A stretch of DNA of 46,499 nucleotides from a virus. The notes beneath the pieces were generated by a model. That model was given only the letters and a program-made list of their open reading frames with translations. It did no database searches and was not told the origin of the DNA. The translations under genes and the position numbers were made by a program. The stretch is from the IMG/VR virus record IMGVR_UViG_3300042546_000476, positions 1 to 46,499 of that record, one strand, 5' to 3'. Of the stretch, positions 1-46,499 are shown piece after piece. Positions within the stretch are counted from its first letter, which is position 1. Each line of letters opens with the position of its first letter.

Positions 1-20
1 GTTCTACCGAAAAGACTATT

Positions 21-194
21 ATGACCGCAACGACTGAAGATATCGTGGCGCATGTGAGAACTTGGTCTCTTGATCGTGCTGCTGATATGAGTATTCATAA
101 AGAGGATGCCCGCGCAATTCTTGCTGAGTTCTATGAGTGGATTGAACCAGAAAGTGATGAACTGGAAATTGTCTCTCTAGAACCAGAAGATTGA
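21..194 (+). CDS. small acidic hypothetical protein (57 aa, may be 5' truncated)
   Basis: Reading from ATG 21 gives 57 residues beginning MTATTEDIVAHVRTW and ending in an acidic tail (SLEPED). The frame stays open to the left edge of the window, and no clear ribosome binding site precedes this ATG, so the true start may lie outside. It looks helical and acidic; I recognise no family. Its stop codon overlaps the -35 box of the next promoter. Confidence 0.5.
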   Translation: MTATTEDIVAHVRTWSLDRAADMSIHKEDARAILAEFYEWIEPESDELEIVSLEPED

Positions 195-219
195 CAATCC
201 ATAAATACTCACTTATAAT
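191..219 (+). promoter_or_regulatory. sigma70-type early promoter
   Basis: TTGACA (191-196), a 17-bp spacer, then TATAAT (214-219). The start point would fall in the hairpin that follows at 223-250. The spacer also holds CATAAATA, a T4-type late -10 element. Confidence 0.7.
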
Positions 220-222
220 GTT

Positions 223-250
223 AAGATTCACAACTATGTGAATCTTTTTT
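223..250 (+). terminator. intrinsic terminator hairpin
   Basis: Perfect 9-bp stem AAGATTCAC / GTGAATCTT with a 6-nt loop, followed by a run of T. It ends the small gene at 21-194 and lies directly after a promoter -10 box. Confidence 0.75.
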
Positions 251-294
251 ATTATGAGACTTTGATTTTAATTTAGAGCCGTGGAAGATGCCCT

Positions 295-711
295 TTGAGA
301 AAAGGGTGGACCCCTCTTCTATACGGATGTAGAGTTCTATTAATTTTAATGCTTTTTAAAACACTTTCGATTTTAGCCCTTGCCACTGCAGGACTAGCAC
401 CCCTTCAAGCAAAGGCAGCGAGCGGATGTTCACTCGCATCACACTATGGAGTTGGTGATGGGTATCACGGGCAGATAACTGCCAATGGAGAAAGATACAA
501 TGCTTATGGAAATTCGGTAGCACATAAAACACTTCCCTTTGGAACTAGATTGCGCGTAACCAATCAATCAAATGGAAGATCAGTAATTGTGCGTGTAAAT
601 GATCGCGGTCCTTATATCGCGGGTAGAGACCTTGACTTGTCTTATGGTGCATTCTCTACTATTGCTTCACCTAGTCAAGGTGTAGCTAGAATTTGCTACT
701 CGCGTGTATGA
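295..711 (+). CDS. RlpA-like double-psi beta-barrel protein with signal peptide
   Basis: The 138-residue product has a hydrophobic export signal (about residues 15-42, ending PLQAKA) and then an RlpA-like double-psi beta-barrel. Visible family motifs are TANGERY, AHKTLPFGTRLRVTN and VRVNDRGPY, followed by GRDLDLS. Bacterial RlpA proteins are lytic transglycosylases acting on denuded peptidoglycan in the periplasm; a role in lysis or cell-wall remodelling is inference. The TTG at 295 has GGAAGA upstream; the ATG at 349 would give a shorter, more classical signal peptide (MLFKTLSILALA). The start is therefore uncertain, while the domain call is firm. Confidence 0.85.
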   Translation: MRKGWTPLLYGCRVLLILMLFKTLSILALATAGLAPLQAKAASGCSLASHYGVGDGYHGQITANGERYNAYGNSVAHKTLPFGTRLRVTNQSNGRSVIVRVNDRGPYIAGRDLDLSYGAFSTIASPSQGVARICYSRV

Positions 712-728
712 TTGAATGAAAACCGAAT

Positions 729-736
729 AATAAATA
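729..736 (+). promoter_or_regulatory. T4-type late promoter (AATAAATA)
   Basis: AATAAATA lies directly 5' of a hairpin (736-760) and the ATG of the next gene at 767. A late transcript would begin at or inside the hairpin. Confidence 0.45.
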
Positions 737-766
737 GAGGGGAGCGGTTGCTACTCCTCTTTTTTT
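736..766 (+). terminator. hairpin with T run, ending the RlpA-like gene
   Basis: AGAGGGGAG and CTACTCCTCT form a stem with a few G-U pairs, followed by seven T. The next ATG follows at once. Confidence 0.65.
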
Positions 767-1171
767 ATGTTTAATTTTAACTTCGGAAAGAAGAAATCAG
801 ACAAGAAGCAGATAATCCTCATAAGCGTAATACTCAGTGGTATCGTAGCAACCCTCTCACAATGCTCTGGAGTCTCCTCAGAGCGTCTCTGGGACCTTCT
901 AGACGAGGTACAGAGGTCTCTGTTCCCTCAGACCATAATCAACGATGTTTTGCTCCAAGATCCTGGTGTGGTGGAGAGGAGAGTCGAAAGAGATGTAGAT
1001 AAAGCAATCAGAGAATATGAACGCTTGACAAGACACTCAGAACCACCTAGAGTACCTTTGCCCAGGTTGATAAAGAAATCTCTAGATAATTCTAAGTGTT
1101 ATAGTAAAGAATGTAAGTCTTTAGGTGGAGAAATAAGACTTTGTGCTCCTTGGAAAGAGGATTGTGTTTAA
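767..1171 (+). CDS. hypothetical membrane-anchored protein (134 aa)
   Basis: A lysine-rich N-terminus (GKKKSDKK) precedes one hydrophobic segment (about residues 15-33), then a soluble part rich in Arg and Glu with several Cys near the C-terminus. This suggests a single-pass inner-membrane protein. I do not recognise the family. The ATG follows the T run of a hairpin directly and has no Shine-Dalgarno, an arrangement also seen at 30576. Confidence 0.65.
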   Translation: MFNFNFGKKKSDKKQIILISVILSGIVATLSQCSGVSSERLWDLLDEVQRSLFPQTIINDVLLQDPGVVERRVERDVDKAIREYERLTRHSEPPRVPLPRLIKKSLDNSKCYSKECKSLGGEIRLCAPWKEDCV

Positions 1172-1175
1172 AATG

Positions 1176-1183
1176 TATAAATA
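1176..1183 (+). promoter_or_regulatory. T4-type late promoter TATAAATA
   Basis: Exact TATAAATA 30 bases upstream of the Hc1-like gene at 1214, the usual distance for gp33/gp55-type late promoters. Confidence 0.6.
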
Positions 1184-1213
1184 ACTTATCCTTATATTTA
1201 CTTAAAGGTTATT

Positions 1214-1402
1214 ATGTCAGTATCACAAGAACTCTTAAATGCTGTTGAAGTGTGGAAAGTAGAAGATGAAAAATTTACTACAGGAAACAATTCTGCAGGA
1301 ACTCGCGCTCGTAAAGCACTTCAAGAAATTGCTAAATTAGTTAAATCCCGTAGAGCAGAAATTGCAGAGGAAAAAAATTCCCGTAAAGAAGCAAAGGGTT
1401 GA
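1214..1402 (+). CDS. histone H1/Hc1-like small basic DNA-binding protein
   Basis: The 62-residue protein holds the stretch GNNSAGTRARKALQEIAKL followed by a charged helix rich in Arg, Glu and Lys. This resembles the Hc1 family of bacterial histone-H1-like proteins (pattern GNK-A-G-R-R-KAL-EI-KL). Such proteins bind and compact DNA; in a phage it could package or shape late DNA, which is inference. It is preceded by a TATAAATA late promoter, consistent with expression in the virion-assembly period. The length suits the short Hc1 forms. Confidence 0.55.
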   Translation: MSVSQELLNAVEVWKVEDEKFTTGNNSAGTRARKALQEIAKLVKSRRAEIAEEKNSRKEAKG

Positions 1403-1421
1403 AAATTTATAAGAAAACTCT

Positions 1422-1429
1422 TATAAATA
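1422..1429 (+). promoter_or_regulatory. T4-type late promoter TATAAATA
   Basis: Exact TATAAATA 22 bases before the ATG at 1451. Confidence 0.5.
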
Positions 1430-1450
1430 AACATACTTAGGTCGAAAACA

Positions 1451-1552
1451 ATGTCTTATCCAATGCCCACCAAACAGTTTAGTATTCTCGATTGCCGCTA
1501 TTGGCATATTGAGGGTGCTCCCCTGTTTGCGGATATGGAAAGACATATGTAA
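1451..1552 (+). CDS. small hypothetical protein (33 aa)
   Basis: ATG 1451 begins MSYPMPTKQFSILDCRYW and ends after 33 codons. It lies between a late promoter and a strong terminator (1578-1611), so it is the only reading frame of that transcription unit. There is no recognisable family and no clear ribosome binding site, so this is a weak call. Confidence 0.35.
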   Translation: MSYPMPTKQFSILDCRYWHIEGAPLFADMERHM

Positions 1553-1577
1553 GATGTAATCCATAAAGCAAAATACA

Positions 1578-1611
1578 GGGGAGAGAAACCAAAAGTTTCC
1601 TCCCTTTTTTT
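1578..1611 (+). terminator. intrinsic terminator
   Basis: GGGAG-GAAAC / GTTTC-CTCCC stem with a CAAAA-type loop and a T run at 1604-1611. It separates the small-gene region from the RNA-gene region. Confidence 0.7.
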
Positions 1612-1745
1612 ATGCTTTGTGCCACTTGTTCAACTGGTCGTATCATTTGCCATTGGGGTCCAAACCCTGGTATATTACTTGAGTTGGTGGGGGAACGAGA
1701 CCCCAAGTGCCTAGGACCACTTCTGGAACTGGCACAAACCACTTG
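1612..1745 (+). ncRNA. candidate structured RNA (unassigned)
   Basis: A perfect 9-bp outer stem pairs TTTGTGCCA (1616-1624) with TGGCACAAA (1730-1738) and continues after a 3-nt bulge with GTTC (1628-1631) and GAAC (1726-1729). Inside, TTGGGGTC (1653-1660) pairs perfectly with GACCCCAA (1699-1706). A 44-codon frame from ATG 1612 overlaps it, but its product is low in charged residues and unlike any family. The nested long-range pairing favours an RNA that leads into the tRNA array. Confidence 0.45.
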
Positions 1746-1821
1746 ATTCCCAACGGGTTCTGTGGTATTCTTAAGGAGTGGTTGAGAGACCACCAGCACC
1801 TTGACAATCTAAACCTTTAAT

Positions 1822-1894
1822 GGGTCTGTTGCATAGCGGCTAATGCACCTGGCTTTTAACCAGTATATCGTGGGTTCGAGTCCCACCAGACCCA
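1822..1894 (+). tRNA. tRNA-Lys (TTT)
   Basis: Acceptor GGGTCTG/CAGACCC, anticodon loop CTTTTAA, T-loop TTCGAGT, discriminator A. First tRNA of the array; CCA is not encoded. Confidence 0.95.
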
Positions 1895-1932
1895 TTGACC
1901 GCTACAGTTCGGTCATTAAACATAAACTGTTC

Positions 1933-2014
1933 GGGTAGGTGTCCGAGTGGTTAATGGAGGAGGTCTGTAAAACCTCTGGCTCTGCCTACGGGGGTTCAAA
2001 TCCCTCCCTGCCCA
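1933..2014 (+). tRNA. tRNA-Tyr (GTA)
   Basis: Class II tRNA with a long variable arm. Acceptor GGGTAGG/CCTGCCC (one G-U), anticodon loop CTGTAAA, discriminator A. Confidence 0.93.
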
Positions 2015-2018
2015 CCTT

Positions 2019-2092
2019 GACCCATTAGTGTAGCGGTTTATCACGCCACCCTGTCACGGTGGAGATCACGGGTTCAAATCCCGTATGGGTCG
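2019..2092 (+). tRNA. tRNA-Asp (GTC)
   Basis: Acceptor GACCCAT/ATGGGTC, anticodon loop CTGTCAC, T-arm ACGGG TTCAAAT CCCGT, discriminator G. Confidence 0.95.
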
Positions 2093-2140
2093 TTGCTACG
2101 CTGCCTGTGGAGTATTCCTCCTTGGTGGTTGTAGCATCAT

Positions 2141-2212
2141 GGTCCTATCGTCTAGTGGTGAGGACATCACTCTTTCACAGTGAAGACACGGGTTCAAATC
2201 CCGTTAGGACTA
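2141..2212 (+). tRNA. tRNA-Glu (TTC)
   Basis: Acceptor GGTCCTA/TAGGACT with a G-U first pair, anticodon loop CTTTCAC, discriminator A. The upstream spacer (2093-2140) folds on TGCTAC/GTAGCA. Confidence 0.94.
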
Positions 2213-2215
2213 CCA

Positions 2216-2289
2216 CGGAATGTAGCGCAGTTTGGTAGCGCATCTGTTTTGGGAACAGAGGGTCGCAGGTTCGAATCCTGTCATTCCGA
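2216..2289 (+). tRNA. tRNA-Pro (TGG), first copy
   Basis: Acceptor CGGAATG/CATTCCG with C1-G72 as usual for Pro, anticodon loop TTTGGGA. A second Pro(TGG) gene lies at 6057. Confidence 0.95.
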
Positions 2290-2292
2290 CCA

Positions 2293-2365
2293 GGAAACAT
2301 AGCTTAGTTGGTAAAGCATTCGACTGATAATCGAAAGAGCACTGGTTCGAGTCCAGTTGTTTCCA
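2293..2365 (+). tRNA. tRNA-Ile (GAT)
   Basis: Acceptor GGAAACA/TGTTTCC, anticodon loop CTGATAA, discriminator A. It is followed by the hairpin GTTGCC-TTAA-GGCAAC. Confidence 0.95.
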
Positions 2366-2388
2366 TTGTTGCCTTAAGGCAACATTAA

Positions 2389-2478
2389 GGAAGTGTGGCA
2401 GAGAGGTCTAATGCAGTGGATTGCTAATCCGCCGATGTTCTTTAAGGGCATCCGTTGGTTCGAATCCAACCACTTCCG
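2389..2478 (+). tRNA. tRNA-Ser (GCT)
   Basis: Class II, 90 nt. Acceptor GGAAGTG/CACTTCC, anticodon loop TTGCTAA, discriminator G as expected for Ser. The 87-nt spacer after it holds hairpins AGCAAG-GTG-CTTGCT and CTCTT-CAGA-AAGAG. Confidence 0.93.
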
Positions 2479-2565
2479 TAGGACTCCAGCAAGGTGCTTG
2501 CTAGGATATAAAAGACTGACGCCTCCCTCTTCAGAAAGAGTAACCAGCAGGTCAGCGTCCACTTT

Positions 2566-2637
2566 GGCAGTGTAGTTCAGTGGTAGAACAAGAGATTCAT
2601 ACCCTCTATGTCGGTAGTTCAATTCTACCCACTGCCT
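2566..2637 (+). tRNA. tRNA with CAT anticodon (Met or Ile2)
   Basis: Acceptor GGCAGTG/CACTGCC, anticodon loop TTCATAC, T-arm GGTAG TTCAATT CTACC. The lowest anticodon-stem pair is A-C. Elongator Met and lysidine-type Ile cannot be told apart here. Confidence 0.88.
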
Positions 2638-2638
2638 T

Positions 2639-2710
2639 GTGTCGTTAGCCTAGTGGTTAAGGCAGTAGTTTGTGGAACTACCTAGATGGGTTCAATTCCC
2701 ATACGACACC
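2639..2710 (+). tRNA. tRNA-His (GTG)
   Basis: Anticodon loop TTGTGGA. The 5' G and the matching C fit the extra G-1:C73 pair typical of tRNA-His. T-arm ATGGG TTCAATT CCCAT. Confidence 0.92.
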
Positions 2711-2712
2711 CC

Positions 2713-2784
2713 GCCCTTATAGCTCAGTGGTAGAGCAACTCACTAGTAATGAGTAGGTCGTTGGTTCAAATCCGACTGAGGGCT
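2713..2784 (+). tRNA. tRNA-Thr (AGT)
   Basis: Acceptor GCCCTTA/TGAGGGC. A perfect anticodon stem ACTCA/TGAGT holds the loop CTAGTAA, so the anticodon reads AGT. A34 is uncommon in bacteria outside Arg. A 9-bp hairpin (AACTATCTG/CAGATAGTT) follows. Confidence 0.85.
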
Positions 2785-2819
2785 CTCAACTATCTGAAAT
2801 TTCCAGATAGTTCATACAA

Positions 2820-2891
2820 TCCAGAATCGACTAACTGGCAGGTCAGCACCCTTTGAAGGTGTACGTCTAGGTTCGAATCCTAGTTCTGGAA
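2820..2891 (+). tRNA. tRNA-Gln (TTG)
   Basis: Acceptor TCCAGAA/TTCTGGA, anticodon loop CTTTGAA, discriminator A. Confidence 0.94.
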
Positions 2892-3080
2892 TTGCCCCTA
2901 ATGGGGCAACAATCTGTCCAACACTGGGGTTCGACTCCCCACATCTCCACTCTTGGGGATGAACTGGCATTCGACTGGGCAGAGGGTTCTGAGAATAAAT
3001 CTCAACAACATCGTATCTTTCCGCAGAACTGCTGTTGCCGTTTGAGCAATAGCACTTTGAGCGAACTGGGGAGTAATCCC
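2892..3080 (+). ncRNA. ssrA: circularly permuted two-piece tmRNA
   Basis: The acceptor part comes first: P2 strand TCTGTCC (2913-2919), T-arm TGGGG TTCGACT CCCCA and acceptor strand CATCTCC plus A73 (2942-2949). After a 5-nt gap comes the coding part, GGGGATG (2955-2961) with the tmRNA signature AACTGGCATTCGACTGGG. The acceptor pairs GGGGATG/CATCTCC and keeps the G3-U70 alanine identity pair; P2 pairs GGGCAGA (2977-2983) with TCTGTCC. The tag frame at 3004-3045 reads NNIVSFRRTAVAV then TGA, close to the Synechocystis tag as I recall it. A hairpin precedes (2892-2909) and another follows (3068-3080). Marine cyanobacteria are known to have permuted tmRNA. No room remains for the usual chain of pseudoknots. 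End points are estimates. Confidence 0.85.
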
Positions 3081-3087
3081 TTTTTCT

Positions 3088-3159
3088 GTTGGGTTGGTGC
3101 AATTGGTAGCATCTCGGTCTCCAAAACCGAAGATCAGAGTTCAAGTCTCTGGCCCTTCG
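3088..3159 (+). tRNA. tRNA-Trp (CCA)
   Basis: Anticodon loop CTCCAAA, stem TCGGT/ACCGA, T-arm CAGAG TTCAAGT CTCTG, discriminator G, with CCA encoded at 3160-3162. The acceptor stem GTTGGGT/GCCCTTC carries two T-T mismatches (positions 2-71 and 3-70), which is unusual. Confidence 0.85.
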
Positions 3160-3163
3160 CCAT

Positions 3164-3237
3164 ACCCTCTTAACTCAGTGGACCAGAGTGCTTGGCTACG
3201 AACCAAGAAGTCGCAAGTTCGAATCTTGCAGAGGGTG
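3164..3237 (+). tRNA. tRNA-Arg (ACG)
   Basis: Acceptor ACCCTCT/AGAGGGT, anticodon loop CTACGAA, discriminator G, CCA encoded at 3238-3240. Confidence 0.95.
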
Positions 3238-3277
3238 CCATTTAAATCTAAATAGCAACAAGAGGTGTGATAGGAAA

Positions 3278-3748
3278 ATGGAATTAGTAGAACCACACTC
3301 AACTATACTAGTTTTGAATAGTTCTTACGAGCCACTACACTTCACTAATTGGAAACGTGCAATAGTTTTACTTTTCAAACAGAAAGCAAAACTTATCTCC
3401 AAGAGAATTATTCGTTTGGTGAATTATGTGAAAATTCCATTTTCCTATGGAAGATCAGATTACCCGACGAGAGCACTCATCTATAAACGGGATGATTATG
3501 AGTGTCAGTATTGTGAGTCTAAAAATGACCTTACAATTGACCACATAATTCCCCGCTCAAAAGGTGGTAAAGATACTTGGGATAATTTAGTTGCTTGTTG
3601 CACATCTTGTAATCTCAAAAAAGGAAATAAACTTCTTAAAGAGACTAATATGATCTTAAAGAGTATTCCGCAAGCACCAATTAGTAGAGTAATACTTGAT
3701 ATTCAGAAAACAAAAGTTTCTGAATGGAAGGACTATTTGTTTCAGTGA
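3278..3748 (+). CDS. HNH endonuclease
   Basis: The 156-residue protein begins MELVEPHSTILVLNSSYEPL, an N-terminus shared with cyanobacterial HNH endonucleases (VLNSSYEPL followed by WKRAIVLL). The nuclease core at about residues 80-125 shows CQYC, then DHIIPRSKGG, WDNLVACC and SCNLKKG, that is, two zinc-binding Cys pairs and the HNH residues. ATG 3278 is chosen because earlier codons of the frame lie inside tRNA-Arg. It may be a homing or restriction-like nuclease in the tRNA array; the substrate is unknown. Confidence 0.85.
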   Translation: MELVEPHSTILVLNSSYEPLHFTNWKRAIVLLFKQKAKLISKRIIRLVNYVKIPFSYGRSDYPTRALIYKRDDYECQYCESKNDLTIDHIIPRSKGGKDTWDNLVACCTSCNLKKGNKLLKETNMILKSIPQAPISRVILDIQKTKVSEWKDYLFQ

Positions 3749-3752
3749 GAGA

Positions 3753-3781
3753 TTGACAAATTTTTGAAAATACCCTAATAT
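3753..3781 (+). promoter_or_regulatory. sigma70-type promoter for second tRNA block
   Basis: TTGACA (3753-3758), 17-bp spacer, TAATAT (3776-3781), between the HNH gene and the tRNA at 3844. Confidence 0.55.
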
Positions 3782-3843
3782 ATAAAGACAGAGGTTAAGT
3801 CCCTGTTACATCCTTATGAGGTGTATCACACTTAATCCATCAT

Positions 3844-3915
3844 CGTGGGGAAGTGTAATGGTTGCACAGAAGTCTCATAAGCTTCAGGTAGGTGGTTCAA
3901 CTCCATCCCCCGCCT
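3844..3915 (+). tRNA. tRNA with CAT anticodon (unusual acceptor)
   Basis: Anticodon stem GAAGT/GCTTC with loop CTCATAA, D-stem GTGT/GCAC, T-arm GGTGG TTCAACT CCATC. The acceptor CGTGGGG/CCCCGCC has an unpaired first position (C-C), and the conserved U8 is A. An unpaired 1-72 recalls initiator tRNA, but the type is not certain. Confidence 0.7.
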
Positions 3916-3918
3916 CCA

Positions 3919-3991
3919 GCCCTTGTATTCCAATGGTAGAGAAGGTGGACTTAGAATCCATACAGTGTAAGTTCGAATCTTACCAGGGGCA
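3919..3991 (+). tRNA. tRNA with TAG anticodon in a class I body
   Basis: Acceptor GCCCTTG/CAGGGGC, anticodon stem GTGGA/TCCAT, loop CTTAGAA, T-arm GTAAG TTCGAAT CTTAC, discriminator A. The anticodon UAG reads leucine CUA codons, yet the variable loop is only about 5 nt, whereas bacterial tRNA-Leu is class II with a long arm. Confidence 0.8.
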
Positions 3992-3992
3992 C

Positions 3993-4021
3993 TTGACAAT
4001 CAAACTTAAATAGTTTATAAT
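3993..4021 (+). promoter_or_regulatory. sigma70-type promoter upstream of tRNA-Gly
   Basis: TTGACA (3993-3998), 17-bp spacer, TATAAT (4016-4021). The tRNA begins 11 bases downstream. Confidence 0.75.
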
Positions 4022-4031
4022 TGTCTTATAA

Positions 4032-4103
4032 GCGGAGTTAGTTCAGCGGTAGAACGCTATCCTTCCAAGTTAGATGTCGTCGGTTCGATTCCGATACTCC
4101 GCT
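4032..4103 (+). tRNA. tRNA-Gly (TCC)
   Basis: Acceptor GCGGAGT/ACTCCGC, anticodon loop CTTCCAA, T-loop TTCGATT. One T-T mismatch in the anticodon stem. Confidence 0.93.
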
Positions 4104-4155
4104 CTGAACCTTCGGGTTCTATAAACACACAAACACACTTCATAGGAGAATACTT

Positions 4156-4353
4156 ATGACGCCTTATCAACTTAGATTTGAAGTTTTTAAGCAAGCTTAT
4201 GCGATGCTTTCGGATAATTATCATGTAGAGTTTGCAAAAGCAGAATGCTCTAATGGTGGCAAATTGCCGGATGGATTTGATTTAAAATATCCAACTCTTT
4301 CTGATGTTCTTGGGCACGCAGAAACGATTAATGATTTTGTAAGTTCTAAGTAA
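4156..4353 (+). CDS. conserved-looking cyanophage small protein (65 aa)
   Basis: MTPYQLRFEVFKQAYAML begins a 65-residue protein of mixed charge that ends in a helix-like stretch (YPTLSDVLGHAETINDFV). AGGAG lies just upstream of ATG 4156. It resembles small helical proteins found in many T4-like phages, but I cannot name a function. It sits between tRNA-Gly and tRNA-Asn and is probably cotranscribed from the promoter at 3993. Confidence 0.75.
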   Translation: MTPYQLRFEVFKQAYAMLSDNYHVEFAKAECSNGGKLPDGFDLKYPTLSDVLGHAETINDFVSSK

Positions 4354-4361
4354 TAGAACAT

Positions 4362-4433
4362 TCCCCTGTGGCGCAGCGGTAGCGCGAGAAACTGTTAATT
4401 TCCAGGTCACAAGTTCGAATCTTGTCGGGGGAG
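4362..4433 (+). tRNA. tRNA-Asn (GTT)
   Basis: Acceptor TCCCCTG/CGGGGGA, anticodon loop CTGTTAA, T-loop TTCGAAT, discriminator G. Confidence 0.94.
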
Positions 4434-4435
4434 TT

Positions 4436-4533
4436 GCTATCAGTAGCAAACTGTAGGTGCCAAATACCCCTTCTGGTTAATGCTGGAAGAAGTAAAGAGT
4501 GTGGACATAGGTAAAGTCCACAACACCTACCAC
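4436..4533 (+). ncRNA. candidate three-way-junction RNA between tRNAs
   Basis: GTAGGTG (4453-4459) pairs with CACCTAC (4524-4530). Inside are two hairpins: CTTC (4470-4473)/GAAG (4486-4489) and TGTGGAC (4500-4506)/GTCCACA (4516-4522). A further hairpin, TTGCTA/TAGCAA, precedes it. The 100-nt spacer has no reading frame. It fits no ribozyme or riboswitch I can recall, and may be an RNA of its own or a processing element. Confidence 0.4.
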
Positions 4534-4535
4534 AA

Positions 4536-4607
4536 CCTCTGGTAGTCTATTGGTAAGGACGGGCGGATAACGCACTTGGAAACTAGGTTCGATTCCTAGA
4601 CAGAGGT
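4536..4607 (+). tRNA. tRNA-like gene, isotype not assignable
   Basis: D-arm GTCT-GGAC, T-arm CTAGG TTCGATT CCTAG and acceptor CCTCTGG/ACAGAGG (one mismatch) are tRNA-like. The anticodon arm is abnormal: the best fold is GGGCG/CGCAC with a 5-nt loop GATAA, and no normal 7-nt loop with U33 exists. It could be a decayed tRNA. Confidence 0.6.
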
Positions 4608-4610
4608 AAC

Positions 4611-4683
4611 GGGAGCATAGCTCAGCGGTAGCAGCGTCTGCTTTACACGCAGAATGTCGGGGGTTCGAATCCCTCTGCTCCCA
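4611..4683 (+). tRNA. tRNA-Val (TAC)
   Basis: Acceptor GGGAGCA/TGCTCCC, anticodon stem TCTGC/GCAGA, loop TTTACAC, discriminator A. Confidence 0.95.
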
Positions 4684-4687
4684 CTTG

Positions 4688-4695
4688 CATAAATA
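4688..4695 (+). promoter_or_regulatory. T4-type late promoter CATAAATA
   Basis: CATAAATA ends 15 bases before ATG 4711 of the Dps-like gene. This is close for a late promoter, but it is the only element in the gap after tRNA-Val. Confidence 0.4.
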
Positions 4696-4710
4696 TTGAA
4701 AAAGAGTATA

Positions 4711-5145
4711 ATGGAAAAACTGTTTAAACTTTTAAGTGATGCTCAGTCATCACTTTTTGTTTTATTTCATAAAACTTGGGCATTTCATTGGAATGTAGTT
4801 GGTGAAGATTTCACACAACTACATCAACTCTTTGGTGGACAGTATGAGACTATGTTTGAAGAGATTGATCGTCTTTCTGAACATATGAGATACTTAAATG
4901 TAAAACCATTAAGTTCTCTTTCAAGAATGCTTGAAGTGACTCAAATCAAAGAGTCTGCAAGTTCAACTGGAGCAAAAGAAATGCTTCAGGAACTTCTGGA
5001 TAATAACACCAAGTTTTGTGAGTTAATGGCAGAGATTTCGGAAGAAGCAGAAGAACAAAAGTCTTATGCAACTGCCAATCTAGTTCAAGACTTAATGGAA
5101 TCTCATGGTAAATTTGTATGGATGTTGAGATCACATTTACAGTGA
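4711..5145 (+). CDS. Dps-like ferritin (DNA protection / iron storage)
   Basis: The 144-residue protein has the Dps ferroxidase pattern intact: His26 and His38 separated by 11 residues, Asp53 after a further 14, and Glu57 in D-x3-E, in the context AFHWNVVGEDF and LHQLF. It has the length and all-helical make-up of the family. Dps proteins form 12-subunit shells that oxidise Fe(II) with peroxide and may coat DNA. In a phage this could protect DNA or store host iron, which is inference. ATG 4711 is preferred over the TTG at 4696 because the family N-terminus aligns there. Confidence 0.85.
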   Translation: MEKLFKLLSDAQSSLFVLFHKTWAFHWNVVGEDFTQLHQLFGGQYETMFEEIDRLSEHMRYLNVKPLSSLSRMLEVTQIKESASSTGAKEMLQELLDNNTKFCELMAEISEEAEEQKSYATANLVQDLMESHGKFVWMLRSHLQ

Positions 5146-5160
5146 TAAGGATGAAGAAAA

Positions 5161-5412
5161 ATGATTTCAATAAGATGTAAAGATTGCAATAAAGAATTAA
5201 CAGGACACCCATCAAAAACAGTTACTTGTGGGTGTCCTAATATGGCAACAATTCGTGGAGACAAGATTTCGGCACTTGACTTATCTCGAATTGTCATGCT
5301 AAACTCTCTAAAAGAAAATCAAAACAAAAGTGTGCTTACTTCTCAAGACATTGCTTGGCAAGAAGCACGTCGTCAACGTAAAGTAAGACGACTTGATTTT
5401 GAAGTCCGTTGA
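5161..5412 (+). CDS. small zinc-ribbon-like conserved cyanophage protein (83 aa)
   Basis: Cys pairs RCKDC (residues 5-9) and TCGCP (about 22-26) could form a small zinc ribbon. The rest is charged and ends in an Arg-rich helix (EARRQRKVRRLDFEVR). It lies 15 bases after the Dps-like gene and before tRNA-Ser. I recall similar proteins in many T4-like cyanophages without a known function; a nucleic-acid-binding role is inference from the basic tail. Confidence 0.75.
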   Translation: MISIRCKDCNKELTGHPSKTVTCGCPNMATIRGDKISALDLSRIVMLNSLKENQNKSVLTSQDIAWQEARRQRKVRRLDFEVR

Positions 5413-5423
5413 GGACTTAATTT

Positions 5424-5510
5424 GGAAGGTCAATCCGATTGGCGACGGAACCGCTCTTGAAAAGCGTTGAGGTGTTAAAGCCCTTGGGAGTTCGACTCTC
5501 CCACCTTCCG
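5424..5510 (+). tRNA. tRNA-Ser (TGA)
   Basis: Class II, 87 nt. Acceptor GGAAGGT/ACCTTCC, anticodon loop CTTGAAA, discriminator G. Confidence 0.94.
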
Positions 5511-5623
5511 TTTAGAAAAGTTACAAATTTAACAATTTCTTCAACAGTGTTAAGATATCAACACAAAAAGTTGACTGCGAAATACCTGTGATTAGTATAT
5601 AGTAGTATCACGGGGACGAACCG

Positions 5624-5773
5624 ATGGATCAACATACTTACGAAAATTGGGTGAAAATCAAAGAAACATTTGAAACTTCTGGTAATATTGATAATATGTT
5701 TTACAAAAGAGCCGTTCAAATTGTTAAAACAAGAGTCGATCCTCTTGCAAAGTTTTTGGGAGATGAGAAGTGA
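5624..5773 (+). CDS. small hypothetical protein (49 aa)
   Basis: ATG 5624 begins MDQHTYENWVKIKETFE and runs 49 codons. GGGGACGAA upstream may serve as ribosome binding site. The stop overlaps the next ATG (TGATG), which argues for real translation coupling. Helical and charged; no family recognised. Confidence 0.55.
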   Translation: MDQHTYENWVKIKETFETSGNIDNMFYKRAVQIVKTRVDPLAKFLGDEK

Positions 5774-5940
5774 TGGAACCTGGGGATGAATTTATTAGTA
5801 GGTCTGAAGTGCAGGAGATGATCGACCAAGCTATTGACAAACACAATAAAACTGCTACAATAATATCAGCAGCAATCGGTTCGGTTCTGCTCTTCTTCTA
5901 TGCCCACGGCGTCATTGCTATTATAGATAGAGTACAATGA
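5773..5940 (+). CDS. small single-pass membrane protein (55 aa)
   Basis: The 55-residue product has an acidic soluble N-terminal half (MEPGDEFISRSEVQEMIDQ) and one transmembrane segment (about residues 29-50, TIISAAIGSVLLFFYAHGVI). It is coupled to the preceding gene by TGATG and to the following one by an ATGA overlap. Unknown function; the arrangement is typical of small phage membrane peptides. Confidence 0.6.
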   Translation: MEPGDEFISRSEVQEMIDQAIDKHNKTATIISAAIGSVLLFFYAHGVIAIIDRVQ

Positions 5941-6056
5941 GACACTTTGCTCATTTAATTTTGGATAATCAGGTTTCGCTTTTTATCCTTTGCTACCTCT
6001 TGACAATGGTTCCAATCATGGGTATAATGATTATACACCAAACAAAAGAAAAATAA
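5937..6056 (+). CDS. small hydrophobic peptide (39 aa)
   Basis: The ATG at 5937 overlaps the stop of the preceding gene. The product has one hydrophobic stretch (about residues 13-33) and a short charged tail (HQTKEK). Its coding region contains a perfect early promoter (6000-6028) for the following tRNA. Function unknown. Confidence 0.5.
   Translation: MRHFAHLILDNQVSLFILCYLLTMVPIMGIMIIHQTKEK
6000..6028 (+). promoter_or_regulatory. sigma70-type promoter upstream of second tRNA-Pro
   Basis: TTGACA (6000-6005), 17-bp spacer, TATAAT (6023-6028). It lies inside a small ORF and leads to the tRNA at 6057. Confidence 0.7.
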
Positions 6057-6132
6057 CGGAGTATCGCCTAACTTGGTCATGGCACCTGCTTTGGGAGCAG
6101 GAATAATTTCGGTTCAAATCCGAATACTCCGA
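6057..6132 (+). tRNA. tRNA-Pro (TGG), second copy
   Basis: Acceptor CGGAGTA/TACTCCG, anticodon stem CCTGC/GCAGG with loop TTTGGGA. Same anticodon as the gene at 2216 but clearly different in sequence, so it is not a recent duplicate. Confidence 0.92.
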
Positions 6133-6148
6133 TCATAAAAATAACTTT

Positions 6149-6376
6149 ATGAAAATGCAAGAACTAGAAGAACTTCAATCCTTTACAGTCGAAGAGTTTC
6201 AATCTGATTTTGACAATCTAATACAAAGAGTAGAAAACGGTGAATCATTTATCATACGAGATGGAAATAATAGCGCAGTGATAGTTCCTTACAACGAAAC
6301 CATAAAGTACGCAATAGAATCAACTGTGGATGACGAACTGATACGTCTTCACACAGACCACGAAGAAGGTTCTTGA
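6149..6376 (+). CDS. Phd/YefM-type antitoxin-like protein (75 aa)
   Basis: The centre of the protein (FQSDFDNLIQRVENGESFIIR then AVIVPYNE) resembles Phd/YefM-type antitoxins, in which a strand-helix-strand unit ends in an AVIVP-like strand. An acidic C-terminus follows. No toxin partner is visible next to it. It could repress its own promoter or neutralise a host toxin; both are inference. The ATG at 6149 is used, with a second possible start at 6155. Confidence 0.6.
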   Translation: MKMQELEELQSFTVEEFQSDFDNLIQRVENGESFIIRDGNNSAVIVPYNETIKYAIESTVDDELIRLHTDHEEGS

Positions 6377-6401
6377 CACAGAGTTCCAGATCCTCTATAA
6401 T
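6373..6401 (+). promoter_or_regulatory. sigma70-type promoter upstream of the class II tRNA
   Basis: TTGACA (6373-6378), 17-bp spacer, TATAAT (6396-6401). The -35 overlaps the stop codon of the antitoxin-like gene. Confidence 0.75.
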
Positions 6402-6415
6402 AGATTCAGATTCAA

Positions 6416-6503
6416 GCGAGTGAGACTTGGTAGTCAGAGGGCACTTATAACGCCTTTCCGCCAGATTAGCGGCTTTGACCTGGTTCGAATCCAGGCACTC
6501 GTA
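6416..6503 (+). tRNA. class II tRNA, Leu-like body with apparent TAT anticodon
   Basis: Acceptor GCGAGTG/CACTCGT (first pair G-U), long variable arm CCGC-GCGG, T-arm CCTGG TTCGAAT CCAGG and discriminator A suggest a Leu-like body. The anticodon arm GGGCA/CGCCT gives loop CTTATAA, so the anticodon reads UAU, an isoleucine code. The A-C closing pair leaves a possible 9-nt loop, so the isotype is ambiguous. Confidence 0.75.
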
Positions 6504-6531
6504 TTGTTATTCGTGATTTGCGAATAGCGAA

Positions 6532-6606
6532 TGCCCGTTTGGCCCTCTGGTGAAGGCAATCTGCTCATAACAGATAGAAGGTCGGATCGTAACCGACAAC
6601 GGGCAT
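6532..6606 (+). tRNA. tRNA with CAT anticodon and variant T-loop
   Basis: Acceptor TGCCCGT/ACGGGCA, anticodon stem ATCTG/CAGAT with loop CTCATAA. The T-stem GTCGG/CCGAC encloses ATCGTAA, in which the usual T54-A58 pair is replaced by A54 and T58. A T run follows directly and may act as terminator. Confidence 0.8.
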
Positions 6607-6622
6607 TTTTTAATAAAACTCA

Positions 6623-6630
6623 TATAAATA
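6623..6630 (+). promoter_or_regulatory. T4-type late promoter TATAAATA
   Basis: Exact TATAAATA 23 bases before the HNH homing endonuclease gene. Confidence 0.6.
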
Positions 6631-6653
6631 AATAGGACTGTCCTATTATAAGT

Positions 6654-7274
6654 ATGAGTTGTAAAAAGCAAGGTTTATTTGATAAACATCATATTGTCCC
6701 AAGATATATGGGTGGGACAGATAACTTTGATAATTTGGTTACAGTATCGAGGACTTGCCATACGATGTTTCATTATTGTAACTGGAATCTATGGAACAAC
6801 AAAGAAGATTATATTGCGTATAAAGGATTGTCTTCTCAAATAACAAAACAAGATATAATTAAAGAGACTGCTAGTATTGCTGGTAAAAAATCTTACAAAA
6901 ATGGAACTGGGTTATTTTCTCTAACAAAAGAAGAAAAGAAAAAAGCATCTTCAAAGGGAGGTAAAAAAGCAGGGAAATATATGTCACAATCTATGTGGAT
7001 AAATGATGGAACACAAAATAGAAGAATATTAAAAATCGAAATATTACCTGATGGTTGGGTAGCAGGTAAAGTTAAAAAGAAAAAAAGAAAAAGATATGGA
7101 AGAAGTTGGGACGAATATATGGATACATTTAAAGAGGAATATCAAAGTAGAATTGAATACTTAAATGGAGTTGACTTGACAAAATGGGGTATTAAGACTA
7201 AAATTGCTAATGACTGGGGCATTTCAAGAACACAAGTAAATAGATTTCTTGAAAAACACTATTTACCAGCATAG
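6654..7274 (+). CDS. free-standing HNH homing endonuclease
   Basis: The 206-residue protein opens with KHHIVPRYMGG, DNFDNLVTVS and MFHYCNWNLW, the same HNH-type block found in the endonuclease of psbA intron 1 (26681). A lysine-rich middle follows, then a C-terminal helix-turn-helix-like end (IANDWGISRTQVNRFL) likely to bind DNA. It has its own late promoter and no intron around it, so it is free-standing. It probably targets a site in related phages that lack it, by family analogy. Confidence 0.8.
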   Translation: MSCKKQGLFDKHHIVPRYMGGTDNFDNLVTVSRTCHTMFHYCNWNLWNNKEDYIAYKGLSSQITKQDIIKETASIAGKKSYKNGTGLFSLTKEEKKKASSKGGKKAGKYMSQSMWINDGTQNRRILKIEILPDGWVAGKVKKKKRKRYGRSWDEYMDTFKEEYQSRIEYLNGVDLTKWGIKTKIANDWGISRTQVNRFLEKHYLPA

Positions 7275-7296
7275 GACACTCATCCAAGTGTCTCAC

Positions 7297-7325
7297 TTGA
7301 CTTCTCCAAGTCAAACCCTTATAAT
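7297..7325 (+). promoter_or_regulatory. sigma70-type early promoter
   Basis: TTGACT (7297-7302), 17-bp spacer, TATAAT (7320-7325). It lies 23 bases before ATG 7348. Confidence 0.7.
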
Positions 7326-7347
7326 ACTAAGGTCAACATTCAAAACA

Positions 7348-7563
7348 ATGACTCTCACAGCAAAATTCAAGAAAGACGTTCAAACCCTTCGTGGTGCAGC
7401 AAATGGCGATTTCTACCTTGATGTAAAGAATCCAAAACTTTACAAAAAGGTTCGTCGATACTATGAAAACGAAGGTGTAGTATTTTCTGGTGATCCTTTG
7501 GATGATTATGAAATGCTTATGGAATATGTTCTTTCTGACCTTGAATCTGTCGAGGTTGCCTGA
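7348..7563 (+). CDS. small hypothetical protein (71 aa)
   Basis: MTLTAKFKKDVQTLRG starts a 71-residue protein with a basic first half and an acidic C-terminal helix (DDYEMLMEYVLSDLESVE). ATG 7348 is chosen because an early promoter ends just upstream; longer starts in frame precede that promoter. Similar short early proteins occur in cyanophages; function unknown. Confidence 0.7.
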   Translation: MTLTAKFKKDVQTLRGAANGDFYLDVKNPKLYKKVRRYYENEGVVFSGDPLDDYEMLMEYVLSDLESVEVA

Positions 7564-7614
7564 GTAAATAGTCACGGAGAGACTTTAAAAGTACTGGTCG
7601 TGAGCAAACCCCTT

Positions 7615-7842
7615 ATGTCTAGATCTGATTTACTTCGGTGGATTGGAAACATTCTCCTCATAATAGGATATCAAATCATGTTATGGGGGGATTTCAAATA
7701 CGGTTTAATGATAAAAGTTGTTGGAGGACTACTCACAATACCTTTTGCTATTAAACTTAAACTTTGGGATGTTCTATTTTTATGTGCATTCTTTGGTATT
7801 ACCGAGATATCAAAGTTAACCCAACTTTTCTTAGTTTCTTAA
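7615..7842 (+). CDS. small integral membrane protein (about 75 aa)
   Basis: Two to three hydrophobic segments (about residues 7-25, 33-46 and 53-72) make this an inner-membrane protein. The start is ATG 7615 (MSRSDLLRW) or the GTG at 7600; neither has a strong ribosome binding site. It precedes a long structured leader of the sugar cluster. I do not recognise the family, and its place before glycan genes may or may not matter. Confidence 0.65.
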   Translation: MSRSDLLRWIGNILLIIGYQIMLWGDFKYGLMIKVVGGLLTIPFAIKLKLWDVLFLCAFFGITEISKLTQLFLVS

Positions 7843-7844
7843 AA

Positions 7845-8008
7845 CTAAGTGGTGGAGCCTCAGAAAGGACCCTCTAGGGTTTATTGCTTCCTTTAAAGAG
7901 CAATTGGTGCGGATGGGGATCTCTCCTGCCTGGTTTCCAATTTCCAGTCAAAGAATTGGTGGCGAGACTGAGTTTACCTAGAGGAGTTGCATAAACTCCT
8001 CTTTTTTT
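7845..8008 (+). ncRNA. structured leader RNA, wcaG-motif candidate, with terminator
   Basis: CCTCTAGG (7871-7878) pairs with CCTAGAGG (7977-7984), closing a 115-nt domain with inner hairpins (TTGCT/AGCAA, CCAATT/AATTGG, CAGTC/GACTG). The 3' strand of this helix overlaps the left arm of a terminator (AGAGGAGTT/AACTCCTCT, 7980-8002, then T run), so the two folds exclude each other. The wcaG RNA motif is known from cyanophages upstream of exopolysaccharide epimerase genes, as here. I could not test the consensus. Confidence 0.55.
7980..8008 (+). terminator. intrinsic terminator inside the leader
   Basis: Perfect 9-bp stem AGAGGAGTT/AACTCCTCT and seven T. Its loop contains the -35 box of the next promoter. 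Confidence 0.75.
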
Positions 8009-8015
8009 GTATAAT
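7987..8015 (+). promoter_or_regulatory. sigma70-type promoter nested in the terminator
   Basis: TTGCAT (7987-7992) in the terminator loop, 17-bp spacer, TATAAT (8010-8015). It restarts transcription 26 bases before the sugar cluster. Confidence 0.6.
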
Positions 8016-8041
8016 ATATACTAAGAGAATTTTATTAATCT

Positions 8042-9109
8042 ATGAGTGATTATAAAAAAACAGCACTTGTTCTTGGTGCTGGTGGCTTTATTGGAAGTCA
8101 TATGGTAAAAAGACTGCGATCCGAAGGGTATTGGGTTCGTGGTGTAGACCTTAAGTATCCAGAATATTCAGATACTGAAGCAAATGAATTTATTGTTGGA
8201 GACCTGAGAGATGCTGCTTTTGTTGAGAGAGTAATTAACTTTAAAGGATACCTAGGTAATTTTTATCATTTTGTTCCTTCAAAGCATGTTGATACCTTTG
8301 ATGAAATCTATCAGTTTGCTGCTGATATGGGTGGCGCAGGATTTGTATTCACTGGTGAGAATGATGCAGATATTATGCACAACTCTGCAACCATTAATCT
8401 GAATGTTCTTGAAGCGCAAAGACAATTAAATGATTTTAAAGGTGTAAACAAAACAAAAATTTTCTATTCTGGATCGGCATGTATGTATCCAGAATATAAT
8501 CAACTAGATCCAGATAATCCCGATTGCCGTGAAGAATCCGCATATCCCGCAGCACCAGATTCTGAATATGGTTGGGAGAAACTGTTCTCAGAGCGGTTGT
8601 TTTTCGCTTATCATCGTAATTATGGGATCCCTGTTCGGGTTGCTAGGTATCATAATATCTTTGGACCAGAAGGAACCTGGGAAGGTGGACGAGAAAAAGC
8701 ACCAGCAGCAATCTGTCGTAAAGTAGCATATCTGCAGAAGGAAGGTGGAACAGTTGAAGTATGGGGAGATGGTTTACAAACTCGTTCTTTCTTGTACATT
8801 GATGAATGTATTGAAGCAACACGAAGGATGATGGATTCTGAATTTATTGGACCAGTCAATATTGGTTCAGAAGAAATGGTTACTATCAATCAACTTGTAG
8901 ATACTGCTGCTAAAGTTGCAGGTAAGGTTGTAGAAAAGAATCATATTGACGGACCTCTTGGAGTTCGTGGTCGTAATTCAAATAACGATCTTATTCGCGA
9001 AAAACTTGGTTGGGACTATTCTCAAACACTTGAAGAGGGAATTCATAAGACTTATAATTGGATTTCTGAACAAATTAACAAAAAACATATTGCACATCAT
9101 CCTGTATAA
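8042..9109 (+). CDS. NAD-dependent sugar epimerase, GDP-mannose 3,5-epimerase-like
   Basis: The 355-residue protein is an extended short-chain dehydrogenase. It shows the Rossmann motif GAGGFIGSH (12-20), the catalytic YGWEK and the stretches NIFGPEGTWEGGREKAPAA, WGDGLQTRSFLYIDE and VNIGSEEM, which closely match GDP-mannose 3,5-epimerases. These enzymes convert GDP-mannose to GDP-L-galactose or GDP-gulose in the cytoplasm. First gene of the sugar cluster, behind a structured leader and a promoter. WcaG-type enzymes are the closest alternative. Confidence 0.85.
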   Translation: MSDYKKTALVLGAGGFIGSHMVKRLRSEGYWVRGVDLKYPEYSDTEANEFIVGDLRDAAFVERVINFKGYLGNFYHFVPSKHVDTFDEIYQFAADMGGAGFVFTGENDADIMHNSATINLNVLEAQRQLNDFKGVNKTKIFYSGSACMYPEYNQLDPDNPDCREESAYPAAPDSEYGWEKLFSERLFFAYHRNYGIPVRVARYHNIFGPEGTWEGGREKAPAAICRKVAYLQKEGGTVEVWGDGLQTRSFLYIDECIEATRRMMDSEFIGPVNIGSEEMVTINQLVDTAAKVAGKVVEKNHIDGPLGVRGRNSNNDLIREKLGWDYSQTLEEGIHKTYNWISEQINKKHIAHHPV

Positions 9110-9111
9110 AA

Positions 9112-9771
9112 ATGGCAAAACTACAAAACGCAATTCACCTTCGTCCTACATTTGAAGACTTTGGTATTCAACATTATGTTGAAACTGGAACTGGTGGAAT
9201 TTTAGATTCATATGGTCAGAATTCTCTCCTCCAAGTTTCACAACTTCAAAAATCTGATTTGACTATGCATTCGATTGAAATTCTTGATCGAATTTATAGC
9301 GAAGCGGTTGATTATTTCAAAGATAATTCAAAAGTTTGTATGCATCTTGGCAATAGCCACGATGAACTTCCTAAAGTTCTTGATGAACTTGATGAGAATC
9401 CTGCTCTATTTTTCCTTGATGCTCATTTTCCAGATTCATATCGTGATGAGTTTAATCGTGAAGTTATTCGTGATGATCCTGATTACATTAAAATTCCACT
9501 CGAAGGAGAACTTAGAATTCTATGCCAGAAACGTGATGTAAGTAAGGATATTATTGTTATTGATGATATTCGAATTTATAAAGAAGGTCCTTATCAAAAT
9601 GGAAACTTTGAAAATAAAGCTCTCCATGGTGGAGAAAGTCTAGACTTTGTTTATGAACTTCTTGATGAAACGCATGTTATTGTTGAATCTTACTTGCAAG
9701 AAGGTTATTTGATTTGTTTTCCAATTAGTACCAAAGAAGATTCTCTTCGCAAATATATTGTTGGTGCATAA
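9112..9771 (+). CDS. SAM-methyltransferase-like protein
   Basis: 219 residues. The start of a class I methyltransferase fold is seen in YVETGTGG, then IEILDRIYSEA, a GNSHDELPKVL turn, FFLDAHF and IVIDDIRIY. This order fits Rossmann-type methyltransferases acting on sugars or peptides. It is two bases downstream of the epimerase and overlaps the next gene by one base (ATAATGA). The substrate is unknown; modification of a glycan is the likely role from context. Confidence 0.6.
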   Translation: MAKLQNAIHLRPTFEDFGIQHYVETGTGGILDSYGQNSLLQVSQLQKSDLTMHSIEILDRIYSEAVDYFKDNSKVCMHLGNSHDELPKVLDELDENPALFFLDAHFPDSYRDEFNREVIRDDPDYIKIPLEGELRILCQKRDVSKDIIVIDDIRIYKEGPYQNGNFENKALHGGESLDFVYELLDETHVIVESYLQEGYLICFPISTKEDSLRKYIVGA

Positions 9772-10613
9772 TGAAATTACAGAATTGTAAATATACCTCT
9801 GCATCGGGTGGATGTGATCTTCTAGGACATCCAGAAATGAATGTCCTAGACTGTCTCTGGAATTGTGGATTTTATTCTAATCAGTTTCAGATTTTTTGTT
9901 CACTTCTAATTTTAATGAGACATGGGATTGTTCCTGATAAAATTGATTATTCAATGGGATTCAAACATTTTAAAAAAGATCCTAATCAGGACATTTATCC
10001 GTTATTTCATCAGATAGATAAGAATCAACCAGTAGACCTTTTTGCAGATATTGATATTCCTGATGCAAATAAGTTTCAAAAAAATCTTTACAATTTTGAA
10101 ATTTACAATCAAATCACAAAGAGATTCTTTAATCCAAGTGATATTATTAATGATAGAAAAAAATATTTGCTAGAGAAGTATCAGATAGATACTTCAAAAA
10201 CAATTTCAGTTTTGTATAGAGGAACTGATAAGGGAACCGAATTAAAACTTGCTAATCCAGAGCAGTATATGGTAGTTACTAAAAGTCTTCTTAGTCAAAA
10301 TAGTGACTTTAAAGTTTTGCTTCAAACTGATCAAACTCAAGTGATTCATTATTTTCACGAAGAATTGAGAGATAGATTAGTTATATTTGAAGAGACTCCA
10401 TCTACAACATCTAATCGTGTTATATGGAGTCTCATGGAGCAGAATGGTGCAGATTCAATTGATTGGTCTCAGTGGTTTGATGCTGCACTTAGGTGTGTTT
10501 CTGATTGTAAATATGTTGTAAATCATACTGGAAATGTTGGTATGTTTATGAATTTGTATAGAGGAAATTTGGAAGGAGTATATCAATTTAATGAAAGTGG
10601 AGATTTGGGATGA
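9771..10613 (+). CDS. fucosyltransferase-like glycosyltransferase
   Basis: 280 residues. The motif SVLYRGTDKGTE (about residues 144-155) matches the HxRGTDK nucleotide-binding motif of NodZ/FUT8-type and O-fucosyltransferase-like enzymes, and VVNHTGNVGMFMNLYRG near the C-terminus fits the donor-binding end. No signal peptide or membrane segment is seen, so it acts in the cytoplasm. It overlaps its neighbours by 1 and 4 bases, within one operon. A GDP-sugar donor is inferred from the GDP-mannose-epimerase-like enzyme upstream. Confidence 0.6.
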   Translation: MKLQNCKYTSASGGCDLLGHPEMNVLDCLWNCGFYSNQFQIFCSLLILMRHGIVPDKIDYSMGFKHFKKDPNQDIYPLFHQIDKNQPVDLFADIDIPDANKFQKNLYNFEIYNQITKRFFNPSDIINDRKKYLLEKYQIDTSKTISVLYRGTDKGTELKLANPEQYMVVTKSLLSQNSDFKVLLQTDQTQVIHYFHEELRDRLVIFEETPSTTSNRVIWSLMEQNGADSIDWSQWFDAALRCVSDCKYVVNHTGNVGMFMNLYRGNLEGVYQFNESGDLG

Positions 10614-11188
10614 AAAACATAAACGCAGAAATAGAATACATTGAAAATTTACCATCCTTTAGTTGGCCAGCAGATTACTTTGAAAATGTTATTTCTTATG
10701 TAAAAAACGAAGGATTGTGGTTAGAATTTGGTGTTTGTTCTGGAAACACAATAAACATAATCTCTTCAAAAACGAAAAACACTGTTTATGGTTTTGATAG
10801 TTTTTTAGGTCTTCCTGAAGATTGGGGAGATCATCAACCAAAAGGAGCATATAGTAGAAATGGAAATCTTCCATCTATTAATAATAATGTAGAGTTAGTT
10901 GTAGGATTATTTCAAGATACTTTGGATGATTTTCTAAAAGAACATAAAGAACCAGTAGCATATTTGCACTTAGATGCGGATCTATATTCATCAACTAAAT
11001 TTGTTCTAGACAAACTTAAAAAAAGAATTGTTTCTGGAACTGTTATTTCATTTGATGAAATTAGAAACTATCCAGAATATAGAGATCATGAAATTAAAGC
11101 ATGGTTAGAATTTTCTAGTAAAACAAAAATATCATATGAATGGATTAGTAGAACTGATTATGAACAAGCCACATGTATAGTAAAATGA
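10610..11188 (+). CDS. TylF/MycF-like sugar O-methyltransferase
   Basis: 192 residues carrying the family sequence GLWLEFGVCSGNTINI (SAM site), VYGFDSFLGLPEDW, then YLHLDADLYSSTKFVL and ISFDEIRNYPEY with HEIKAW. These fit the macrocin-O-methyltransferase (TylF/MycF) family, metal-dependent enzymes that methylate sugar hydroxyls. It starts at an ATGA overlap and ends at one. It probably caps or decorates the glycan made by this cluster. Confidence 0.75.
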   Translation: MKNINAEIEYIENLPSFSWPADYFENVISYVKNEGLWLEFGVCSGNTINIISSKTKNTVYGFDSFLGLPEDWGDHQPKGAYSRNGNLPSINNNVELVVGLFQDTLDDFLKEHKEPVAYLHLDADLYSSTKFVLDKLKKRIVSGTVISFDEIRNYPEYRDHEIKAWLEFSSKTKISYEWISRTDYEQATCIVK

Positions 11189-11979
11189 ATAAAGTTTCTG
11201 ATTTAGTTTTTCATCATCATACATCTTTAGGTGATAATTTTATTTGCAATGGAATTGTTCATAATTATGCAGAACAACTTTGCGAAAGACTCCATATTCC
11301 TTGTCATCATAGGTATTATGAAACTGTAAGTTGCCTTTATCAAGATTTTGAGAATATTATTGTGCATCCTTTTAATGATGACTGGGCAACTTTGGAGCAA
11401 GAAATGTTTCCTTGGGCACAAGAGAAAGGGTGGCCTGTAACAAGAATTGGATTTGAAAAAGTTTATTATCGCCGCCTTCAAAGAGAAAATTCCCCACCAG
11501 AATTTTTTGCTGTCAACTTTGATAGGCAATTTTATGAGCAAGCAGGAATTCTTTTTAAGGAAAGGTATGAAAAGTTTACCCTACCAAAACAAATCCCTGG
11601 AGTAGATGAAGTTTATGATAAGTTGACAGAAGGTGAAAATGATTATATCTTAGTGCATAAGAATTCCAGTGCAGAAGAAGATTATCCAATCGATCTTTGG
11701 ACTTGGAGAAGAAATCAAATAGGTGCAATTCCTGATACTAAAATTATAAAAATTCAAATGGGACAGACAACGAATATGTTGTCATATATGAAACTCATTG
11801 AAAATGCAAAAGAGATTCATTGCATAAACAGTAGTTTCTTTTGTCTGGTTGATAGTGTTGCTAAGAGACTTAAACCAAAACTTTTTTACCATGATATTCG
11901 CATGAATAATATTACTCAAACAAATTGTGAAGCGAATGGTAATCGTTGGACTGTTGTTGATTATCCTTTTAAGAAATGA
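11185..11979 (+). CDS. glycosyltransferase-like hypothetical protein (264 aa)
   Basis: The N-terminal stretch FHHHTSLGDNFICNG recalls the LGD start of heptosyltransferase-like (GT9/GT-B) folds, and a middle section ILVHKNSSAEEDYPIDLW resembles a donor site. These hints are weak. ATG 11185 gives an ATGA overlap with the preceding stop and is preferred over ATG 11173. The gene ends in a 4-base overlap with the next. A role in assembling the glycan is inferred from position. Confidence 0.55.
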   Translation: MNKVSDLVFHHHTSLGDNFICNGIVHNYAEQLCERLHIPCHHRYYETVSCLYQDFENIIVHPFNDDWATLEQEMFPWAQEKGWPVTRIGFEKVYYRRLQRENSPPEFFAVNFDRQFYEQAGILFKERYEKFTLPKQIPGVDEVYDKLTEGENDYILVHKNSSAEEDYPIDLWTWRRNQIGAIPDTKIIKIQMGQTTNMLSYMKLIENAKEIHCINSSFFCLVDSVAKRLKPKLFYHDIRMNNITQTNCEANGNRWTVVDYPFKK

Positions 11980-12854
11980 AAAAAATAGCAGTTTCTACTT
12001 GGTGTACTGATGATTATGCCGTACATTTAAGACCAGATAAGTTACAGAAACTTATTAATCACTTTCATCCGGAAATTGATTTTCATATTTTTGGTACAGA
12101 AGATACTAAAAATATAACTAAAGATCATCCTTGGATTGGCAAAGAAAATGTTAGATTTTCTGATTGGATGATGGTAGTTACATGTCTTCCTTTAGTTGAA
12201 GACTATGATATGGTTATTCATATAGACGCAGATTCTTTTTGTATCGGTAGTCTTGATCATGTTATTAATTCTGATGCTGAACTAATTGGTGTTAGGAATA
12301 ATAATTTCTTTGGAAAAGCAGGTGCAGCACAACCATGCGTAAGTCCTTTTTATGAACCGTATGGTGATGGTGGAATGATTGGTGTTGATCAATTCCTTAA
12401 TGCCGGATTCATCGCTTCAAATGATAAACAATTCTGGTATGAATGGAGAGACTTTAATAAGTTTGTTGCTGAGCAAAGTGATGGACAAACATTCACTTAT
12501 AGACCTTGGCCATTAATTCGCAATGAACAAGATACTTGGAATCATATTTTCCATGCAAAAAATAAGTACACTACTGAAATTGTTGATAAAGAAGGTAGTG
12601 GTGTAACATATGGAATAGTTAATCAGTGGGGAGAAAAAGATCATTGTGAGAGTTGGAAAAATTTATATGTAAAAGATAATTCGGTTTACATTGATCATCC
12701 AATTACAGGAGAACCTTTGAGGACAAGTGTTCTTCATGCTGCTGGAGTTGGAACAATGGAAACTATTAAAGAATATGGTGACCATTATAACTGGTTGTAT
12801 GGTATAATTAAACCAGAGGTAAAAGATTACATTCAAACAATTTTAGGAGAATAA
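11976..12854 (+). CDS. GT-A type glycosyltransferase (GT8-like)
   Basis: 292 residues. YDMVIHIDADSFC contains the DxD motif that binds the metal and nucleotide sugar, followed by FLNAGFIASNDKQFW, the acceptor-side segment typical of GT8-like enzymes. No membrane segment. It overlaps the previous gene by 4 bases and ends one base before the FkbM gene. Donor and acceptor are not known. Confidence 0.7.
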   Translation: MKKIAVSTWCTDDYAVHLRPDKLQKLINHFHPEIDFHIFGTEDTKNITKDHPWIGKENVRFSDWMMVVTCLPLVEDYDMVIHIDADSFCIGSLDHVINSDAELIGVRNNNFFGKAGAAQPCVSPFYEPYGDGGMIGVDQFLNAGFIASNDKQFWYEWRDFNKFVAEQSDGQTFTYRPWPLIRNEQDTWNHIFHAKNKYTTEIVDKEGSGVTYGIVNQWGEKDHCESWKNLYVKDNSVYIDHPITGEPLRTSVLHAAGVGTMETIKEYGDHYNWLYGIIKPEVKDYIQTILGE

Positions 12855-12855
12855 A

Positions 12856-13566
12856 ATGACTGTTATTTTGAAAACGATTAAAGATCTTAAAACATATGAT
12901 CTTTCTAAATCTGAAAAATTTTTAGAGCATCATAATACACCGCACTCAAAAACAACTGCAATTCTTGAGCAATTTGAGAATGGATTCTATTCCTTTCTTG
13001 ATGAAAATGAAGAAGTCGTAATGGTTGATCTTGGTGCAAACATCGGACTTTTCTCTCTCTATATGAGTTCTATCTGCAAAGAAGTTTATGCAGTTGAACC
13101 AACACCTTCTCATATTGAGATCATGAAAGATCTTTTTAAAAATCTTGGTGTAAAAAATATCTTTCCGCATCAAGTTGCAATTCACACAAAAAATGGTGAA
13201 GAAGAATTTCAATTAAACAGTAGTAACTCTACAATGAATTCTTTCCTTCGTCATGGTATTGATCCTGGTGGAACTGACAGTGTTATGGTTCCAACTACAA
13301 CTCTTGCAGATTTTATTAAAAATAATGTGAAGAAAAGAGTTAATTTTGTTAAGATGGACATTGAAGGTTTTGAAAATGTGATCGTTCATGATCCATCATT
13401 TGAAGATGCAATCAAAGAGATTGATGCCATTTATGTTGAAGTTCATGACTTTGAAGGTGTTGGAAAGATGGAAGAGAACGTAAACAAAGTTATTGAACGA
13501 CTTGAATCACTAGGCAAGAAAACCGTAAAACTTACTTATGATGGAGTTCTTGGTTATGACGGATGA
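12856..13566 (+). CDS. FkbM-family methyltransferase
   Basis: 236 residues. VVMVDLGANIGLFSLYMS is the SAM-binding motif I; YAVEPTPSHIEIMKDLF and FVKMDIEGFENVIV are the later FkbM hallmarks. FkbM enzymes O-methylate sugars and polyketides. GGAGAATAAAATG gives a good ribosome binding site. It is the third methyltransferase-like gene in the cluster, which points to a heavily methylated glycan. Confidence 0.85.
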   Translation: MTVILKTIKDLKTYDLSKSEKFLEHHNTPHSKTTAILEQFENGFYSFLDENEEVVMVDLGANIGLFSLYMSSICKEVYAVEPTPSHIEIMKDLFKNLGVKNIFPHQVAIHTKNGEEEFQLNSSNSTMNSFLRHGIDPGGTDSVMVPTTTLADFIKNNVKKRVNFVKMDIEGFENVIVHDPSFEDAIKEIDAIYVEVHDFEGVGKMEENVNKVIERLESLGKKTVKLTYDGVLGYDG

Positions 13567-14179
13567 AAAACTAGAACGTAGACTTCTTGATATTTGCTAC
13601 AATAAAAAACTCCATCACTTGGGAAGTTATTTTTCTTGTTTACATCTCATTGATAAAATCTACGGTGAGATGCAAGATGATGATATTTTCATCCTCTCAA
13701 ATGGACATGCTGTAGTTTCTCTCTATGTTGTTCTTGAAAAATATTTTGGATTTGATGCAGAAGAACTTCTTGAAAAATATGGAGAGCATCCAAAAAGAAA
13801 TGAAGATGTAAAAATTCATTGCTCAACTGGAAGTCTTGGTATGGGATTAACAGTTGCTGTTGGAAGAGCACTAGCAAATCCTGATCGTAATGTTTATTGT
13901 ATGATCTCTGATGGTGAGTGTGCAGAAGGATCTATTTGGGAAGCATTAAGGTTTGCATATGAAAAAAATGTTCACAATCTTAAGATTTATGTGAATGCAA
14001 ATGGATGGGCTGCTTATGATGCTGTAGATTTAGATTACCTTGAGGATAGAATTAAAGCATTTAATCCTTATGTGAACTTTGTAAGAACTACAGTTGAGCA
14101 TCATGGACTTGAAGGACTACATGCTCACTATACTAATTTTACAGAAGAACAATATAAATCTGCCTTGGAGGTTCTATGA
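13556..14179 (+). CDS. transketolase N-terminal subunit (TPP domain)
   Basis: 207 residues. LSNGHAVVSLYV, GSLGMGLTVAVGRAL and the TPP/Mg site SDGECAEGSIWEAL with a later Asn (VNANGWAAYD) identify the PP domain of transketolase. It overlaps FkbM by 11 bases and the next subunit by 4. Split transketolases of this kind sit in sugar-nucleotide clusters. The reaction would yield or use sedoheptulose 7-phosphate, the precursor of heptoses, which fits the kinase and adenylyltransferase downstream. Confidence 0.8.
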   Translation: MTDEKLERRLLDICYNKKLHHLGSYFSCLHLIDKIYGEMQDDDIFILSNGHAVVSLYVVLEKYFGFDAEELLEKYGEHPKRNEDVKIHCSTGSLGMGLTVAVGRALANPDRNVYCMISDGECAEGSIWEALRFAYEKNVHNLKIYVNANGWAAYDAVDLDYLEDRIKAFNPYVNFVRTTVEHHGLEGLHAHYTNFTEEQYKSALEVL

Positions 14180-14646
14180 GAAGGACATTTAGAGATCAAT
14201 TAACTATTGAGATGAGAGAGAATCCTAAAATTTCTCTTTTAGTTGGTGATGTTGGATATGGATTGTTTGATGATCTTAGAAAAGAGTTTCCTCATAGAGT
14301 TATTAATCCTGGAGCATCTGAGCAATTGATGATCGGAATGGCAGTCGGAATGGCAATGGAAGAAATTATTCCAGTTGTTTACTCTATTACTCCTTTTGTT
14401 CTATATCGTCCATTTGAGTTTATTCGTAATTATGTAAATCACGAAAACATTCCAGTAAAACTTGTTGGAAGTGGAAGAAATGATGACTACGGTGTTTGTG
14501 GATTTTCTCATTATGCTTGCGAAGACATGCAAGTATTATCAATCTTTCCAAACATCAAAACTTTCATTCCAAATACAAAGAATGATGTGAATGTAAAAGA
14601 ATTCTTATATAACTCTTCCCCATCTTATATGAATTTGAGTAGATGA
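14176..14646 (+). CDS. transketolase pyrimidine-domain subunit
   Basis: 156 residues: LLVGDVGYGLFDDLRKEFP, NPGASEQLMIGMAVGMAME and VYSITPFVLYRPFEFIRNYV match the PYR domain of transketolase. The protein ends before the usual C-terminal domain, so it is shorter than family members. It would pair with the TPP subunit upstream, coupled by an ATGA overlap. Loss of the C-terminal domain is seen in some split enzymes and need not destroy activity. Confidence 0.75.
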   Translation: MRRTFRDQLTIEMRENPKISLLVGDVGYGLFDDLRKEFPHRVINPGASEQLMIGMAVGMAMEEIIPVVYSITPFVLYRPFEFIRNYVNHENIPVKLVGSGRNDDYGVCGFSHYACEDMQVLSIFPNIKTFIPNTKNDVNVKEFLYNSSPSYMNLSR

Positions 14647-15461
14647 ATATTTTATTTACAGGACATAGAGGATTTCTTGGAAGAGAATTAATTCCATATC
14701 TTTCTGAAAATCATAATGTTTACTATCCAGAAATTGATTATACTAAGAAAGATCAGATTGATTTATTTCTGGGCGAAAAAAAAATTGATTTCATTCTTCA
14801 TGCTGCTATCAAAGGTGGACGTAGAGTAAGGCAAGATATATCAGATGATTTCTACATCAATATGATGATGTTTGAAAATCTTGCTTCTCTAGAAATACCG
14901 ATGATTAATTTTTGTAGTGGCGCTGCTTTTGGTAGACAAAAAGATATTTTTCTATCGGAAGAAATAAAAGTTGGTAATAGAATTCCTGAAGACTTTTATG
15001 GATTCGCTAAGTGTTTAATCACACAAAGATGTCGTCAATTAGAACATGTTTATAATCTGAGATTTTTTAATGTATTCGGACCAAAAACTCCTAACAATAT
15101 GTTCACCACAGTCAACATAAAAAATTACATTCATAAAAGAGAGATTGTAATTTTTAAAGATAAGTTTATGGACTTCTTTGGAATTGAAGATACTAAAAAA
15201 GTTTTAGATCTTTACCTGAGTAATAATGATCTTCCAAAAGAAGTTAATCTGGTATATGAAAATAAAACAAAATTATCAGATGTTGCAAACTTAATCAATA
15301 ATCTTTCTACTCATAAAGTTAATATTGATGTATTGGAAAGTGGAAATGATAATTCGTATTGTGGTTCTGGATTGATCTTAAAATCACTTGGATTAAATCT
15401 TAATGGGTTAGATAAAGAAATTAGAAATTGTTATGAAAATTTTTGTCAACGGAACATTTGA
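14643..15461 (+). CDS. NAD(P)-dependent sugar epimerase/reductase (SDR)
   Basis: 272 residues. The N-terminus MNILFTGHRGFLGRELI carries GxxGxxG; the catalytic tyrosine and lysine are in DFYGFAKCL; FNVFGPKTPNN follows. It is shorter than most extended SDRs, resembling fucose-synthase or dTDP-rhamnose-reductase types. In this cluster it may act as the epimerase or reductase on the nucleotide heptose, which is inference. It overlaps the transferase downstream by 29 bases. Confidence 0.75.
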   Translation: MNILFTGHRGFLGRELIPYLSENHNVYYPEIDYTKKDQIDLFLGEKKIDFILHAAIKGGRRVRQDISDDFYINMMMFENLASLEIPMINFCSGAAFGRQKDIFLSEEIKVGNRIPEDFYGFAKCLITQRCRQLEHVYNLRFFNVFGPKTPNNMFTTVNIKNYIHKREIVIFKDKFMDFFGIEDTKKVLDLYLSNNDLPKEVNLVYENKTKLSDVANLINNLSTHKVNIDVLESGNDNSYCGSGLILKSLGLNLNGLDKEIRNCYENFCQRNI

Positions 15462-15831
15462 TATTCTTCATCGTGGACATCTTGAACTTTTGAATTATGC
15501 AAAAAGTCTTGGTGACTATTTGTGTGTTGGTATTGATACTGATGATAGAGTAAAGGAAAAGAAGGGTCCAACAAGACCTATACATAATCAAGATGAAAGA
15601 AAATTTTTTCTAGAAAATTTAAAGGCAGTTGATGAGGTAAAACTTTTTTCTAGCGATGAGGAACTTGAGGGTTTGGTAAAATCTTTTAAACCTAATATAA
15701 TGGTTGTTGGTTCTGACTGGAAAGATAAGTCTGTAATAGGCTCTTATTATGCTGCTGAATTAATATTCTTTGATAGGATAGGAGATTATGCCACAACAAA
15801 AACCATACAGGATATTATTGATCGGGGATAG
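15433..15831 (+). CDS. heptose-1-phosphate nucleotidyltransferase (HldE C-domain-like)
   Basis: 132 residues. VNGTFDILHRGHLELL holds the HxGH nucleotidyltransferase motif. GIDTDDRVKEKKGPTRPI and MVVGSDWKD are typical of the RfaE/HldE adenylyltransferase domain. The family transfers AMP to heptose 1-phosphate to give ADP-heptose. In bacteria this domain is usually fused to the kinase that here is a separate gene just downstream. A glycerol-3-phosphate cytidylyltransferase-like activity is the main alternative. Confidence 0.8.
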   Translation: MKIFVNGTFDILHRGHLELLNYAKSLGDYLCVGIDTDDRVKEKKGPTRPIHNQDERKFFLENLKAVDEVKLFSSDEELEGLVKSFKPNIMVVGSDWKDKSVIGSYYAAELIFFDRIGDYATTKTIQDIIDRG

Positions 15832-16537
15832 TTGCGTCGATGAATACGTCTATGGAACTTGCGAGAGACTAAACCCAGAAGCACCTGTACCAATTCTTAA
15901 GTTTCATAGAAAAGAAAGTAAGAATGGAATGGCGTGGAATGTAAGAGACAATCTGCAAGCATTTGGTATGGAAGTTTATATGTTAACTAATAAAGAGAAG
16001 ATTTATAAAACACGATATATTGATGAAAGGTATAATCATCAAATCTTGAGAGTAGATATTGAGGGTGTTTTATCTCCAATGGAATATGAAATACCAAATG
16101 AAAAATTTGATGCATTGGTTATTTCTGATTATGACAAGGGATTTGTCACGCAAAACAGATTATTTGAAATAGTTTTTAACTCTAGAATTCCTGTTTTTGT
16201 TGATAGTAAAAAAACAATCTTACCAGAATCAAATTGTTTTATTAAAATCAATGATAATGAATCAAAACTATTAAAAAGTAGGCACGACAATCTAATCGTA
16301 ACAAGGGGTTCATGTGGGGCAGAATATAATGGTATAACTTATCCTGGAGAAAAGGTAAGTGTATTTGATGTTTGTGGGGCAGGAGATACCTTTTTATCTG
16401 CGTTAGTTTACTTTTATCTAGAGTATGGTACAATAGAAAGAGCAATACCTTACGCTAATAAAGCAGCTGCAATAGCAGTTCAAAACTTTGGGACTTATGT
16501 TTTAACTGGAGATGATATTGATGAAATACGTCATTGA
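15788..16537 (+). CDS. PfkB-family kinase (HldE N-domain-like)
   Basis: 249 residues. ILLIGDSCVDEYVYGTCERLNPEAPVP is split here as the start typical of RfaE/HldE kinases (GD-x-D-x-Y then LNPEAPVP). DVCGAGDTFLSAL is the PfkB signature with the catalytic Asp, and GMAWNVRDNL replaces the usual GGAANVA sequence. It would phosphorylate heptose 7-phosphate at C1. It overlaps the adenylyltransferase by 44 bases and the HAD gene by 17. Confidence 0.8.
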   Translation: MPQQKPYRILLIGDSCVDEYVYGTCERLNPEAPVPILKFHRKESKNGMAWNVRDNLQAFGMEVYMLTNKEKIYKTRYIDERYNHQILRVDIEGVLSPMEYEIPNEKFDALVISDYDKGFVTQNRLFEIVFNSRIPVFVDSKKTILPESNCFIKINDNESKLLKSRHDNLIVTRGSCGAEYNGITYPGEKVSVFDVCGAGDTFLSALVYFYLEYGTIERAIPYANKAAAIAVQNFGTYVLTGDDIDEIRH

Positions 16538-16844
16538 TATTGATGGAACTATTTGTGATAAAGATGAAGGTAAAACTTATTCATCTTCCTCGCCAAAAAG
16601 AGATAGAATAAAACTAATCAATCAACTTTATGATGAAGGTCATTATGTTGTATATCTTACCGCAAGAGGTATGGGTAGATATGATAATGATGCAAAACTA
16701 GCAGAAGCAGATTTGAGATATATAACAGAATTGCAACTCAAAGAATGGGGTTGTAAATATCATAAATTGTTTATGGGTAAACCTGCCGGTGATGTCTACA
16801 TAGATGACAAAGGAATTAATGCAAATGACTTCTTCGGAAATTAA
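16521..16844 (+). CDS. HAD-family phosphatase-like protein
   Basis: 107 residues. The catalytic loop DIDGTICD (DxDGT) is at the N-terminus, VVYLTARG is motif II, and DVYIDDKGIN supplies the acidic motif. Small HAD proteins of this kind are often annotated capsule-biosynthesis phosphatases. In this set it could take the place of GmhB, removing the 7-phosphate of heptose bisphosphate, which is inference. ATG 16521 fits the protein start. Confidence 0.75.
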   Translation: MKYVIDIDGTICDKDEGKTYSSSSPKRDRIKLINQLYDEGHYVVYLTARGMGRYDNDAKLAEADLRYITELQLKEWGCKYHKLFMGKPAGDVYIDDKGINANDFFGN

Positions 16845-17181
16845 ATTTGTCCCTAAAGGATGGGGATTTGAAAAGTGGATTGTAAACTCTGAAGAATACT
16901 GTGGAAAACTTCTTTATTTTGTAAAAGGAAAAAAATGCTCTTGGCATTTTCACAAACTTAAAGATGAAGTTTTCTATTTACAATCTGGGAAAATTTTGTT
17001 AAAATATTATGATGAAGATGATATTGCTTTAGCAAATGAACTAATCTTGAATAAAGGAGATAAGTTTCATGTTTATCGCGGATTAAGACATCAAATGATT
17101 GCTCTTGAAGATACTGAGCTTTTTGAATTTTCAACACAACATTTTGATGAAGATAGTTATCGTGTAATTAAAGGAGATTGA
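16825..17181 (+). CDS. cupin-domain sugar-binding protein
   Basis: 118 residues. A single cupin barrel: GWGFEKWIVN, then CSWHFHKLKDEVFYLQSGK (metal-binding H-x-H and E) and HVYRGLRHQMIALED. The order resembles mannose-6-phosphate isomerase type II and sugar epimerase cupins. ATG 16825 gives the usual cupin N-terminus and overlaps the HAD gene by 20 bases; an in-frame ATG at 16804 is possible. The substrate is not known. Confidence 0.7.
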   Translation: MTSSEIKFVPKGWGFEKWIVNSEEYCGKLLYFVKGKKCSWHFHKLKDEVFYLQSGKILLKYYDEDDIALANELILNKGDKFHVYRGLRHQMIALEDTELFEFSTQHFDEDSYRVIKGD

Positions 17182-17182
17182 A

Positions 17183-18730
17183 ATGAGTTTTGGGATTAAG
17201 TTAGTTGAGGGAATGCATCGTGGATTTCTCTCGAACTATCTTACTATTTTGACAAGTTTTAGAACACTTGAAAATAAAGGAGTAGATCTTAATCAAGTCT
17301 GCGTTTCTCCATCAATGTTTATGTTGTATGGAACTCCAGATCATTGGTTCGATCCTTCTCGCGTATCTGATGATGCCAGTAAAGTTTTTAATGCACAAGA
17401 TGGATGGGATTGTGATTATCCTTGGGCATCTTTTAGGGATTTTGATTTGGATAAGTATCGTAAATACTTACCTTATAATGAAAGAATGCAATCAAAAATT
17501 GATAACATTCCTAGAGATAAGTATAAAAATGCCCTAGGTGTTCATTATCGTGGAACTGATGGAGTTGGGCATACAGAATTTGTTGCTATTGAAAAGTATA
17601 TTAAGGTAACAGAAGAAGAATTTAATTCTGGCGGATATGATTGCATTTTTCTTACTACAGATCAGACTAATGTAATTGATGAATTTAAAAATTATTTTCC
17701 AAACATAATGATTCATCATTATGATCATCAGCGTACTATGAGTACTGCTGGTCTTCATTACTCTATTCAGGCAGAACCTAATAGTTCTGAAAGGATTCTT
17801 GCGGGCGATGAAGTTTTGATTGATGCAACTACGCTATCAATGTGTAAAACTATCATTGGCAAGTCTTCGAATATTACCAACTATGCACGTATTTTGAGTC
17901 CTTATGTTGAAATTCTTTATCAAGATTTGAATACTAGTAATGATCATGGAGATCATGCAGATCTTAATAGTAGAGGTTATCTGGAAAGATTTCCTCAAAT
18001 TAGAGTAAAAGATATTCAACCATTTATTTTTAACTGGAATCGTCAGTTTGAAAAAACTTGTGCTATTGAGGATGCACTGAAAGAAGTATTTGATGAAGTT
18101 ACAGTCATCAACAGCGACGATAACAATACTAGAGAGGGTTGGATTGACCTTGGAGATTCTGCTTACTTTACTTCTCAATTTACTAAGGCACTAGAACTTT
18201 TTAAAGATAATAAAAAAGTTCTTCTTCATATTCAAGGAGATACTGAATATGATAATTGGAAACAACTCGTTGATGATGCAAGAAAGTATTATAATCTTTA
18301 TGAGTGGGGTGTTTATGCTCCAGATGTAACTAATGTTTGGTATACTCCAGACCAAACTGATATTGATGGATTGCAATCAGAAGATCCTAATATTAAAATG
18401 GTTGCTTGTACTGATGAAACTGTATGGTTTATTCATAGAGATATTATTTCTGATTTTTATAATAGAAATCTTTCTGAAGTTATGACACCAGAAACAATGA
18501 AAATGGGATGGGGTTGGGATCTTGTAATGAATGCAATTTCTTTTATTATGCAGAGACCCGTAATTAGAGATTATGGTCATCAAATTCAACATGCGCAGGG
18601 AACCAACTATAATAAAGAAACTGCAGGTCAAGAAATGGCAAATCTATGGAACAGTCTTCCTAGTGACCTAAAAGAATGTATTGCCTATATTAAAGGGGAT
18701 AGAGAAAAAATCGTTAAGTATTTTGAGTGA
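17183..18730 (+). CDS. two-domain glycosyltransferase (fucosyltransferase-like N-domain)
   Basis: 515 residues, the largest gene of the cluster. The first half holds ALGVHYRGTDGVGH, the HxRGTD motif of fucosyltransferase-like GT-B enzymes, also present in the protein at 9771. The second half (from about residue 275) looks like a separate domain with KVLLHIQGDTEYDNW and a DETVWFIHRDI stretch, like GT-A transferases. A fusion of two transferases is likely. No membrane segment. It follows the cupin gene after one base with AAAGGAGATTGAAATG. Confidence 0.6.
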   Translation: MSFGIKLVEGMHRGFLSNYLTILTSFRTLENKGVDLNQVCVSPSMFMLYGTPDHWFDPSRVSDDASKVFNAQDGWDCDYPWASFRDFDLDKYRKYLPYNERMQSKIDNIPRDKYKNALGVHYRGTDGVGHTEFVAIEKYIKVTEEEFNSGGYDCIFLTTDQTNVIDEFKNYFPNIMIHHYDHQRTMSTAGLHYSIQAEPNSSERILAGDEVLIDATTLSMCKTIIGKSSNITNYARILSPYVEILYQDLNTSNDHGDHADLNSRGYLERFPQIRVKDIQPFIFNWNRQFEKTCAIEDALKEVFDEVTVINSDDNNTREGWIDLGDSAYFTSQFTKALELFKDNKKVLLHIQGDTEYDNWKQLVDDARKYYNLYEWGVYAPDVTNVWYTPDQTDIDGLQSEDPNIKMVACTDETVWFIHRDIISDFYNRNLSEVMTPETMKMGWGWDLVMNAISFIMQRPVIRDYGHQIQHAQGTNYNKETAGQEMANLWNSLPSDLKECIAYIKGDREKIVKYFE

Positions 18731-19530
18731 TGGACAAAAACAAATCAGTATTCAAACTCAAAGGTCTTCCGCAGATCTATTGGTTAAATCTAGATGCAGA
18801 TACTCATCGTCGTGAGTATATGGAATCTCAATTTAAATATTGGGAGATTGAAAATCATACACGTATTTCTGGATATGATGGGAGAGTTGATGATGTATCT
18901 TCCCATTTGAAAGGAAGAATTCCTGATAATGTATCTCAAAATGAATTGGGATGTTGTATGTCTCATCTTAAAGCAATTCGCCATTTTTATGAAAATACAA
19001 ACGATGAGTATTGTTTGATTCTGGAAGATGATGTAAACCTTGACATTGCCAAATACTGGAACTTCACTTGGAAAGAGTTTTTCTCACTTCTTCCATATGA
19101 TTGGGACTGTGTGCAGCTTACTACTATTTGCACGGGAGATATTCATGTTAAATTGCATTTAAAGTTTATCAATGATTTTTCTGCAGCAATCTACTTAATC
19201 AGTAGACATCATGCTGCAAAACTTATGAAACATCATATACGTGGTGAAAAATATAAACTTGATAACGGGGTAAAACCAAGGGCAGTTTCTGAAGATACTA
19301 TTTTGGAGACTGGAAAAACGTATACGATTCCGTTGTTTTTATATAACTTAGATATGGGGTCTGCCATTCATACAGATCATCTTAGTATCTTTCATAAAGG
19401 TCCTCACGATGCACTACTAAACTGGTGGCAACAGTCTGGTGCAGGTGTTGATATTAGAGAGTATATGAATTATGATCCATATTTGGGTCGAATAACTGAA
19501 AACTCTTCTACTCAATCTCAAAACGCTTGA
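18730..19530 (+). CDS. GT25-family glycosyltransferase (LPS-type)
   Basis: 266 residues. YWLNLDADTHRREYM, then NELGCCMSHLKAIRHF and CLILEDDVNLD, follow the GT25 pattern (INLD-x-R at the start, GC-xSH, LEDDV), which acts in lipooligosaccharide and glycoprotein assembly. Start ATG 18730 overlaps the preceding stop (TGATG). It is the last gene of the cluster; a new promoter overlaps its stop. Confidence 0.85.
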   Translation: MDKNKSVFKLKGLPQIYWLNLDADTHRREYMESQFKYWEIENHTRISGYDGRVDDVSSHLKGRIPDNVSQNELGCCMSHLKAIRHFYENTNDEYCLILEDDVNLDIAKYWNFTWKEFFSLLPYDWDCVQLTTICTGDIHVKLHLKFINDFSAAIYLISRHHAAKLMKHHIRGEKYKLDNGVKPRAVSEDTILETGKTYTIPLFLYNLDMGSAIHTDHLSIFHKGPHDALLNWWQQSGAGVDIREYMNYDPYLGRITENSSTQSQNA

Positions 19531-19555
19531 CACTCTTTTAGTTTCCCTCTATACT
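19527..19555 (+). promoter_or_regulatory. sigma70-type promoter of the porin gene
   Basis: TTGACA (19527-19532), 17-bp spacer, TATACT (19550-19555). The -35 overlaps the stop of the GT25 gene. A 70-nt leader follows. Confidence 0.7.
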
Positions 19556-19623
19556 AAATAAGTACTTAAGAATTCTGTTGTAATTCTTAATCTTTGTCCT
19601 ATAGTACAAACAAAAACAAATCT

Positions 19624-21090
19624 ATGAAATTCTTTCAACAACTGATGCTTGCACCTGTTGCTCTGGGAATGGTTGCTCCTGCTGCGACTGCGGCAGACCT
19701 TAATATGAATGGGGTCAACCAATATTCCGCCGATCAGGTTACAAGCGTCACTCAATTTTCTGATGTACGTCCTACTGATTGGGCATATCAGGCACTCAGC
19801 AACCTCGTAGAGCGTTATGGTTGCGTTGCTGGTTACCCTAACGGAACCTTTGGTGGTGGTAAAGCGATGACTCGTTATGAGGCAGCAGCACTTCTGAATG
19901 CTTGCCTTGATCGTGTGACTGAAGTTACCGATGAACTGAAGCGTCTTCAGGTAGAATTTGCACAAGAACTTGCTGTTCTTCGTGGTCGTGTAGATAAACT
20001 GGAAGCACAAGTTACTACTCTTGAAGCACAACAGTTCTCCACTACAACCAAACTGCGTGGTGAAGCAAACTTTGTAATTGGTAATGTAGATAATTATCAA
20101 ACTAAGGCTGGTGATGTAACTCACGCCGCATTCAACTATGATCTGCGTCTGAACCTGGACACTTCGTTCACTGGTAAGGATCTGCTTCGCACTCGTCTGC
20201 GTTCTTCCAACTTCAGTGCAGATCCTTTTGGTTCCAGTTCATCTATCTTTAAACTGGATAAGGCAGACAACACTACAGGTGAGAATGGTAACAATGTAGT
20301 TATCGATCGTCTGTACTATCAGTTCCCTGCGTTCAATAACACCACCACATTTACTGCTGGTGCTCTAGTTCGTAACACTGAAATTGCTTGGCTGCCTACT
20401 GCTTATAGTTCCAAGATCCTTGACTTCTTCCAAGTTGCTGGTGCTCCTGGTGTTTATAACAAAGCAGTTGGTTCTGGTTTCGGTGTCCAGTATGGTAACA
20501 AGGGTCTTGTTGCTGGTGTAAACTATGTTGCCCAAAATGGTAGCGATAGTGCTACTGGTGAATTTGACCGCTCTGGTGCTCTGAACACTCTGGCACAGAT
20601 CGGTTATCGTGGTGACAACTATGGTATCGCATTTGGTTATCGTTATGGTACTGAAGGCACCCGTGTTCGCACCTACAACGGTCTGAATGGTGCTTCAGGT
20701 ACTCTGGTTCCTGGTCAAACCTCTAACGGTTATGCGATCAACGCTTACTGGCAGCCCACTCAATCTGGTTGGGTTCCCTCCATCTCTGGTGGTTACGGTT
20801 GGAACACTGTAAGTGGCACTCCTAGTGCTGCTACCAACAGTCAATCTTGGTTTGCTGGTCTTCAGTGGGAAGATGTGTTTGTTGATGGAAACACTGCTGG
20901 TGTTGCTATCGGTCAAGCTCCTACTGGTTCTAACCTTGAGAAGTCCACGATGCTTGAGATCTTCTACAAGTATCAAGTGTCTGATAACATCAGCGTCACT
21001 CCTGCTATCATCTATGGTAGTGACAATCAGCGTCTTGCTGGTAACTCCTCAAATTGGGGAGGAATTTTACAAACAACCTTTAAGTTCTAA
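19624..21090 (+). CDS. cyanobacterial-type outer-membrane porin (SLH + OprB-like)
   Basis: 488 residues. A signal peptide (MKFFQQLMLAPVALGMVAP, cleavage near AATAA) is followed by an SLH domain (FSDVRPTDWAYQAL, YPNGTFGGGKAMTRYEAA), a coiled coil (about residues 100-130) and a long beta-barrel ending in a C-terminal Phe. This is the build of the major cyanobacterial porins. Codon use is richer in C and G at third positions than in neighbouring genes, suggesting host origin. It would add or replace an outer-membrane channel during infection, which is inference. ATG 19624 is chosen for the signal peptide. Confidence 0.9.
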   Translation: MKFFQQLMLAPVALGMVAPAATAADLNMNGVNQYSADQVTSVTQFSDVRPTDWAYQALSNLVERYGCVAGYPNGTFGGGKAMTRYEAAALLNACLDRVTEVTDELKRLQVEFAQELAVLRGRVDKLEAQVTTLEAQQFSTTTKLRGEANFVIGNVDNYQTKAGDVTHAAFNYDLRLNLDTSFTGKDLLRTRLRSSNFSADPFGSSSSIFKLDKADNTTGENGNNVVIDRLYYQFPAFNNTTTFTAGALVRNTEIAWLPTAYSSKILDFFQVAGAPGVYNKAVGSGFGVQYGNKGLVAGVNYVAQNGSDSATGEFDRSGALNTLAQIGYRGDNYGIAFGYRYGTEGTRVRTYNGLNGASGTLVPGQTSNGYAINAYWQPTQSGWVPSISGGYGWNTVSGTPSAATNSQSWFAGLQWEDVFVDGNTAGVAIGQAPTGSNLEKSTMLEIFYKYQVSDNISVTPAIIYGSDNQRLAGNSSNWGGILQTTFKF

Positions 21091-21092
21091 GG

Positions 21093-21100
21093 TATAAATA
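21093..21100 (+). promoter_or_regulatory. T4-type late promoter TATAAATA
   Basis: TATAAATA directly after the porin stop. It lies inside the segment bounded by an inverted repeat. Confidence 0.4.
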
Positions 21101-21140
21101 ATAATGCCTTAATTGGTTCGCATCTTTAAGGTAGAGATTG

Positions 21141-21166
21141 GAGGGCAGAAATGCCCTCTTTTCTTT
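21141..21166 (+). terminator. intrinsic terminator after porin
   Basis: GAGGGCA-GAAA-TGCCCTC with a T-rich tail. Confidence 0.75.
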
Positions 21167-21174
21167 TATAAATA
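21167..21174 (+). promoter_or_regulatory. T4-type late promoter TATAAATA
   Basis: Exact TATAAATA 25 bases before the GIY-YIG gene. Confidence 0.6.
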
Positions 21175-21199
21175 GTATTGCGAACCAATTTAAGAGCAG

Positions 21200-21829
21200 A
21201 TGAAAAACACTAATATGTTTTATACTTACGCATACTTGCGTGAAGATGGAACTCCTTACTATATTGGTAAAGGAGTTAAAGGTAGAATTTACTCTTCTAA
21301 TAGAAAAATAAAAAAACCAAAAGATAAATCTAAAATTATATTTCTTAAACAAAATCTGACAGAAGAGGAAGCATTCAATCACGAAGAGTATATGATTTCA
21401 GTTCTTGGTAGAAAAGATTTAGGAACTGGAATGTTGAGAAATAGGACTAATGGTGGTGAGGGTGCTTCTGGCTCTTTGAAAAGTGAAGAATTCAAAAGAA
21501 GACATAGTGAAAGAATGAAAGGGAAAAATAATCCTAGTTATGGTAGGAAACAATCAGAGGAACATAGAAGAAAAAATAGTGAGGCAAATAGAGGAGAAAA
21601 TAATCATTTTTATGGTAAATCTCATTCGGAAGAAACCAAGAAAAAAATTAGTATGAAGAAGAAAGGAAAACCACTTTCTACAGAGACCAAAAGAAAATTA
21701 AGTGAGATACATAAGGGAAAATGTGGAGAAAATCATTCTCATTATGGAAAGAAGTGGTGGAACGACGGTAAAGGTAATACTACACTATCACTAGATTGTC
21801 CTGGTGAAAATTGGGTTCTTGGTAGATAA
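21200..21829 (+). CDS. GIY-YIG homing endonuclease with NUMOD3 repeats
   Basis: 209 residues. The N-terminal nuclease shows FYTYAYLREDGTPYYIGKG (GIY-YIG pair as TYA..YIG). Lysine-rich repeats of the form NPSYGRKQSEEHRRK and NHFYGKSHSEETKKK are NUMOD3 DNA-binding units. A related GIY-YIG protein at 39334 shares YAYLREDGTPYYIGKG. Free-standing seg-type gene with its own late promoter, lying between porin and a small conserved gene. Confidence 0.85.
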   Translation: MKNTNMFYTYAYLREDGTPYYIGKGVKGRIYSSNRKIKKPKDKSKIIFLKQNLTEEEAFNHEEYMISVLGRKDLGTGMLRNRTNGGEGASGSLKSEEFKRRHSERMKGKNNPSYGRKQSEEHRRKNSEANRGENNHFYGKSHSEETKKKISMKKKGKPLSTETKRKLSEIHKGKCGENHSHYGKKWWNDGKGNTTLSLDCPGENWVLGR

Positions 21830-21837
21830 CTTACTTT

Positions 21838-21845
21838 AATAAATA
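21838..21845 (+). promoter_or_regulatory. T4-type late promoter AATAAATA
   Basis: AATAAATA 20 bases before ATG 21865. Confidence 0.45.
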
Positions 21846-21864
21846 ACTAAAAAGTATTTGTAAG

Positions 21865-22371
21865 ATGGACGCACAAGAACTTCGCAATCTTCAAGAAGCA
21901 TATATGGAAGTTGTTGAAAATCAGCAACTTGATGAAGCATCTGGTGGTATTATTGGTGGGAAAACTTTTCCTTCTAAAAATGTTCCTGAAAAATCAAAAT
22001 CAAATAAACCATCAAAGATTGGAAGAGGTATAAGAAAATCAATACAATCTGCTTCTTTTGGATTTAGTCAGGAAAACCCGAAAGATATTGTTTCCAGACA
22101 TAAAAAATATAGTGATAAAGAACTTGATACAGTTTCCAGAGGAAAGGACGAACCAAAACCAGGAAAAGGAAGAAGTAGAAGTGCTAGGGAGTTTCAGTTG
22201 AAGGTTATTGAAAGGGAGAAAAGAAGGAGACAAAAAGCAAACGAAGAAGTAGATATTTACGACATCATCCTCTCACACTTACTTGATGAAGGGTATGCTG
22301 AAACCCCAGAAGCAGCAGAAGCAATTATGGTGAATATGAGTGAAGAGTGGAGAGATAGTATTATCGGATGA
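21865..22371 (+). CDS. conserved-looking cyanophage protein, possibly virion-related (168 aa)
   Basis: The N-terminus MDAQELRNLQEAYM and the acidic C-terminus (VDIYDIILSHLLDEGYAE then AEAIMVNMSEEW) look like end modules I have seen shared by several small T4-like cyanophage proteins; the middle is basic and disordered (Lys, Ser, Arg). Late promoter upstream. A structural or prohead-core-like role is possible from this module sharing, but not shown. Confidence 0.6.
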   Translation: MDAQELRNLQEAYMEVVENQQLDEASGGIIGGKTFPSKNVPEKSKSNKPSKIGRGIRKSIQSASFGFSQENPKDIVSRHKKYSDKELDTVSRGKDEPKPGKGRSRSAREFQLKVIEREKRRRQKANEEVDIYDIILSHLLDEGYAETPEAAEAIMVNMSEEWRDSIIG

Positions 22372-22407
22372 TAAGTTAGCAAAACCGAATAAAACCTTAA
22401 GGGATGC

Positions 22408-22436
22408 TTGACACCCTTTTCTTTTTCCTATATAAT
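22408..22436 (+). promoter_or_regulatory. sigma70-type early promoter of hli
   Basis: TTGACA (22408-22413), 17-bp spacer, TATAAT (22431-22436): an exact consensus. Confidence 0.85.
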
Positions 22437-22463
22437 TGTGTAACAATTCGTAATAAAACAAAA

Positions 22464-22673
22464 ATGACTATAACTAAAAATGAGTTCGGGCAAATGAATA
22501 TGTTTGCTAAAGAACCATCGATGTATATGACCAAGGAAGACCTTGATCGTTATGGCATCGAACCTTATGCCGAGAAGGCGGAGAAAATGAATGGACGCAC
22601 TGCAATGGTCGGGTTTATTGCTGGTCTTATTTCTTATGCTTTCACTGGCAAACTCTTTTTCGGGGTCTTCTGA
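22464..22673 (+). CDS. hli: high-light inducible protein
   Basis: 69 residues. The single helix AEKMNGRTAMVGFIAGLISY carries the ExxNGRxAMxGF chlorophyll-binding signature of Hli proteins, and the C-terminus LFFGVF fits the family. Hli proteins bind chlorophyll and carotenoids in the thylakoid membrane and dissipate excess light; many cyanophages carry them. Start ATG 22464 lies 28 bases after a consensus early promoter, so expression is early. Confidence 0.92.
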   Translation: MTITKNEFGQMNMFAKEPSMYMTKEDLDRYGIEPYAEKAEKMNGRTAMVGFIAGLISYAFTGKLFFGVF

Positions 22674-22676
22674 GGG

Positions 22677-22705
22677 TTGACAATGACTTCACTCTTGTTT
22701 ACAAT
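22677..22705 (+). promoter_or_regulatory. sigma70-type promoter before ferredoxin
   Basis: TTGACA (22677-22682), 17-bp spacer, TACAAT (22700-22705), inside the 28-codon peptide gene. Confidence 0.6.
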
Positions 22706-22769
22706 GACCTCAGTTGCCTTCTTCGTTTTGTTGGCAGCATCTGTAGAAAAACTTTGTGAGACTTACTAA
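22683..22769 (+). CDS. single-pass membrane peptide (28 aa)
   Basis: [20 protein letters not shown] is followed by VEKLCETY: one transmembrane helix with a short polar tail. The stop overlaps the ferredoxin ATG (TAATG), so it may be translated in coupling. It resembles the small subunits of photosystems in size, but I could not match it to any of them. The overlapping promoter could mean it is chance. Confidence 0.45.
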
Positions 22770-23062
22770 TGACCGTTTTTAATGTCACTCTTCAATCTCC
22801 TGATGGAACTGAAACCACTATCGAATGTGCTGATGACCAATACATTCTCGAAGCAGCAGAAGAGGCAGGCGTTGACCTTCCTTCATCGTGTAAGGCAGGC
22901 GCTTGTTCCGCTTGTGCAGGCAAACTCATCTCTGGCACCGTTGACAACGAAGAACAATCGTTCCTTGATGACGATCAACAAGCAGAAGGTTGGGTTCTCA
23001 CTTGCGTTGCTTATCCCACAAGTGATTGTGTAATTCTTACTGAACAGGAAGAGAATCTGTGA
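22769..23062 (+). CDS. petF: plant-type [2Fe-2S] ferredoxin
   Basis: 97 residues. Cluster ligands Cys41, Cys46, Cys49 and Cys79 appear in [14 protein letters not shown] and LTCVAYP. It is the usual length of photosynthetic ferredoxin and very acidic. It takes electrons from photosystem I; in cyanophages it may feed bilin or nucleotide reductases. Placed between hli and further thylakoid-type genes. Confidence 0.95.
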
Positions 23063-23091
23063 TTGGTAACCTTGAACCAGAGGAGAACGTT

Positions 23092-23373
23092 ATGAGCAAT
23101 CCTGGAATGCTAGGACAATTTGCTATTGCTCTACAAGAACTTGGATGGGATAAAGACGATGATGTCTCAGTTGAAATTGGTGGAGTAGCGGTCACAGGAA
23201 CTGCTACTAGTCCAAATGCAAACCCAAAATGGGCAAAACCATTTGGAACAGTGTCCTATCAAAACGATGCCTTCATCGTAATTAAAAACAAATCAAGGAA
23301 TCCAGTTGTTCCTTCACAACCAAATCCTGAACTCAAACAACAACACCCTTATAATGGAACACTCTCTAGTTGA
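23092..23373 (+). CDS. hypothetical protein (93 aa)
   Basis: MSNPGMLGQFAIALQELGWD starts a soluble protein with a beta-rich middle (VSVEIGGVAVTGTATS, FGTVSYQNDAFIVI) and a Pro/Asn-rich tail. ATG 23092 follows GGAGAACGTT and is preferred over GTG 23059, which overlaps ferredoxin. No family recognised. Confidence 0.7.
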   Translation: MSNPGMLGQFAIALQELGWDKDDDVSVEIGGVAVTGTATSPNANPKWAKPFGTVSYQNDAFIVIKNKSRNPVVPSQPNPELKQQHPYNGTLSS

Positions 23374-23539
23374 ATTGCTGACTTACTATGTGATTGTTGC
23401 TGCTCTCTTTATTGGAGCACCAGCAGTATTCTTCACAATTGTCTTTATGCCTGCACTTATGAATACTAAGGGTGCAGTTGTTGGTTACAAAATTCACCGT
23501 GATTATGGTGAAACATCTATCTATTCTAAAGTAAACTAA
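23354..23539 (+). CDS. small membrane protein (61 aa)
   Basis: One strong transmembrane helix (about residues 8-32, LLTYYVIVAALFIGAPAVFF) and a polar C-terminus (YKIHRDYGETSIYSKVN). It overlaps the previous gene by 20 bases, with TATAAT just before the ATG. Its place among hli and petF suggests a thylakoid protein, but no family is recognised. Confidence 0.65.
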   Translation: MEHSLVELLTYYVIVAALFIGAPAVFFTIVFMPALMNTKGAVVGYKIHRDYGETSIYSKVN

Positions 23540-23551
23540 AGGAGAAAAACA

Positions 23552-23659
23552 ATGAACGAACGCGCAGAACGTATTAATGGTTGGGCAGCAATGATCGGTA
23601 TTGTTGCCGCAATGGGTTCCTATGCCCTCACCGGACAGATTATTCCGGGTATTTGGTGA
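23552..23659 (+). CDS. hli: short high-light inducible protein
   Basis: 35 residues. ERAERINGWAAMIGIVAAMG and ALTGQIIPGIW are the core and C-terminus of Hli proteins; ExxNGWAAMIG is the chlorophyll-binding part. AAAGGAG lies 10 bases before the ATG. It is missing from longer-ORF lists because of its size. Confidence 0.88.
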   Translation: MNERAERINGWAAMIGIVAAMGSYALTGQIIPGIW

Positions 23660-23708
23660 ATTGATGTTTAATATTTTTAAGAAAAAGAAAAATATTATGG
23701 AGGTTAAA

Positions 23709-24236
23709 ATGCGTAAAGAACAATATGAAGTTCCCCAAGTTGAATTTGTATTTCGTGAGAATGGGGAATTTGTAACTCGTACTACTTCAGAACTCTTCGA
23801 TGGAAAGCGTGTGGTCTTGTTTAGTCTGCCTGGTGCTTTCACTCCTACTTGCAGTGCCTATCAGCTTCCTGGATTCGAAGAGAGATACGACGACTTTATT
23901 GGTAGTGGCATCGACGCTATTTACTGCATCTCTGTTAATGATGGGTTTGTAATGAATGCTTGGCAACAAGATCAGAACATCAAGAATGTACAACTCATTC
24001 CAGACGGCAATGCATATTTCACACGTTCTATGGGTATGCTCGTCAATAAGTCTAACCTTGGTTTCGGTGATCGCTCTTGGCGTTATGCTATGGTCGTGGA
24101 TAACGGAATCATTGAAAAACTATTCGTTGAGGCAGGTCAGCGAGACAATGCAGACAGTGACCCTTACGAAGCAACTACTCCAGAGAATGTTCTGGACTAT
24201 GTAAAATCTACAGTGCGAGAAACTGCAACTGTTTGA
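23709..24236 (+). CDS. peroxiredoxin (Prx5/PrxII type)
   Basis: 175 residues. The active site PGAFTPTCSAYQLPGF has the peroxidatic Cys48 and Thr45. YCISVNDGFVMNAWQ, FGDRSWRYAMVVDNGII and a C-terminal YEATTPENVLDYV complete the Prx5-like fold. These enzymes reduce hydrogen peroxide with glutaredoxin or thioredoxin; a glutaredoxin is encoded at 33277. ATG 23709 is chosen because GGAGG lies 5 bases upstream; longer starts at 23664 or 23697 add only a lysine-rich stretch. It closes the photo-oxidative block before a terminator. Confidence 0.88.
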   Translation: MRKEQYEVPQVEFVFRENGEFVTRTTSELFDGKRVVLFSLPGAFTPTCSAYQLPGFEERYDDFIGSGIDAIYCISVNDGFVMNAWQQDQNIKNVQLIPDGNAYFTRSMGMLVNKSNLGFGDRSWRYAMVVDNGIIEKLFVEAGQRDNADSDPYEATTPENVLDYVKSTVRETATV

Positions 24237-24246
24237 AGAATACTCA

Positions 24247-24271
24247 AAGCGCCCCAAAAGGGCGCTTTTTT
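24247..24271 (+). terminator. intrinsic terminator after peroxiredoxin
   Basis: AAGCGCCC-C-AAAA-GGGCGCTT followed by T. An AATAAATA late promoter follows. Confidence 0.85.
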
Positions 24272-24301
24272 AATAAATAGAATATCGAATGGATAAGGAC
24301 A

Positions 24302-24991
24302 ATGAGAGTAGATCTTCATAACTTTTTTCAGTATTATGATCCAAAGAATCCTAAACATGTTGCAGCAGTCGAACAACTAGAAGTTGACTTAAAGGATTCT
24401 CCTCTACTTGACGATAGTTCTAATTGGGTCAAAATTTATAGAACAAAACCAACTGTTCCGGGAGTCCTACCCGTTCCTTTTTATCCACAGACAGATAATT
24501 ATAGAGATGCGCAAAGAACCTGCAATTCATCTGCTTGTGCAATGTGCCTAGAGTATTTCAAACCAGGCACTCTCCAAGGAGCAAAGGGTGATGATACCTA
24601 TATTCAAAAAGTATTTGCAATTGGTGATACAACTGATCACACCGTACAGACAAAAGTTCTGGAAGGTTATGGTATTAAGTCACGATTTAGTTACAATCTT
24701 GGGTTTGCTGATCTTGATCGTGAGTTATCCGCTGGGAGACCTGTTGTTATTGGTATCCTTCACAGGGGCACTCTATCTGCACCTACTGGTGGGCACATGG
24801 TTGTAGTGATTGGGAAGAGAGGTGAGGATTATGTTGTGAACGATCCTTACGGTTCTCTGAATGATGGATATACTGGACCAGTCACAAACGGTAAAGGTGC
24901 GGTGTATAAGAAATCTGATCTGAACTTCCGTTGGTTAGAAAAAGGTAAAGATAAGACTGGTTGGGGGCGTATTTTTGACGCAAAAAAGTAG
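24302..24991 (+). CDS. C39-like cysteine peptidase (zero-frame product)
   Basis: 229 residues. PVPFYPQTDN supplies the oxyanion Gln63, QRTCNSSACAMC the nucleophile Cys74, GGHMVVVIG the His165 and VVNDPYG the Asn180/Asp181: the full set of a papain-like C39 domain. Such domains cleave peptides, including cell-wall or protein targets. The gene ends GCA AAA AAG TAG, a slippery run followed by a strong stem, and the -1 frame continues into a lysozyme. It therefore looks like the front half of a lytic fusion protein. A late promoter is upstream. Confidence 0.85.
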   Translation: MRVDLHNFFQYYDPKNPKHVAAVEQLEVDLKDSPLLDDSSNWVKIYRTKPTVPGVLPVPFYPQTDNYRDAQRTCNSSACAMCLEYFKPGTLQGAKGDDTYIQKVFAIGDTTDHTVQTKVLEGYGIKSRFSYNLGFADLDRELSAGRPVVIGILHRGTLSAPTGGHMVVVIGKRGEDYVVNDPYGSLNDGYTGPVTNGKGAVYKKSDLNFRWLEKGKDKTGWGRIFDAKK

Positions 24992-25482
24992 AAAGTTCTA
25001 CTCCTGATTCGAGTAAAAGTGATATATCCATAAAAGGAGTAGAACTTATAAAAGAATTTGAAGGATGTCACTTAAATGCTTATCCAGACCCTTTAACAAA
25101 AGGACCACCGATTACAATTGGTTGGGGAAGCACTAGAGACTTTGACGGAACGCCATTTAAAATAGGTAGAGTGATTACTCAAAAGTATGCAGACACTCTA
25201 CTTGAGTTTGATTTAAAGAATAGATTTTTACCATCACTTCAAAGAATACCTTACTGGAATGAAATGAATGAAAATCAACAAGGAGCTCTTCTATCTTTTG
25301 CTTATAATCTTGGTGCTGGTTTTTACGGGTCTTCCAATTTTAATACCATAACCAGAGTTCTTAAGAATAAAGAGTGGTCTAAAGTTCCTGATGCTTTATA
25401 TCTTTACCGCAATCCTGGAACAAGTGTGGAAGCGGGTTTGAAAAGAAGAAGAGTTGCAGAAGGTAAACTCTGGTCTTCTTAA
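24979..25482 (+). CDS. lysozyme (GH24-like) domain, expressed as -1 frameshift extension
   Basis: The frame is open from 24979 but has no ATG, GTG or TTG until GTG 25171, which lies after the catalytic part. Read by a -1 shift at 24982-24988 it continues the C39 peptidase through a Ser/Asp linker into VELIKEFEGCHLNAYPDP and ITIGWGST: the catalytic Glu and Asp (E-x8-D) and the Thr-bearing strand of T4-lysozyme-like muramidases. The core continues with NENQQGALLSFAYNLGAG and ends at 25482. The fusion would be about 393 residues with two lytic domains. A sequencing error is the alternative. Confidence 0.8.
   Translation, partial: RKKVESSTPDSSKSDISIKGVELIKEFEGCHLNAYPDPLTKGPPITIGWGSTRDFDGTPFKIGRVITQKYADTLLEFDLKNRFLPSLQRIPYWNEMNENQQGALLSFAYNLGAGFYGSSNFNTITRVLKNKEWSKVPDALYLYRNPGTSVEAGLKRRRVAEGKLWSS
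24982..25047 (+). promoter_or_regulatory. programmed -1 ribosomal frameshift signal
   Basis: Slippery heptamer A AAA AAG (24982-24988) sits in the correct phase one codon before the TAG stop. After 4 nt, AAGTTCTACTCC (24993-25004) pairs perfectly over 12 bp with GGAGTAGAACTT (25036-25047), loop 31 nt. This is the layout of the E. coli dnaX signal. Confidence 0.75.
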
Positions 25483-25715
25483 TCATCCATCTTTGCTTTT
25501 AATCCAAGCAACGCAGTAAACAAAGTAAACAACGCACTATATCCTTTGTCTATAGAGTTTTCGCACTTTATAGATGGGGGATTTTTTAATTCTCCTTTTG
25601 CATTGGCACTTTCAATAGATCCAGGGATCATAAAGTTGCAGTTGGTAAATGTAATACCAACATACCCTACAGTGCAAACTACAATAATAATGATTAATTT
25701 GTCTAGTATTTTCAT
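25479..25715 (-). CDS. small membrane protein (78 aa), last gene of a minus-strand operon
   Basis: One hydrophobic helix near the N-terminus (LIIIIVVCTVGYVGITF) and a second weakly hydrophobic stretch near the C-terminus (YSALFTLFTALLGLKAK). The two-segment build and its place tail-to-tail with the lysozyme allow a holin-like role, but there is no family evidence. The stop codon overlaps the lysozyme stop (TTAA, 25479-25482). Start overlaps the previous minus-strand gene by 4 bases. Confidence 0.7.
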   Translation of the reverse strand: MKILDKLIIIIVVCTVGYVGITFTNCNFMIPGSIESANAKGELKNPPSIKCENSIDKGYSALFTLFTALLGLKAKMDD

Positions 25716-25903
25716 CTTCCTTCTTGTTTATGAATCCAAGTTTTTAACTCATGTAAATATTGCCTGAGTTGATCTGCTTTCTGAAGATGCCACAAATCAC
25801 CACTCTTGAAATACTCTTGAGTGTGATTGTCTATTGCTTTTAAAATATTATGGATGGGAGCGTTCCAAGGTTCACGCTTTGGTGTATTCCACTCTCGTGG
25901 CAT
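25712..25903 (-). CDS. hypothetical protein (63 aa), minus strand
   Basis: MPREWNTPKREPWNAPIHN is followed by a charged helical part (QKADQLRQYLHELKTWIHKQ). Soluble and basic. It is the middle gene of three on the minus strand, 6 bases after a lysine-rich peptide gene and overlapping the next start by 4 bases. Unknown function. Confidence 0.7.
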   Translation of the reverse strand: MPREWNTPKREPWNAPIHNILKAIDNHTQEYFKSGDLWHLQKADQLRQYLHELKTWIHKQEGR

Positions 25904-25909
25904 ATGCCC

Positions 25910-26023
25910 TCACTTTTTCTTGCCACCGTTTTTTGCTTTTTTCGCAGTTGCATTGCCTTGATTTTGCTTGGGTTGCTTGCCACCAGCAGAACCCTTCTTA
26001 CCTTTGTTTGCAGACTTTGCCAC
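25910..26023 (-). CDS. lysine-rich basic peptide (37 aa), minus strand
   Basis: GTG start; about 12 of 37 residues are lysine, with Gly, Gln and Asn between them and no acidic residue. The make-up resembles DNA-condensing or RNA-binding tails. A TATAAATA late promoter lies 45 bases upstream on the same strand, and two genes follow closely. The GTG start is a choice for lack of an ATG in frame. Confidence 0.55.
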   Translation of the reverse strand: MAKSANKGKKGSAGGKQPKQNQGNATAKKAKNGGKKK

Positions 26024-26068
26024 TGCACCGTCCCAGATGATACAATGATATTTAGGGAAAACGGTTCT

Positions 26069-26076
26069 TATTTATA
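26069..26076 (-). promoter_or_regulatory. T4-type late promoter on the minus strand
   Basis: The plus strand reads TATTTATA, i.e. TATAAATA towards the three-gene minus-strand operon. Confidence 0.55.
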
Positions 26077-26102
26077 CTGTGCCACCTGAGCAATTGGACC
26101 TA

Positions 26103-26131
26103 TTGACAGCGTTTCCTAACGGTGCTATGAT
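26103..26131 (+). promoter_or_regulatory. sigma70-type promoter of psbA
   Basis: TTGACA (26103-26108), 17-bp spacer, TATGAT (26126-26131). The ATG is 170 bases downstream, so the leader is long. Confidence 0.7.
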
Positions 26132-26149
26132 AAATAGGTAAACAAATGT

Positions 26150-26260
26150 TACGAGTCTCTCATAACTCTTAACATTGTTAAACACCCATTAACCGAGACC
26201 TATGGGGTGTATAAATTACGTCTCTCATATCTTCTCTAGGGGTGAGAAGAAATATTGAAC
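26150..26260 (+). ncRNA. structured psbA leader (PhotoRC-like candidate)
   Basis: A hairpin pairs ACACCC (26182-26187) with GGGTGT (26205-26210) around AACCGAGACCT, and a second stem-rich part (CTCTAGGGGTGAGA) follows. PhotoRC RNA motifs are known upstream of psbA in cyanobacteria and their phages; the position matches, but I could not test the consensus. Confidence 0.35.
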
Positions 26261-26302
26261 CCTGTTCGTCCCCACGAACTCTTACTTAACCCTTTTTCAA
26301 AT

Positions 26303-28676
26303 ATGACTGCTTCAATCGCTTCACGCCGTTCTGGCGAAAACCTCTGGGAACAATTCTGTTCCTGGGTAACTTCAACCGATAATAGACTGTATGTTGGTTG
26401 GTTCGGAGTCCTTATGATTCCTTGCCTTCTTGCTGCTACAACTTGTTTTATTATCGCTTTCATCGGTGCTCCCCCTGTAGACATAGACGGTATCCGTGAA
26501 CCCGTTGCTGGTTCACTAATGTATGGAAACAACATCATCTCTGGTGCTGTTATTCCAAGTTCTAATGCCATTGGATTGCATTTTTACAGCATCTGGGATG
26601 CTGCTTCTCTTGATGAGTGGCTTTATAAATAATATTGGGTCACTTTAAATCGGGTGAACTGCTGGAAAGCTAAGTTCTTTATGAAACACAAACATCACCT
26701 TACTCCAAAATATCTTGGTGGTTCTAACGAATCCCAAAATCTTGTAGAAGTTTCTACAACTCAACACGCTATGTTTCATTATTGTAACTGGCGTCTTTGG
26801 GGAAACGAAGAAGATAAGATTGCTTGGAAAGCACTTGCAGGATACTCTAAAAAAGAGGAAATAATTCATCAAGTTATTTCTCTTGCAGGTAAAAGAGGTG
26901 GTAAGGTTGCAAAAGAAAGCGGACAACTTCGGTCTGCTGCTCTTAAACAACCAAGAAGTGTAAGGCAAAAGATTGGTAAAAATCTTATCAACTATGCCTA
27001 CAAAAATCCAAAGAATGCAACACAAGAAACTCTTACTAATAGAAAATACAGTAAAGTATTTCACATTTATGAAAAACTAACTGAAAGGACTATTGGTAAT
27101 CATCTTGGGGATGTAGTTTTTAATCCAGAAGAAGATAAAACACTCAAAACTGTTTGTTCTATTATTCTGGAAAAATATGGGGTAAAAGTTTATCCTTCAC
27201 ATCTTAATAGTGTTGCTAATGGAAATAGACTTTTAACAAGTGGTATTTCTTGTAGTTGGATTTTAGAGAATATGCCAATCAGCATCCAAGCCACAGACGA
27301 TACTTCTGTGGAAGGTTCAGAGACTACTGGGTTCAACAAGCGTGTTGAGTAATACCAGATTAGCGCCCGACATCTTATAAAAAATAAGATGAAGATATAG
27401 TCCAGTCCATATGGAAACATATGGTTCCCCCGACTGCTATAATGGGGGTCCTTTCCAACTTGTTGTCTTCCACTTCCTCATCGGCATCTACTGCTATATG
27501 GGTCGTGAATGGGAACTCTCTTACCGTCTAGGTATGCGCCCTTGGATTATGGTTGCTTATAGCGCACCTGTTGCTGCTGCGAGTGCTGTATTCCTGGTCT
27601 ATCCTTTCGGTCAAGGTTCTTTCTCTGATGCGATGCCTCTTGGTATCTCTGGTACATTCAACTACATGCTTGTATTCCAGGCAGAGCACAACATCCTGAT
27701 GCACCCCTTCCACATGCTTGGAGTTGCTGGTGTCTTCGGTGGTTCTCTTTTCTCTGCTATGCACGGATCTCTTGTCACCTCTAGTCTTGTACGTGAGACT
27801 ACAGAAAATGAGTCACAGAACTACGGATACAAGTTCGGACAAGAAGAAGAAACCTACAACATTGTAGCTGCTCATGGTTATTTTGGTCGCCTTATCTTCC
27901 AATATGCTTCCTTCAATAACTCACGTTCACTTCACTTCTTCCTTGCTGCTTGGCCCGTTGTAGGCATCTGGTTCACTGCTCTTGGTGTTTCTACAATGGC
28001 TTTTAACCTCAATCGTCGGGGTCCCGTCTTAGCAATTTGACGGTAAACATCGGGTGAACTGCTGGAAGCCCTCCATAAATGGGTAATCAGCATCCAAGTC
28101 CAAAGTACACTTTGGAAAGGTTCAGAGACTACCTGAGGAGTTCAGTCTCCTTAATAACAGGAATAAGTGCCCGACATCCTAAATGGATGAAGATATAGTC
28201 CACTCCTTAAAGATGGTAAATTTAAGGGTTCAGTGCAACGGTTTTAATTTCAATCAGTCCATCATTGACTCACAAGGTCGTGTCCTTAATACTTGGGCAG
28301 ATGTACTGAATCGTGCAGGTCTCGGAATGGAGGTCATGCATGAACGGAACGCTAGATTTGTTGGTGTTCTTGCTTAGGAATAAGCATTAGTAAAATCGGG
28401 TTAAACGGGGAAACTCTCTATGAGACAATCCCGTACCAAGTCAGAAAGGGTTTAAGTTTTCTGAAAGGTCTAACGACTAGATGGTGAGTCCCAACAATAA
28501 TCCATCCACGAATGCCCGACATCCAGAACGGATGAAGAGATAGTCTGAACTTACTAGTGATAGTAAGAAGTAGAGGATAAAGAACCACTACGATAACAAA
28601 ATTGCACAACTTCCCACTTGACCTTGCCGCAGCAGAAGCAACACCAGTTGCTCTTACTGCTCCCGCAATCGGTTGA
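26303..28676 (+). CDS. psbA: photosystem II D1 protein, split by three group I introns
   Basis: Exons 26303-26622, 27437-28009, 28236-28353 and 28605-28676 join to 1083 nt, encoding 360 residues, the normal D1 length. Each exon ends in T and each intron in G, as required for group I splicing, and the joins restore D1: EWL|YNGG, FNL|NGFNF and ERNA|HNFP. D1 binds the P680 chlorophylls, pheophytin, QB and the Mn cluster; phage D1 replaces the short-lived host copy during infection. The Tyr and His ligands, and the C-terminal processing site after LDLA, are present. One oddity: LHFYSIWD has Ser where the usual sequence is FYPIW. Expression needs three splicing steps. Confidence 0.95.
26623..27436 (+). 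mobile_element. group I intron 1 of psbA, encoding an HNH endonuclease
   Basis: 814 nt. P1 forms between exon GTGGCT (26617-26622) and GGGTCAC (26637-26643), with T-G at the splice site. Core elements: ATCGGGTGAACTGCTGGAA (26649), GGTTCAGAGACTAC (27314), GCCCGACATC (27365), GATGAAGATATAGTCCA. Last base is G. The core is shared with intron 2. Confidence 0.92.
26681..27352 (+). CDS. intron-encoded HNH homing endonuclease
   Basis: 223 residues from ATG 26681. [31 protein letters not shown] and [12 protein letters not shown] match the free-standing HNH protein at 6654, so the two are paralogues. The C-terminal part would bind DNA. The reading frame runs through the 3' core of the intron (the GGTTCAGAGACTAC element is coding), so the protein and the ribozyme overlap. 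It likely cuts intronless psbA near codon 107 to spread the intron. A GTG at 26654 would add nine residues encoded by the 5' intron core. Confidence 0.85.
   Translation: MKHKHHLTPKYLGGSNESQNLVEVSTTQHAMFHYCNWRLWGNEEDKIAWKALAGYSKKEEIIHQVISLAGKRGGKVAKESGQLRSAALKQPRSVRQKIGKNLINYAYKNPKNATQETLTNRKYSKVFHIYEKLTERTIGNHLGDVVFNPEEDKTLKTVCSIILEKYGVKVYPSHLNSVANGNRLLTSGISCSWILENMPISIQATDDTSVEGSETTGFNKRVE
28010..28235 (+). mobile_element. group I intron 2 of psbA (no ORF)
   Basis: 226 nt. P1 pairs exon ACCT with GGGT (28019-28022), T-G at the splice site; last base G. It shares the exact 19-mer ATCGGGTGAACTGCTGGAA (28049), AATCAGCATCCAAG, GGTTCAGAGACTAC, GCCCGACATC and GATGAAGATATAGTCCA with intron 1. Confidence 0.92.
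28354..28604 (+). mobile_element. group I intron 3 of psbA (no ORF)
   Basis: 251 nt. P1 pairs exon AACGCT (28348-28353) with GGTGTT (28363-28368). The core differs from introns 1 and 2: AAACGGGGAAACTCTCTATG, TCTAACGACTAGATGGTGAG, GCCCGACATCC and GATGAAGAGATAGTCTGAAC, like T4 td/nrdB-type introns. Last base G. Confidence 0.92.
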
Positions 28677-28684
28677 TATAATGA

Positions 28685-28710
28685 GAGACCCTTTACGGGT
28701 CTCTTTTTTT
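28685..28710 (+). terminator. intrinsic terminator after psbA
   Basis: GAGACCC-TTTAC-GGGTCTC and eight T. Confidence 0.85.
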
Positions 28711-28720
28711 ATGCTATAAT
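28692..28720 (+). promoter_or_regulatory. weak sigma70-type promoter nested in the psbA terminator
   Basis: TTTACG (28692-28697) in the hairpin loop, 17-bp spacer, TATAAT (28715-28720). Confidence 0.45.
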
Positions 28721-28734
28721 GGAGTTTAAGATTT

Positions 28735-28742
28735 TATAAATA
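28735..28742 (+). promoter_or_regulatory. T4-type late promoter TATAAATA
   Basis: Exact TATAAATA 21 bases before the endonuclease gene. Confidence 0.6.
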
Positions 28743-28763
28743 GTTAAAAGATTAAACACCATA

Positions 28764-29285
28764 ATGAGAACCACGAAGATTTGTAGAACCTGCACACAAG
28801 AACTTCCTATCTCTGATTTTAGAGAAGGTCGTAGAAGATGTATTAGGTGTGAAGAAAAAACCTATGCAGAAAATTGGGCAAGTAAAACTCACATTACTTG
28901 CAACAAGTGTGGTTTAGAAAAACTTATTTCTGAATATTATAAAGGTCATAAGAGGTGTAAGGATTGTTACAGTAAAGACTATAAAGACAAAAAACCTTCT
29001 TATGATGATAAGAAAGACTATATGTTAAAGTATACTTATGGGCAGGATTTTGGATTAACTGAATATCAAAATCTTTTGCAGGAACAGAATGAAGTATGTG
29101 CTATTTGTTTAAATCCAAATACTAATGGTAGGAAGGATAGTAATAATCTTTATGTAGACCACGATCATAATACTGGAAAGGTTCGTGGATTGTTGTGTAG
29201 TAACTGCAATAGAATGCTTGGACTAGTAGGAGATAATATCGGCACACTAACTAATGCAGTTAAATACTTACAAAAGCACCAATAA
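28764..29285 (+). CDS. F-CphI-like free-standing homing endonuclease (endonuclease VII fold)
   Basis: 173 residues. Zinc-binding Cys pairs CRTC, CIRC, CNKC and CKDC in the first half, then CAICLNPN, YVDHDHNTGKVRGLLCSNCN: the recombination endonuclease VII / HNH core with DHDH and N. Its site between psbA and psbD and its size match F-CphI of phage S-PM2, which cuts psbA near an intron site. It would thus mobilise an ORF-less psbA intron (2 or 3) in trans. Which one is unknown. Confidence 0.85.
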   Translation: MRTTKICRTCTQELPISDFREGRRRCIRCEEKTYAENWASKTHITCNKCGLEKLISEYYKGHKRCKDCYSKDYKDKKPSYDDKKDYMLKYTYGQDFGLTEYQNLLQEQNEVCAICLNPNTNGRKDSNNLYVDHDHNTGKVRGLLCSNCNRMLGLVGDNIGTLTNAVKYLQKHQ

Positions 29286-29286
29286 T

Positions 29287-29409
29287 ATGTCTCATAATAA
29301 TCAACATCATCCTATGGAACCCTGGGTCATTTGGGCAGGTGTAGCTATGATGGTATTCACAGTTCTTGTGTTTGTTTTATTCACTCTTGGGCAGATTTAT
29401 TGGGGATGA
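29287..29409 (+). CDS. single-pass membrane peptide (40 aa) between psbA and psbD
   Basis: MSHNNQHHPMEPWVIWAG is followed by a transmembrane stretch (VAMMVFTVLVFVLFTLGQIYW). The ATG is one base after the endonuclease stop. Similar in size to small photosystem or oxidase subunits, but none could be matched. The histidine-rich N-terminus is notable. Confidence 0.6.
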   Translation: MSHNNQHHPMEPWVIWAGVAMMVFTVLVFVLFTLGQIYWG

Positions 29410-29433
29410 GAATTAATACTCATTGACCTCTTT

Positions 29434-29449
29434 GTTAACATATGTTAAC
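29434..29449. promoter_or_regulatory. 16-bp perfect palindrome upstream of psbD
   Basis: GTTAACATATGTTAAC is fully self-complementary. It ends where the CATAAATA late promoter begins, 28 bases before the psbD ATG. It could be an operator; no protein is known to bind it. Confidence 0.5.
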
Positions 29450-29456
29450 ATAAATA
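29449..29456 (+). promoter_or_regulatory. T4-type late promoter of psbD
   Basis: CATAAATA, 20 bases before the ATG; AGGAGG follows at 29470 as ribosome binding site. Confidence 0.55.
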
Positions 29457-29476
29457 TGAGAAATCACTAGGAGGTT

Positions 29477-30538
29477 ATGACTTCTTCAACACTTTCGCAA
29501 CCTATTTCACAACGAGGATGGTTTGATGTCCTGGATGACTGGCTTAAACGAGATCGCTTTGTATTTGTGGGTTGGTCTGGACTATTACTTTTTCCCACTG
29601 CTTATCTTGCCCTTGGTGGCTGGCTTACTGGCACAACGTTTGTTACAAGCTGGTACACCCACGGGTTGGCGTCTTCTTACCTTGAGGGTGCAAACTTTCT
29701 TACTGCAGCAGTTAGTACTCCAGCAGATGCTATGGGTCATTCTCTTCTTCTACTTTGGGGTCCTGAGTCTCAAGGGGATATCATCAGGTGGTTCCAACTT
29801 GGGGGACTCTGGACTTTTGTGGCGCTCCACGGATCTTTCGCTCTGATTGGATTTATGCTTCGCCAGTTTGAGATTGCACGACTGGTCGGTATTCGTCCTT
29901 ATAACGCAATCGCATTCTCTGGTCCTATTGCAGTATTCGTTTCTGTATTCCTTATGTATCCACTGGGACAATCCAGTTGGTTCTTTGCACCATCTTTTGG
30001 TGTTGCTGCTATCTTCAGGTTCCTTCTGTTTCTGCAAGGTTTCCACAACTGGACCCTCAACCCTTTTCATATGATGGGAGTTGCTGGTATACTAGGAGGT
30101 GCTCTGCTATGTGCTATTCATGGTGCAACGGTTGAAAACACCCTCTACGAAGACGGAGACAAAGCAAACACTTTCAAAGGTTTTGAACCCACCCAAGAAG
30201 AAGAAACTTATTCAATGGTTACAGCGAATAGGTACTGGTCTCAAATTTTTGGTATCGCTTTTAGTAATAAGCGTTGGCTCCATTTCTTTATGTTGTTTGT
30301 ACCTGTTATGGGTCTCTGGACATCTAGTATTGGAATTATTGGACTCGCTCTTAACCTTAGAGCATACGATTTCGTATCACAGGAAGTTCGTGCAGCAGAA
30401 GATCCAGAGTTTGAGACTTTCTACACAAAAAACATCCTTCTAAATGAAGGACTACGTGCTTGGATGGCACCAGTAGACCAACCTCATGAGAACTTTGTAT
30501 TTCCAGAAGAAGTTCTCCCTCGCGGAAATGCCCTTTAA
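29477..30538 (+). CDS. psbD: photosystem II D2 protein
   Basis: 353 residues, full length. [21 protein letters not shown] opens as in all D2 proteins; [17 protein letters not shown] holds the P680 and iron histidines; [16 protein letters not shown] is the conserved C-terminus. D2 pairs with D1 to form the photosystem II core. It has no introns, unlike psbA. AGGAGG lies 4 bases upstream of the ATG. Confidence 0.97.
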
Positions 30539-30539
30539 A

Positions 30540-30575
30540 AATAAATAGAGGAGTTCCACAAGAACTCCTTTTTTT
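30540..30575 (+). terminator. late promoter plus intrinsic terminator after psbD
   Basis: AATAAATA (30540-30547) runs straight into the hairpin AGGAGTTC/GAACTCCT (30549-30569) with seven T, followed by ATG 30576. Confidence 0.8.
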
Positions 30576-30650
30576 ATGCTTCTTATACTTACACTATTCA
30601 TAGCATTCGGTTTCTTTATGTTTATAATGTCTGTAATACAAGACATTTAA
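30576..30650 (+). CDS. membrane peptide (24 aa)
   Basis: MLLILTLFIAFGFFMFIMSV then IQDI: one transmembrane helix only. The ATG follows the terminator T run, with a late promoter just before the hairpin, as at 729-767. Weak call because of its size. Confidence 0.35.
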   Translation: MLLILTLFIAFGFFMFIMSVIQDI

Positions 30651-30683
30651 TATTCCTACATAAAGATGTGTTGCTTTTTAAGA

Positions 30684-30845
30684 ATGAAAACTTTAACACT
30701 TACTGAAAATCAAATTAAACTCTTGGCAGATGCTGTATGGGTGCGCCAGCGTCGTTTTATTGCAGGAGATAAAAGATTCAAAGAATATGGAGAAATATTA
30801 AATAATATTCTTGAAGATATGGAATATACTCCATCAAGATTTTGA
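30684..30845 (+). CDS. small hypothetical protein (53 aa)
   Basis: MKTLTLTENQIKLLADAVWV starts a helical charged peptide (RQRRFIAGDKRFKEYGEILNN in part). The start resembles small helix-turn-helix-like phage proteins (LTENQIKLL), but no family is certain. Confidence 0.5.
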   Translation: MKTLTLTENQIKLLADAVWVRQRRFIAGDKRFKEYGEILNNILEDMEYTPSRF

Positions 30846-30927
30846 TTATGAATACTGATGGAATATATTGTTTGGAAAAAATATTAAAATAATATCTTCA
30901 ATTCATAACAAAATCTAACACATTAAC

Positions 30928-30966
30928 AAGAACTCATTATAATTAGAAATGAGTTCTTGCTTTTTT
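30928..30966 (+). terminator. hairpin before talC with nested TATAAT
   Basis: AAGAACTCAT/ATGAGTTCTT, 10-bp perfect stem, loop containing part of TATAAT (30938-30943), then six T. talC starts at the next base. Confidence 0.7.
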
Positions 30967-31629
30967 ATGAAGATCTTTTTAGACACAGCAGATGTTTCAA
31001 TGATTAGTTCAGCATATGACACTGGACTATTGGATGGAGTCACTACAAATCCCACTTTAATTCTTAAAAGTGGCAGACAACTATTAGAAGTTATTGAAGA
31101 AATAACAAAGTCTTTTTCAAAACTAGAAAGTATTTCAGCAGAGGTTGTTGCTGATACTGCAGAAGAAATGCTTTCACGAGCACATCAATATTACACAATC
31201 GCACCTGCAGTCACCATTAAGGTTCCCTGCACGGTAGAAGGACTTAAGGCTTGTAAGTTTCTTTCCGATAAAGGAATTCAAGTCAATGTAACCCTTGTGT
31301 TTTCTGTAGCACAGGCAATTCTTGCATCCAAAGCAGGTGCAACATTCATCTCACCATTCGTTGGTCGTTGGATGGACAATTCTATTGATGGAATTGAACT
31401 CATCAAGAACATCCGTAAGGCATTTGATTACTCAGGAACATCTACACAAATTCTTGCAGCATCTCTTCGTGATGTGAGGCAAGTAGAACAATCTGCTCTT
31501 GCTGGTGCAAATGTCGTTACAATCCCTCCAGTTGTATTTTGGTCGATGTATAAGAACATTATGACTGATAAGGGTCTAGAACTCTTTCAGAAAGATTGGG
31601 ATGATGTTATTAAATCCGCAGGAAAATGA
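30967..31629 (+). CDS. talC: transaldolase (TalC type)
   Basis: 220 residues. MKIFLDTADVSMI is the family start; GVTTNPTLILK, the Schiff-base Lys85 in TIKVP, and the C-terminal ALAGANVVTIPP are present. It moves a dihydroxyacetone unit between sedoheptulose 7-phosphate and glyceraldehyde 3-phosphate. Cyanophage TalC raises pentose-phosphate flux during infection. ATG 30967 is the start; an upstream in-frame ATG at 30949 lies inside the hairpin. Confidence 0.95.
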   Translation: MKIFLDTADVSMISSAYDTGLLDGVTTNPTLILKSGRQLLEVIEEITKSFSKLESISAEVVADTAEEMLSRAHQYYTIAPAVTIKVPCTVEGLKACKFLSDKGIQVNVTLVFSVAQAILASKAGATFISPFVGRWMDNSIDGIELIKNIRKAFDYSGTSTQILAASLRDVRQVEQSALAGANVVTIPPVVFWSMYKNIMTDKGLELFQKDWDDVIKSAGK

Positions 31630-31832
31630 AGAAAGAGCATCAATGTTGGCATTTTGTAATGTCATCTTTTGCTAGAATTTATGGAGTACCAAAAATTAGA
31701 AGTGATGAAAGAATACATGCATTTGCATTAGAATGGTGTGATGAACATAATTATACTTGTGATGTTCATTTGGATGATTTGAGAAAAGTTGATACTTATT
31801 TTAGACAACAGTACGAATCTTGGGAGGGTTAA
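31626..31832 (+). CDS. hypothetical protein (68 aa) between talC and gnd
   Basis: MKKEHQCWHFVMSSFARIYG starts a soluble protein with two Cys and several His and Asp. It overlaps the talC stop by 4 bases and ends one base before gnd, so the three form one operon. No family recognised; a role in sugar metabolism is only suggested by position. Confidence 0.7.
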   Translation: MKKEHQCWHFVMSSFARIYGVPKIRSDERIHAFALEWCDEHNYTCDVHLDDLRKVDTYFRQQYESWEG

Positions 31833-32855
31833 ATGAAAGTAGGACTAATAGGACTAGGAAGGATGGGAGAAGGAATGTCTCGTCGTATGATGAAGGCAGG
31901 AATAGAAGTCTGGGGTTATCGAAGAAATTATGAAAAGGCACAAGAAGCATTTGAAAATGGATATGTTAATGGTATTGCAGATACTATACAAATCCTTGTT
32001 CAAGTAGTTAAGAATGAAAATAAACCAGGCATTTTTCAAATGGTTGTGCCTGCTGAAACTGTAGAGGAGACGATTAATGAATTACTACGATATTGTGGTG
32101 AAGGAGATATTATTATTGATCATGGCAACAGCAATTTTAAAGACAGTCGGAAGAGAGCAGAACGTCTGGCAAAGATGGGTATCCAATATATTGATTGTGG
32201 CACTAGCGGTGGTGTTTATGGTTTGGATCGTGGATACTGTCTTATGGTTGGAGGTGGAGATACTGCAGTCGCCACTTGTGCAAAGATATTTTCCGCCCTC
32301 TCCCCAGACATTCACTCCTGCCATAGAACGGATCCAACATCTGATGTAACTTCTGCTGAATATGGATGGTTGCATTGTGGTGGTCCAGGTGCAGGACATT
32401 TTGTAAAGATGGTGCATAATGGTATTGAGTATGGTATTATGCAAGCATATGCTGAAGGTTTTAATATTTTAAAGAACGCTAACGCAGGTTCTCGGTATGT
32501 TAAAGAAGGAGATGCTGAGGTTGCTCCAATGGCAGACCCAGAAAGTTATTGCTATGATATTGATGTTGCTGAAGTGGCTGAGCTATGGCGTCGTGGTAGC
32601 GTGGTTGGTAGTTGGTTACTCGATCTTACTGCTGATGTGTTACGCAGGGATGGTAGCCTTAAACAGTTCTCTGGAGGCGTATCCGACAGCGGTGAGGGTC
32701 GTTGGACTGTTTCTGCCGCTGTGGACTTGGGGGTTCCCGCTCCTGTTATTACTACTGCCCTATTTGAAAGATTTAACTCACGCAATCTCGGATCATTCGG
32801 AGCAAAGATCTTAAATGGAATGCGTTATATGTTTGGGGGTCATTTAACAAGATAA
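31833..32855 (+). CDS. gnd: 6-phosphogluconate dehydrogenase, decarboxylating
   Basis: 340 residues, the short form. The NADP site GLIGLGRMGEGMSRR is at the N-terminus, IIDHGNSNF and CGTSGGVYGLDRGYCLMVGG carry the substrate residues, and PGAGHFVKMVHNGIEYGIMQ is the catalytic Lys/Asn/Glu signature. It yields ribulose 5-phosphate, CO2 and NADPH, feeding nucleotide synthesis together with talC. Confidence 0.95.
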   Translation: MKVGLIGLGRMGEGMSRRMMKAGIEVWGYRRNYEKAQEAFENGYVNGIADTIQILVQVVKNENKPGIFQMVVPAETVEETINELLRYCGEGDIIIDHGNSNFKDSRKRAERLAKMGIQYIDCGTSGGVYGLDRGYCLMVGGGDTAVATCAKIFSALSPDIHSCHRTDPTSDVTSAEYGWLHCGGPGAGHFVKMVHNGIEYGIMQAYAEGFNILKNANAGSRYVKEGDAEVAPMADPESYCYDIDVAEVAELWRRGSVVGSWLLDLTADVLRRDGSLKQFSGGVSDSGEGRWTVSAAVDLGVPAPVITTALFERFNSRNLGSFGAKILNGMRYMFGGHLTR

Positions 32856-32856
32856 T

Positions 32857-32979
32857 ATGATTAATCCTGAAACACCTTATAAACTTGCAGAGATCATTCG
32901 TGATACTTGGCCAGGTCTTTACAGACCATCAAAAGAAACTTATAATACAAAAAACAATAAGAAGAAAAAGAATGTATGA
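32857..32979 (+). CDS. small hypothetical protein (40 aa)
   Basis: MINPETPYKLAEIIRDTWPG begins a peptide that ends in a lysine-rich tail (NNKKKKNV). It starts one base after gnd and overlaps the next gene by 8 bases. The tight coupling supports it. Confidence 0.55.
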   Translation: MINPETPYKLAEIIRDTWPGLYRPSKETYNTKNNKKKKNV

Positions 32980-33256
32980 TTATTGGGTGGTGATAGATAA
33001 AACCACAGGTAGAGTAATTGCTCATTGTGGTGAAGAAAATGATGCGCTTGCAATGATTGGTTTTGATCCAGACAAAAGAATTTATCGAAAGCAAAAGTTC
33101 ATTATGGATCAAGTAATTACAGTTACATCAACAACAGATAAACAACTTCCTGGACAACAAGGATTGCCTGCTGCAAAAGAAGAACTGCCTCCAATAGAAC
33201 TTCAACAGCAAGTGTGGCTTCCTGAAGGACAAGGAATTCCAGTAAACGCTAAATAA
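32972..33256 (+). CDS. hypothetical protein (94 aa)
   Basis: MYDYWVVIDKTTGRVIAHCG starts a protein with a beta-rich first half (YWVVIDKTTG, MIGFDPDKRIYRKQKF) and a Pro/Gln-rich tail (LPPIELQQQVWLPEGQG). ATG 32972 is preferred over earlier in-frame starts because AAGAAG precedes it and those would overlap the 40-aa gene fully. Confidence 0.65.
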   Translation: MYDYWVVIDKTTGRVIAHCGEENDALAMIGFDPDKRIYRKQKFIMDQVITVTSTTDKQLPGQQGLPAAKEELPPIELQQQVWLPEGQGIPVNAK

Positions 33257-33276
33257 CTTTCAGTTTTATAAGAATT

Positions 33277-33513
33277 ATGAAGTTTACAGTTTATTCAAAA
33301 GACGGTTGCCCATATTGCACAAAAGTTCAACAAGTGCTAGAGTTGACGAAACTACAGCATGTAGTTTATAAATTGGACACTGATTTTACAAGAGAAGAAT
33401 TCTATGCAGAGTTTGGACAAGGATCTACTTTTCCTCAAGTGATTGTAAATGACCAACATATCGGAGGGTGTACCGATACAGTTCAATATCTAAAGGAGCA
33501 AAATTTAGTTTAA
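33277..33513 (+). CDS. grx: glutaredoxin
   Basis: 78 residues. CPYC active site at residues 11-14, cis-proline segment GSTFPQVIVNDQHIGG, and GCTDTVQYL. It supplies electrons for ribonucleotide reductase (T4 NrdC role) and possibly the phage peroxiredoxin at 23709. The stop overlaps the next ATG (TAATG). Confidence 0.93.
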   Translation: MKFTVYSKDGCPYCTKVQQVLELTKLQHVVYKLDTDFTREEFYAEFGQGSTFPQVIVNDQHIGGCTDTVQYLKEQNLV

Positions 33514-33872
33514 TGAGCAGCACATTTCACGAAGTCTATGGCGATGTAGAAAAAGCTATTGACTATGCTTTTCAAGGACAGTTTGTCTTAAAATTTTATG
33601 ATTACTTAAAAATTCGTGGAGCTAAAAAAGTAGAAGTTGAAGAATTTATTGAGAGTAATACAGCTAACGAAATCAGCAATTTAGTAATAGATTTGGATGA
33701 TTATCTTGAGGGTGGATCTGATGAAATTCATAGACAACTTCGTGAAGGGTATGGACATATTCCAAAACCACAAGCAAGAAAGATAAGAAATTATCTTTCT
33801 AATATACTTGAAGATGCTTGGAAGTATAAACATGACAAGAGGCCAGGAAGACGAAAAAAGGAAACTAAATAA
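33513..33872 (+). CDS. conserved-looking cyanophage protein (119 aa)
   Basis: MSSTFHEVYGDVEKAIDYAF starts an acidic, helical protein that ends in a basic tail (KHDKRPGRRKKETK). Start at the TAATG overlap with glutaredoxin. The next gene overlaps its 3' end by 41 bases. Function unknown. Confidence 0.7.
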   Translation: MSSTFHEVYGDVEKAIDYAFQGQFVLKFYDYLKIRGAKKVEVEEFIESNTANEISNLVIDLDDYLEGGSDEIHRQLREGYGHIPKPQARKIRNYLSNILEDAWKYKHDKRPGRRKKETK

Positions 33873-34038
33873 ATCAGAACCTCAAATTAATCGAGGTGTT
33901 GAGTTACTACTTAGGAATAGGAGGAGAAGATCAGAAAAACCAAAAACTTTTCAAGTGAAGTTTGGTAAGATGATCTCTCTTTTCCGTAGAGAGTTTCATT
34001 TCTTTATAGAATTTCACTTTGATGTCAGAAGAAAATAA
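33832..34038 (+). CDS. small basic protein (68 aa)
   Basis: MTRGQEDEKRKLNKSEPQIN then RGVELLLRNRRRRSEKPKTF: strongly basic, with a hydrophobic aromatic end (FRREFHFFIEFHFDVRRK). ATG 33832 is used; an earlier in-frame ATG at 33808 lies deeper in the preceding gene. Nucleic-acid binding is inferred only from charge. Confidence 0.6.
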   Translation: MTRGQEDEKRKLNKSEPQINRGVELLLRNRRRRSEKPKTFQVKFGKMISLFRREFHFFIEFHFDVRRK

Positions 34039-34056
34039 ACTCTCTGGAGAAAACAA

Positions 34057-34287
34057 ATGGAAACAGCATATGTAATTACATTCTCTGTAATGTTCACGTT
34101 GCTCTTTTTTATGGTTGGAAGTATAATAGGTTGGTTAACCTATAGGCACTTAGAAGAATCAAAACCTCCGTATTTACATCCAGAGTTTTTTGATGAAAAT
34201 GGTCAGGTAATTCCTGACGAAATAGTATCAGTAAGATTTGAAAACGAAAACTATTATGACTATGACGACGAGGAAGAAGACAGCTGA
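34057..34287 (+). CDS. single-pass membrane protein with acidic tail (76 aa)
   Basis: A transmembrane helix (about residues 5-28, VITFSVMFTLLFFMVGSIIG) is followed by a cytoplasmic-type tail ending in YYDYDDEEEDS. GGAGAAAAC lies before the ATG. It overlaps the next gene by 26 bases. Function unknown. Confidence 0.7.
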   Translation: METAYVITFSVMFTLLFFMVGSIIGWLTYRHLEESKPPYLHPEFFDENGQVIPDEIVSVRFENENYYDYDDEEEDS

Positions 34288-34828
34288 AAAACCAATTGAA
34301 ACTCTTCCGACAAATCCTTTTGTATTTGAAGTTCTAGAACTTGCTTCAAAACAAAAAAGTAATGCAAAAAAAGTAGAAGTTCTAAAGACTTATGAGCATG
34401 ACTCACTAAAAACAATTTTTATTTGGAACTTTGATGAAAGTGTAATTTCTCTTCTTCCTGAAGGAGATGTTCCTTATGCAAGCACTGGAGAACAAACATC
34501 TTATAGTGGAACTCTTAGTGAAAAAATTGAAGATGCTGTTTCTAAAATGAGCGAATTGGATTCAAAATCTCTTGGTTCTATGGATCAGGGAAAATCATCA
34601 ATTAGAAGAGAATATACTATGTTTTTTAATTTTGTAAAAGGTGGCAATAATTCATTGAGTTCTCTTCGTAGAGAAACAATGTTTATTAACATTCTTCAAG
34701 GACTTCATCCTCTTGAAGCAGAAATTGTCTGTTTGGTTAAAGATAAAAAACTTACGAATAAATATAAAATATCTTTTGATATTGTGAAAGAGGCTTATCC
34801 AGATATTGTTTGGGGGGGACGCTCATGA
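34262..34828 (+). CDS. conserved T4-like cyanophage protein (188 aa)
   Basis: MTTRKKTAEKPIETLPTNPF is followed by a compact domain with FEVLELASKQKSNAKKVEVL, IFIWNFDESVISLLPEG and LRRETMFINILQGLHPLEAE. I associate this type of sequence with a widespread T4-like phage early protein family of unknown function (DUF6433-like), but that naming is uncertain. ATG 34262 is the third in-frame ATG and best fits the overlap with the membrane protein gene. Confidence 0.65.
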   Translation: MTTRKKTAEKPIETLPTNPFVFEVLELASKQKSNAKKVEVLKTYEHDSLKTIFIWNFDESVISLLPEGDVPYASTGEQTSYSGTLSEKIEDAVSKMSELDSKSLGSMDQGKSSIRREYTMFFNFVKGGNNSLSSLRRETMFINILQGLHPLEAEIVCLVKDKKLTNKYKISFDIVKEAYPDIVWGGRS

Positions 34829-35163
34829 CAGTAGTTGCAGAGGAAAAAAAGAAAATGGCAGAATATTCAAAAAAAGAAAAAAAAGTTCTGCCCCATGAAT
34901 ATGGATGCGAGGTCCTTTTAGAAAAGACTACGATTGACAAAGCAAAAGATACTTCTTATCCTAATGATGCTTATTTGATCTGGTATAATGTTGATGATGA
35001 AGAACATCTTGATCTTGTAAGAGGATCAAGAGTTCGCATTTTTGATATGTACTATGACAAATTTGGTCCAAAATCAATTCAAAAAATTGATTTTGGATAC
35101 GGAAGAGCAAATCCTAAACTGTGGGGATTGAAACAACCTGAAAAGAAAAAGAAAGGAAGATGA
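34825..35163 (+). CDS. hypothetical protein (112 aa)
   Basis: MTVVAEEKKKMAEYSKKEKK is a charged N-terminus, followed by a beta-rich part (YLIWYNVDDEEHLDLVRGSR, VRIFDMYYDKFG) and a lysine-rich tail (PEKKKKGR). ATGA overlaps on both sides place it in the operon that ends in speD. No family recognised. Confidence 0.7.
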   Translation: MTVVAEEKKKMAEYSKKEKKVLPHEYGCEVLLEKTTIDKAKDTSYPNDAYLIWYNVDDEEHLDLVRGSRVRIFDMYYDKFGPKSIQKIDFGYGRANPKLWGLKQPEKKKKGR

Positions 35164-35345
35164 GTGAAGGTTTTAGTGAAGAAAAGATTGAAGTAGCAAT
35201 CAATAAAGATGAAGTAAAAAAACTTCTAAAAAAATATAAAAAAGTTAAAAAGTATATGAAATCTCCTCTATTTGCAGTTAAGACTATGGATGGAACTGAG
35301 ACCTATGTGAGTGAACTATTAAAACAATCTGAGGGGAATGGGTAA
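35160..35345 (+). CDS. small lysine-rich protein (61 aa)
   Basis: MSEGFSEEKIEVAINKDEVK and a run of Lys (LLKKYKKVKKYMKSP), then FAVKTMDGTETYVSELL. It overlaps the previous gene by 4 bases and speD by 8. Function unknown. Confidence 0.65.
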   Translation: MSEGFSEEKIEVAINKDEVKKLLKKYKKVKKYMKSPLFAVKTMDGTETYVSELLKQSEGNG

Positions 35346-35664
35346 GCATTATCTTTTAAATTTGTATGGATGTTCATTTGTTCTTTTGGACGATGAACGT
35401 TGTCTTATTGACTTATTAGAAAACGCAGCAGTTGCTAGTGGTGCTACTGTGGTTCAAACTATCTCAAAGAAGTTTGAACCACAGGGATGCACTATTATAT
35501 CTCTACTTTCAGAAAGTCATATCAGTATTCATACATGGCCTGAGGAAGGTAAAGCAGCAGTAGATGTTTATACCTGTGGAGATTGCAATCCAAAGATTGG
35601 TTGTGATATAATAATAGCACAATTATATCCACAAAGATATAAGTTAGAATTTATAGAAAGATAA
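35338..35664 (+). CDS. speD: S-adenosylmethionine decarboxylase proenzyme
   Basis: 108 residues. LLSESHISIHTWPEEG contains the Glu59-Ser60 self-cleavage site that makes the pyruvoyl group, and DVYTCGDCNP the catalytic Cys. It is the short bacterial type (SpeH-like in length). It provides the aminopropyl donor for spermidine; polyamines neutralise packaged DNA and stabilise ribosomes. Common in T4-like cyanophages. Confidence 0.95.
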   Translation: MGKHYLLNLYGCSFVLLDDERCLIDLLENAAVASGATVVQTISKKFEPQGCTIISLLSESHISIHTWPEEGKAAVDVYTCGDCNPKIGCDIIIAQLYPQRYKLEFIER

Positions 35665-35691
35665 GTTTTGTATCTTATTTTACAAAAAAAT

Positions 35692-35720
35692 TTGCATATA
35701 TAGATCGATGGGTCTATAAT
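35692..35720 (+). promoter_or_regulatory. sigma70-type promoter of the riboswitch
   Basis: TTGCAT (35692-35697), 17-bp spacer, TATAAT (35715-35720); same -35 variant as at 7987. Confidence 0.65.
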
Positions 35721-35725
35721 GACCT

Positions 35726-35823
35726 TACGTTCATCCCAATGGGACGGAAGTAAGCCGACGCGGAACGGATCGTTCATTCGCTATTCGCAAATAGCGAACG
35801 CAAACGCCGACTGAAGGAACGCT
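35726..35823 (+). ncRNA. glutamine riboswitch (Downstream-peptide motif)
   Basis: CGTTCATCCC (35728-35737), GGGACGGAAGTAAGCCGA and a closing AAGGAACG (35814-35821, pairing GAACG with CGTTC) are the signature of the glutamine-binding glnA/Downstream-peptide RNAs. A hairpin CGCTATT/AATAGCG lies in the variable arm. The motif is known from cyanobacteria and cyanophages upstream of short peptide genes, as here. The aptamer sits just after a promoter. Confidence 0.85.
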
Positions 35824-35854
35824 CTTTAACTTAAAAAACTAAGGAGAAAACCTA

Positions 35855-35992
35855 ATGTCTAAAGTAGTATATCGCGGTATTGAGTATGATACTCAAAAGC
35901 GCCTGGAGTATCAACAGCAAATGATGCAGCAACCCCAACAATACAACGAAACCTATCGTGGTGTTAAGTTTGTAAAGGAGGGACATAAGTGA
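35855..35992 (+). CDS. riboswitch-controlled short peptide with two YRG motifs (45 aa)
   Basis: MSKVVYRGIEYDTQKRLEYQ at the start and ETYRGVKFVKEG at the end give the pair of YRG(V/I)-x-(Y/F) motifs typical of downstream peptides, related to the DUF4278-type small proteins of cyanobacteria, one of which (PirA) binds the nitrogen regulator PII. The middle is Gln-rich. Expression would respond to glutamine, so a role in host nitrogen or arginine control during infection is plausible but inferred. AAGGAG lies 9 bases before ATG 35855. Confidence 0.8.
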   Translation: MSKVVYRGIEYDTQKRLEYQQQMMQQPQQYNETYRGVKFVKEGHK

Positions 35993-36093
35993 TGAATACT
36001 TACTTCGTTCGTTATCTTAAGAGAAAAGCAAAGAAAGAAAAACTTCTTTATATTGCTCAAATTAATATGGCAAAGCAACCACAAGTTGCTTGA
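35992..36093 (+). CDS. small basic peptide (33 aa)
   Basis: MNTYFVRYLKRKAKKEKLLY begins a basic peptide ending NMAKQPQVA. The ATG overlaps the stop of the YRG peptide gene (TGATG), and AAGGAGGG is upstream, so it shares the riboswitch control. It ends before a terminator. Confidence 0.55.
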   Translation: MNTYFVRYLKRKAKKEKLLYIAQINMAKQPQVA

Positions 36094-36097
36094 TATG

Positions 36098-36127
36098 AGA
36101 GGGGACTTGACTCCCCTCTTTTTTTTG
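36098..36127 (+). terminator. intrinsic terminator of the riboswitch operon
   Basis: AGAGGGG-ACTTGACT-CCCCTCT followed by T. Confidence 0.85.
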
Positions 36128-36135
36128 ACTATAAT
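36107..36135 (+). promoter_or_regulatory. sigma70-type promoter nested in the terminator
   Basis: TTGACT (36107-36112) in the hairpin loop, 17-bp spacer made largely of the terminator arm and T run, TATAAT (36130-36135). It drives the thyX operon. Confidence 0.65.
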
Positions 36136-36158
36136 TACCTTTGTGAGGTTTAATCAAG

Positions 36159-36398
36159 ATGGATAAAGAAAAGCTTAAGTTAATCATCAGAAACCTTGAA
36201 TCTCTTGTTGAATGTCTTAAATCAGAAGTATATTCTGATGTAGATGCATATAAACCAGAGATTCAGTATGAAGAAATAGCACCTTACATTGATGATTATG
36301 ATGAGGTGTTCTATGATGAGAGTGATGAACTAGCAGATTTAATGAGAGTGAATCAAAAGTACAAACTTACAAACGATGATGATGGAGATGGACTGTGA
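36159..36398 (+). CDS. acidic hypothetical protein (79 aa)
   Basis: A short helix (MDKEKLKLIIRNLESLVECL) is followed by a strongly acidic part (YIDDYDEVFYDESDELADL) and tail DDDGDGL. It could mimic nucleic acid or bind a basic partner; this is speculation. It overlaps the thyX start by 4 bases. Confidence 0.7.
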   Translation: MDKEKLKLIIRNLESLVECLKSEVYSDVDAYKPEIQYEEIAPYIDDYDEVFYDESDELADLMRVNQKYKLTNDDDGDGL

Positions 36399-37147
36399 AA
36401 CCTATTAAAGCAAAAGACCTTCTTGAGAGGGATAAAAATCTTGAAGTAGTAATGCTTCAGTGCTATCCACTTCCGGAACAAGTAATTTATCAAGCAGGAA
36501 AATGTGACTATTCAGAAACACCAATTCACAGTCAAAAAATTCCTAAACCAAGTGAATGTGGAGAGTGGGTTGTTGAACGTCTTTTAAGCAACGAGAAAGG
36601 ACACTGGGGACCTCTAGAACATCCTTCAATTACTTTTTCGGTATCTGGGTATGTTCACAACGTTGCAATGCAAGCAAGGACTCATAGAGTAGGTGTTAGT
36701 TTTGATGTTCAATCGCAACGATACACTGGAAAAAGAGTCATTAAGGTTGCTAATGGAGAACTAAAACCAGAAGATGTATTTTATGTTCGTCCACCAGGAT
36801 TTTATACTAATCGTTATGGTAAAAAGTATGATTGGACAGAAGATGATTATGTAGATGAACTCAACTGGATTGTAGAAGGATGTAAGCGTTATGCAGTAAA
36901 ATATGAAAAAGGAATGTGTGAAGAACATATTCGTGACTATCTTGCACAGGCAATTCGTCAAAACTTTGTAGTTTCTTTTAATCTTCGTTCAGTTTTACAT
37001 CTTTTGGATTTGAGAGCAAAAATGGATGCTCAATTAGAAATTCAAGCACTTTGTGAACAAATTGCACCTCAACTTGAAAAGTGGTCTCCACATGTGTGGA
37101 AATATTATGAAGAGAAACGTCTTCATAAAGCAAGACTTTCTCCCTGA
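36395..37147 (+). CDS. thyX: flavin-dependent thymidylate synthase
   Basis: 250 residues, GTG start overlapping the previous stop (GTGA). AMQARTHRVGVSFDVQSQRY is the ThyX motif (a variant of RHR-x7-S), EHPSITFSV lies upstream, and FNLRSVLHLLDLRAKMDAQ carries the C-terminal dUMP-binding arginine. It makes dTMP from dUMP with FAD, NADPH and methylene-THF. Confidence 0.95.
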   Translation: MKPIKAKDLLERDKNLEVVMLQCYPLPEQVIYQAGKCDYSETPIHSQKIPKPSECGEWVVERLLSNEKGHWGPLEHPSITFSVSGYVHNVAMQARTHRVGVSFDVQSQRYTGKRVIKVANGELKPEDVFYVRPPGFYTNRYGKKYDWTEDDYVDELNWIVEGCKRYAVKYEKGMCEEHIRDYLAQAIRQNFVVSFNLRSVLHLLDLRAKMDAQLEIQALCEQIAPQLEKWSPHVWKYYEEKRLHKARLSP

Positions 37148-37153
37148 GGTTTT

Positions 37154-37312
37154 ATGAAGAGTTGGTGTGTAAAAGACCATCTTACAAGACATGTATTTAA
37201 AGTCTTATTATCGGAAGAAGATTTTCAAAAGTTTCTTAAAGAAAATCCAGATATGGATGAATGTATTGATTGTGTAGAGTGCGATGATGCACCATCTATT
37301 ACCATTGAATAA
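37154..37312 (+). CDS. small hypothetical protein (52 aa)
   Basis: MKSWCVKDHLTRHVFKVLLS then a helix and the Cys-rich acidic end ECIDCVECDDAPSITIE. The CxxC pattern could bind a metal. GAGGTTTT before the ATG. Unknown function; follows thyX by 6 bases. Confidence 0.55.
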   Translation: MKSWCVKDHLTRHVFKVLLSEEDFQKFLKENPDMDECIDCVECDDAPSITIE

Positions 37313-37341
37313 ATACTCTCATATAAAATGGAGGAAACAAT

Positions 37342-37590
37342 TTGGCAACATATCCTGTTTATAATAAAGTAACTGGCGAACAAAAAGAAGTTACGATGAG
37401 TGTTCATGATTGGGACCAGTGGAAAAAAGATAATTCAGAATGGGATAGAGATTGGAGTGATCCTTCAACGTGTCCTAATTCTGGAGAAGTTGGAGAAATC
37501 TATGATAGACTTAAGAAGTCTCATCCAGGGTGGAATGATGTTCTTCACAAAGCATCAAAAGCACCAGGTTCAAAAGTAAAACCAATCTGA
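37342..37590 (+). CDS. conserved-looking cyanophage protein, FmdB-like in length (82 aa)
   Basis: TTG start at 37342 with GGAGG 8 bases upstream gives MATYPVYNKVTGEQKEVTMS. A Trp-rich part follows (DWDQWKKDNSEWDRDWSD) and then GEVGEIYDRLKKSHPGWNDV. The N-terminus recalls small zinc-ribbon FmdB proteins, but the Cys pairs are missing, so it would be a degenerate relative. Found next to phoH, which is 6 bases downstream. Confidence 0.65.
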   Translation: MATYPVYNKVTGEQKEVTMSVHDWDQWKKDNSEWDRDWSDPSTCPNSGEVGEIYDRLKKSHPGWNDVLHKASKAPGSKVKPI

Positions 37591-37596
37591 TTTTAT

Positions 37597-38349
37597 ATGG
37601 CAAGAAAAAGAACGAACGATCAACCAATTGGTGTTGGACTTACTGCTAAACAAATGAAGCGTAAGAAACCAATCAGTGCTGATTTAATGAGAGACATTGA
37701 TCCTCTCACTGATAATCAAAAACTACTTTACACGGCATACGAAGATCATAAAAATATTGTTGCTTATGGTGCTGCTGGTACAGGTAAAACCTTTATCACA
37801 CTCTACAATGCTCTTCAAGATGTTTTAGATGAAAGAAGTCCTTACGAAAAAATCTATATCGTTAGGTCTCTTGTTGCTACTCGTGAAATTGGATTTCTTC
37901 CTGGTGATCACGAAGACAAGTCCTCACTTTATCAAATTCCTTACAAGAATATGGTAAAGTATATGTTCCAAATGCCAGATGATGCATCTTTTGAAATGCT
38001 CTATGGTAATTTGAAACTACAAGGAACAATTAGTTTTTGGAGCACTTCTTTTATTCGTGGTACAACTCTGGACAATGCAATCATTATCGTTGATGAATTC
38101 CAGAACCTAAATTTCCACGAACTTGATTCTATCATTACTCGTGTTGGTGAAAATAGTAAGATTATGTTCTGCGGTGATGCTACTCAAAGTGATCTAATTA
38201 AGACCAATGAGAAGAATGGCATTATTGACTTCATGAAGATTCTACGTGTGATGCCTTCTTTTGATGTAATTGAATTTGGTATTGATGATATTGTTCGTTC
38301 AGGATTAGTTAAAGAGTATATCATTGCGAAGACGGAACTAAATCTATGA
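37597..38349 (+). CDS. phoH: PhoH-like P-loop ATPase
   Basis: 250 residues. Walker A GAAGTGKT (58-65), Walker B AIIIVDEFQNL, and the PhoH-typical QKLLYTAYEDHKNIV, RSLVATREIGFLPGD and MFCGDATQSD. Nucleotide-binding protein of uncertain function, very common in marine phages. Overlaps the exonuclease gene by 4 bases. Confidence 0.93.
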   Translation: MARKRTNDQPIGVGLTAKQMKRKKPISADLMRDIDPLTDNQKLLYTAYEDHKNIVAYGAAGTGKTFITLYNALQDVLDERSPYEKIYIVRSLVATREIGFLPGDHEDKSSLYQIPYKNMVKYMFQMPDDASFEMLYGNLKLQGTISFWSTSFIRGTTLDNAIIIVDEFQNLNFHELDSIITRVGENSKIMFCGDATQSDLIKTNEKNGIIDFMKILRVMPSFDVIEFGIDDIVRSGLVKEYIIAKTELNL

Positions 38350-39026
38350 CATTCATTCATCATAATTACCTAGGTGATCTTGAATTAGAAAAAAAAGAAA
38401 AAAATGGCATCCGTCTCTATAACCTACCAAGTGGAGCATGGGTGCCATCCATCACATCAGTGACTTCTTTTTATAATCGTGAGATCTTTGTTAAGTGGAG
38501 AAAGAGAGTTGGACTTGAAGAAGCAAATCGTATTACTAAAAAGGCAACAGCAAGAGGTACTGATTTCCACCAAGTTTGTCAGGACTATCTTGAAAACAAA
38601 GAAATGAACTGGGATGATTATCAACCACTAACAAAGTTCATGTTTCATCATGCTAAACCTTATCTTGACAAGATAAATAATATTCATGCAATTGAAAGAA
38701 CACTTTACTCTGAGTATCTTGGACTCGCTGGAAGAGTAGACTGTATTGCAGAGTATGAAGGAGAACTAGCAGTCATTGATTTCAAGACATCAGAAAAAAT
38801 TAAACCAGAGGAATGGATTGAAAACTATTTTGTTCAAGAGATGTTTTATGCTGCTGCATATTACGAACTCACTGACATTCCTCCAGTCAAATTGATTACA
38901 CTAATGGTCACTCCTGGAGGTGAGGTCAAAGTATTTGACAAAAGAAACAAATCAGACTATATTAAACTATTAGTTCGTTATATTAAAGAATTTGTATCTC
39001 ACAATACTAGGCCAGATGGAGAATGA
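38346..39026 (+). CDS. PD-(D/E)XK exonuclease
   Basis: 226 residues. ATARGTDFHQVCQDYL (motif I His/Glu region), GLAGRVDCIAEYEGELAVIDFKTS (the D..D-x-K catalytic core), and YFVQEMFYAAAYYEL (C-terminal helix with Gln) fit the Cas4/RecB/MGME1-type single-strand exonuclease group. Role in DNA replication or recombination is likely, as it neighbours phoH, 33 and 59. Overlaps gene 33 by 11 bases. Confidence 0.8.
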   Translation: MTFIHHNYLGDLELEKKEKNGIRLYNLPSGAWVPSITSVTSFYNREIFVKWRKRVGLEEANRITKKATARGTDFHQVCQDYLENKEMNWDDYQPLTKFMFHHAKPYLDKINNIHAIERTLYSEYLGLAGRVDCIAEYEGELAVIDFKTSEKIKPEEWIENYFVQEMFYAAAYYELTDIPPVKLITLMVTPGGEVKVFDKRNKSDYIKLLVRYIKEFVSHNTRPDGE

Positions 39027-39273
39027 ATTAGAGAAAGTACTAGAAAGTAAATTTTTCTGTCCATCACGATTTGCACAAGAAATTGAACATCTTGTGCAAA
39101 TAAATGTGGAGATGAATTATATTGACGCGATTATTCATTTCTGCGAACAAAACAATATTGATTTGGAATCAGTTCCTAAATTGATTTCCAAACCATTGAA
39201 AGAAAAACTTAAGTATGAAGCAATGGAACTTAACTTTTTAAAGAGGAGTTCCAGAGCGAAACTACCCCTTTGA
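39016..39273 (+). CDS. 33: gp33 late-transcription coactivator
   Basis: 85 residues. MNYIDAIIHFCEQNNIDLES and KPLKEKLKYEAMELNFLKRSSR are typical of T4-like gp33, which links RNA polymerase with late sigma gp55 to the sliding clamp gp45. Its target would be the TATAAATA promoters seen throughout the window. ATG 39016 matches the family N-terminus. Confidence 0.88.
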   Translation: MENELEKVLESKFFCPSRFAQEIEHLVQINVEMNYIDAIIHFCEQNNIDLESVPKLISKPLKEKLKYEAMELNFLKRSSRAKLPL

Positions 39274-39276
39274 TAA

Positions 39277-39294
39277 ATGATGCCGTTTGATTAA
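39277..39294 (+). pseudogene. remnant of the original gene 59 start
   Basis: ATGATGCCGTTTGATTAA encodes MMPFD and then stops. The intact gene 59 now begins with VVPFDSY at 39815, and CCATTTGAT at 39821 repeats this sequence. The GIY-YIG gene lies between the two copies. Confidence 0.65.
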
Positions 39295-39300
39295 CTCCTG

Positions 39301-39308
39301 TATAAATA
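39301..39308 (+). promoter_or_regulatory. T4-type late promoter TATAAATA
   Basis: Exact TATAAATA 25 bases before the GIY-YIG ATG. Confidence 0.6.
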
Positions 39309-39333
39309 TTATTAGATTTATTTTAGTTTAATA

Positions 39334-39828
39334 ATGTATTACTGCTATGCTTATTTGCGTGAAGATGGAACTCCATATTATATTGGAAAAGGAAGAGGGC
39401 AAAGAGCCTATTTAAAACATCCTCGCGCAAATGGATTAGATTTGCGTCCGAAAGATAAAAATAGAATAGTTATTCTTAAAGAATTTGAAGATGAGATTTC
39501 TGCTTATCAGTATGAAATGGAAATGATAGAAAAATATGGACGCAAATGTGATGGAACTGGCATATTGAGAAATATGACTATTGGTGGTGAAGGAAATAAG
39601 TCTATTTTTAAAACTTATGAGCAAAGAAAACAAGCAGAAATTGAAAGAAAACGTAAATGGTATTATGATAATCAGGAACGTTTAAGGCAAAAAGCAGCAA
39701 AAATACTTGATGAAAACCGTGATGAAATTAATCGCAAACGCAGGGAACGACGCAACACAGAACCATATCGTTCAGAATATCTTGCTCGGCAACGTGAGAG
39801 GAGAAATAAGAAAAGTGGTTCCATTTGA
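39334..39828 (+). CDS. GIY-YIG homing endonuclease between genes 33 and 59
   Basis: 164 residues. YCYAYLREDGTPYYIGKGRG is the GIY-YIG nuclease motif, nearly the same as in the protein at 21200. The C-terminal half is a long charged helix rich in Arg, Lys and Glu (likely DNA binding). Its last 14 bases overlap the new start of gene 59. The flanking repeat of the gene 59 start suggests insertion at this site. Confidence 0.85.
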   Translation: MYYCYAYLREDGTPYYIGKGRGQRAYLKHPRANGLDLRPKDKNRIVILKEFEDEISAYQYEMEMIEKYGRKCDGTGILRNMTIGGEGNKSIFKTYEQRKQAEIERKRKWYYDNQERLRQKAAKILDENRDEINRKRRERRNTEPYRSEYLARQRERRNKKSGSI

Positions 39829-40411
39829 TTCTTATAAAACTTATCTGTCCTTGAAGAATCATTTCACCAAGGACAGTTATGATTATTTCAAATATTGTGG
39901 AAAGAGCCGCGCAACACTCCAATCTTTCTACAAACGTAAAGACAGGATGTGGTTCGAAAAAGTCTCCAGACAAAAGACAGATCAAGAGGTTATAGATTTT
40001 TTTGTTTCTAACTTCGTATCTTGTAATGATCCAGAGACTCTTTGGATTGGTGAAATGATCAAAGAAGGAGAAGCAAGATATCAAAACTGGCAAAAGAAAA
40101 TTCAATCACTTTCCTATATCTTCAAAGAAGAATCACAAAGTCTCTTTGAAGAAAATAAATTTGAGGATGTCTTTAAGTGTTCTAAAGGACATCCTATTCT
40201 TCTTAAAAAATTCCTGAATGGTAAAATTAGCTTAGAAACACTAGTCATCTACGATAGAATTTTCCTGTTCGGGAATAAGTTTGATAAGAAACTTCAAGAC
40301 CCGGTGTGGCAAACCGTCAGTCGTAGGATTAAAAAATATAATCCTTTTCTAAATATTGATGTATTTCGTTTTCGTAAAATCTTGAAAGAGATTGTTCTGG
40401 AGGATTCATGA
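39815..40411 (+). CDS. 59: gp59 helicase loader
   Basis: 198 residues from GTG 39815. DSYKTYLSLKNHFTKDSYDY, RKDRMWFEKVSRQ, FFVSNFV and LWIGEM align with T4 gp59, which loads helicase gp41 at forks through gp32. The start codon appears to have been rebuilt by the inserted endonuclease gene, whose end supplies GAGAGGAG as ribosome binding site. Overlaps the next gene by 4 bases. Confidence 0.85.
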   Translation: MVPFDSYKTYLSLKNHFTKDSYDYFKYCGKSRATLQSFYKRKDRMWFEKVSRQKTDQEVIDFFVSNFVSCNDPETLWIGEMIKEGEARYQNWQKKIQSLSYIFKEESQSLFEENKFEDVFKCSKGHPILLKKFLNGKISLETLVIYDRIFLFGNKFDKKLQDPVWQTVSRRIKKYNPFLNIDVFRFRKILKEIVLEDS

Positions 40412-40752
40412 GTTTCTTTAATTCTGAGGTTGTCCGTGCAGAGATGACCGAGATTGCAGAATTGCAAGAAGATGTTTATTCAAATGTCTTTAAGTTTCCT
40501 GCGATGTCAAAAGAACAGAAACTTCAACATGTAGAACTTTTGGAAAAACTTCTTGATAAACAAAAAGTTCTTTATACAAGAGTGAGTTTGTCGGATGATC
40601 CAGAAGCAATTGAAATGAAAGAACGAATTATGCAATCTGCTATTATGATGGGAATGCCTCCTGGCACTGACATGAATATCATTCTCAATAACATGTCTCA
40701 GATGCTTGAGGTGATGAAGCAGCAGATTGACAAAACAGGTTCAGACCTGTAG
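40408..40752 (+). CDS. DUF1825-family protein
   Basis: 114 residues. MSFFNSEVVRAEMTEIAELQ, VFKFPAMSKEQKLQHVELLE and LYTRVSLSDDPEAIEMKERI match DUF1825, a helical family shared by cyanobacteria and their phages. Function unknown; it always seems close to replication genes in these phages. Placed between 59 and 32. Confidence 0.8.
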   Translation: MSFFNSEVVRAEMTEIAELQEDVYSNVFKFPAMSKEQKLQHVELLEKLLDKQKVLYTRVSLSDDPEAIEMKERIMQSAIMMGMPPGTDMNIILNNMSQMLEVMKQQIDKTGSDL

Positions 40753-40755
40753 AAT
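40727..40755 (+). promoter_or_regulatory. sigma70-type promoter of gene 32
   Basis: TTGACA (40727-40732), 17-bp spacer, TAGAAT (40750-40755), ending 46 bases before ATG 40802; GAGGTAATCT serves as ribosome binding site. Confidence 0.6.
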
Positions 40756-40801
40756 AACGAGGTACACAAAAGCCAAATCCTAATTAATCCGAGGTAATCT
40801 A

Positions 40802-41743
40802 ATGTCTTTTTCAGATCTTAAAAAGCAATCTAAACTTGGTTCTCTCACTTCCAAACTTGTAAAGGAAGTTGAGAAGATGAGCAACACTTCTGGTGGCGCT
40901 GATGAGCGTCTCTGGAAACCTGAGATGGATAAAACTGGAAACGGTTTTGCTGTTATTCGTTTCTTGCCCGCTCCCGAAGGAGAAGATGTTCCTTGGGCAA
41001 AGATGTATTCTCACGGTTTTCAAGGTCCTGGTGGTTGGTATATTGAAAACTCTCTGACCACTATGGGTCAGAAAGATCCTGTATCCGAACACAATCGCAA
41101 ACTGTGGAACAGTGGTAGCGATAAGGATAAAGAAACTGTTCGCAAGCAAAAGCGTAAACTGTCTTATTACAGCAATATCTACGTTGTAAAAGATCCTACA
41201 AATCCACAAAACGAAGGTAAAGTCTTCCTCTTCAAATATGGTAAGAAGATCTTTGATAAGATCATGGAAGCAATGCAACCTGAGTTTGAAGATGAAACTC
41301 CTATTAATCCTTTTGACTTCTGGCAGGGTGCTAATTTCAAACTCAAAATCGTAAAGAAAGATGGGTATTGGAACTACGACAAGTCAGAATTTGGTTCTGT
41401 TGAACCACTACTGGATGATGACGATGCTCTGGAAGCCATCTGGAAGAAAGAGTATTCTCTGGCAGCAGTAATTGCTCCTGATCAATTCAAGTCCTATGAA
41501 GAACTTGATGCACGTCTGAATGCTGTTCTTGGTCTTCAGACTCCTACTCGCTCTCGTGCTGTAGTTGAACAGGAAGACGATTTGGAGGAGTATACACAAA
41601 CTCCTACCGCTCAGGATCGTGTGGTAGAAGAACTGGAGCAATCTTATGCTCGCTCTAAGTCTCCTTCACTGCCTACTATCAATTCTTCTGATGAAGATGA
41701 AGACGATGCGCTTTCGTATTTTCAACGCTTGGCAGAAGATTGA
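40802..41743 (+). CDS. 32: gp32 single-stranded DNA-binding protein
   Basis: 313 residues. A basic N-terminal LAST-like region (LKKQSKLGSLTSKLVKE), the OB-fold core with GNGFAVIRFLPAPEGED and FLFKYGKKIFDKI, and an acidic C-terminal tail (SSDEDEDDALSYFQRLAED) for partner binding. It coats ssDNA in replication and recombination. Convergent with gene 53: the stop codons are adjacent. Confidence 0.95.
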   Translation: MSFSDLKKQSKLGSLTSKLVKEVEKMSNTSGGADERLWKPEMDKTGNGFAVIRFLPAPEGEDVPWAKMYSHGFQGPGGWYIENSLTTMGQKDPVSEHNRKLWNSGSDKDKETVRKQKRKLSYYSNIYVVKDPTNPQNEGKVFLFKYGKKIFDKIMEAMQPEFEDETPINPFDFWQGANFKLKIVKKDGYWNYDKSEFGSVEPLLDDDDALEAIWKKEYSLAAVIAPDQFKSYEELDARLNAVLGLQTPTRSRAVVEQEDDLEEYTQTPTAQDRVVEELEQSYARSKSPSLPTINSSDEDEDDALSYFQRLAED

Positions 41744-42412
41744 TTAGGTATATAACCTAATATTATCTCCTTTCTTAAGGTTCTCGGAAACATATTGCTG
41801 AGAACCTTTTTTATATGGCATAATCTCTTCCATATCATTAAACACTACGTTTAGATATGTTGGTTTCAATATAAAAATATTTCTCTTATCATCTTGTAAT
41901 TTCTGTTCATACTCAAAGTTAGTAACTGCTCTAGTGAAGTTTCTTTGAGTTACTTGTCTTCCTAAAATATCATCATAATAAGTTGTTGTGAAGTTTGATG
42001 GAACTTGTAGACCAGCAGGAATAATTAAGATTCCATTCGTATTTTTAATTTCATTCGTTTCATAATGATGAACTGCATAGATCTGATCATAGGATCCATA
42101 CTTTTCTAAAAGGAAATTATCAAATCCTTGTTGACTTAATGGCCATTCGGTTTGAACATTAAGAATGTTATTTGAGAGAAGTACAACCCAATCTAGAGTT
42201 TCGTCATCATAAACTTTGTATGCAACATTATCTGGTCTCTCGTTTCCAATGATTTTATATTTTGTGAAGAACTGTAGATTTCCAAAAATATCTTCACGTA
42301 GTTTTCCGCGCTTGAATAAATTCTTTACGGTAATATAATCAGATATACTTTGTGAATTTGGTAATCTGCTGACGTACTGAAAATCTGGAACTTGACGGAA
42401 GTAACTTGCCAT
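41744..42412 (-). CDS. 53: gp53 baseplate wedge subunit
   Basis: 222 residues. MASYFRQVPDFQYVSRLPN, ITVKNLFKRGKLREDIFGNL and YKIIGNERPDNVAYKVYDD with DWVVLLSNNI match T4-like gp53, which joins neighbouring wedges in the baseplate. First codon just after gene 48 on the same strand. Confidence 0.92.
   Translation of the reverse strand: MASYFRQVPDFQYVSRLPNSQSISDYITVKNLFKRGKLREDIFGNLQFFTKYKIIGNERPDNVAYKVYDDETLDWVVLLSNNILNVQTEWPLSQQGFDNFLLEKYGSYDQIYAVHHYETNEIKNTNGILIIPAGLQVPSNFTTTYYDDILGRQVTQRNFTRAVTNFEYEQKLQDDKRNIFILKPTYLNVVFNDMEEIMPYKKGSQQYVSENLKKGDNIRLYT
41777..41812 (+). terminator. gene 32 terminator inside the opposite gene 53
   Basis: Perfect 9-bp stem AAGGTTCTC/GAGAACCTT and T run, read on the plus strand, lying within the C-terminal codons of minus-strand gene 53. 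A smaller palindrome (ATTAGGT/ACCTAAT) sits at 41743-41761. Confidence 0.7.
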
Positions 42413-42413
42413 A

Positions 42414-43832
42414 TTAGAAACCTATATCTCCTTTGTTTAATCCTGAATTGAAGTAATCGTCCTCATAGATTGGTTCAAGTTCGCCAAATCTTAGAGTTAG
42501 TTGATATGATGTCATTGTTTTTCCACTATCATTGAATGTCATATAAGTTCCATCTGGCGTATAATCAACATCACATCCAAGAAGAGCACAATCTTTAATT
42601 CTATTTAATGACGGATGATCCTTTGAACCAGAAATGTATTTTATTTGAAAGATGTTCGGTGCCTTTAAAAATACTGTAGTATTAGAAGTTTTGACCGACA
42701 TTCCCTGTTTAAAAAACCTAATAATTTTTTTTACATTTTCTGCTTCTTTAGCACTTCTTGGTGAAAGTCTAAATGTAAAATTAAAATTTCTTAATGTTGG
42801 TCCATTAAAAAGTAATTCTAAATTTGGGTTTAAAATTGCTCCAGTTGTTCTTGATAATAATCCTTGAATACCGACTGCCTCTTGTGCTAAATATAATTTA
42901 AAAGCATTTTGCAAATCTTTATTATTTTTTAGTTCTTTTAAATTTTGAGAAACTTTTCCGAATATATCAGATGCCAAATCTGCTACACTACCATTTTCGT
43001 CCATAGCACCTCTTGCTATGGATGCTGCATATGCTTGAATTGGATTAAGTGGTGTTCCTCCCCATTCCACTCCATTACTATCACTAATAGAAGGTTGAAT
43101 AGGTAGCGTAACTGTTCCTACTATTTCTGTCCCTCTTCTTGTAGTGGCACCGGGACCCGAAATTTTTGTATTTCCAATTGTTTCTTCTGATATTGCGCCT
43201 AGACTTCTGCCTACATATCTAAACATCTTAAATTGAATACAATCTTGTGTATCTAAATTTAATTTGAAAGGATATCTTAAATCATCAATGCTTCCATAAT
43301 TAGTTTCTATTTTTTCAGTATTATCTGATAGCTCTTTATTTCCATCATTTATTTCTAAATTTGCTGGATTGACGTTATCGAGATTAACCGATTCTTTAGT
43401 TGTAGTTCCTAGTGGTTCAGGTTGGTTTGGATCAGATCCTATAGGAGCTTTATTAGGTGCAACTTGTAAGATTTGTGTGGCTTGTTGTTTAGTTACTCCA
43501 GCAGATTTACTTAGTGCATTTGTTGTTGCATCATCTAAAGAAGTGGTTAAACTACTTGGACTATTTTCAATAAGTGCTTTTTGAAATCCAGTTCCAGCAG
43601 CAGGCGTAAAAATCCAATTATTTTTATTTGTTACATCTCTTTCTCCTAAATTAGTCCAATTCGTTAAAGGAGTAAAAGGTTCTGGTCTATATTGAACAGT
43701 GTATCTAATTGGTGCTGTCGTACTTAAAGTTCCCTGAACTCCAAGTCCGGTTTGATATTCAGTTGCTGTTCTAACCTGATATTTTTTTCCTTCTATGGTT
43801 ATTATTTTTTCTCCACTAAAAGCTGATGCCAT
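42414..43832 (-). CDS. 48: gp48 baseplate tail-tube cap
   Basis: 472 residues. ATEYQTGLGVQGTLSTTAPI and YTVQYRPEPFTP at the start, and a C-terminal domain with LLFNGPTLRNFNFTFRLSPR and SYQLTLRFGELEPIYEDDY, the pattern of tube-like baseplate proteins. gp48 caps the hub where the tail tube begins. Gp54 is encoded on the other strand at 44785. Confidence 0.88.
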   Translation of the reverse strand: MASAFSGEKIITIEGKKYQVRTATEYQTGLGVQGTLSTTAPIRYTVQYRPEPFTPLTNWTNLGERDVTNKNNWIFTPAAGTGFQKALIENSPSSLTTSLDDATTNALSKSAGVTKQQATQILQVAPNKAPIGSDPNQPEPLGTTTKESVNLDNVNPANLEINDGNKELSDNTEKIETNYGSIDDLRYPFKLNLDTQDCIQFKMFRYVGRSLGAISEETIGNTKISGPGATTRRGTEIVGTVTLPIQPSISDSNGVEWGGTPLNPIQAYAASIARGAMDENGSVADLASDIFGKVSQNLKELKNNKDLQNAFKLYLAQEAVGIQGLLSRTTGAILNPNLELLFNGPTLRNFNFTFRLSPRSAKEAENVKKIIRFFKQGMSVKTSNTTVFLKAPNIFQIKYISGSKDHPSLNRIKDCALLGCDVDYTPDGTYMTFNDSGKTMTSYQLTLRFGELEPIYEDDYFNSGLNKGDIGF

Positions 43833-43911
43833 CAGAAATCTCTCCCGTTTACAAGGTGAGCCAGTATCTCAAGTTTTTGTAAAGTAAGAGACATTTATAG
43901 ATGTTTTTTAT

Positions 43912-44298
43912 TTATTTAGTTCTGAATTTTGCATATTGAAGAGAACGAAAATAATCAATTTCATTTGGTTTGATTTCTAATAGTCTACTATTAACTTCAA
44001 ACCAGGTGTAGTTTCTAACTGTTCCCCAATGAAAATTAAGACCACGAAATCCCCACTTTTCGATGGAAAGAGTTGCAATTAGTGGAAATTCGTCATATCT
44101 TAATCCTTTTGTTTTTGCTGAGTATATGAAGGTATAATATTTTCCAACGTCAGGAACAAAGTCTCCTTCACGAAAGACTTCCATGATAGTCATCATAATA
44201 TCATCAGGTTTGGTATATTTGTATTTCTTTAGTTTCGCTTTTAGTTCATTAACTCTTTTTGAACTTGATTCAATATATTGACCGAAACCTTTTGCCAT
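43912..44298 (-). CDS. hypothetical protein next to gene 4 (128 aa)
   Basis: MAKGFGQYIESSSKRVNELK is basic and helical; the rest includes FREGDFVPDVGKYYTFIYSA, FPLIATLSIEKWGFRGLNFH and WFEVNSRLLEI. It starts one base into the gene 4 stop, so the two are cotranscribed. Its place suggests a structural or packaging protein; the exact family is not known to me. Confidence 0.7.
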   Translation of the reverse strand: MAKGFGQYIESSSKRVNELKAKLKKYKYTKPDDIMMTIMEVFREGDFVPDVGKYYTFIYSAKTKGLRYDEFPLIATLSIEKWGFRGLNFHWGTVRNYTWFEVNSRLLEIKPNEIDYFRSLQYAKFRTK

Positions 44299-44741
44299 TA
44301 CTTAATACCTAGATTATCTTCTGTGATAATTTTGAATCCTATCATTCTATCAGCACAAAATTCTTTTGCTGCCTCCCACTTTGCTTGATTGACTGCATAA
44401 GTTTTTGCTTCGTGTATGTATGATTTTGTCACTCTTGATTTTTTCTGTGGAGGAACAGTTTGTTTCTTTGGTTTTACTTCAATCACATAAGTTTTAATTT
44501 CGCCAGTTTGCTCTTTAACTTTGATAATAAAGTCTGGAAAATACTTATGAACTCTATTATCAATTGGTGATATGTAAGGAATGTAAAATTCTTCACTGCC
44601 CCAAGAAATTATATGCTCACTTAAATCGCACCAACGACAAAACTTTCGTTCCCAACTACTTCTACAAATAATATTGTTGGGATTCCCTTTGTATTTTTGA
44701 GGATACTCTGGTTTGTATTTGCTCTTAATACTTTCTGCCAT
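44298..44741 (-). CDS. 4: gp4 head-completion protein
   Basis: 147 residues. YKGNPNNIICRSSWERKFCR, WCDLSEHIISWGSEEFYIPY and DFIIKVKEQTGEIKTYVIEVKPKKQT form a PD-(D/E)XK nuclease-like fold as in T4 gp4 (gp50/65 type). It acts in head completion before tail joining. A TATAAATA box faces it at 44772-44779. Confidence 0.9.
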   Translation of the reverse strand: MAESIKSKYKPEYPQKYKGNPNNIICRSSWERKFCRWCDLSEHIISWGSEEFYIPYISPIDNRVHKYFPDFIIKVKEQTGEIKTYVIEVKPKKQTVPPQKKSRVTKSYIHEAKTYAVNQAKWEAAKEFCADRMIGFKIITEDNLGIK

Positions 44742-44771
44742 TATCCAGACTACATAATATATCAGTAGAAA

Positions 44772-44779
44772 TATTTATA
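44772..44779 (-). promoter_or_regulatory. T4-type late promoter on the minus strand
   Basis: The plus strand reads TATTTATA; on the minus strand TATAAATA lies 31 bases upstream of gene 4, in the divergent gap with gene 54. Confidence 0.55.
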
Positions 44780-44784
44780 GATAG

Positions 44785-45639
44785 ATGCCTTCGCCATCAC
44801 CAAGACCTAGAACAGTATCTGAGTTAAAGTCATCTATATTAAATCCCGCATTAACTTCTCACTTTGAGTGCTCTTTTAATCCGCCGCAACCTGTAAGAGA
44901 TTGGGTTAATTTGCATAGAAACAATGCGGGACTTGGAAATGGTTATGGATTTGAAATTAGTGGATCGTCTGCAGAGTTCTTTAACCTATCTTGTTCCGAT
45001 GCATCATTACCTGGTTCTTCATTAGCAACTCATGAAATTAATAATGACTTCACCGGAGTAACTGAAAGGCACGTATACAGAAGACAGTATGATGATAGAG
45101 CAGACTTTACTTTCTATGTTGATCATGATTATAATATAATTTTCTTTTTTGAGAATTGGATGTCTTACATTGTAAACGAACAGTATACTAATGTTGCGAC
45201 TGGAGTTCCAAATGCAGGAATAGAATTGCCTAATTTTAATTACAGAGTTAATTTTCCTGGATTAGGAGATGGTGATGGATATAAAACAACAATATATCTT
45301 AAAAAATTTGAGAGAGACTACACCGGAAGAGTATTGCAGTATAGATTTTTGAATGCATATCCAATTAGTATTAATTCAATGCCAGTTTCTTATGATTCAT
45401 CTCAATTACTAAAATGCACTGTCTCCTTTAATTATTCAAGATATATTGTTGGTGGTGGTGATATTCTTGTTCCACCAAAACAAGAGCAAACTCCAACACA
45501 ACAAGCTGAACAGCAAGCAGTACAACAAGCACCTGCTTCTTCTCCAGGAAATCCAGTAGTTCCTGATGAATTAGTTGAGTATGGAGTATGGCCTAGACCG
45601 TTGACAAATTATGCTGGGCAACGTCTATTTCCAGACTAA
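44785..45639 (+). CDS. 54: gp54 baseplate tail-tube initiator
   Basis: 284 residues. GYGFEISGSSAEFFNLSCSD with SLPGSSLATHE and FTGVTERHVYRRQYDD show the tail-tube-like fold of gp54/gp19. KFERDYTGRVLQYRFLNAYP continues it. The C-terminus is a Gln/Pro-rich extension (about residues 232-260). It starts tube polymerisation on the baseplate. Confidence 0.85.
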   Translation: MPSPSPRPRTVSELKSSILNPALTSHFECSFNPPQPVRDWVNLHRNNAGLGNGYGFEISGSSAEFFNLSCSDASLPGSSLATHEINNDFTGVTERHVYRRQYDDRADFTFYVDHDYNIIFFFENWMSYIVNEQYTNVATGVPNAGIELPNFNYRVNFPGLGDGDGYKTTIYLKKFERDYTGRVLQYRFLNAYPISINSMPVSYDSSQLLKCTVSFNYSRYIVGGGDILVPPKQEQTPTQQAEQQAVQQAPASSPGNPVVPDELVEYGVWPRPLTNYAGQRLFPD

Positions 45640-45669
45640 ATAATCATACTGAAACTTCTATAGGTTATT

Positions 45670-46389
45670 ATGCCTTTACCAAAGATCTCTACGCCAACAC
45701 ATGAGTTGGAACTACCTTCTACTGGGCAAACGATTCAGTATCGCCCTTTTCTTGTGCGAGAAGAAAAACTTCTTGTATTAGCACTTGAAAGTGAGAATAC
45801 CAAAGAAATTACAACAGCAATTAAGAACGTTATTAAGAATTGTATTCAAACAAAAGGAGTAAAGGTAGAATCGCTACCTACTTTTGATATTGAGTATCTT
45901 TTCCTTAATATTCGCGGTAAATCTGTTGGAGAAGAGATTGAAGTTAATATTGTTTGTCCAGATGATGGAGAAACTTATGTTCCAGTGAAGATTGATATTG
46001 ATGAAATTAAAGTGCAAAAAAATGAAGAGCATACAACTAAAATTCAAGTAGATCAATCTATCGTGATGGAAATGAAGTATCCGTCATTGGATCAATTCAT
46101 TAAAAATAACTTTGATTTTAATGAAAACAATTCAATGGATCAGTCATTTGATCTAGTTGCTTCTTGTGTAGACAAGATTTATAATGAAGAAGAAGTCTGG
46201 TCTGCTGCTGATGTAACAAAGAAAGAACTGATTGAGTTTTTGGATCAAATGAACTCATCTCAATTCAAACAGATTGAAAAGTTCTTTGAAACAATGCCAA
46301 AACTTTCTCATACTGTTAAAGTCAAGAATCCAAATACTGAAGTTGAAAGTGAAGTTGTGTTGGAGGGTTTGTCCAGTTTTTTCGCATAG
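45670..46389 (+). CDS. 26: gp26 baseplate hub subunit
   Basis: 239 residues. MPLPKISTPTHELELPSTGQ, YRPFLVREEKLLVLALESEN and FDIEYLFLNIRGKSVGEEIE match the T4-like baseplate protein family (gp26/gp51-related). Needed for hub assembly. The next gene, 51-like, overlaps or follows at once. Confidence 0.88.
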   Translation: MPLPKISTPTHELELPSTGQTIQYRPFLVREEKLLVLALESENTKEITTAIKNVIKNCIQTKGVKVESLPTFDIEYLFLNIRGKSVGEEIEVNIVCPDDGETYVPVKIDIDEIKVQKNEEHTTKIQVDQSIVMEMKYPSLDQFIKNNFDFNENNSMDQSFDLVASCVDKIYNEEEVWSAADVTKKELIEFLDQMNSSQFKQIEKFFETMPKLSHTVKVKNPNTEVESEVVLEGLSSFFA

Positions 46390-46406
46390 GACTTTGTTAT
46401 ATAGAT

Positions 46407-46499
46407 TTGGAAAATTATTACAAACTTAATTTTTCATTGATGCAATACCATAAATGGAGTTTATGGGAAATTGAAGGACTGATGCCTTGGGAAAGAGAT
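46407..46499 (+). CDS. 51: gp51-like baseplate hub assembly protein (3' truncated by window)
   Basis: From TTG 46407 the frame reads MENYYKLNFSLMQYHKWSLW and continues EIEGLMPWERD to the window edge. The LMQ-HKWSL then MPWER pattern is typical of the small gp51-like proteins that follow gene 26 in cyanophages. The start is uncertain: the open frame extends back to 46353 without an ATG, so TTG 46407 is the best choice. Confidence 0.7.
   Translation, partial: MENYYKLNFSLMQYHKWSLWEIEGLMPWERD

Follow-up and report, generated by a model that had tools for sequence, protein, structure and literature searches.

Our analysis suggests that a programmed −1 ribosomal frameshift of the dnaX/IS type controls the output of a bimodular endolysin gene in the phage described here and in many of its relatives, a reading to which we assign a probability of roughly 0.9 on comparative sequence data. 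The junction lies within a stretch of 46,499 bases of viral DNA that was analysed as a whole and is called the window below (Table 1). The last codons of a peptidase ORF in the window read GCA AAA AAG TAG; the −1 frame, which opens after a TGA and ends with a stop at 25482, encodes a lysozyme. No ATG, GTG or TTG occurs in the lysozyme frame of the window before a GTG at 25171, i.e. 3′ of the codon (25060–25062) for the Glu of an FEG motif, which we take to be the catalytic residue from its resemblance to T4-type lysozymes.

A sequence-only reading of the window had already proposed this arrangement, and its coordinates for the peptidase end and the in-phase heptamer were all verified. Its statement that the −1 frame is open but startless up to the catalytic Glu also holds, as does that of a complete muramidase domain, which matches the PF00959 profile from position 1 to 125 of 125. 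The predicted stem begins 4 nt past the heptamer and pairs perfectly, as that reading had it, but is an uninterrupted helix of 13 bp rather than 12 bp. Folding of the 75 nt 3′ of the heptamer gives −18.4 kcal/mol (z −4.3), and none of 500 dinucleotide shuffles reached so low an energy. The relatives described below confirm that this predicted anatomy goes beyond chance: heptamer, stop and stem are kept while the stem sequence changes.

Table 1. Features of the peptidase–lysozyme junction and of the lysine tRNA gene in the window (positions are those of the window).
Feature	Position	Strand	Basis or remark
Zero-frame ORF: N-terminal endolysin module and C39-type cysteine peptidase	24302..24991	+	229 aa, stop TAG
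N-terminal module, ~50 residues (xIDLHNFFxYYD..WVxIYR)	24302..24451	+	boundaries by eye, from alignments and other architectures
Peptidase_C39_2 (aa 56-183)	24467..24850	+	Pfam PF13529, E 2.5e-11; C39/papain-like fold matches of the L073 model
−1 frame with GH24 lysozyme, no start ahead of the catalytic motif	24979..25482	+	joined to the peptidase by the proposed frameshift
A AAA AAG slippery heptamer, zero-frame phase	24982..24988	+	read from sequence
Zero-frame stop TAG, immediately 3′ of the heptamer	24989..24991	+	read from sequence
Putative stimulatory stem, 5′ arm	24993..25005	+	predicted pairing
Putative stimulatory stem, 3′ arm; overlaps lysozyme codons for KGVEL	25035..25047	+	predicted pairing; covariation
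Phage_lysozyme (GH24)	25051..25461	+	Pfam PF00959, full length, E 5e-22; PDB matches
Phage tRNA-Lys(UUU), which reads both slip-site codons (AAA, AAG)	1821..1895	+	tRNA gene search

We envisage that most ribosomes would finish the N-terminal module and the C39 peptidase and stop at the TAG; the ORF for this product is seen directly, and termination would be the commoner outcome. A fraction of ribosomes would be held up by the 13-bp hairpin while AAA AAG is occupied by two Lys-tRNAs; the tRNAs would re-pair one base back on AAA AAA, and translation would continue as K K V E S S T P D..., across a flexible linker and into the GH24 lysozyme. The cell would then contain two enzymes with a common N-terminal module, the peptidase alone and the peptidase joined to the lysozyme, in proportions that the RNA signal determines. 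In support of the fusion product, some relatives encode a peptidase–lysozyme fusion in frame. The tRNA-Lys(UUU) encoded by the phage may have a role in frameshifting. In the draft genome of Synechococcus lacustris Tous, which may be incomplete and is not that of the known host, we found 40 tRNA sites, the one tRNA-Lys among them being UUU, with no CUU; the single tRNA-Lys situation is linked to ribosomal slipping in E. coli (PMC5009743).

To judge from its genes and relatives, the window derives from a T4-like cyanophage. It carries two ORFs with Photo_RC matches, psbA- and psbD-like, together with 22 tRNA genes, and its relatives are S-PM2-like. The tRNA genes lie within less than 5 kb (1821–6606) and include tRNA-Lys(UUU) and three tRNA-Met(CAU). 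The psbA-like gene (26255–28567) is apparently broken by group I introns, with matches to Rfam RF00028 at 27159–27424, 28000–28227 and 28344–28567, all above the gathering score; its first intron region holds an ORF (26654–27352), and a PhotoRC-II RNA precedes the gene at 26170–26263. The phage also encodes a porin with SLH and OprB domains (19624–21087), presumably of the cyanobacterial outer-membrane type.

To judge from their domains and from the GenBank annotation of relatives as endolysin or lysin, the predicted products probably serve to lyse the host, cleaving the peptide as well as the glycan bonds of its wall. PHROG 3617 covers peptidase and lysozyme in the same order, and PHROG lysis families are among the matches; the peptidase sequence profile gave no match in the PDB. 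A predicted structure of the natural in-frame fusion of contig L073 has a mean pLDDT of 83 and a pTM of 0.50, a value that leaves the relative placement of the domains unsure. Foldseek matched one half of this model best to GH24-type endolysins and the other half, more weakly, to C39/papain-like proteases. Confidence is lowest at residues 233–240 (ENSTPSGS), the linker right after GWGRIFDVKKV, and a second weak stretch (residues 190–199) lies within the peptidase.

The N-terminal module also occurs on other lytic or lytic-looking phage enzymes, such as a single ORF (L328, 2000–3112) that encodes a GH24 lysozyme, then the module, then Peptidase_M15_3; by eye, it is doubled ahead of C39 in a Pseudanabaena sequence (L342) and an Oscillatoriales MAG (L341). 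Two further sequences, L329 and a fragment of L037, are called lytic by eye only, because Pfam gave no family for either. We infer from the spread of the module that the gene probably encodes an endolysin with a shared targeting module rather than a structural protein, although S-ShM2, where a distant C39 relative forms part of a far larger protein, counts against the endolysin reading. A Synechococcus lacustris contig (L350, 1184–2440) carries a lysozyme–C39 fusion in the reverse order, either a host gene or part of a prophage. A C39 peptidase homologue of S-CBP4 (L207, 1501–2060) is matched in two pieces where no gene is annotated, perhaps a further frame break.

Relatives were collected by protein-guided and pattern scans of IMG/VR loci, two of the scans being seeded on the heptamer. 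One classification was applied to 338 sequences (the window, phage records and contigs), which gave 279 records and 164 distinct junctions; 308 peptidase matches were considered, of which 27 without a lysozyme downstream and 2 running off the contig end were left out. The distinct junctions comprise 99 of PRF type, 11 with the heptamer and a start/stop overlap, 13 with the overlap only, 10 in-frame fusions and 31 separate genes (26, plus 5 in which the −1 frame just overlaps the peptidase end and an ATG follows 14–17 nt on). The PRF-type class is defined by the heptamer, whose presence in every member therefore holds by construction; the slip site is AAAAAAG at 96 of the 99 and TTTTTTT at 3. 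A −1 frame overlapping the peptidase end without an in-phase heptamer was found at 18 junctions, 13 with a start codon at the stop and 5 with an ATG 14–17 nt after the first base of the stop, and no junction with an overlapping −1 frame that lacks both the heptamer and such a start was seen among the 164.

The search of relatives for the same heptamer, stem and frame change, and for compensatory changes in the stem, thus bore out the sequence-only reading: 99 of 164 junctions are PRF-type and the predicted stem covaries. The proposal of two products, peptidase alone and peptidase plus lysozyme, gains support from relatives with a kept heptamer and stop and a covarying stem. The frameshift layout is present as described but not confined to this phage, being found also in S-PM2, S-CAM7 and many uncultured phages; part of the family does without it and has a start/stop overlap, split genes or a fusion instead. 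As separate genes make up just 31 of the 164 distinct junctions, the two domains do not always occur as separate genes that each have a start.

Because two other scans were seeded on the heptamer, an unseeded scan gives the fairer frequency; it was run with patterns from the first half of the peptidase, and we took the 80 relatives most like the peptidase of the window out of 413. These best 80 comprise 48 PRF-type loci, 6 with heptamer and overlap, 16 with overlap only, 1 fusion and 9 with no lysozyme found within 1.5 kb. Among the 9, L050 shows the heptamer, the zero-frame stop and the beginning of the lysozyme before the contig ends, three (L037, L063 and L081) carry an ATGA-overlapping ORF of another type that looks lytic by eye, and five have no obvious partner. 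Representatives of the two scans not seeded on the heptamer include 23 and 17 PRF-type junctions. At some junctions of the ATGA-overlap type, the ORF after the peptidase opens with another short module (MTIxFxDAxK...), which precedes the lysozyme in L070 and a different lytic-looking domain in L037, L063 and L081.

The predicted stem changes in sequence yet stays paired. Measured as the longest helix starting 0–16 nt after the heptamer, PRF-type stems have a median of 11 bp, compared with 7.15 in shuffles, and a mean folding z of −2.6, whereas the 26 separate-gene controls reach 7 bp, compared with 6.7 in shuffles, and z −1.0. Taken singly, 61 of the 99 stems have a length that no more than 5 of 100 shuffles reach, and 38 are not individually unusual. 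The spacing between the heptamer and the 5′ arm is 4–8 nt at 74 of 99 loci and 2 nt at 22, and the loops closed by the stems reach about 44 nt. We saw no class-specific SD-like stimulator upstream; GGNAGA often precedes the site, but it does so in non-frameshift relatives too.

Covariation was assessed by a partner-swap test that needs no stem definition, in which the 20 nt from 2 nt past the heptamer were paired with the 24 nt around the lysozyme start motif, using 85 unique arm pairs from the 96 of 99 loci with the motif and non-overlapping arms. Own arms pair over a mean of 10.78 bp, compared with 6.71 for arms swapped between loci and 5.53 for arms swapped between loci less than 70% identical. 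None of 10,000 permutations reached the observed mean, the best giving 7.67, a count that is no strict probability because related loci are not independent. Pairing in the fixed windows falls below 8 bp in 6 of the 85: the stem lies elsewhere in L282, L312 and L313, and is weak in L116, L286 and L304. A single MAFFT alignment was rejected for pair counts, as the 5′ arms of different stem families were out of register by eye; the per-column compensatory table is an illustration and not a test, because the stems in it were chosen for pairing.

The slip site itself is uniform. The A run has exactly 6 bases at 106 of 107 A-type sites and 7 at the remaining one, and the T run has 8 at 3 sites. That all 83 dereplicated A-type rows have AAA AAG at the slip site is a consequence of how the class was defined; of the 84 KK pairs at other places in these ORFs, 11 are AAA AAG. 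The zero-frame stop is TAG in 76 and TAA in 9 of the 85 dereplicated PRF-type rows, and TAG in 1 of 24 separate-gene rows.

The sequence-only reading would not survive raw sequence with a different A count and one continuous frame, and such alleles do exist: the same anchored pattern occurs with A7 in 5 stretches, against at least 119 with A6 (a figure not hand-checked stretch by stretch). In the A7 alleles (L391, on the same contig as L073, and L392–L395), peptidase and lysozyme form one continuous frame with the stem still present; four of them (L391, L393, L394 and L395) share one protein sequence, and L392 belongs to a different lineage. These five stretches would suit a sequencing or assembly error, the true sequence having seven A's; however, two separate deposits of S-PM2 agree at the junction, the S-CAM7 clade carries another heptamer and the stem covaries, which errors cannot produce, and alongside the A6 majority they leave this explanation next to no chance for the window. 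For the family, sequencing error is excluded by independent genomes (S-PM2, S-CAM7 and uncultured phages) together with covariation.

Alternatively, transcriptional slippage could add one A on the A6 run, or its equivalent on the T run of S-CAM7, and normal translation would then yield the fusion. A suitable run is present, including the T8 of S-CAM7, the A7 genomic alleles encode exactly such a fusion, and slippage is used by Thermus dnaX (PMC5009743). Yet transcriptional slippage favours longer runs, and here the A run keeps its length of 6 with a single exception and shows no growth. The in-phase trailing G, the 4–8 nt spacing at most sites and the covarying stem are features of ribosomal frameshifting. 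The Synechococcus draft has a single tRNA-Lys, a situation tied to ribosomal slipping in E. coli (PMC5009743). We consider transcriptional slippage very unlikely as the basis of the fusion.

A different proposal is that the lysozyme is made separately, through reinitiation at the TAG or from a non-canonical AUA or AUU start just downstream, and that the heptamer is incidental. Relatives with ATGA or GTGA overlaps, 13 without and 11 with the heptamer, indicate that translational coupling is probably workable for this gene pair. However, 67 of the 99 PRF-type junctions have no ATG, GTG or TTG ahead of the catalytic motif in the lysozyme frame, the heptamer and stem are the conserved parts, and the −1 frame is open through the heptamer, so that we hold independent synthesis to be exceedingly improbable. 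The other 32 have one of these codons somewhere in the linker or upstream of the lysozyme motif, and at one PRF-type junction (L104) an ATG lies 5 nt after the first base of the stop. For the window itself an own lysozyme start was rejected, none being found ahead of the catalytic Glu. A decayed remnant, in which the lysozyme would be a pseudogene left by a frameshift mutation of an ancestral fusion, might be suspected from the existence of in-frame fusions (10 of 164), but the lysozyme is full length with conserved motifs in the aligned loci and both stem and heptamer are conserved, and this origin is barely conceivable.

Cultured phages show the range of layouts. S-PM2 reads GCA AAA AAG TAA with the lysozyme in the −1 frame, and its stem sequence is altered relative to the window, including a T–A to C–G pair; a spontaneous deletion mutant of S-PM2, deposited as a separate record, has the same layout and is identical to the original genome over 700 bases around the junction. 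In S-CAM7 (three isolates: L008, L217 and L400) the peptidase ends GTT TTT TTT CCA CAG TAG, with T TTT TTT in phase and the lysozyme in the −1 frame; its 8-bp stem, of another sequence, begins 5 nt past the heptamer and is matched on length alone by 11–28 of 100 shuffles. The records of both phages list the enzyme after the junction as no more than a C-terminal "lysin" fragment or a hypothetical ORF, never as a frameshift product. S-SRM01 has an ATGA overlap and retains the heptamer; DSL-LC02 and DSL-LC03 encode the lysozyme in a separate gene that carries a copy of the N-terminal module itself; ACG-2014f encodes one in-frame peptidase–lysozyme fusion; and S-CREM1 encodes one in-frame fusion with the domains in the opposite order. 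In ACG-2014f isolate Syn7803C25 (L396, 801–2261) the fusion CDS is annotated with 486 aa, not 405, and covers the position of an antenna-protein gene in other isolates.

A AAA AAG is in phase at six of the 10 distinct fused junctions, namely the ACG-2014f types (L007, L319, L320 and L322) and L107 and L109, and at each of them reading in the −1 frame would end at a stop one codon on. The same mirror layout occurs in five further ACG-2014f records (L219 and L396–L399) and in contig L321; the in-phase heptamer is absent from the other four fusions (L073, L314, L315 and L318). These junctions may represent a mirror frameshift with the polarity of E. coli dnaX, in which the fusion would be read in the zero frame and the short form made by a −1 shift. 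L107 and L109 have a long stem in the 75-nt fold, and z values of +1.0 and +1.3 in a 40-nt window, where the stem is missed because the window end cuts off the 3′ arm; the hairpin of the ACG-2014f type is only mildly unusual (z −1.1 to −1.9). The ACG-2014f-type sequence GAGGAGGG-TAAG-TTG could instead be an internal start signal.

For the peptidase tree, 5 of the 164 junctions were left out and the remaining 159 were dereplicated to 138 rows. The layout labels need 19 changes on this tree, with PRF-type rows on either side of the midpoint root and the separate-gene rows in one clade of 23, plus L117. Support is below 80 on 65 of 135 inner branches, and given this weakness in many places we claim several changes of layout but no order among them. 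The S-CAM7-like rows, with the T-type heptamer, group with fused and mirror rows at a support of 98, and their signal may therefore have arisen separately.

We offer one broader interpretation tentatively, as possible but on balance doubtful: selection may act on the output of two products and not on the fusion. The family would then alternate between forward frameshift, mirror frameshift, start/stop overlap and split genes, all four of which would retain a form with the peptidase alone, and the phage tRNA-Lys(UUU) might help to set the ratio late in infection, so that the dose of lysozyme would be timed by decoding.

If the frameshift reading is correct, programmed frameshifting would be central to how cyanobacterial viruses lyse their hosts, and the gene concerned is one that annotation cuts short or overlooks. 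The natural variants of stem, loop and stop would form a library for how frameshift signals evolve, are switched on or off and perhaps invert, and S-PM2 on Synechococcus WH7803 provides a cultured pair with this junction. The mechanism class is known; new to us are its setting in a bimodular endolysin, the extent to which the signal covaries in nature and a possibly inverted polarity. The claim that no two-enzyme frameshift fusion had been described in cyanophages agrees with our search: no earlier description of a frameshifted peptidase–lysozyme was found in the open literature searched, subscription journals lying mostly outside its scope.

Several known systems resemble the junction in part. 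The fusions of ACG-2014f and, in reverse order, S-CREM1 combine the same two domains in one polypeptide, but in a single reading frame. Phage tail-assembly chaperones are likewise encoded by a gene pair read as a short and a frameshifted long product, whereas the present case concerns lysis enzymes and not tail assembly. The PRFect paper names both tail-assembly chaperones and lysins among genes known to contain a frameshift, and its references cite a Lactococcus phage lysin made from two overlapping genes, which we liken to the present case by its title alone; lysin frameshifting is thus not new as an idea. The endolysin gene of phi2638A and lysA of Ms6 reportedly also give a full and a shorter endolysin from one gene, but translation of their short form begins at an internal or embedded start, whereas here it is predicted to arise at the stop met by non-shifted ribosomes, without the C-terminal lysozyme. 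Signals of the IS3/IS911 type share the A AAA AAG-type heptamer and downstream hairpin, with stimulators that generally begin 5–8 nt downstream (PMC4066793); the phage case differs in involving no mobile element, in the protein encoded and in its loops of up to about 44 nt. The E. coli dnaX gene (tau/gamma) combines A AAA AAG with a downstream stem and yields long and short products with a common N-terminus, and the phage case differs from it in being an endolysin, in adding a second catalytic domain by the frameshift, and in that no class-specific SD-like element was found upstream. Bacterial dnaX is described in both polarities, and a few bacteria seem reversed, with tau made by the frameshift and the gamma stop directly after the shift site (PMC5009743), which is the same layout as at the phage endolysin junction.
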